From NCBI RefSeq assembly GCF_964204645.1, contig NC_134028.1, forward strand, positions 26,448,153 through 26,512,152: 64,000 nt of DNA, in the 5' to 3' direction. Source of the stretch: Tubulanus polymorphus (lineage: Eukaryota > Nemertea > Palaeonemertea > Tubulaniformes > Tubulanidae). Positions 1-64,000 of the stretch are shown one piece after another. The position numbers and the translations under genes were made by a program. Each line of letters begins with the position of its first letter. Positions within the stretch are counted from its first letter, which is position 1. The notes beneath the pieces are model-generated. The model was not told where the DNA came from. It saw nothing but the letters and a program-made list of their open reading frames with translations, and did not search any database.

Positions 1-2083
1 AGAGAATTGAACTAAGTTTAGTTTGTTTGCACGAAATCGTTTCTATCCAAAAATTAATCATTCTACGCTTTACGCCAATATGTAGGATAACGTCCTAACT
101 CCGAGGTATAGTAATGTATGGGAATATTTCGTAACATTCATGATAATTTTACAAAATAAACAGACGAAGGCTTTCTAATAAAAACAACATATGACACGAC
201 GGTAGGACTGGTGTAATAGTACGGGACTAAGTTTGTGTTACGAGCATGAATAGACTCAATTGAACAGGCGTATACATAGTGAATTCCCTGAGATAAATAC
301 CCTGCACACACGATCATTCGACTGTGACCATGTGAAATCTGAACACAAACACGTCAATGTATTACGACGTAGGCCTATGGCTTCTAAATGAAACATAATG
401 TGATTCCATACTCCGACAGCCAAATCTCCAATAATTTTATACCACCTAATTTGCCAACCAACCTCCTTGCAGAATGAATATATTTTCAGGGTCGGTTTTG
501 GTTTTTTAATGAGAAATATTGTAAACTAGGCATACTTTCGATATCATGGAAACTAATGGTCATACATTCATAAACATGTTTTTTAATTAGATGTAATTGC
601 TTTTATCCATCGCTTCCTCAAAGGATTTTATCCCAAGATTCTGCAAAATGGCCACCCTGTCCTTGATGTAGACTTCAGGTGCTCATTTATATGGGACTGT
701 TTGAGTTTGATATATGAATCTTGGCGTGAACAAATCTACGCAGTGTCATTTGAACTCTAGACATTCCCTGAGATGTTATATTATCTCATTCGACCACACC
801 CTAAGATCTCACAATAGAAATTCGGATATATTTGCCGTGATCTGGGTGATGTGAGCTTAAAGCCCAAGCTACTTCAGGCATCGGTTTTAGTGGTGTTGAA
901 TTTGACGAGCAGTGAATTTGAGCAGCCATAAAGTTATAATTTGATATCATGCACTTTCGATATCTTCCTTTTCGATTTTGTTGCTAATTCTTCTTTTCTC
1001 GTCAAGGCAGTTGGATATTGTAAGCCTACATGGGTAGGCCTACCTTTCCTTTGCTAATTAGTACTTTTTCCATAGGCCCTGAGAGATAACCTTTTATTCT
1101 AACATTTATTACCCGAGATTGTTTTGCTGCTATCTTTCAGTGGGTCAACGAGTTGTTGTTTGTGAAATCTGAATTTGAACATAATTTGTATTTTGAATTT
1201 TTAAACTATCAACATTGACATGGAGAAAGTAATTTGAAAAATGGAACAATCTTTACTGGTCGGATTTAATTAAATCATTTAATTAAACTTCTCGCTCTAC
1301 CGCTGAAAATGGATCCAATATGATCTATAGTCTTAGGATACCACAAGACACGAACGACGTAAACTAAGCAAGATAAGTAAATGGTAGGCCTCCTCATCTA
1401 CGAGCTACGAGCTGAAGTTGAGATGATTGCTCGTAGGCCTCGTACAAATAGAGTAATCGATTAGTTTATGTATTCGCCACAGTATTTAGGGGCAGCACTA
1501 GACGGTTGAGATTCGACAGAGCTGTGGCATGCGAGCAGGAAATTCAACCGCGATCCTTTAATCTAACCCTCACAATTAGATATTAGTCAATAACTGTAGG
1601 TATTAAATCTAATTTATATTCAAAAATAAACAATAAAACATCGATCAAAACGGGTTTTCAACTGACGTGGACTGATAATAAATTCCGTTCAATAAAATAT
1701 CTACATTTGGGTTTGCATTTGATCGTAGCTGCGGGCGGAATTTCTCCACAATCGTCCATTCGAGTACTAGTCTTTGACACGATCAGATGGCGTTTTCTCG
1801 AGCTCTTCAGCTTTTGCTGTGTTTCCTGGCGATCTTGTGGCGCGGAGTATTTCGGAGTGGTGGCGTGGCGCCGGTGGCGGTGGATGGAGTTGTGTGCAAG
1901 CGGAGTGGATGGAGTTGTGTGCGCGGTGTGTGCAAGAGGAGTGAATGGAGTTTATATGTGTCGTATGAATGTGTGGTATATTTTATATCTTATTTTTTTC
2001 ATTATTTTTCTATATTATTTTTGTTTTTTCATTTTTTTTTCTTTTCATTTCATTCGTCCCTCGCCCCCAACCTGTCAATCTTA
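1..2083. other. Intergenic, no recognisable gene
   Basis: AT-rich intergenic DNA. I see no exon with a plausible start, splice phase and conserved protein sequence. The open frames at 1707-2158 start without ATG and run through a T-rich stretch (about 1975-2060), so they are not called as genes. Confidence 0.6.
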
Positions 2084-2695
2084 GGGTTTCAACTGGCAGC
2101 GGCGGAGTCAGAGTTCTCTAATGTGGTCTCGTTTCAGCTAGTGGCGGAGTGCTGGTGATGCAGATGTTACTATAGGGGAACTGCAATCAGAATAAGATGG
2201 GGGCGGTAGCAATCTTCGACTGAGGGGGCTGTTGGATCTTTAGGTCCCCAGTTTGGTCCATTCTAGTCTGAATCTGCTGGTTCATTGCCTAAGGCTACCC
2301 ATTGGCATCTTGCTGATGGGCTCCCCGTTCACCCAGTTTTTCTCTGTCATCTGGGTGCCGGTTGTCTTAGGTGGTGTGCTCAATTCTCAATTGGGTCCCC
2401 AGTTTGGTCCATTCTAGTCTGAATCGGCTGGTTTCTTCGCCTAAGGCTACCCATTGGCATCTTGCCGATTGGGCTCCCCGTTCACCCAGTTTTTCTCTCT
2501 CATCTGGGTGCCGGTTGTCTTTTGGTGTTGATGCTTGAAGATCGGATATCCCCCGAAGCCGAAGATGTTTGTCGCTTCCCATCCTACTCTGATTGCGGGC
2601 CCTCCGTAGTAACACCCGTGTCATCAGCACCCCCCCACTTGCTAGGACGAGGCCACGCTAGAGAACTCCGACTCTGCCGCTGCCAGTTGAAACCC
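2084..2695. mobile_element. 612-bp inverted-repeat element (MITE-like)
   Basis: The two ends are inverted copies of each other over 87 bp: 2084-2170 and 2609-2695, both beginning GGGTTTCAACTGGCAGCGG when read inward. The interior holds a direct duplication of about 128 bp (from 2243 and from 2394, spaced 151 bp). No transposase frame is present, so this looks like a non-autonomous DNA element. A convincing target-site duplication was not found, so the exact borders and superfamily are uncertain. Confidence 0.75.
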
Positions 2696-3620
2696 CGAGA
2701 ACTCTGACTTTGCTGTTATCAGCCGGAAGTTCTGTGCTGACTTCTTTCTCTTTCTCGGGTTAGATCAAATATGATGTAAAGCCGTTAAAACTATGTATTA
2801 CCAGCGTCTATTTGGTTGTACTTCAATTTATGCCGTGAAACTCTGGAAATTTAATTTTTCATCCAAGGTTCTTTCCCCTTCCATCAAAATCTTCCCCAGT
2901 TTTTCTTGTCGCAGCAGATGATAACGTCTATATTGTATTCGTGAACTCTGTAATCTCGAGCATCTTTTGTGTACTTCAAAAACATCGTAAACTCTGTATC
3001 TTTGATTTCTGTTTCAGACCCCCTCATCCTGGCCTTTCATCATTTTCGTCATCCACTATCAAAGTTAGATATAGTTGCAAATTTAATTTCAGCTTATTAC
3101 TTGGGGCAATAGTGGTATATCAGGGGTTCATTTTTGATAATTCAAAAATGCAGGTGTTTGATTCTCAGAAAAAAAACCTGGCATTAGGAGGGGGCTAGTG
3201 GAATTTTGGTGTTGATTTCTTGCTAGCTCTAAGGCAAAAACTCAGACATTCCGTTCTCAAAAAAACCTGGCTTATCGTGTGGGGAAGAGGTACATGGTTT
3301 GGCTGTATATGTACCTAACCCAGACACGAACGGAGCTGGCATAAATCTGTGGCACAATAATAGTTAATGCTAGGGATAGGGATGGTTATGAGATAAAGCT
3401 TTCTCAAACCACAGCGGTCAGACTCTGTCTGACAAACATTTTGAACTAATATATAATATGCTCTCTTCATCTTGTCATTTCGCTAGCCAGAAGTCAAACT
3501 CTGATGGTGGGAAGTCTGGTGACACCAACATCCATAATCCGACTCCGGGACTGAGTCCGATGGCACTCTTGGACCTTCCAACAACATCATTCCCTAGTCA
3601 ACACGCGGCGCAAGCAACTT
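2696..3620. other. Intergenic, nothing recognised
   Basis: No coding exon, RNA gene or clear repeat was seen. A phrase AAAAAACCTGGC recurs near 3172 and 3257, too short to interpret. Confidence 0.5.
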
Positions 3621-4380
3621 GTAAGATTGACTGCTATATCTGCACTTCGATTTAAAAAAAAAACTAAGAATATGTAAAACTTAGACAAAATTCTACCGTG
3701 TAAACTTTCGGACTACTTCGATTTTGGAAAAAAATTATGTAAGATTGATCGCCAATCACACAACTATATCTGCACTTCAATTTAAAAAAAAAACTGTAAA
3801 AATAGGTAAAACTTAGACAAAATTCTACCTTGTAAACTTTCGGACTACTTCAATTTTGAAAAAAAATTATGTAAGATTGACTGCTATATCTGCACTTCGA
3901 TTTAAAAAAAAAACTATAGAAATAGGTAAACTTAGACAAAATTCGACCTTGTAAACTTTCGGACTACTTCGATGTTGAAAAAAAATTATGTAAGATTGAC
4001 TGCTATATCTGCACTTCGATTTAAAAAAAAAACTATAGAAATAGGTAAACTTAGACAAAATTCGACCTTGTAAACTTTCGGACTACTTCGATGTTGAAAA
4101 AAAATTATGTAAGATTGACTGCTGTATCTGCACTTCGATTTTAAAAAAAAACTGTAAAAATAGGTAAAACTTAGACAAAATTCTACCTTGTAAACTTTCG
4201 GACTACTTGGATTTGAAAAAAAATTATGTAAGATTGACTAAACTATAACTGCACTTCGATTTAAAAAAGAAAACTAAAAATAGGTAAAACTTAGACAAAA
4301 TTCTACCTTGTAAGCTTTCGGACTACTTCAATTTCGAAAAAAAATTATGTAAGATTGACCGCAGATCACAACTATATCTG
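3621..4380. repeat. Tandem array, ~119-bp unit, about 6.3 copies
   Basis: The phrase GTAAGATTGA begins units at 3621, 3739, 3871, 3990, 4109, 4228 and 4349, giving spacings of 118, 132, 119, 119, 119 and 121 bp. Each unit carries an A-run of 8-11 bases and the phrase CTTTCGGACTACTT. The 132-bp unit has an extra insertion. The last partial unit runs directly into the duplicated block at 4380. Confidence 0.9.
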
Positions 4381-5070
4381 TACTCAAAAAGTCAAACGAG
4401 AACCTGAGATCAACAACTCATCTAAAATCTGCCGATGAGAGAACAGCTCACATAACGGCCCAGTTTGAATTCAACTCATCAGCCAACAAACTTAGATGAT
4501 CCACGTCGATAATGAACCCAGCAATCATAAAGGTAACTTGATGTACATGGAAAAATTTTGATTCATTCTAAATGAAATATTTGTAATTACAGGATATCTT
4601 ATGCATCGTGTTTCTTATAAATTGAGGAGCAGCACAAACAATAGTGCATGTTATAAACACTGAAATCTAGGAGCGGCGAAGATAATAGCGGACTTCTGTA
4701 GTAAAGTATTGATTGTTTTTACCTATCACCCTTTTTCAAACCAGTCGGATGATATAGTGATTTTGATGAAACTATCTAAATATATATATGAAACTATAAC
4801 GATAGTTAAGTCAAATTAGGTTAGTGACGAGTGGTAAATGTTGGCGTCGAGCACCTAGTTTGGACTCGTAGGTCTGGTGAGTTAACACCTAAACTGAGAT
4901 ATAGTTTCAACATGATATCGTGAGTTTTATCTTCGTGCTTACCGTAATTAAACATAGTCAACAGAGGCTATGCCCCTGCCTGACTTAGCCCTAGATAGCA
5001 CATAGTTAGGAAACAGAACATAGCGTTAGGCCAGTGGTCTATGTACAAATAGGTCTCAGCACTTTGACAA
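4380..5070. repeat. Diverged duplicate of 9120-9870
   Basis: This block matches 9120-9870 in the same order and orientation. Shared phrases include TTCTGTAGTAAAGTATTGAT, AGATATAGTTTCAACATGAT and AAACATAGTCA. It also contains one copy of the exon-like unit amplified at 7566-9110, with a donor-like AAAGGTAACTTGAT near 4532 and an acceptor-like AATTACAG before GATATC near 4590. It is therefore a segmental duplication with one unit here and about seven in the other copy. Confidence 0.8.
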
Positions 5071-5089
5071 ATCTAGAATAAAACAAAGC

Positions 5090-7150
5090 TTTAATTGGTT
5101 CAAATCATTCCTGAAAGCCATACTCTGTGCCTTTTTTTCCCCTAATGATTATTGTTTAACTGACAATTATCATATATTGCTAGGAAAAATTGCTCACTAA
5201 CCAATGGCTTAGATCCACAATTAAGATGAATTCAATATTTCTAAGATCAAAAACTATTAATACGGTATGTAATACTGGTCCATAATATAAAAAACTGAAA
5301 ATTCGTTAAACTAAAAATTTAAATATAGCTGATATATGTATGAGCACATCTGAATCAGTCTCATCGACTGATCAGTATTTCCATCTCCAACTGCCGTGCT
5401 TATGGCAATTGGTCAGGTTCTTCATAATTGCCGAGATTTACCCAAACCTAACTGATTCATCTTAAAGCCATACTGTGTGTCAAGTTACACGTAATAGATA
5501 TTGTGTAACTGACAATTAGAATCATAGGTGAATAACTCATTAATGTATTACTATAAGATATCTACGATTAAGGTAAATTCAATATGTTATGTGAAATTGT
5601 TTTTAATTCAGGTCCATGGACATTTAAAATGTAGCTGATACATGTGTATCTGATCACATTTATTAATCTGTATCTAGTAAACCTATTGTGTCTTCATACA
5701 GCTGTATTAGTTTTGATACATATTGCCAAAATCATTTCACGCAGATTTACTTCCGATCGAAGGGAGATAAAACAAATCTGTACGTGCACAAATACATTCC
5801 TGAATTTGGAAGGGAGAATATTTCAATTTCACTGTGTATGTCAGATTGAGAGCCTTATTCTGACAGGATATCCTAAACTTAGGTCTTATTCCTCTTGCTA
5901 ATAGCTCTCTTTTACTAACCCCTCTCCTTCAAACTATTTTCTAGCATCATGTCTTGCACCGCACCAGGGAGGTCCGGTCATAACAAGGTCTTTCAGTCCT
6001 TATACACAGTGTACTACTATTACTATAAAAGGGAAATAAAGATTATATAGCAATTCGGCTATAAGGGAATTTCTAATTTACCACTTAAATGTGCTTTTAT
6101 CTTAATTTCTGATGAATTCAAATAGTGATGAATTCACTTCATCTGAAATTCTACTCATGTAGATTTTCAGGCTCCATGTTCAACTGAAAATTAAAATGTA
6201 GCTAGTATGATTGCTTATTAATGGATCGCTTAGATATCTAGAAGATTAATTAAAATTAATTCAATGTAATGAATATAAGTGAAAATTATTTAAAAATAGT
6301 GCAGTGGATGAGATGACTGTTTCGTGCAATGTCACCTGCGTCATAACTGGGCGACATGTGTGTGGGATCTGTTGAATCAGTTAGGTTTTGGGGAATTCTG
6401 TATTCGTCAAACTAGATACCAAAAGCTCTGATGCAAAATAAGCATTTTGAAATAGTGATCAATCGAAACCAGATCTAAAATTCTTGTCGCGTAGAAATAT
6501 CAAGCCCCGTATAAAATATTGTCAGAGACAATTTTAATTATAGCTAGGAAATTAATTGGGTGATTAGGTATCTAAGATGAAGATTAATTCAGCATCTTCA
6601 TATAAGGTAAAAGTGCTCAAATCTAAACCTTAGGGGTTGATAAGAAAACTGTATATTCTAATTGGTTTATATCTAAAGAAAACAGGGTGTGTTTAAACTT
6701 CGTCTCTTAGGCTTGGGATTTATTGAATCTTTTTAGACTTTGCAGAATTCTGGATTTGTCAAGGCGTTGGAATGATTCAAGGTTTCTTAAATCTGTAGAA
6801 CTATGTTGACCAGGATCAGTGTGCTCAATGCTGGCAGCGCACTATTCAGTCAGTTTAAACATCATGAATTCAAGATCATTGTATATATAAGGAGCAATAT
6901 TTAGAATTACTGAAATGGATTAGAATACCATTCACTGGAGTAAACAGTACAAAAACAATTTGATAAGATTTATTATGCATTACTAAATTTGTTGTAACTC
7001 TGGTATTCCTGAAGATGACTATAGATGCTTTAATCGAATTGCTGTTAAACTATAATTATCAACCGTGTGCTTAGATATCTAGAAGATGAATAACAATATG
7101 AGTTGAATTTCATATAAATATCATTTAATAATTGACTATTATCAAAATCT
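5090..7150. repeat. Decayed ~340-bp tandem repeats
   Basis: Motifs related to TTAGATATCTAGAAGAT recur near 5208, 5557, 6230, 6565 and 7071. A second motif (GGAATTCTGTATTCGTCAAA and relatives) recurs near 6395 and 6745. Several spacings are near 335-350 bp or about twice that, which suggests an old tandem array with heavy decay and missing units. No coding exon was seen. Confidence 0.5.
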
Positions 7151-7379
7151 ACATATCGGTCCACATTGCTGATCTTATATGTGAATTGACACGTTCATTA
7201 TGATCAGTGATATTCGAAAGGATTTTCTGCTCACAAGATTCTGCTCTTAATTTTAGCTGAATTACTAATCGACTAGTCATAAAATGTACAAAATGATCTT
7301 CAACCTTGTAAGATAGATATCCAAAATCTTGATGTATTAAGATAGGCAGAAAAAAAGTTAACCCCAATCAGTCGCTTTC

Positions 7380-9120
7380 TGACTGGATGGAAGATGAATT
7401 AACCTGAACCGAATTTCGCAATTACGTGCTTGGATTTAAAGAAAGAAAACTCTGTCAGCTTGACCACCTACTCAAATCAATCAAACGAAATCTACCAATC
7501 ACCCGCAGAAGAATCAAACCAACACAAAAGATCGTCACCAATACTGAACCCAGCAATTTTGAAATGTAAGTTTATTTTTATGGAAATAATTATGATAAAT
7601 TCTAAATGAAATATTTTGTCATTAAAGGATATCTTCTTTTAATCATTGCAGCTAAATTTCAGCTATAAGAAGAAACCCAGCTTGAGATCAACTACTCGTC
7701 CAAAATCGACTAACTGGAATAGTGAACAGATGAGGCCAACAGAATCGACCTTACTAACCAACCAACAAATAAGATAATCGCCGATAACGAAACAAGCAAT
7801 CATAAAAGGTAAGTTAATATAAATGAAATTATTACGATTAATTCTTATTGAAATATTTTGTCATTACAGGATATCTTCTTTTAATCATTGTTGCTAAATT
7901 TCAACTATAAGAAGAAACCCAACTTGAGATCAACTACTCGTCCAAAATCGACCAACTGGAACAGCACACAGATGAGGCCAACAGAATCGAACTCATTAAC
8001 CCACCAACTTTAGATGATCCACACCGATAATGAACCAAGCAATCATAAAAGGTGACTTGATATACATGGAATTATTTCGATTAATTCTTATTGAAATACT
8101 TTGTCATTACAGGATATCTTCTTTTAATCATTGCAGCTAAATTTCAACTATAAGAAAAAAACCCAGCTTGAGATCAGCTACTCATCCAAAATCGACCAAC
8201 TGGAACAGTGCACAGATGAGGTCAACTAACTAACCAACTAATAGGATAATCGCCGATAACCAAGCAATCATAAAAGGTAACTTGATATACATGGAATTAT
8301 TTCGATAAATTCTAAATGAAATATTTTTTCATTAAAGGATATCTTCTTTTAATCATTGCAGCTAAATTTCAGCTATAAGAAGAAACCCAGCTTGAGATCA
8401 ACTACTCGTCCAAAATCGACCAACTGGAACAGCGAACAGATGAGGCCAACAGAATCGACCTAACTAACCAACCAACAAATAAGATAATCGCCGATAACGA
8501 ACCAAGCAATCATAAAAGGTAACTTGATATAAATGAAATTATTACGATTAATTCTTATTGAAATGTTTTGTCATTACAGGATATCTTCTTTTAATCATTG
8601 CAGCTAAATTTCAGCTTTAAGAAGAAACCCAGCTTGAGATCAGCTACTCGTCCACAATCGACCAACTGGAACAGCGCACAGATGAGGCCAACCGAATCGA
8701 ACTCATTAACCCACCAACTTTAGATGATCCACACTGATAATCAACCAAGCAATCATAAAAGGTTATTTGATATACATGAAATTATTACGATTAATTCTTA
8801 TTGAAATATTTGGTCATTACAGGATATCTTCTTTTAATTATTGCACCTTAATTTCAACTATAAGAAGAAACCCAGCTTGAGATCAACTACTCGTCCAAAA
8901 TCGACCAACTGGAACAGCGAACAGATGAGGCCAACAGAATCGAACTCATTAACCAACCAACTTTAGATGATCCACACCGATAACGAACCAAGCATTCATA
9001 AAAGGTAACTTGATATACATGAAATTATTATGATTAATTCTTATTGAAATATTTTGTCATTACAGGATATCTTCTTTTAATTATTCCAGCTAAATATCAT
9101 CTATGAGAAAAAACCCAGCT
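7380..9120 (+). repeat. Tandem array of exon-like ~243-bp units with splice signals
   Basis: Donor-like GT dinucleotides after an AAAAG context lie at about 7809, 8052, 8277, 8519, 8762 and 9005, with a stronger one (GTAAGT) at 7566; the spacing is 242-243 bp apart from one 225-bp unit. Acceptor-like TTACAG or TTAAAG before GATATC lies near 7627, 7869, 8112, 8337, 8579, 8822 and 9065. Each unit thus reads as a ~165-183-bp exon plus a ~60-bp intron on the plus strand. One reading frame of the exon part is nearly open but broken by the same TAA (in CTATAAGA) in most copies, so a protein is doubtful. It could equally be a satellite that happens to contain splice-like motifs. Confidence 0.7.
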
Positions 9121-9870
9121 TGAGATCAACAACTCATCAGAAAATCTACAAGTAGATGAATACTGATTGACCCATTTGCTGATGAAAACTGCAGAAGTCC
9201 AGATTAGAAGTTGAGGAGCCAGCAACGGATTAATCACTCAACCATGGATTCTTCTACAAACGGTGGTTGATTTCTATAAAATATTTTACCAGGAGCAGCA
9301 GATACTATAGTGAATCTTATAAACACTGATTCGAGCAACAAAGCTAATGGATTATCTCATAAACACTGATTCAGGATAAGGCAATAGTGTATCTTATTAG
9401 GAGCAGCATAAACAAAGTCAATCTTATAAACACTGAGATCCAAGAGCGGCAAAGACAATAGCGGATTTCTGTAGTAAAGTATTGATTTTTTACTTATCAC
9501 CTTTTTTCAAACCAGTCTGATATAGTGTTTTCAAGGAAATTATTTTATAATGTTTAATGCAATGTGAGAGTCTAATAAAAGCTAAGCTCCATTAATTCAC
9601 GATATTGGTCTTCGATCCTTGGTTGATAGAGAAGTCAAGTTAGGTTAGTCACTAGGGGTAAATGGTCGCGTCAAGCGCCTTTGGACACGTAGGTCTGTTG
9701 AGTTAACTCCTAAACTGAGATATAGTTTCAACATGATATTGTGAGTTTAATCTTTAAACTTTACCATAGTTAAACATAGTCAGCTATGGCTATTTGTCCG
9801 TGTAGGTATCACATAGTTAGGAAACATAGAACATAACGTTAGGCCAGTGTTGATGTACAAATTTTAAGTA
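9120..9870. repeat. Second copy of the duplicated block, with a polyA signal
   Basis: This is the partner of 4380-5070 and directly follows the exon-like array. AATAAA lies at 9574-9579 on the plus strand in this copy only, so a transcript crossing the array could end here. Confidence 0.7.
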
Positions 9871-10035
9871 TTTGCTGAATTGTAGATGTATTAATTTGAT
9901 GGATGGATATGTCGATTTTCACATCGAGTTTTAACTTTGAGCCTCCATCAATCTGTTTGATGATCATAGCTACGTATTTGAAAACAAAAGCTTGATCTAA
10001 AAGGAGATTATTATTTACATTTGAGAGGTAAAGCT

Positions 10036-10158
10036 AGGAATAACCAGGCATAAAGTTATAGCTAGGACTAATTTTGAACGTTTTAACATTGTCTATAGCT
10101 GTTTGAACTTCTTTTATTGTAATGGGTAAATCCATATCACAAGATGGCTCTCATGAAT
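10036..10158 (-). mobile_element. LINE reverse-transcriptase relic
   Basis: Read on the minus strand, this piece encodes DLPITIKEVQTAIDNVKTFK, which resembles the segment of non-LTR retrotransposon ORF2 before the first reverse-transcriptase blocks (a 'PIT..EV..AI..LK..K' pattern, known from CR1- and Jockey-like elements). Stops lie on both sides, so only a short degraded fragment survives. The clade cannot be set from so little sequence. Confidence 0.55.
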
Positions 10159-10505
10159 AATAGCTTTAGCTTCAAATCGGGTGTATAATGATTATCAAGG
10201 AGTGGCGGTGAATCAGTAGTGCTTTTTCAAAATGGGCCCAGACCTTTACAGTGAAAAAATGCCTGCAGTTGTAAATAGAGGAGTATAAATAATACATAAC
10301 TACAAACTACAAGTACATAAATTAATTCTAAAAAATAAAAAAAAAACCAATAAATAATAAATAGAATAAACAACAATACAAACAAACAATAAATTAAAAT
10401 TCTATTTACATGAAAAGGCATTTTTTCAAATATTTATCAACAAGGTTCTTCATTTATCGAACAACCTTCCCTAAGTATAGCGAAAACCCGAGATAATTTC
10501 TGTTG

Positions 10506-10621
10506 TTATTCAAAGCATTCTATCAACTCAGTTATTGTAATGAACAAAACAAATAACCATAAACCTTAACTAAATCGAAAACATTAAAAAAATAACTGAT
10601 ATGATAGAATGCTTTGAATAA
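10506..10621. repeat. 116-nt foldback with 31-nt arms
   Basis: The arms 10506-10536 and 10591-10621 are inverted copies with about two mismatches (left arm begins TTATTCAAAGCATTCTATCA). The 54-nt spacer can extend pairing slightly through TAATG/CATTA. It could be a MITE remnant or a hairpin transcript; the long loop argues against an ordinary miRNA precursor. Confidence 0.7.
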
Positions 10622-10639
10622 CTGTGATGAAAGATCGAC

Positions 10640-12200
10640 CCGTCCTTTCAACTAGCTGCGCTCAATCACTGCTGTGACTGTTTATTGTTATACATGGGTA
10701 GACTTACTGTCTAAAATCTGGTAAATACTTTTAACTTTCTTAAAAGAATGTTAAACAGCTATAAACTTAGTTATTGATGTTATTGATTAGTTACCGATTG
10801 TATAATTACGTTGATCTTTTCAAAGCTGGAAGAAAAAGCGTCAGAATACTTAGTATGTAATGTCAAGGTGTTAGGTAATCTTTAAGTCGGGGCAAAGTTG
10901 GCAAAATTCTAGATTTCTAGTGAAAGTAATGATTAATTGATACTAAGAGTACCAGAGTGAATCTGAGTTTCTCATCTCTAGTTTTAATGTTTTTATGTTG
11001 GGAGACTGTGATTGTAACACAGTTTATGTGTTTGTAAATTAGGAACTTGCATGATGATTCCTCGATTAAGATATTATTGTTGTGTGAATAAAACGATGTA
11101 CATTTTCATCATTCATGTTGAAACATTTCAGTTGTTAAGTTTTATAGCAACAATTTTACTTTAGTGCTTTTCAGTGGTTCATGAAATACAGATTTAATTA
11201 AGGGCCTGTGGAAATAGCAGCAGATTCTTGATAACTTGAGGATACGCAGTGCTAATTGGTCAATTGTTCTAGCTTTGTTTTGATTGTCGGTTTAACCACG
11301 TCTGTTTAGGTAGGGCCTGAAATATCTGGACTCGAAGAATTTCTGATCTTTATATAGAGTTGTATTTACTACTATCAAGTTGAATAATATAATTAAGAAG
11401 TTGCCGTAGCTTTGTCAGTTAAATCATATTTGTTTGAAGATACTCGATTTATCTTGAATTGTCACAAGGAAAAACCTTTATAATAGTTTGCAGAGTTTAA
11501 TCTAAGGAATAAATGCCACTTGACCTTGGGGCAAGCATATACGTAGGTAGTATCACTTGACCCTCAAAAATCAACCTGTCCTACATGCAGTGCAATTGTG
11601 ACACATTCATCCCTTACATTGAGTGGGCAACTTTTTCACTGTGGTGCTTTTCGATCAGTGGTTCATAAAATACTATATTTTATTAAGGCATATTTTATTT
11701 CATAAAACACTGATTTAAGGTCCTATCGAATATAGTTGAGCTTTTTCTTGATAATTGAGATATCCTCAATCTCAATGTCATTTGAAAAGTTGACATGATA
11801 GATCCTGATTTCATGAAATATAACAAAGTGTCGGTTATATTGACCTCATGAATTATCAAAAACTAGTCCAATTGTCAGTGTTTTATGCATCAAAGTTTAT
11901 AATTCTTTGTGTATTTTGTTATTTTCCTAATGATGCAAATTGTATAAATCAGCTGTAGTGGAAATGTATCGTAGATAAAGACTTCTAAATACCTTACATG
12001 TAACTTTTGTGGTTTTAAAGTTAGTACAATTTCATACATAGTAATAGAAATAAAATTACTATAAAAATTTGAGAAAATAAGCTAAGAGGTAATAATTTGA
12101 TATGTGAAAATAAAATGATGTAAAAAATGTAAATCAGATTGATTAATCCTACGCTTTCCAGAGTATTTGGCCAGGTTTATCTCTGGTTTTAGTGCGGGGA
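10640..12200. other. Intergenic, no gene recognised
   Basis: AT-rich. The only notable item is a short stretch at 11505-11580 (CACTTGACCTTGGGGCAAGC) related to a repeat in BTAF1 intron 6. No exon could be supported. Confidence 0.5.
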
Positions 12201-12201
12201 G

Positions 12202-12306
12202 CCATGGACAATTGAGTCCATGGTTGGACCATAGACTTTTTTGTTTTAGTCTATGGCGTTGGACTATGGGCGTATAAACTTTCGTTTACAGTTTATACAC
12301 CTATGG
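12202..12306. repeat. Cluster of three adjacent small hairpins
   Basis: Three inverted repeats follow one another: CCATGGAC (12202-12209) with GTCCATGG (12216-12223); CCATAGAC (12229-12236) with GTCTATGG (12249-12256); GTATAAAC (12272-12279) with GTTTATAC (12291-12298). The words CCATGGAC and GTATAAAC also build the 34-bp palindrome at 35690-35723, so the two sites share a repeat family. Confidence 0.7.
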
Positions 12307-12484
12307 TGGTTGGACTAGTCGTTTTTGAAAGTCCACGTGTTTGAGGAGCTCACATTATAATTCCTCAAGCACTCCTGGCATTTTGTATAATTGTTGTATG
12401 AGAATAAATATGAAATTTGTCATTCGTTTAGTTAAATTTGATATAGCAACAAGTCAAAGCACTACTAAAAACAAAGACTATATG

Positions 12485-12631
12485 CACCAGAGAAAACCTG
12501 ATGGCATCTCTTCAAGCCACGATACAAACCGTGCAAATATCGATGCCATCAGGTTCGAATCCCTGTCGGGGAGGATGGATGCCTGCACTCATTGGCAGAG
12601 GTGGTTACGATTACGATTACGATTACGATTT
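12485..12631 (+). mobile_element. Possible tRNA-derived SINE fragment
   Basis: GGTTCGAATCC at 12552-12562 is a perfect RNA polymerase III B box. About 40 bp downstream a hexamer run (TTACGA repeated, 12605-12631) forms a simple tail as in many SINEs. No convincing A box and no cloverleaf could be drawn, so a functional tRNA is not supported. Confidence 0.35.
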
Positions 12632-12740
12632 ATTTACACTCCAACCATTTCCATGGTATATGGAGGAAAACTATTACACATGTATATACAAATATTTACA
12701 AAACAACACTAAAGTGATTAAAATTTAGAGAATGAAAACG

Positions 12741-12840
12741 TAACGAAATATATATATACATCAACTATTTACAATACTATATATACTATTATATACATCA
12801 ACTATTTACAATACTATATATACTATTGGAGGGATCTATA
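12741..12840. repeat. AT-rich short tandem duplication
   Basis: A ~43-bp segment containing ATACATCAACTATTTACAAT is present twice in a row, followed by GGAGGGATC. Confidence 0.7.
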
Positions 12841-13410
12841 TACATCTAAGCCGGTCTTAATGAATTTAGCTAAGTTGACCGTTGGGTTTTTCAGAATATC
12901 AAGGTTGAATACACAGATAGCGCCCCGAGAGATTATTTCTAGGTGCATAGGTCATCAGTCTTCGTTTTAGTTATGCATAGTTCTAGTATCGCTGAGTGTG
13001 CATAGGTCTTCGTTTAAGTAGCGCAGTTTTAGTAACACCCCATTTCACTGCCCTTCTATTAATTCACTGCTTTTCACCGGGCGGCCCGTGAATTATTTAT
13101 GATCTCTGGCAGTTGAATCAGTTGCAGTTTCCTGGAAAACTTTAACTAGGCTACACACGCGTTCTGAAGAGAAACTAAGCTTCATTCTGATCTGAAGTTA
13201 TTTTGAACCAAAGGAAGGAAGTTTCATATTCGATAGCAAAATGGACTTCGGCTAATAATCCTCCGTGAGCAATAAATCCGAACCCTCAACATTAAAAACA
13301 CGTTATACTTCTTTATTTTACAATTTCATATCGAATGAAAGTATATAATTTATACAAATTGCGTACAGTTTAATATTATATTCCAGGGGTGACATTCAAT
13401 CGTGCTTATA

Positions 13411-13424
13411 GCGCCATCTAGTAA
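13411..13424 (-). promoter_or_regulatory. CTCF-like core motif
   Basis: The reverse strand reads TTACTAGATGGCGC, close to the core recognised by animal CTCF (CCA..AG.GGC-type). A second site lies at 13924-13935. Motif match only; binding is inference. Confidence 0.3.
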
Positions 13425-13923
13425 CATTAATACTTCAACATTCAAATACATTTTACTTTGTAATCTTAACTGATGATTTAAATCCTTTCAATAATCATCA
13501 TTCATTTCTTGTACAACAACTATTGCTTTAATTTCAGGATTCCACTCGACAAGACGGATCTTCAAAAAGCTTCTAAATAGCAAAAATTAAGCTCTAAGTG
13601 CGCAACAAGTCATGCGTATTTACCTTGTACTAAAATATAAATTCATTTTGATCTCGTATAAATTCAGGAACTGAAAAAGGAAGACTTTCATTCATGCTTC
13701 CTTTATGACGCAGTATATGCTACAACTATGGCAATGAAGCTTTTTTTAATGGTTTTTAGTTTCAAAATTGATTGGGCAAACATTGGTTAACTGGCTTGGA
13801 TGATTCGTTTGTAATTTGCATTACCCGGAAAGTGGGAAAACATAGCCCATGATAGGTGTGTACCGGTGTGGGCCCGCAACGATGCAGTTTAGTACGTACT
13901 AAAAAAAGCTTACCAGCTCATAC

Positions 13924-13935
13924 TGCCATCTAGTG
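13924..13935 (-). promoter_or_regulatory. CTCF-like core motif
   Basis: The reverse strand reads CACTAGATGGCA, 30-75 bp before the two CCAAT boxes upstream of BTAF1. Motif match only. Confidence 0.3.
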
Positions 13936-13966
13936 CCCGTGGGGTTTCCCAGCGATATCAACGTTG

Positions 13967-13999
13967 ATTGGTCGATGGATTTTCCGGCGCTGTGATTGG
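13967..13999. promoter_or_regulatory. Paired inverted CCAAT boxes (NF-Y type)
   Basis: GATTGG occurs at 13966-13971 and again at 13994-13999, 28 bp apart, in the only moderately GC-rich stretch before BTAF1. Paired ATTGG boxes are typical NF-Y sites about 60-100 bp before a start of transcription. The likely target is BTAF1, whose start codon is 720 bp downstream, possibly through a noncoding first exon. Confidence 0.45.
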
Positions 14000-14033
14000 T
14001 CAATAGAAACTGAACAATGGAGGTATATGGAAT

Positions 14034-14174
14034 ATGGCGACCAATATAAATATGGATGTCGACGAGGACACTTCTCTCCTGGTGCTCAGAAAAAAAGGTG
14101 CGGTAATGTTAATCGTCAACCCGTTAACATTGATCGAACGTGCGCATGTAATTTATGTGTATTTACTGATGTGA
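14034..14174 (+). CDS. Unrecognised small ORF or upstream ORF, 46 aa
   Basis: An ATG-started frame directly downstream of the paired CCAAT boxes begins MATNINMDVDEDTSLLVLRK and ends at a TGA near 14172. An AATAAA lies at about 14226. A possible donor (AAAAAAAG before GTGCGG) sits after codon 21. It could be a short independent transcript, an upstream ORF in a BTAF1 leader exon, or chance. I do not recognise the protein. Confidence 0.25.
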   Translation: MATNINMDVDEDTSLLVLRKKGAVMLIVNPLTLIERAHVIYVYLLM

Positions 14175-14720
14175 TTATTGAACACTATTTGTATAAAACA
14201 TCGTGATAAATCTAGAAATACTAAGAATAAATCCCGGCATTAGCACATAGCATCCCACGAAACGATCGCAATCGATCAAAAAAAGCATCGATGTTACGGC
14301 ACACTGTTACTGTGTGTTACTGTTATGACGTAAGGTTGTCCCTAAGTTGATGTTGCTTCTTGAGATTGTTGGATAATGGATATGATCTGCCAATATTTGA
14401 TCGTTCACATTGTTGCCCAACCTACATTCGTTTTCATAAATCATTGATTATAAATTATACAAGGGGCAATGCATCACAGGCATTGACTTAATTTTGCGGA
14501 CACCGCTTTTAAGTAGTTTGTTTGTGTAATCAATAAATTTTTGATACTTGAAACTCTTACGACTGGGTTTTAGTTGGCTAATTTATTAGTTAGGCCTACT
14601 GGAGAGTTTATGGCATTCAAGGACAAGTACCGGATAATAGATTAGAGATTTTAATTGCAGTATATTTCTGATTACAGGCTGCTGTTTTATGATATGTAGT
14701 AAGCCACATTCATCTGAAAC

Positions 14721-29649
<14,929 letters not shown>

Positions 29650-30380
29650 TTCCTGAACGGATACCGTATCTTCATTTGACAAACTTATCATTTCACGCAA
29701 AGAGTTGAGCACGACATTAAGTGGACTTCTTATCCTCACTGCGTTCACATTGTTCACATACTATTTATCCACTGTGACTTTTGTTTGCGATCAAATAACC
29801 ATTTTCAGCCTGGGCCAAATATGGCCCATGCCAGATTTTAGGCCTAGGCCAACTGTTCACACTGAGTTCACACTGAGTTCACACTGAGTTCACACTGAGT
29901 TCACACTGAGTTCACACGACAGCCTGTTTGACACATTCAGCACGCGAATCAAATTATTCCATATGAATGCTTATTGACTCCAGAAGTGCTCACCTCACTT
30001 GCCATTGCATCGTTTTGATAACAAGTGAGTAATTTACGTGTGAATGCGCCCTCTAATTAAGAACAGGCCAAATTTGACTCGGTCTGGTCTGAGTAAATTG
30101 TGTTGATAAAGCGGTGATGGCGTCTTTTACCTAAGTTATCTCGAGGAGCTGATATGAGGTCACGTAAAAATACACATGCGGTCAGATATATAGACTTGAT
30201 TCATCACGTGATGCGCCATTAATTGATTAAGTTGAGTGACTTATGCTCGAAAATCATTTCAATAATTAGTTAGATCTATCTATGCATAATAAAGGTAATA
30301 ATTACTTGTGCTCAATAGGATGCTCTCACGTTTCATGATATTTACTGTTGTCTATTCTACGAGAATAAAGCGATTATTGT
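29650..30380 (+). other. BTAF1 3' UTR region with polyA signals
   Basis: AATAAA occurs at 30288-30293 and 30364-30369, about 640 and 715 bp after the BTAF1 stop codon. An 11-bp unit GTTCACACTGA repeats about six times at 29855-29920 inside this presumed UTR. Confidence 0.55.
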
Positions 30381-31160
30381 ATGAAATTAGTGAATTTTTC
30401 TGATTATTGTGAGTGGATGCTGAATAAGGTTAAGACCGTAGTTTACGTCACTTCTATGCAGTGTTATTCCAAAGGTTATGGGAACAGCCATTCGGGACAC
30501 TTTAACAGTACAATATTATTTTGGGCACTCTTTCCAGCAGCAACTAAAGCAGTTTGTAGCCTGGAAATGCACTGAAATTTCCCAGACCCTTGTTTGCCCT
30601 TTTTCAGTGTATACGCCTTTTCATTTCTTTGTGCTCCCATCAAAGTTTGCTCCTGCAAATAGTCTTATCTAGAACTGGTGGAATTATTAGATGTGATTCA
30701 CCATTACGGATCAACAAGACTCGGCAGTTGGTGTTTGCTATGGCTATATAGATGCTCCTTCAAGACCCAAACCTCATCATGACCAAAACTGCCAATATCT
30801 GAAGCAAATTTTCCACTGTTCTTTCCAATAGTAGCGAGCGAGAGCACCACCTCAAATTGGATAATCAAAGACGAAAAACCCCAAAAAAGTTGATTTAACG
30901 AATCGAGTTTAATTTAACGTAATCATCTATAAAATACAATCTACACATTATAATTGTTACACAACACACAATTCCGGCTAGAAAAGATCAGTTGTATAAA
31001 TCTGGTTTATCTTTCTTCATGGAATCCGGACGAATGACTGTAACGAAACAAAACAATCAAACAGTTCATTTCTGTAGTTTATTAAGATTTGTTCCATACA
31101 CTCAAAGCTTGTTGTAACGCCAACTTCAGGACCTGAGAAAATATGGCACGGTACAATAAT
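30380..31160. other. Intergenic between BTAF1 and the minus-strand gene
   Basis: No exon recognised apart from a possible terminal exon of the minus-strand gene (31078-31140). Read on the minus strand, CTCAG at 31133-31137 precedes a frame ending ALQQALSVWNKS then TAA TAA, with AATAAA overlapping the stops. Confidence 0.4.
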
Positions 31161-31163
31161 GAA

Positions 31164-31169
31164 TTTATT
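31164..31169 (-). terminator. PolyA signal AATAAA, minus strand
   Basis: Lies 87 nt after the first possible stop codon (31256-31258) of the small minus-strand gene, so it suits the short 55-aa form. Confidence 0.4.
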
Positions 31170-31255
31170 ACGAGGTATGGGTCCAACAAATAATGCCCTG
31201 GTGTTAGGCCTATAACAAGCTTTGTGTATGTGTCTTTGAGGTTTGATTCTCTAAT

Positions 31256-31775
31256 TCATTTACCAGTATATTCGTATCTGTATTTGTGAAAGTCATCATA
31301 GTTTTTAGTGATTCTGTATAATCCTAAACCAGCAAAGACAAAACCTGAAATCAGAAAAATATTCAATTTAAGACTCAACAAATGGCATCAGTTGAAAAAT
31401 ATATTAGAACCTACCATTACCTACCTACACCACAATAGATCAGCGATCCCATCACTTCAGGGATTTGATGCCATCCTTGTTTGAAAATCGAAATACCTGT
31501 AAGTAGAATTCAGAATACAAGTCATCTTGAGAAGTGCTTATACTCAACACCGTTTTCGAGTCGACTCTGGAAAGTGAGGTATTGGTCTAGAAACTGCATT
31601 CGAACTCAGATTTCGAGGCATATCACAAAACTAAAATGTTTCATTAAAGTTCTATTTGAATGCTCTCATCGTGATTAACATTATGATTTGTTAAATCGGT
31701 AAATTCATATAAAAATAAATGAACAGTGTGAATAATAAACGAAAATTTCATCTGAAAGTTACCTTTAGACGCCAT
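31256..31775 (-). CDS. Small single-span membrane protein, possibly a complex I NDUFA3-type subunit
   Basis: Three minus-strand exons join in phase: 31775-31763 (ATGGCGTCTAAAG, donor GTAACT), 31496-31431 and 31344-31256. They encode 55 aa: MASKGISIFKQGWHQIPEVM, then a hydrophobic span about residues 21-37, then a basic/aromatic tail NYDDFHKYRYEYTGK. Acceptors TTACAG and TTTCAG and both donors are good. A short N-terminus, one membrane span and a charged tail are typical of mitochondrial inner-membrane accessory subunits. The 'W..IPE..GS' pattern reminds me of invertebrate NDUFA3-type proteins, but this is memory only. A donor overlaps the last codons (G before GTAAAT), so a fourth exon may replace GK-stop. 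The gene is head to head with cytohesin, 456 bp between start codons. Confidence 0.6.
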
Positions 31776-32231
31776 TTTGACTTTACTAATTACCGAAATG
31801 TTAAAGCAATTTTATTTGCTTTTTTATTGTGAAATGCAAAGATTCCGAGGGTTTATTACCACTGAATTGAATTTATGCTCATTTAATATTTTTTTGATTA
31901 ATTATTGTATTTTGCGATAGATCATTCGAAAATGCGTGTATCATGTCGGGCTAGACTGGTTGCCTGTCCAATTCTGAGTTGGACTGGTTCAGTTGGCGCA
32001 GAATTGGACAGGCGACCAGTCTAACTCTGAGTCAGAGACCGATTACCAGTCTAAATAAGTATTTCGTATCTGTTTTGTTTGGCAGCTAGTACGTCCAACC
32101 GGAACGCTTCGGAGAATAAGAACCAGGAAGTGAACAACTATTTTACTAATTTTATCCCGTTTTGAACCACTATGACGACTCGTTTTATCAATAATTAATA
32201 GATTAAATAGTCGGTTAATTAAAGAATCAAA
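31776..32231. promoter_or_regulatory. Shared divergent promoter region
   Basis: The start codons of the minus-strand gene (31775) and cytohesin (32232) face away from each other across 456 bp, which must hold both promoters unless 5' introns exist. No TATA box stands out. The interval also contains a strong hairpin (31952-32023). Confidence 0.55.
31952..32023. repeat. 72-nt hairpin with 25-bp stem in the divergent promoter
   Basis: The arms 31952-31976 and 31999-32023 pair over 25 bp with one mismatch (TAGACTGGTTGCCTGTCCAA on the left); the loop is 22 nt. Size and stem suit a miRNA precursor on either strand, but small foldback MITEs are common in this window. Confidence 0.75.
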
Positions 32232-35200
32232 ATGGAAGCAAATTTCAATATGTCTGGTAAGTGTTTTAGATTGTCATTTTTTCAACTTTCAGTTCAACTT
32301 CACCCACCAGTGACTCAGTGCCTAGCAGCACTTGCTTATAGTAGGCAGTGGCAGTGGCAGTGTATGGTGTCCTAGCGTTCACAGATACACCACCAACCAA
32401 CATTAGGCCTACAATTCCACTGCCTAAAATCCTTAACCTGATTTATAAATAATACACAGCTGGTAATAGAAAACAACTATATTGATACACAATATTTTAC
32501 TTGTTCAGATATGTCTCGCCTAAAGCTGTAGGGTTTAAATCGAGCATCCGATTCTAGGATTTGTGTGGGGGAGACCAGTGTTACCATTACCATCTATAAT
32601 CAATGTATAATCATGTCTAACTATGCAGGGCTGTCTGTTTTAAATGTTGAAGGCTTCAGATTTTCTAAAACAGATTTAAGAGTTGTTAGTGTAAGCTGCA
32701 CACGTTGGATATACCTTATTTTACTAAAAACAAACAGTTTGTTAATGTAAAAAAGTAATCATTTAGAGGAGGCCTGAATTGTGATAATAATGTCGCAATC
32801 TTTTGCTGAATACAAACTGTGATTGCGATATTTTCAGATCTAACGTTGGAGGAGCAGGAGCTACTGTTGGGTATCAGGAAACGTAAGGAGCAACTCCTCC
32901 TCGAGATTCAGGTGAATATTTCTTCATTCTTTCATAGTTGTATCCGATGAACTTTACTGATCTATGAAATATTCTTATCACTTTATCATTTGTAGCAATT
33001 GAAAGATGAAATTGCAGAAGTTACGAGTGAAATGGAAATGATTGATGTTAACGATGATAGGTAAGAAAGTTTACATTTCCACTTGAAACAAGCTCTAGTC
33101 AGCAGCTGCTTGGCTGGCAAGTCATTTATTTGAAGATTGTGATATTGCTTGTTCGTGAATTTGATTATGGGACAGCCCCTCCTAATCTCCCTCTCGAGTG
33201 TTAACACTTGTGATGATAGACTGCTTGAAGAATGGTCTGAGCGAGGACTGTATGAAAAAATTTGTCGAAATTAAGTCATGAAATTTTACTAAAAAAGTCG
33301 TGGAGAGTCACGTACGTAATATGAGATCGGTCATGGAGGCTATGAACCTTGAAATGATAATGATGATGATGATAGTTACCATTTGTCAATTAGGGCTGAT
33401 GGGTTCAGAGTATTTCACAATTTACTTCTTCCTCAATTTGAACGTTTAAGTTCAGGCGAAATACATTTAGCCAGTTTCGGAAAATATATAGTTAAGAAGA
33501 ATTTCTAGTGTCAGTCAGTCAGGAATAAACTAAAAAGCTAAAAATCATTTCAGCCTTATACTACTACCAAGTGGTCGAGTGTCGGATTAGGAATTCATGA
33601 ATTGCCTATTAATTTGTTTCATGTTGAGTTTCTATTGACTGATTATGGATTTACAGTTAATAAGAGTATAGACCTATGTAGAGTTTATTATGAGACGTGT
33701 ATGTCACAGTGTAGTGAATATAAACCCGCGTTAGAACAATCAATGTTTATTTGTCCTAGTTATAGTGAATATACGGGGCCGGATATTGTTTATCTGTGTA
33801 AGTATGCGATGTAGGAGGATTGAATCATAATATATCCTGACTCCATAACAAACTTCGTACTTTAGTTCAAGCATCTATCAGACTTTGTGATAGATATGTT
33901 TTGAAACACAGAGTCCCATGATGTATATTATTGCCTCGTTTCACATATGGAACAAAGTATTTTTGATGGTGTCTCAAAAATAAACTCGTTCAGTTGCTGG
34001 TTAGAAATAGATTCATATTTTTGGCACCAATTCATTGATAGATCTCTTCGTAAATAGAATTCATGAAATGAACACCAGTTTCAACTTGTCTGTGGTTGGT
34101 CAGGTTGAAGAGTTGGTCACCTGGTGCAAACTGTTAGGGGTCAGTCTGTTATTCAGCCAGTACAGTTACCTGATTAACCCTAGGGTTGATCAAAATCTAG
34201 GGGTATGGCTATTAGTGAAGAGGTGGCGTGGCCTAGAAGTGACTACATCATTAGGGGTCAGTCTGTACAGCTAGGTTTACATTTACCTTATCAACCCTAG
34301 GGTTACACGGTAATGGACCTCCACTCTCATAAGAGTTTTTTAGCCCTAGGGTTGTTGTAATTGGTTCCACCCTTGGTAGACAATTTAACAACCGAACCCT
34401 CACAAGGGACAGTTTCACCTCACAGGAGACAGTTTAACCTCACGGGAGGCAGTTTCACCTCACGGGAGGCAGTTTTACCTCACGGGAGGCAGTTTCACCT
34501 CACGGGAAGCAGTTTCACCTCGCGGGAGGCAGTTTCACCTCACGGGAGGCAGTTTCACCTCACGGGAGGCAGTTTCACCTCACGGGAGACAGTTTCCCAT
34601 GTGAGGCAGGCTGTGTGATCTCAGCACAGCTTGTTGTGTTTTACAATGAACAGCTACGTGCTCAGTGTACAGTGTCTGTTCCGTTCTCTCTCCTCACTTT
34701 GTTAATAATGATGCTAGTGGTAACACACAATAATGAGTTGAGTCTAAAACTGTCTCTACTCCTCACATAATCAACGATTCATGTGGATTGAAATGTTTAT
34801 CGGATTTACACCTGGATTTTTATTTTATGTTCGGACGGATGATAATTATTAGTTACTCATGATGCCGTATTATAGGTGAGCTATAGTAATAACCACTCGG
34901 GAGCTGAGTCTCGCGGAGCTGAGTCTCACGGAGCCGAGTCTCGCAGGTCATTCAAATTGTGTATCGATTAAACTCTGCGAATGTTTATGAAAAATTATGA
35001 AAAAAAGATGGATTGATATAAGTTTTGAGTTTGAACGCGAATATAACCGTTCCTGGTTAAAACCATTGTTACGAGTGGAACTAAAACCAACAACAAGCGC
35101 AATCACAAACTTTCATCATTAATGTTTCATTTGATAAGCGTTAGATTTTCTGCTTCCTAAAAAAAGAATGGAGCCGTTATTTTATATAATGCCATGAGTT

Positions 35201-38200
35201 AGAAGAGTATGTATACTACATGTATTATAGTAGGTTAATGGTTAATGGTTTTCCATTTCGATTAATGTTTCGTCCCAGATATCGAAATCACAATAGAACT
35301 AAACGTTGATAATGAAGAGTGATTATTATCGGATATTTTGAGTGGTTTGATAATTAATGTGATTAGTTCTGGAGGCCTCGTATGTGATTGAACCAACGGA
35401 TACTGAGTAATAGTTAATAACAAAACACAAAGTCGTGATGATTGTTTATTTCCTGACCGTTTTTTAACTAAATCTTTAATCAGTTTTTTGGTTTCTCTGA
35501 TGATGAGGTTTAGTCAAGACTTCAAAACTGTCAGAATAATTGTTAAATCATCAACAGTGGTTTTGCAGTTTTTTTGGAAAATAAATAGTTAAATCATCAT
35601 CAGCTGTGGGTTGCTTTTATTAACATTGAATAATGAGATTAGTATCAGTGCTACCAGTCATAACTAGTTCGTGTATTACTCAATGAAACCATGGACGTAT
35701 AAACTATAGTTTATACGTCCATGATGAAACCTGGTTGAACCCTGTGTAGAACCCGATAATACACGGCGACCGTTCTCATCACTTTGTCACCTTTTTCTGT
35801 TATTTTATTCATGTTTTGTACGCGATAATGGTTGCACTTTGAAAATGATGTCAAAAGCTTCTCGAACATAAGAACTTCCTTTTTATCGTCGGTCGGTGGA
35901 TGTACGCGTAGATCTGGTGGCTTTCTATCGACTCCGAGCTTTACACGAGATGCTCTTGATATATTTTTGAAAATGTCTCTTAGTCGTGTCAGGAATACCG
36001 GTGCGACGACGATGCACCGGTTTCAACCGGTTTCAGCAACGACTGGCGGCTTTTTCGACGTAAAAATCTCTTTGTTTCGTGCAGTAACGTGTTCAGTAAC
36101 AACACGTGTCTTTACTCGGTGTTTCCCCCCGTCGAGAATAATTGAAACACGAAGAGAAACAATAGAACAAAAGGTTTTAAGAGATGTCGTTTCATCGCTG
36201 GAAATATCGACATCGCTTGTGACTTTCTGTTTGAATTCTGTTCCCAGAGAGTTGAATCATGGACTCTAAATCGAAACCAGGTCTTTACAGGCCGAGCCTG
36301 TCTCATCTCATCTCAAATTCGAACAGTTTTTCAGTTGGATCCTGTCTCCTATTGTCTCAAATTTCAAAAGTTTACCATACCTAGCCTGTCAACATGCTTC
36401 AAATCAGCTTCTCAGCATCTGTTATGTAACCGGACCTAGATTACAACTACTGTTTTTGAGAGTAGTTTCTTTTTCTGAGACCCGAAGAGATCAACTATTT
36501 CTGAGGACTCTGATAATCAGAACAATTAATGTCTTCAATTGAACGATTATTTTCAATATCGAACTACTCTCATGTATATATCAGGTAGTCTGGTATTTGT
36601 AGCAGGGTCGAGATATAGTCAGTCTCTGTTGTATGGGATTGTGTGTAAAATATCCATGAATGAAAATCGATCAGTTTGTTTCACGAGACGAGCAGGCTGT
36701 GGCATGTGTGTGTGTACGTATAATGTGACATCTGTACTAGAAATGAAATGAGACGATATTTGTTTTTTCATTCATTCACGATGAATCATACATTTTCATG
36801 TATGAACATTGATTATTCTCTCTCAACTCTCTCCTCTTCTATACAGCTCTAGTATTATAAAGCCCGCATGTAATCACTCATTTTTAAGTGTAATTATCAA
36901 CATCGACAAAAATCTCAATACACACAACTAGAGATGAATCATTGAAACCCTGTTTAAATACAGATACACGATGATGCAGTTCCTCCGATACTGGACCCGT
37001 AGCACGCTGAATATGTGACTGGGTTTGTATTTAATTTGGTTGGAACCGAACGTGGGTCTGATGTACACGACCACTCCCCCCCCCCCAATCTTTAGGCGAT
37101 CAAGTCATAGAAAAAACGCGATACAGACCCTGTGTCTGTATCGCGCCCTGTCAGACTCTGTGTCTGTATCACGCCCTGTCAGACCCTGTGTCTGTATCAC
37201 GCCCTGTCAGACCCTGTGTCTGTATCACGCCCTGTCAGACCCTGTCTCTGTATCGCGCCCTGTCAGACCCTGTGTCTGTATCCGGTGTCATTTAAATGGT
37301 TACAAATGAATCATTCAGACTCATCAAACTGAAATGTTAGTATTTCAGCTCGCGCCGCCGCGGTGCAGCGCTGGGTAGTCATTTCTCTCCTCATGTTAAA
37401 GCCATTAATCCTGTCGAGAAGTGATTGTGAATTATTTTGATGTTAATGTCGGCTCCTCATTGTCGCTGGGTTCTCTGTCGCCAGCCCCTTTAGTCTGCGC
37501 CCGCCCGCCTGCCCGCAGATCCGCGTGGTTCCGTTGTTTTTATAAATGAGTCTCATTAGTGTATGTGTTGAATGTCTGACTGTGTCGTCTGCTGATTAAT
37601 GTATTCTCTCTCGACTGACTCTGCATACAGCTTACCATTCCAGCTTGACCATTAAATCATCGATTCATCCGGTTTCAAATACATCGAAAACTCATTCAGA
37701 TATCATCGATGGTATATTTGGCAGTAGTTTTTACTCTCTTTTAGAGTTTAGCTACTTCCAAAAATATCAAAATACCTTCGAAATCAGAATAGTGATTCTA
37801 GTTCATTTCGAATTAAACTCTACTTTTTTATGTCAACTTTCTCTTTGATGAAAACTTCTATAAATGATTAGAGATGTCTAGTTGGTGCTAGACTCTGGTG
37901 CAACTAGTGTCTGGAAGGTCTCTCCTCGTTCCTGGCTGCAGTAATCACTTGAAAATAATGAAATTGAATAAGTACAAGTTGCAGGTGCAACTGAAGCGTC
38001 AGTCTTAGAATAGAAGAAAATTGTTTTCTTCGAATGACCTTGTCTTGTTCAGTTAGGTTTCTCTGTAGGTTGTATTACAAGTTAGAACTGACAGCTATCT
38101 CTTTCTCCTCTTTCCTACAGTTAGTTACCTCGGTTTAGTTCTCAGCCCCTGTTGTTGAATTTGTACGTTTTTTCACTAAAATACTCGAGGTATTTCGGAA

Positions 38201-41200
38201 CAGCCATTAACCAGCTCGACATAAACAACTGTTTCTCTACGATATCTGTCGGAAAAAAATGTTGATTGGAAAAAAAACTTTTCTCATCATTTTTATTTCA
38301 TTGATAATTACGACCGACCATAGGATGTTTGCGTTATAATAATAACGTTGCAGGGAAACAGGGAAACATGTGCGTCTGGTTACGATGTATGTAAATGACA
38401 CTCGAGGGACTCAGTTATACATGGAATACGTCATGTCTGCGTTCGTTACGTGGATCATTCGCTCGCTAGCTCCTCGCGTCAATGTTCTACGAAACAATTC
38501 TCAAATCACTCGTAAATATCGATTTATATATTACATAATTCTCCAGTCAGATCCCTGGGACGACGCACTGCAACTCAAACAATCACATCCTGCTTCATGA
38601 ATCCTGCAACGTGGCAGTAACAGACAGTTGAATCCTTGCTGAACTCGCTGCCTGGTTTGGAGAATATAGTTGATTTTTGTATTACAGAGAGTAGGAATGT
38701 ATGTTTTTCAAAATCAGTTAAAAAGTGACTCATCAAACAGTGATGCTCCTCACAGCTCGCCACTACGTATCTATAACAACATTCCTTAGAGAAGTAATTT
38801 CAAAACTTAGCGTTCTCTGTCGCTCTCTCTCAATCAATATCATCGTCAAGAGTTTGATCAAATATTGACCAAATTCAACGTATTTTCAAACCGAGCCTCG
38901 TCAACCTATCTCCATAGATATCGGTAAATAGGTTAAGTCTATATATCTTTGTATATCTAAAGATGATTATGCAATAGATTCTATAGACTCAACATGGTTT
39001 ACACATTAATCGATCATTCACCTCATATTTGCTCTTTTCTGTTTAAACATGGAATTGTCATTAGTTTCATACGGTCTAATTATCAGGTTTCAGATAATTC
39101 GTGATATTCTGCTCACAGTCGATAATTAATGGAATGATACAAATTTACGAGTTGCTACGACACCCTGATTTAATGATAATAAATCCCACAATTAAAGTGA
39201 AATTAAAATGTTTGTGGAAACGGTCATGTTTCGGCTAAGCAATCCAAGGTTCATATACCAGTCTTGAAAATCCTGGGAATGTTATGGAAATTATTTTTCA
39301 AAGCGTGGAGAAATAATGATATTTTAAGTTTTGTGTCTGAAGCAAACCTATGGAATTTTAGATGATGAACTATTTTTCCTTGCGGTTTTAATACTGTAGC
39401 CCTTGTAGTATTTTCATTAACTTTCAATTCTGCCTCATTTAAAAGTTTTGGAATTTAGGATATAAGATCCTGGACAAGGTATGGAAATCAAAGACTGTAA
39501 ATGGTATGAACCCTGAAAGAGAGAGAGAGCCATCATCAGGTGCAACCCCACGTCTTGAAGCCTGAAGATTATTGTTCAGCGTTTGTCACGATGGGGCAAA
39601 CAGTGCACTTTTGTTTTGTCTGTTATAAGATGATTTTACCTTGAACCGGTTTGAGCTAGTCATCGAAGACACAGCGCTAACGATGTACTTTTTACTGCAC
39701 AAATGTCCTTTTAACCTCTGTGAACGTGAGTAAGAGTCAGAGGAGGCAAATTGACTGTCACTAAACCGCGTACGCTGTAGTTCCCTAAGTGGAAAACATC
39801 GCTGCAGATTCCTTATTTCATTATCACTCATACATTTATCAACTCGATCAATCTATTATTTGTTTATCGAGTATTCAGGCATCTGAATCAATCAAACAAA
39901 ACCTCAATATCACCCCTCCTCTATATCCCCCCCTCCTCTATATCCCTCTCACGCATTGATGGTAAATTCTTGTTTGAAACGAGCTTATAGAACAGAGACT
40001 GAAGTCCATCATTCAGTGATGCTCATAGACTGTGAATTCCATCCTAATTGAGAAGGAAATTGTAAAATAGTTTTAATAGTTTTCAGATAGGCCTATATCT
40101 GTTTGATATTTTTCATTTCTCACATCTGGTCAGTGTTTGTGGTAAGTTTTAATGATCAGCTATTTGTTGGTCAGTATCGATGGTCAGTATCGATTGTCAG
40201 TTTCTAATGGTCAGTGTTGGTATCAGTTTCGTTGGTCAGTTTTTAGGGTCAGTAGTGATGGTCACTTTTATAATGGTCAGTGTTGGTTGACAGTGTTATG
40301 ATGGTCAGTGTTGTTGATCAGACAGAGTAAGGATAACTCTTCGCTCTCATCTCATTTGTATTCATCATCCATGATTCAGGTTAATAAATCACTAGTATTT
40401 CACGGTATCTGACTGGACGACGCGTAGCTGCGTTTACCCTCTCTCCCAGTTACCCGCAGTTACCCTTACCGATCCATCGCGATAAAACTGAACTATTTGT
40501 TAAAGCGATAGCATCGGTGTGGGAGTGAGTGTCATGTGACTATATCGCGTTCGGGAGTGTCGTGTCACTATATATCGCACGTTCCCTATTGACTGAGTTT
40601 CATGTGTGAATTGTCGCTGTTTTTTTTTTCGTTTATATTTGCGAGCACATCGTTTATCGGTTGACATTGAGTGTAGAGAGAACTGTACAGGAGTTGACAC
40701 ACACACAGTCTCTCTCTCGCGCGGTGCTGCGCTCAGTATCACTACTGTCAGCACTCTCGGCTCATATTCCTGTTTAAAGTTGTACAACTTTGAGTCAATT
40801 AATCTTATCTGTGGATTTATACTTACACTAAACAGGATTAACTCAGCGGATTAACCGCAGCACTATCGGGAGTATATAGAACAGTGTATACTGATCGGTG
40901 TTCGGTCAATAGTTCTCATAGATTAGATGCTTGTTGGGTTCGTTAGCTCACTTAAGATTGTTATGTGATGTAATCAAGAGTATCGATATGCCAGTGGCCA
41001 GTTATACAGTGGTCATTTAGGTGGTCAGTGATACAGTGGTCATTTAGTTGGTCAGTTCAGTGGTCAGCAATATAGCAGTCAGTTAGTTGGTCAGTGATAC
41101 AGTGGTCAGTTAGTTGGTCAGTGATACAGTGGTCAGTTAGTTGGTCAGTTTGATGAGATTCTGGTGTTCTGTAGTTGACCACTTGAATATCTACGAAAGA

Positions 41201-44200
41201 AGTGGAAATAAGTAGAAAGCAGGTTTTTTGTTCAAGCGGTCATTTAACAAGCGTTAGGTCCAATGTCAGTAAGGATTTATTGAATGATTTATACCATTGT
41301 TGTTGTTGTCGTTGGTGAGATGAGCGAATGTTATAGTCATTGACACGAAGGTCATCGAAGCTGAGGAGAGCGCGAGCGATCGTCCTGTTGTTACCATTAA
41401 ATTAACACCATCGCTGATGAAGAACTGATGAAGAACAGGGCTGAAAGGTTACGGGAATTAAGTGACAGGAAATGCTGATATCCGTAGACGGACGGTGACC
41501 GGTTAAGACTTAGTCCGCGCCGTCGCAGCCGTTCTATAGTGGGCTGACCGAGGACGAGAACGAATCAATTCACAGCCTGGGAATTAATTGGTACATAAGC
41601 ACACGATGTGATGTAGTTCGTACCTGCGGTTCTGATTTATAAATCATGTGCTGCTACTAGAGCACCGTCGGAAGCAGATAATTGTGATAACTCGTCAAAC
41701 AGGTCAGATATACCGGTTACGTGATTGCACCTGACTGCTGTGTGCTGAAACGTTCCTAGTTAATTCCGATACAAATTTGTCGCTAATTACAGTTTTATGG
41801 AGAGGAGTCCACTGTATAATGATGATAATGACGACCTTCTAATTTCGGTTTTATAATATAGTACACTGGAAGTAATCTCTCCATACAACCAGTGCTTGTG
41901 TTACTCTACGAGCAATTACCGCCGATCTACAGAGAACCACTGTGCGTTTAAAAAAGATTATTTTCATCATTCTTAACACCGTATATTCCTATTTGGTGAC
42001 TGCTGATCTATAGAGCAACGCTGCATTGTTCGGATTATTTCTATCACTTCAAACTGCGATGATACGTTGACTGGAATAAGAATCTGGCCATAAATTCAGC
42101 GACTCTCTCTCTCTCTTAGATGAGGTGTGTTATTCGTACTTGAATAACGATGGTTGATGTAATTCGTTGAATTGTGGACTAATCTAGTTTCGATGTTATG
42201 CAATTTTGTCCGAGCGTTGCAGGTCGCGAGGATCCATGCGGCGGGCGGTTTACCTCGCGAGTATCTCGACGAGGAACCGTACAGTATCGACGATGATGAT
42301 GATAATGATAATACTGACGATGATGATGGTCATCGATTAGTAAAACATAGGTGAGGAGGAAGTCGGTATCTTACGATTTCGGTACGTGATTAGTCGTACA
42401 TGTTCTACACAGCCACCATTTACAATGTTCTAAATTCAGATCGGACCAAACATTAACGAAAATTGGTCTGTTCAATTTCACTATGGACTATTTCAACAGT
42501 TTTTCACTTGTTGTAAATATTCTCAACATTTGCTGCAAGAAGTGGCATTCATTTTTGTTGTGAGTTCGGGGGATTGGGGCGCTAAAAATCTTAGAACGGA
42601 CCATTTCGCTGTGTGTGGATAGAAACTTATCTTGAATTGCCTGTCTATGACCATACAGCTCTCGTTTTGGCTGTTCCAGGTCGGGTCAGATTAGAACAGA
42701 CTAACTAGCGAAAGTTTAAGTGTGAACGCGGGTAATATGATTAACGAGGTCAGAAGGTGATTGAAACTACCAGATCCTTCCTTCCTCTGGATATAAACCC
42801 CAACCTTAAACCCTAGACTCAGTCCACGCTTAAACTTATTATCAGCTCTATACATCATGTCAACGGAAGCTGCTATCAGTAATTCACTTGAATTCCGAGC
42901 ATTCATCAGTCAGTCAGTCTGTCTGTTCCATAATGAATTCTTCTGCTGTAGATTCTGTAATAACTACTATATTGACTTCACTTTCTACTATTGTCTAAAA
43001 ATCAGCTACTTTGCGCGGTTCTTTACAACCTGACTTTTGGGCCAGATCTAATACAACCTGAGAGAGTTATGCTCAAGTATATCTATTTATATTTCTAAGT
43101 TTTAGCGGGTTTCTGTTGGTTCCTACGCCGGGCATAGAAACTAAAGTATAGTTTACATCTGTGGTTCTACTGGAGAATTGACATAGGACACATTGAATGA
43201 ACAGGTTTCAGTTACCACCTAGTTCAGCTCTCTTATTTCACTGTCACCGGTCACCGACGACATTATTATTGTTCTTACACATAACATGATCTTAGTGTAG
43301 AAGTAATCATGAATTCGGACCAAAGTTACTGCCGGTTACCCATTTCATACCGGCAGATTACATTTTTGATTTTCGGAAATGGACTGTTTAGTTTCTTCGT
43401 GGAAATATAAGAACTTTATCCGATGGTTTTCTTTGTTCCAATATCGGGCCTCGGGTTAAAAATCGTTCTCTTAAAAACCGTATCAACTTACCAGTAATTG
43501 AAGTCTTTGAAGACGTTAATAATAGACGCGCGTGTTCCTCGCGACGTTCCTCGCGACGTTCCGCGCCGAGATCAGAACTTGTTCTTTGATTTAGATTTTA
43601 ATCGAAGTATGAATTGGATATGAATTAAGGATTTTCACTTGTGTTGCAAAATGTTTGAATCATATACTAGGGTATCTCGGTACTAGGTGAGGGCTAAGCT
43701 ATAATGCGTTATCAAATCAGTTTGATTGAGATGGATTTTTTTCTGATTTCAGCAAAGGGAATCCGAAGACGAAATTGATGTCAATCGGTCGAAAGAAATT
43801 CAACATGGATCCGAAGAAGGTGAGCAGAATAGCGATCATGAGTGTTCTTAAAGATCACGGTCCAGTTTATATAACTCTCAAATCAATTTAATTTCTTCAT
43901 GTATTTCATTAATCATAAATAGAGTTAAATCTGAAACTGGCCCCAGGAAAATTAGGGAAGACCAGGTTTATTTTGCATATCAGGGAATTCTGACTTCTTT
44001 CTCGACAATCAGGGAAAATCTTGGAGTCTTGTTGTTCTTGCTGATGATTTATGGTACAAGGAACCTCTTTGAACAGATTGAAAAGAAACAGACCTGACTA
44101 AGGACATCTTATGATTATAATGAGGGAATTTATTGTCGATGGTCAGGGAAATATCGGGGAATTTCGGATTCCCTGATCTGTAACAAACCAGTGTGTTGAA

Positions 44201-47200
44201 GACCACTCCATAAAACCCCAGTGGGCCTGCACATCTGTTTTCTAATTCAAGCTAGTAAATGTATTAACTCCCCTGTGGGGGAGGGAAGGGAAAAGTGTTT
44301 GATAAATACAATTGTTTTTCTCTATATCAGTGATAAAACACAGGTTTCTTTACATGCAAATATTTATACAGTGTGTTTGTAAGCAGTGGGTATTTATTTG
44401 TACCTCACTCGCGTTCACTTACTGATGAAACAACGATTTTCTATCGGTAACTTCGATATATTATAACTGCTCGTTTTCTGAGAAGTTTCGACCACGCGTG
44501 TTAAGTCAGTCGTGGTATAATCTTCTGGCAGCCGTCTCTCCGCTGAAGAGATTTAAAATACCGCAGAAATCTAAAAATATAATCACATATCGAACAAAAA
44601 GCTTTTAACCCAGAAACGAAGATTTGAATAGCTTCGAGAACTGAAGTGGTTCGGCTTTCGGAAATCTTAAATCCTAGCATCGGATGAAAAATTTACTTTG
44701 TTGGAATTTAAGATTTTATTCTAAACGTTAGGATTTAACCTGCACCCCTTTAGAAATGTGGTACTTAAACATAGGCGTCCCCAAGGGGGGTGCGGGGGTA
44801 GCGGACGCACCCACTTTTCGAGATAGCTAACTTCTCAAGTTACTATCTAATCGATATTCAAGATTTTTCTTGCCATTTTGACTAGTATTTTACCTCTAAA
44901 TGGTTCATTTAGAGTCTGGAAAACGTCTCTAAAGCCTCCAATTTTCAAAATTTTTTGGGGGAGGCCAACCAAACACTAGACATTGTGCTTGGATGTTGGA
45001 TTGATGCTAATTGGAACCCCCCATGAAAATTCCTGGGGACGCCTATGTTAAACAGCATTCTTCTGATTTGTTGGTAGTCACACTTAACATGTATTCAGGA
45101 CTGCAATTGAGATTTGAATATTAGCCTATGTGTACTTCCATTGAAAAAAAATATGTTAATTATTAATTGATTAATATATGCCGAATGTTAGTTCATTATG
45201 TTATGGTATGTATATTTTCAGGGTTTAGAATATCTGATTGAACACGGACTATTGCACAATACTCCTGAAGAGGTGGCTCAGTTTCTATTCAAGGGTGAAG
45301 GTTTGAATAAAACCGCTATTGGAAACTATCTCGGAGAGAGGTACTCTATCTATTCACTATTCTAATTCCACGAAATCATATTCAAATTACGAGTATCGAA
45401 ATATTTATACTGTGATTTTTTTTTCAGGAATGACTTTAACATCGACGTTCTGAAGACATTTGTCAATCTACATGAATTCACTGATATGATATTAGTGCAA
45501 GCATTGAGGTAAACCCACAGTCAGAATCTATAGCTGCAATCGCACGACCAAAACCTTGGACCAGTCCCGAGTCTATAGCCGCAATCATGCAACCAAAAAC
45601 CTTGGACCAGTCCCGAATCTATAGCCGCAATCATGCAACCAAAAACCTTTGGACCAGGCCCGAGTCTATAGCCGCAATCCAAGACCAAAAACGTCGGACC
45701 AGGCCCAAGTCTATAGCCGCGATCACGCGACCAAAAACCTTCGGACAAGTCCCGAGTCCATAGCTGCGATCACGCAACCAAAAACCTTCGGACCAGTCCC
45801 GAGTCCATAGCTGCGATCACACAACCAAAAACCTTCGGACCAGGCCCGAGTCTATAGCCACAATCACATGACCAAAAACTGATGTCTCGTTATTGATAGC
45901 ACTTTTCAGAAGTTGGCAGCTCTGTAATAGTATTGAGAGAGTGGTTTATGTATGAACACACTCTCTAATTATGCACGGGCCGAATTAAACTCGCCGCCTG
46001 ATCCGTATGATTGCAGCTTATATCAATTCTCATGTAAAGCTGATTGCACTAGTTGGCCCTGTTTATCCGTCCGTCAGTGATTCTGATACTTTGATGTTGT
46101 GAACCCCTAATTGACTATAATCCTGTTATATCTGATTCCTGCATTAACGTCATGTATGATACACATGCAGCTAATGCTTTCACGCTGTATGAAATATTAA
46201 CTTTTTAACGATAATCAATACAGTGAGATCGGTGACTTCGAACGTGTCTATTTTCAGCCATCGTCGCTGTTTCAGCTCAATGACATCACATGTGATTTAT
46301 GTTATTAAGTAGTTTGTTTTTTCGGTCCGGTTTTTGCAGGCAGTTTTTATGGAGTTTTCGTTTGCCCGGTGAAGCTCAGAAGATCGATCGAATGATGGAG
46401 TGTTTCGCTCAGCGTTATTGTGAACTGAATCCGGGAATGTTCTCCAGCACAGGTATGAATAATCAGCTTCAACGTTCACTATTCATCTACAGTCACTGTG
46501 TTTGTGAGGTGCATCTACATACATGTACATGTTTGTTATCTTAGATACATGTACATATTTGTCATCTTAGATACATTTACATGTTTGTCATCTTAGATAC
46601 ATGTACATGTTTGTCATCTTAGATACATTTACATGTTTGTCATCTTAGATACATTTACATGTTTGTCATCTTAGATACATTTACATGTTTGTCATCTTAG
46701 ATACATTTACAAGTTTGTCATCTCAGATATATGTACCGTACATGTGACTTAATGTGTACATGTTTGTCATTTAAGATACATGTACATATTTGTCATCTGA
46801 GATGCATGTCTCGGACACGTTTGTACATGTTTGTTATTTGAGATACATATTTATCATTTCAGATACATGCTATGTTTTGTCGTTTGCTATAATCATGTTG
46901 AATACAAGTTTGCACAATCCGAGCGTCAGAGATAAACCAAACGTTGATCAGTTTATATCAATGAATCGTGGCATCAATGATGGCGGAGATCTTCCTCCAG
47001 ATCTATTAACGGTAATTACTTCTCTTTATCTTACACAACTCTCGATCTACAGTCCGGAGCCTCATCTTCAGTCATTCTCTATCTCTGATGAATTCCTGAA
47101 CAAGTGAAGTATGGACGATCAAAAAGTGGACAGACAGCGGATTGTCTGAGGGGGTGTAGGATACAGACAGCGGATTGTCTGAGGGGGTGTAGGATACAGG

Positions 47201-50200
47201 CAGCAGATTGTCTGAAGGGTACAGGGCCTAGACTGCAGATTGTCTGAAGGGTACAGGGCCTAGACTACAGATTGAAAGACACTGGGCCAAAGCTGTAGAT
47301 AACTACATGCAACACTACCTATCTCATCAGCTGGATTAACAGTGTAATATAGTAGTCAGTCTGTAAATAGACTGATACATGTGCGTTGTACAACTGTGTT
47401 TTTGTAGAGTTTATTCGAGAGTATTAAGAAGGAACCGTTCAAGATTCCCGAAGATGACGGCAATGACTTGATGCACACGTTCTTCAATCCGGATAAAGAA
47501 GGCTGGTTATGGAAACAAGGTACGTGTCACTCCCTCTCTCTCGATATTCACTTGTTTTTTGATAATCATTCCTTCGATCAGATTAGGTCCTTTGTTGAAT
47601 TTACATGTATCTAGACGCGATTCCTCCATAGATAATTAAAGCCTTAGTTTTAAACGCTGTATTCGTAGAGCCATCTTACTGGATTAGAATCTTAATCGGC
47701 TTTAATTAACGAATACTACGCCTTAACATAATTAATACACATCGCCGGATAGACTACATGTAAATTAGAATTTCAGTTTCAATTCTTAAGATATTTATCA
47801 TTTTTGAAGCATCATTCCTGCCAGACCAGAATGACTGAACGAATTTGTTGATTATGAGTTTGAAGAAATTTTCCAGTTGTTGATTGAATCATGCTGCAGT
47901 CCTAACGATTGCTTGTAAGCGATTATCTCTTTGCGTGACGTACAGCAGTTCATACTGAACTTTCAGTTGTTTCGCTTTATCCAATATTTAATGCATATAT
48001 AGTGATTTAGTTGCAGCAACCAGAGTGAACCCAGGCTCAGTTTCATAGACACTATAATTCAATATTTTACCATAAATTAACCCTTAACCGGCTTGCAGTT
48101 GCAACTTGACATTCCGATTTGGTTAGATGTCACAATTTTGCATTCTTTTAGGGGCAGATCCAGGATTTAGAAAGGGGGCATGCTCGGTGAAAATTTTGAA
48201 AAATTACATGTACTCTCATTTTCATGCGTTCCGACTGTTTTAAGGTACTGCTTTTGACCATACTAAATAGAAATTAAAATTGTACCCCTACTGTCCACCA
48301 CTACTTTGTTATTAGATAAAGTAGATTAAATACTTCCTAGTTCATCCAGAAAAGCAGTTCAGGTCAAACCGGGTTGAAACACAGAAAATATTGTCGAGTC
48401 TTTAGCATGAACTGTGAATGCAAAAGTAAAAATGGGTCGATGAAACTGATCCCGGAAGAACTTTGTCGTGGTTTTTGTTGGACACAATATTTGGTTAGTT
48501 GATGAAATTAATTCAAACTGCGCAACAGGAAAAAATATCTGACTTCGTTTTGAGCTGATTTTGTCTCAAAAGATGCCTGCATAAGATCATTACGAAATGC
48601 TCGATGAAATTCATATTTTCCATCTTTTCCCAGACAATTACAGCAATGAACTTCTCGATATTCTGAAATATGAACAAGTTTTGTCATGATTTTCACACAT
48701 ATAAAACTGGCTTGTTTCTTTATTATTTTTTTCAATGGCAGGCGCGAATAAGCTGAGTAAGTTGACTTCACAATCATTTACATTATTTCCGATCAGTGAC
48801 ATCATCACCTGCGTGTCACTGGTTACCGGGATTTAGTGTAAACCCATTCTGCACTGTGTGATCCGAGGCTTCTGTCTATTTTTTCTGTATTTTTTCATTT
48901 TTCATTATTTTTAGGTCTTTTCCTTTTTTACATAAATAACATGCTTTTGTACTGAGAAATTCTTAAACTGTCAACATCGCCCCTGAATTAAAGAATACTC
49001 TTAGACACATTTTTGTTGTTGCGTTGAATTGTTAAAAACGTTGATTTTTCGCTCCAATTTTCGACACTAAAAATGCGTCAAAGATAATTTCCAAATTGAA
49101 AAATAAATTAGTTTCGAAAAATATTCATTTGTGAATTTTTTAGTTGTAGTTTTTTGCTGTTGTGTTGTCTGATGTTTTGACCAAAATTTACATCCGTCTA
49201 AATTGTTTTCCTTAAGATCATTGAATTTAATTGATTTAATCAAATATTTTTTTCAAACTTGTTGGTTAATTTGTTAACACTTGCATGCTTGATTTATTAC
49301 GTATTTCCTTCATCTATGAAATGATTATCGGTCCGATCGACGTTATTCTACATCTAACAACGTTTAATAACAACACACTGACCTTGACCTTCCGTTTCAA
49401 ACCAATCAAATCAATCAAATTTTATTCACGAATCGCATATATAAAAAATGGCTTTATTTTGCATGTAGAGCGAGTGGTTCCGTTTCCGTAGCGACCAAAT
49501 TTACCTTTCACTTATCAATTACGTTATAGTCGAGGATATTAAATTAAAAGCGTTGGCATGGCGATTTATTATAGATAATTACTAACGCTTATTCTAATCG
49601 TGAGCAGCTGTTGTTTAATCGGAGTAAAAACTGGGAAATTCTGCCCTTAGAACGCGAGAGCCTGCTTCCAAATAGATCCCAGTTATTTCTATACTCCGGA
49701 TGTTGTTTATATGATATATGATATGATATATAGTTCAGTTTGATATGAAGCGAGGTTTGTTTTCAGAGTAGAATTTCTTAGTACAGACACATGTTATAAT
49801 TATTCAAACCGCTGGCTCCGTCGCGGCCCCCGGCTGACGGCCCCGGCTCCGTCGCGGCCCCCGGCTGACGGCGGACATGTTATTTTATTATCGGTGTTTT
49901 TAGTTTCAGGTGTATGCTGTATTCTGCGCTCACTTGCCAGAGGCGGAATTCGGGATCCCGTTCCACCGTTCTAAAAATTCAGCTATTGATTAAATCATTG
50001 GAAATGAACTTTTTTGACTCATAAATTTGAAATGAAATGAGGACGGTAGAACTGAATCCTGAATAGGAAGGAAATTCATTAACAAACCCACAAACGGCCA
50101 TTCATAGAGTACACAGACAAAATTGTGCTATTTTTTAATCTTCCCTCTACTTGGAATTATATATACAATTTAGACATAAATCTGGCAAGTGAGTTGTGTA

Positions 50201-51884
50201 TATGTTGCATGATTGTAGGGCATATAGATTTGTAGTAGATGGTGTAAATTGATTTCTACGGGCTTTTTATTTTAATATTATACCGCGAGATAGTTCATGT
50301 CATAAGTGTTATCGTTTCGCTAGTATTTGAACACCGTCATTTGATTGTTGGCTTCATGAATTATTTCCATGTTTTGGCTTCATAGTTCCGTAATGGAAGC
50401 TTAGCTGTTTGTATTATTTATGAGGGTCTGATGGGGGTTTTACTGGTGATAATTTACTATAAGGTTATGATGATGATGATGATGTGTTTGTGTTTATAGG
50501 TGGACGATACAGAAGTTGGAGGCGTAGATGGTTTATATTAAATGATAATTGTCTCTACTATTTCGAATATACTACGGTAAGTTGAAGTTATATTTACATG
50601 GTTATTTACCCGAGGCTGACTAACCTTAGGACTGGGTTAAGAAACGGGGCTAGCGGAGCCGGGGTGGGCGGGGCGGCATTGACCGGGCCAATAACTTGGA
50701 CAATGATATTGGTTCGCAAAATGGGCCAGTCCCTGTTTGGTCTGATCAGGCCCGATCACGGTTAAAATCATAATAAAATTATCTTTATTTTATTAATATT
50801 ATTCTCATATTATGAAATTAAAAAGGATACTTCAATGGCAATGCTAAATACAGCTTAGATCGAGCCCTGATTGATGTAATTCTTGTATTTCTAGGATAAA
50901 GAACCGAAGGGAATTATTCCGTTAGAGAACGTACAAATTAGAGACGTGCATGATCGTAACAAACCGCATTGTTTCGAGATTTATTCAGCCAGTAATGATA
51001 TCATTAAAGCTTGTAAAACTGATAAAGAAGGAAAAGTAGTTGAAGGTGAGCACGATATTTCAAACAAATTCCCTAATTCACTATGATAAATTTGGCTGAA
51101 GTCGCATATTTTGGACAAGACAAAATCAGTCCGACTTAAAATTGATATCTGAACTAGATTGTCCAGTAGACTCCGCTCAAGTTGGATCTTTTGACTTGAC
51201 TGTGATGTCTGAGTTGGATGGTACAGTAGACTCCGCTCAAGTCAGATCTATTGACTTGAGAATGATATCTGAGTTGGATGATACAGTAGACTCCGCTCAA
51301 GTCAGATCATTTGACTTGAGAATGATATCTGAGTTGGATGGTGCAGTAGACCCGACTCAACAATAACTAGAAATTTGTTTGGGACTTGAAATTGATATCC
51401 CAGTTGGATGGTATATAATTCATATATAGGGTCTTAAAAATATTTCAATCAACATCTGAGTCAAATGATTATCTCTGCGTTAAACGGTCTCAGATTTTAA
51501 TGGTTATTTCTGAGTTGATCGGAGTCTACCGCTTTTTCATCAGGTAGTTAGTTATACCTCTATTTGTCGGAAAGCATGTATAAATAAACATGTACACTGA
51601 GAATGTATTGAGTTGTTTCATCTCGTCGTATTTTCCAGGTAAACATAACGTGTATAGAATGTCAGCAGCAACGTTAGAGGAGAAACAAGAATGGACGAAA
51701 TGTATCAAGTAAGTCACTCGATCAGAAACCATCCTTTTATTGCCGTTCTTGCATATATAGTGATAATTATATATTAATATTAATTAAATATTAATCGTGA
51801 TTATTTTTCAGAGCGAGTATCAGTGAACATCCCGTGTATGATATGCTAGCGCAAAGACGTAAAAAAGTGACTCATCAGAAGTAG
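32232..51884 (+). CDS. CYTH1: Cytohesin (ARF guanine-nucleotide exchange factor), complete, 13 coding exons
   Basis: Activates ARF GTPases at the plasma membrane and endosomes. Exons joined in phase give 391 aa (human CYTH1 398): coiled coil about 9-55, Sec7 about 60-245 with [15 protein letters not shown] and catalytic Glu155, PH domain about 262-375, and basic tail [12 protein letters not shown]. The PH domain reads KQGGRYRSW, the two-glycine form known to favour PIP3 in vertebrate cytohesins. Exons: 32232-32256, 32838-32911, 32996-33060, 43753-43819, 45222-45340, 45428-45508, 46340-46452, 46863-47011, 47408-47519, 50500-50576, 50895-51045, 51639-51708, 51812-51884. The start has a good context (AAAATGG). 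Vertebrates have four paralogues; this looks like the single invertebrate ancestor type, so the number in the symbol is nominal. Intron 3 is 10.7 kb with a possible second promoter. Confidence 0.97.
33656..33816 (+). CDS. Possible nested terminal exon of a small cysteine-rich protein
   Basis: Inside cytohesin intron 3, an acceptor-like GATTTACAG (branch-like CTGAT 18 nt upstream) opens a frame with five cysteines: [20 protein letters not shown], then ICPSY, then YLCKYAM-stop at 33814. AATAAA follows at 33979-33984. A signal-peptide-like ATG frame ([12 protein letters not shown], from 33597) lies just upstream but in a different frame, with no room for an intron, so any true first exon is unidentified. 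Could be chance. Confidence 0.25.
34408..34604. repeat. 21-bp minisatellite in cytohesin intron 3, ~9 copies
   Basis: The unit is CAGTTTCACCTCACGGGAGG plus C. Small variants (CACAGGAG, CGCGGGAG) mark individual copies. Confidence 0.95.
35690..35723. repeat. 34-bp perfect palindrome flanked by direct repeats
   Basis: The left half is CATGGACGTATAAACTA and the right half is its exact reverse complement. ATGAAAC occurs directly on both sides (35683-35689 and 35724-35730), as expected of a target-site duplication made by insertion of a tiny foldback element. Confidence 0.85.
37118..37290. repeat. 28-bp minisatellite in cytohesin intron 3, ~6 copies
   Basis: The unit starts AGACCCTGTGTCTGTATCAC and continues GCCCTGTC. 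Because 28 is not divisible by three, each frame cycles through the same peptide set, which explains overlapping open frames here. Confidence 0.95.
37345..37560. promoter_or_regulatory. GC-richer block in intron 3, possible regulatory element
   Basis: This block (CTCGCGCCGCCGCGGTGCAG through CGCCCGCCTGCCCGCAGATC) is much richer in G+C and CpG than the intron around it and holds no open exon. A conserved enhancer or internal promoter is possible. Composition only. Confidence 0.25.
40130..41165. repeat. GGTCAGT-rich degenerate repeats in intron 3
   Basis: Two clusters of the word GGTCAGT: an irregular one at about 40130-40325 and a more regular one at 40995-41155, in which CAGTGGTCAGTTAGTTGGTC plus AGTGATA (27 bp) repeats about five times. 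Confidence 0.8.
42193..42350 (+). CDS. Candidate alternative first exon of cytohesin
   Basis: An ATG at 42193 opens 52 codons that end with AG at 42350 before donor GTGAGG, leaving phase 2. That is the phase left by exon 3, so it joins exon 4 (43753) in frame to give ...[12 protein letters not shown]. The peptide has an acidic run ([17 protein letters not shown]) and no coiled coil, and it would replace the 54 residues of exons 1-3. An acceptor-like GTTGCAG at 42218-42224 lies within it. The start context is weak, and the protein portion is not recognised. Confidence 0.4.
44768..45049. mobile_element. 282-bp MITE with TTAA ends in cytohesin intron 4
   Basis: Perfect 16-bp terminal inverted repeats AACATAGGCGTCCCCA (44768-44783) and its complement (45034-45049). 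TTAA overlaps both outer ends (44765-44768 and 45048-45051), which suggests TTAA target choice as in piggyBac-like elements. No transposase. Confidence 0.8.
45515..45880. repeat. ~46-47-bp minisatellite in cytohesin intron 6, ~8 copies
   Basis: The unit contains ACCAGTCCCGAGTCTATAGC and AACCAAAAACCTT. The array starts within ~10 bp of the exon 6 donor. Confidence 0.95.
46510..46862. repeat. 26-bp minisatellite derived from the exon 8 splice junction
   Basis: The unit TTAGATACATGTACATGTTT plus GTCATC repeats about 12 times and runs up to the real exon 8 acceptor. The true junction reads TCATTTCAG then ATACATGCTATGTTTTGTC and is itself a diverged unit, so most repeats contain a TTAG/ATACATG decoy acceptor. 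Confidence 0.9.
47125..47300. repeat. Short minisatellite in cytohesin intron 8
   Basis: Units of about 33 bp built on CAGATTGTCTGAAGGGTACA or CAGCGGATTGTCTGAGGGGG, about five copies of uneven length. Confidence 0.85.
49808..49873. repeat. GC-rich ~33-bp direct duplication in cytohesin intron 9
   Basis: GGCTCCGTCGCGGCCCCCGG followed by CTGACGGC occurs twice in tandem, a strong GC island in AT-rich intron DNA. Confidence 0.8.
49945..50065. mobile_element. GGACCCA-family repeat copy (cytohesin intron 9)
   Basis: Contains GATCCCGTTCCACCGTTCTA and CATTGGAAATGAAC, matching 28930-29045; the far end is a rough inverted copy (GGACGGTAGAACTGAATCC). Confidence 0.5.
51120..51370. repeat. 60-bp tandem repeat in cytohesin intron 11, ~4 copies
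   Basis: The unit contains GTAGACTCCGCTCAAGTCAG and TTGACTTGAGAATGATATCT. The plus strand stays open because 60 is divisible by three. Confidence 0.9.
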
Positions 51885-51990
51885 ATGAATGAGTTTGATT
51901 GATGGGGCTGGTTCCCATGGATGGATATTATAACACACAGACTAATATAATCTATTATCTATATAAGTAAACGTTCTACACCGAAATAAC

Positions 51991-52850
51991 ATGAGACCAG
52001 TGCTAGAAAGAGAGAGGTAGAATCGGACCAGAGAGGTTTACGGTGAGACCAGTGAGAGAGAGAGGTAGAATCAGACCAGAGAGTTGTACGGTGAGACCAG
52101 TGAGAGAGAGAGGTAGAATCAGACCAGAGAGGTTTACGGTGAGACCAGTGAGAGAGAGAGGTAGAATCAGACCAGAGAGGTTTACGGCGAGACCAGTGAG
52201 AGAGAGAGGTAGAATCAGACCAGAAAGGTTTACGGTGAGACCAGTGAGAGAGAGAGGTAGAATCAGACCAGAGAGTTGTACGGTGAGACCAGTGAGAGAG
52301 AGAGGTAGAATAAGACAAGAGAGGTTTACGGTGAGACCAGTGAGAGAGAGAGGTAGAATCAGACCAGAGAGGTTTACGGTGAGACCAGTGAGAGAGAGAG
52401 GTAGAATCAGACCAGAAAGGTTTACGGTGAGACCAGTGAGAGAGAGAGGTAGAATCAGACCAGAGAGTTGTACGGTGAGACCAGTGAGAGAGAGAGGTAG
52501 AATAAGACAAGAGAGGTTTACGGTGAGACCAGTGAGAGAGAGAGGTAGAATCAGACCAGAAAGGTTTACGGTGAGACCAGTGGGAGAGAGAGGTAGAATC
52601 AGACCAGAGAGGTTTACGGCGAGACCAGTGAGAGAGAGAGGTAGAATCAGACCAGAAAGGTGTTCGATATTCCCTGGTGAGACCAGTGAGAGAGAGAGGT
52701 AGAATCGGACCAGAAAGGTGTTCGATATTCCCTGGTGAGACCAGTGAGAGAGAGGTAGAATCAGACCAGAGAGGTTTACGGCGAGACCAGTGAGAGAGAG
52801 AGAGGTAGAATCAGACCAGAGAGGTTTACGGTGAGACCAGTGAGAGAGGT
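51991..52850. repeat. 48-bp minisatellite after cytohesin, ~18 copies
   Basis: The unit is AGACCAGTGAGAGAGAGAGG then TAGAATCAGACCAGAGAGGT then TTACGGTG. Variants (GAGTTGTACG, AAAGGTTTACG) alternate in a higher-order pattern, for example near 52080, 52270 and 52460. Both strands are open for more than 180 codons because the unit is 16 codons long; neither frame starts with ATG. Confidence 0.97.
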
Positions 52851-53025
52851 GAAACCCTCTGAAGAGACTAGAGGTTGGTTACCTCCCTGTAGAGACAGAT
52901 TGACTGACAGGTAGATCTGGGTATACTGTTAGTTACTACCTGTATATTATATTAAAGGTTCCATTGTAAAGTGTTGTTTAAAGTCTTGATATGAAATCCA
53001 AAATCAGGGTAGAGAAATATTCAAC

Positions 53026-53111
53026 TGGACCCTTTTCTGCAGTTCTCAAGTTTCGAAATTTTATCCGATTATAATTTGAGAACTGGAGAGTAACTGCAGA
53101 ACTGGGTCCAG
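53026..53111. repeat. Foldback related to the GGACCCA family
   Basis: Left CTGGACCCTTTTCTGCAGTT pairs with right TAACTGCAGAACTGGGTCCA; the right arm has an extra insertion. Confidence 0.6.
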
Positions 53112-54185
53112 ATTGACTATAGATTTTGATTATAGAATTTCAACGTTGTCCCAGTTGTGGATAATATACGCTATAGCAATCCGAGGTTTCTATAAAACTG
53201 AGGTTTGATTTTCTGGAAAAATAGAGACATTCATTTATATACGATTTGCATTTGTATCTCGGTGTGATTTGATATTCTGTATATTTTAACTGAAATGCTG
53301 TAAATATTTTTGAATTGTAACGATGATGGTCTGCGCGCGTTGTATGATATTTTTGAGATGAGGGATGCGTCATTTATGAAAGAATGTGTGTTATTTTGTA
53401 TAATGATCGTGAAGTGATGGGACGATATTATAAACTAGTCTCGATTCGTAACAAAAAACAGTTCATTGTCCATTGATGACTCTCTTCAACTAAAACTCAG
53501 TTGAAAAAGACCGAATAGTCACAAGCAGCAATAGGAACTTTTCTTTTCACTGTTTGTCTTGACAGATCACAGTTGTTGGTTATAATTTGACTCTATAGTT
53601 AAACCAGTTCATTTATAACCTCTTATGACCCTAGTCTCATTTTAAACTGACAAAACTGTCGATCGAGTCCCGTGAATTATTTGTTTTTTTAAGCTTGTAA
53701 ATTTTAACTTTAGAATTGGGTTTAAACCCATTTCTGATTGGCCCATAAAGTATTTTAGTGATCTGACCTATCAGGGCTGTTCATAGCGGGGGCAGGGGGA
53801 AGTTATCCCCCTCAGAAATTTGGGTGCCTATTTTCCAAATATTGTTATATCCAATATAACTGCCCTTTTTCGGGTTTCTCTGCCCCCCTCCCAAAAATGC
53901 AATTGCTAGGTACAAATTGAAATTGACTGGTTATTTTTTGCTTCCATCCAATTTTTCTGATGTCGTGGTCTTGAGTTCAATAGGATTCACAATTCTTCCG
54001 TTCGTTTGTTAGATTTTTACTGAACGATCTTTTAGATTCTTGAATGAAGAATGAATGCTTTTTTTCTACGGTCCAACTAGATGTTGTATTCAAGCCTTTC
54101 TATATCCATTTTATTTTACACATTAATAACAGATATTTCTTAAAAGAAAATATTCATTAATATCCATATAAATGCAAATATTATT

Positions 54186-54191
54186 AATAAA
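54186..54191 (+). terminator. PolyA signal AATAAA
   Basis: Candidate end of the cytohesin transcript, 2.3 kb after its stop codon. Confidence 0.35.
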
Positions 54192-54689
54192 GAAATGAAT
54201 TATTGTGCTTTTTTCAGGGATCGCTGTATAAAAAAAACTTGATGACTTTTTTGTTGATTAGCGTATTGTATGTGTTTGAATGTTGTGAAATAGAATATTT
54301 GAAAGATTTATGAGCGAAAATAATATTTGTTTTTCTTACATTTTATTTCGCTATTTCTGCTATAGAGGGTTCAATCCCCTGTCAGTCGAAGGAATACAAT
54401 GGATTGGCATATTACCTCCTTGGTAAGTAAAGCACAGGACATTTTCACTTGAAAATTTTCAAAACAACTTTAGAGTATACCGCCGGTTGAGCATGATGAT
54501 ATAGTTGCGATCCTCGAGTAATGACCTTATAGTAATGACCTTGTCGCAGTTAAAGCAATTAGACTAATTAGTTTTATCAGTGGTATAAGTTTGATAAGCG
54601 GTATTGCAACGCAATGTAAATCAAGCCAAAAGGAAACGTGTTTCGTCTCAAGTACAGTGCGGATACTTGGTTATCCTATGGGTGAAATT

Positions 54690-54910
54690 TCAAAATTGGT
54701 AGGGTCGGGCTATTGGGTGATTTACTGGCAGGGTCGGGCTATTGGGTGATTTACTGGCAGGGTCGGGCTATGGGGTGGTTTACTGGCAGGGTCGGGCTAT
54801 GGGGTGGTTTACTGGCAGGGTCGGGCTATGGCGTGATTTACTGGCAGGGTCTGGCTATGGGGTGATTTACTGGTAGGGTTGGGCTATGGGGTGATTTACT
54901 GGCAGGTCGG
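54690..54910. repeat. 29-bp minisatellite, ~8 copies
   Basis: The unit is GGGTCGGGCTATGGGGTGAT plus TTACTGGCA. Confidence 0.95.
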
Positions 54911-55025
54911 GCTATGGGCGGTTGGTTTACGCCAGAAACCGGAAAACCAAAGCGACCAATGGCCAGAACTAGAGTTAACTAGTTGCCGGAACACAACTAC
55001 AGTCCTACCGGAAGGGTGACCAGTA

Positions 55026-55457
55026 TCATACCACTCTTTTACCCCTAGCAGTCCGATAGATCCGACAGTCATTGACGTCACTCAGTACACCCTGTAGGCA
55101 GATAATGATGCGAGGCATTGTCGTCCTGGTTTGCATTCCCTGTGTGAGGGCACATAGGGACATCATTTCCTGGCAGACTCTTTCCTGACGTTCTTGACAA
55201 GTGACCGGCGAAGAAGAGCTGACGCTTTCGGACATTAGTTTTGTACCAGCAAACGTTGAAATTCGACAGAGAAATCGGCCCTGAAAAATATAACGGGTTA
55301 GAGCTGAAAAATAGAACGGATTAATAAACACGGAACAGTACAGGACAGTACGGAGACGAACAGTAACACATAAAACATAAAGACGTCGTTCCTCAGGAAG
55401 CAGGAACAGGAGCGGGAGCGCAGCGAAAATCGCCAGGAGGAGAATCCACGGTAGCAT
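55026..55457 (-). CDS. Hypothetical secreted cysteine-rich protein
   Basis: A minus-strand frame starts MLPWILLLAIFAALPLLFLL, a strong signal peptide or anchor, and runs about 143 codons. Its C-terminal part has six cysteines (RFLC, VTC, RVC, SLC, IIC, NDC), an even number that would allow three disulfides, and ends TARGKRVV. An acceptor-like TATTTTTCAG (reverse strand, before GGCCGATTTC) splits the two parts exactly at a codon border, so the middle (about residues 25-60) may be a short intron, although I found no good donor. I do not recognise the family. Confidence 0.35.
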   Translation of the reverse strand: MLPWILLLAIFAALPLLFLLPEERRLYVLCVTVRLRTVLYCSVFINPFYFSALTRYIFQGRFLCRISTFAGTKLMSESVSSSSPVTCQERQERVCQEMMSLCALTQGMQTRTTMPRIIICLQGVLSDVNDCRIYRTARGKRVV

Positions 55458-55469
55458 GTTCACAGTGTG

Positions 55470-56420
55470 AGTTAGCTGAGGTGAATGACCGGCCTAGCGA
55501 TTCTACTTACTGTCGACCGGTGGTGTATTTCAATATTGACCAATAGGCAGCCGCGCTGTTTGTCTCTTATCGTGAATGGGGGGTTTACTGAAGTTTGTGG
55601 AACGTTACGCCGAATACACACGCGACGTCACCTCTGTATACATCCAGCATATAAACCAGACACGGGTCCCATTCAGATATTGATCTATAGAAATATCTCT
55701 GAATTGTCGAAATTACCGCATGATAAAACACTGGACGCGACGTCACATCTTATACACCCGGCATAGGCCTATACTATAGTATATGGCATAACTTTATTAG
55801 GCCACGCAAAGAATACCCGTGTTTCTCATCAGCTTTTTTGGAAAAGTGACGAGGTTTGGCAGGTTTTTATTTTGGCCCTTCTTTAAAAAAAAGTAAATAA
55901 AAATTCTCATTCAAAATTCCAAAAGTGACGAGGGAGACTATTTTTTTTATATTTTTTTTTCTTATCTGAGGAAATCCGGAAATTTAGGCGTTGACGACCT
56001 TAGGATGGAAAGACCTTCGTTATCGAAATACTCACCTGCCACAGTAACTGACCATGAAATTTAACCAAAAAAGTGTGATTAGGTTGTTATCAGCATGCAT
56101 GCGAGAATGTTTTACTTTAAAAAAAGATAAACTTAAACACATGTCTTCACTGCATGCGGGATGTGCATTTTTATTTATATTTTTTTACTGACGAGCTTTT
56201 TTTGACGCTCGCGGAAAATGAAACTGATAAGAAACAAGCATTTTTTAGTGGCCTTTATTCGAAACCGCTGCTCCGAATCAACAAATGTGAGTTCTATGGA
56301 ATTATCCATACTGGTCCGTACGAATAGCCTCGGAATGGCGTTCGGAATTATCCATATGGTCCGTGTGAATAGTCACTTCGTTCTTTAAAAATGATGTGAA
56401 AGTCGAAAATCTTCAAATTT
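55470..56420. other. Intergenic before MED9
   Basis: No conserved exon seen. AT-rich, with T- and A-runs at 55880-55965 and 56110-56215. MED9's start codon follows an acceptor-like AATTTCAG (56416-56423), so a noncoding 5' exon may lie here or upstream; a donor GTAAGT at 54421-54426 is one candidate. Confidence 0.4.
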
Positions 56421-56424
56421 CAGC

Positions 56425-56908
56425 ATGTCAGAAATTGATTTAAACTTTTTACCTCTGATTTATGACATAATAAGAAGGTATATATGGATTATTTTTATTA
56501 ACAACCGCGAAGTAATCATCAATTACAATACAAATCAACAGCAAATCGTGACTTCTTGTCAGTCAAGACAAAAACAAAATAAAAGATTTTTATAAAATTT
56601 TGCGTCGGAAGTAAAATAAAGGAATTTTGAAAAATATTGATGGCATAATATACTCTTTCTTGAATATCATATTATATTATATTTTCAGCATCGAGAAAGA
56701 CTCACAGTCGCATGATGTACCGACAAAACTGGCCGAATTGAAGTCGAAACTACAAAAATCGCGCGAAGCAGTTGAAAAACTGCCTGGTATCGATTTGAAT
56801 AAAACGGAACAATTAAAACAACTACACATATTACAACAACAGTTCATCAATAAAACTGAACTGTTACAAAAATATAAAAATAAGTGTAATATAGAATTTC
56901 CCGGCTAA
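56425..56908 (+). CDS. MED9: Mediator subunit 9, two coding exons
   Basis: Subunit of the Mediator middle module, linking activators to RNA polymerase II. Exon 1 (56425-56477) encodes MSEIDLNFLPLIYDIIR and exon 2 (56689-56908) completes S-IEKDSQSHDV and the rest, with the split codon AG/C. The 90-aa product has the family's layout: a short 'FLPL..DII' start, a helix KLAELKSKLQKSREAVEKL, PGIDLNKTEQLKQL, and KTELLQKYKNKCNIEF. Human MED9 is longer mainly through an N-terminal proline-rich extension that is absent here. No AATAAA lies between this stop and the GEMIN6 start 88 bp on, so the two may share a transcript or overlap in UTR. Confidence 0.9.
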
Positions 56909-56996
56909 GCGAGATCGCGATTGATTAGAACTGAGGTAACATTACAGAGGATTATTGCATTTCCCGATTTAGTGAGGTCGGATTAAAAGATTAATA

Positions 56997-57551
56997 ATGG
57001 CTTCTGATGATAGTAGTAACAATCGAATACAACCGCATTCGATATTTATTAAAGATCCCGAAGATTGGATGCAATATTTGTATAAGTTCGTCAGCGTAAA
57101 AACGACCGGGTTGACGGAGCACGTCGGCTGGGTTTATACGATAGACCCCGTCTCTGAAACGGTCTGTCTCGTCCGTTTCGACGACACCGGTCGCGAAATC
57201 CCGTCGATGGATATCGTGATGGGTCACGCGGTCAACTCGATCGAAATTATCAACGCTTACGCCGAGCAATATCGCGCTAAATTAGACCAGTTGTTCAAAT
57301 CGAAATTCGATATTCCGTTGACGCGCGCAGAGATCTCGCAACGTCGCGATAAAGTGACGGATTGGCTGATTAAAAATCGTCTGCCGGTGAAGCAGGATTC
57401 GTCGGATACCGATGTTATAAATGTTGCGGATGTGTTGTTCATCGAAGCGCCCTACACATCCGAACACTGTCGCAGTACTAACGAAATTATACTCGGAAAA
57501 ATACAAGGACTATTAAAAAATATGCCTGAAGATGCAGATTCATGGATATGA
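56997..57551 (+). CDS. GEMIN6: Gem-associated protein 6, single exon
   Basis: Component of the SMN complex that loads Sm proteins onto snRNAs. The intron-free frame codes for 184 aa. Its first ~85 residues form the Sm-like fold: DPEDWMQYLYKFVSV, GWVYTIDPVSETVCLVRF and GHAVNSIE match the family's strand pattern. The C-terminal half contains RRDKVTDWLIKNRLPV and IEAPYTSEHCRSTNEIILGK, also typical. Human GEMIN6 is about 167 aa. The start ATG is preceded by an acceptor-like TTTCCCGATTTAG (56958-56970) and another at 56941-56946, so a 5' leader intron is possible. PolyA signals follow at 57666 and 57729. Confidence 0.93.
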   Translation: MASDDSSNNRIQPHSIFIKDPEDWMQYLYKFVSVKTTGLTEHVGWVYTIDPVSETVCLVRFDDTGREIPSMDIVMGHAVNSIEIINAYAEQYRAKLDQLFKSKFDIPLTRAEISQRRDKVTDWLIKNRLPVKQDSSDTDVINVADVLFIEAPYTSEHCRSTNEIILGKIQGLLKNMPEDADSWI

Positions 57552-57665
57552 TTCAAGTTGTGGGTGGTGATTCTTTTTATAATGGGATCATTCATTTATT
57601 GTGTACGCGTAGAATTGGAATTTTTCAGGATGCAAATTATACCGACCCTTGCACCTATACCTTAA

Positions 57666-57734
57666 AATAAATGAATGACCCCAAATTGTCTCTGAATTTT
57701 GTATGTACTTTGTAAAGAAAGGATTTTGAATAAA
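57666..57734 (+). terminator. GEMIN6 polyA signals
   Basis: AATAAA at 57666-57671 and 57729-57734, 115 and 178 bp after the stop codon. Confidence 0.6.
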
Positions 57735-58056
57735 GTAATTTTTAGAAAAAAACACAATTTTCTTTTTGCTTCTGGATTCGATTCAGGGTTTCAGCTAGAA
57801 AGGATCTCATTGAATGATTGTCCTCTCAGAAATGGATTTGTAATATGGTAAGTGTAGTTCAGCAATGAGTATAAATAAGTGGTATTTTATCTTCGGTGTT
57901 TTATGGTCTGTAAAAATATCCGATCTTGAAACTAAAGCATAGTCCGATTTACTGGCTCTATAGGATCTTACAAGGTCGAAATTTTCCTTCGATTTATTTA
58001 TCAAACAAAAATTGATAAAGAATTGATAAACGTTGGAAGTATCAGTTGTGACAAGT

Positions 58057-58073
58057 GCCGCTAGATGTCGCGC
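58057..58073. promoter_or_regulatory. CTCF-like motif beside ABCC1 exon 1
   Basis: GCCGCTAGATGTCGCGC lies 11 bp before the ABCC1 start codon; it resembles the two sites before BTAF1 but with a mismatch in the core. Confidence 0.2.
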
Positions 58074-58083
58074 AGGTGTAAAG

Positions 58084-63988
<5,905 letters not shown>

Positions 63989-64000
63989 GTAAAAATAGAT

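Follow-up and report, generated by a model that had tools for sequence, protein, structure and literature searches.

Does a tandem array in which every unit resembles a complete exon with its own splice sites represent a transcribed gene that grew by exon amplification, as an initial annotation of the sequence had proposed, or a repeat of some other kind? In this work we address the question for an array in the genome of the nemertean Tubulanus polymorphus (268 Mb in 77 contigs), located in a window of 64,000 nucleotides that corresponds to bases 26448153-26512152 of contig C4. Our analyses indicate that, to all appearances, the array is a satellite carried inside a large, dispersed and non-coding repeat and not a distinctive exon-amplifying gene.

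Structure of the seven-unit array

The seven units of about 243 bp that had been described are borne out both by TRF, which reports a 243-bp period over 7583-9135 (6.5 copies, 87% matches, score 2293), and by the acceptor-like GGATATC sites at 7627, 7869, 8112, 8337, 8579, 8822 and 9065, which are spaced at 242, 243, 225, 242, 243 and 243 bp. In each unit AAAAG/GT is succeeded after about 62 bp by TTACAG or TTAAAG and then GATATC. Several details of the initial annotation call for qualification. TTACAG, which had been assigned to every unit, occurs in all of them except units 1 and 4, where TTAAAG stands instead; likewise, donor-like GT sites do lie between the acceptors, but their sequence is not the uniform AAAAG/GTAACTT that had been reported, reading after AAAAG successively GTAAGT, GTGACT, GTAACT, GTAACT, GTTATT and GTAACT, in addition to the GTAAGT at 7566, which is present as described. 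The polyA signal noted after the array does exist as an AATAAA at 9574, intact in 17 of 20 copies, but it is no better conserved than its surroundings (hexamer diversity.046 vs.052 in the flanks).

A composite repeat dispersed through the genome

The array forms the central module of a composite repeat that extends on the forward strand from about 5050 to about 13098 in the window. Its 5' part (5050-7516), which is truncated in the window copy, consists of diverged repeats with no ORF and is followed by the 243-bp satellite (7517-9146), whose units keep a donor-like AAAAG/GTAACTT together with acceptor-like TTACAG and TTGCAG. Beyond the array lie a conserved tail (9146-9880), which contains the AATAAA and is represented by about 40 genomic copies at 84-95% identity, and a 3' part (9880-13098). 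In the copies read the order is constant: 5' part, AT-rich repeat, 243-bp array, tail and 3' part. Related copies were found at no fewer than 40 loci on nearly every chromosome. Array, tail, 5' part and 3' part all have dozens of matches spread over most chromosomes, the majority at 80-95% identity, and for both the 5' part and the 3' part 40 genomic places were scored as matching. A search with a 33-base word from the unit, allowing up to 3 mismatches, recovered at least 902 units genome-wide, compared with 0 for the reversed word used as a control. The proposal of a single gene growing by exon amplification at this locus is therefore not supported, since the array sits in a repeat found at dozens of loci. 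Searches against Rfam gave no match anywhere within the 64-kb window.

Upstream of 5050 the window contains sequence from a related element, which we designate subfamily B. On the forward strand, an AT-rich tandem array with a period of about 119 bp (3620-4359, detected by TRF) is followed by a lone diverged unit of the 243-bp type (4405-4600, 78% identical to the units of the array across 200 bp) and by a second copy of the tail (4621-5050, 80-86% identity to 9396-9862) that ends at a locus-specific junction. The diverged single unit that had been reported at 4380-5070 is thus real. In 7 of 7 other copies read, the sequence preceding the equivalent of 5050 differs from that of the window, and the upstream unit therefore belongs to the second, related element; the notion of an earlier exon of the same gene was rejected. 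The window copy is a chimera, to which the end of a subfamily B element (119-bp array, one diverged unit and tail) is joined before 5050, and it is because of this junction that most genomic matches to the 5' part start at the equivalent of 5050-5054. Arrays of the subfamily B type also occur elsewhere, on contigs C11 (11.356M), C1 (8.69M and 30.75M) and C6 (22.60M).

Coding potential and splice signals

In principle, the array could belong to a multi-copy protein-coding family whose tandem exons are coding and whose members are largely pseudogenised, some remaining intact, and one frame can indeed be read as a coiled-coil-like peptide (EKTQLEINYSSKIDQLEQRTDEANRIELIN), 10 of 221 exons being free of stops in that frame. 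Against this, synonymous bias was absent in all three frames among 210 units from 28 loci, 156 of which are less than 97% alike (fraction of synonymous alleles.256,.253 and.238 observed vs.253,.250 and.245 expected), and exon lengths (181, 180, 175, 176, 132 and so on) show no preference for multiples of three (105/84/32 modulo 3), so that neither the synonymous bias nor the frame-preserving lengths of a protein-coding exon array were found. Most units contain a stop, and which frame is open differs between units; Pfam searches covering six frames of 5050-13300 and, in a full copy, the three forward frames of its initial 6 kb returned no domain match. We consider a coding family extremely unlikely, and the earlier suggestion of a noncoding or dying sequence fits the absence of coding constraint in this sample.

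A donor/acceptor pair as good as that of the unit consensus arose in 0.27% of 1500 dinucleotide shuffles, in a test whose thresholds were set after seeing the unit and in which the pair counts as one ancestral event, not seven; the pair is therefore probably not accidental. A second AG, TTGCAG, lies 23 bp downstream of TTACAG behind TCTTCTTTT and is among the most conserved pairs. Furthermore, sister copies of the repeat carry a single-copy exon-intron about 3.5 kb upstream of the array (L053 2596-2705), which agrees with the unit at 80 of 113 bases (71%) across donor, intron and acceptor. Its donor region aligns with the unit donor and its acceptor, TTTCAG, with the unit TTGCAG, which is the strongest evidence for an exon-intron origin of the unit, an origin that we regard as very probable. 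TTGCAG is most likely a better ancestral acceptor than TTACAG, which shifts the ancestral acceptor by 23 bp from its earlier placement.

Whether these signals are still in use bears on a further alternative, in which the family would be a transcribed non-coding gene family and each unit a functional spliced exon, with 7 to perhaps 86 in tandem. Such a family would accord with the improbability of the splice-pair consensus arising by chance and with the rigid length of the intron-like part, which measures 62 bp (donor GG to TTACAG) in 208 of 217 cases beside a variable exon length. The comparison of splice-site with interior conservation gave a divided answer: TTACAG (diversity.063 and.087; P = 0.33 jointly with the donor) evolves as freely as its neighbouring columns, while conservation of the donor GT and TTGCAG is somewhat above that of adjacent pairs drawn at random from the conserved stretch (P = 0.02, uncorrected and for a pair chosen post hoc). 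The donor-intron-acceptor stretch as a whole varies less than the interior of the exon does (diversity.079 vs.167), which counts against the satellite interpretation, but the low diversity covers all of the intron as well as 65 bases at the start of the exon and so reaches beyond the splice sites themselves. Together with the unremarkable conservation of both TTACAG and the AATAAA hexamer, and with the high-copy dispersed nature of the family, this leads us to regard functional splicing of each unit as quite improbable. It is very unlikely that transcription and unit-by-unit splicing of the arrays yield long non-coding RNAs of 7 to perhaps 86 near-identical exons from dozens of loci, in which case the splice signals of a former gene would be maintained within a satellite. 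The low variability of the donor-intron-acceptor stretch and the conservation of donor GT and TTGCAG nevertheless leave room for some retained splicing.

Satellite behaviour and proposed origin

The arrays behave as expected of an element-borne satellite: their monomers are non-coding and arranged head to tail, array length varies, and higher-order repeats are present. The number of units ranges from 7 in the window to about 86 in an array on C8 (about 9876524-9897488), the latter figure being inferred from coordinates, with about half of the array read. Long arrays are organised into higher-order repeats, 2134 bp long on C8 and 1115 bp long on C6, and in 121 of 210 cases the closest match of a unit is a member of its own array, a pattern that local amplification would produce; unit identity is 0.897 within arrays and 0.877 between them.

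We therefore consider it probable that the array is the central satellite of a composite repeat, large, dispersed and non-coding, that would behave like a non-autonomous mobile element, and that its monomer derives from an exon and intron. The ancestral intron would most likely have run from AAAAG/GTAAGT to TTGCAG/, over about 85 bp. We infer that the exon-intron module was amplified inside the element by unequal exchange or slippage, independently in different copies and with the formation of local higher-order repeats, and that its old reading frame decayed after amplification, presumably leaving the array with no present function. Debris from other genes is present in some copies. Mobility is proposed on the basis of the observed dispersal, to which segmental duplication could contribute.

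Element ends and class

The right-hand limit of the shared sequence falls at 13097-13098 in about 12 copies; in others it falls at 13144-13159. Just before the former limit, in about 12 copies, lies a 20-bp palindrome, TTCACCGGGCGGCCCGTGAA (13073-13092, read from the sequence), which adjoins the boundary in the window and is also present in the C8 copy and in L064. Self-comparison revealed no terminal inverted repeats spanning the element. Features bearing on its class do not agree, some being Helentron-like and others retroelement-like, and each of the two classes constitutes a narrower form of the explanation preferred above.

A non-autonomous element of Helentron or Helitron type, with a satellite array and captured fragments of genes as its cargo, would account for the tandem repeats at the centre, flanked by conserved modules on the left and right, for the palindrome located exactly where the right-hand shared sequence ends in about 12 copies, and for the gene fragment carried. 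Subterminal inverted repeats and the left end were not found in the copies as far as they were read, and the right module measures about 3.9 kb, compared with about 60 bp in Cg_HINE, the non-autonomous Helentrons of the Pacific oyster (PMC7492417); we regard this class as possible though doubtful. Descent from a retroelement, of LTR type or otherwise, with long direct repeats at its termini is suggested instead by the recurrence of L053 277-526 as a direct repeat at L054 4351-4590 (87%), by further repeat sequence common to the left and right ends (L065/L066 vs L064), and by a right-end repeat that also stands alone at L063, L067 and more than 20 other places, with a common 3' end around GGGATCAACCGG. 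These stand-alone copies begin at differing points, the left-end repeat lacks the last ~950 bp of the right-end copy, so that direct repeats of the same length at both ends were not found, and no gag or pol was found in the frames searched. A clean LTR structure was rejected because the left direct repeat is incomplete, and a retroelement origin in the wider sense appears improbable.

Gene fragments and neighbouring sequences

A full copy of the repeat (L053 and L054) contains a thioredoxin exon fragment at L053:769-912, followed by a GTAAGT donor, with a best E-value of 1.2e-4 to solved thioredoxin chains. The fragment occurs at about nine places, all coinciding in coordinates with copies of the repeat or its 5' module, and its frame is open in some copies and interrupted in others. 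It is one instance of the gene debris aboard some copies.

Several other sequences were also observed. Intronless seven-transmembrane receptor-like ORFs lie to the right of two of them (L054:6198-7253, minus strand; L052:5180-6253, plus strand), with matches to Pfam Srw and 7tm_1 that are both under the curated cut-off; they were rejected as part of the element, being outside the shared sequence, with relatives of the L054 ORF at several other genomic places. The window itself contains an intact Gemin6 ORF at 56976-57551 (plus strand; Pfam Gemin6 and Gemin6_C), 31 copies of a 21-bp repeat at 21861-22517, whose minus strand encodes MRYRLHL repeats in an open frame of 161 aa, and a 48-bp tandem array at 52009-52848 with several frames open on both strands. 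The string GTKLMSES is common to the translations of two minus-strand ORFs, one in the window (55026-55493, with no Pfam match) and one at L053 2419-2700, and suggests another short dispersed repeat shared by the window and L053.

Implications and comparison with known systems

If the preferred reading of the array as an element-borne satellite holds, an exon-intron module can turn into a satellite monomer and be spread by a dispersed element, and splice-like signals kept in such a satellite can mislead gene prediction. Were the units spliced, the arrays would serve as a natural experiment on the number of near-identical exons that splicing can join.

An initial literature search on exon-intron repeat units returned nothing relevant. 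Tandem exon duplication in genes generates a series of exon-intron modules, each with splice sites of its own; the array described here differs in its lack of coding constraint and of phase symmetry and in its high-copy dispersed setting. It resembles Cg_HINE in having satellite-like central repeats between conserved flanks, genome-wide dispersal and a right-end palindrome, and differs in its kilobase flanks, its exon-intron-derived monomer and its gene fragments, and in that subterminal inverted repeats were not found in the sequence read (PMC7492417). With Tetris, a non-autonomous foldback transposon of Drosophila virilis, it shares internal tandem repeats (about 220 bp in TIR-220) that expand to satellite-like arrays, whereas the Tetris repeats sit in terminal inverted repeats, of which none were found here, and the unit of our array derives from an exon-intron (PMC4079207). 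A soybean CACTA transposon with host gene fragments likewise carries and multiplies host exons within a repeat; in our case one exon-intron module has been made into a satellite, in an element not known to have CACTA ends (PMC1947982). The element-borne satellite is thus of an ordinary kind, as in the oyster HINEs and Tetris, and the decayed exon-intron monomer is its unusual form.
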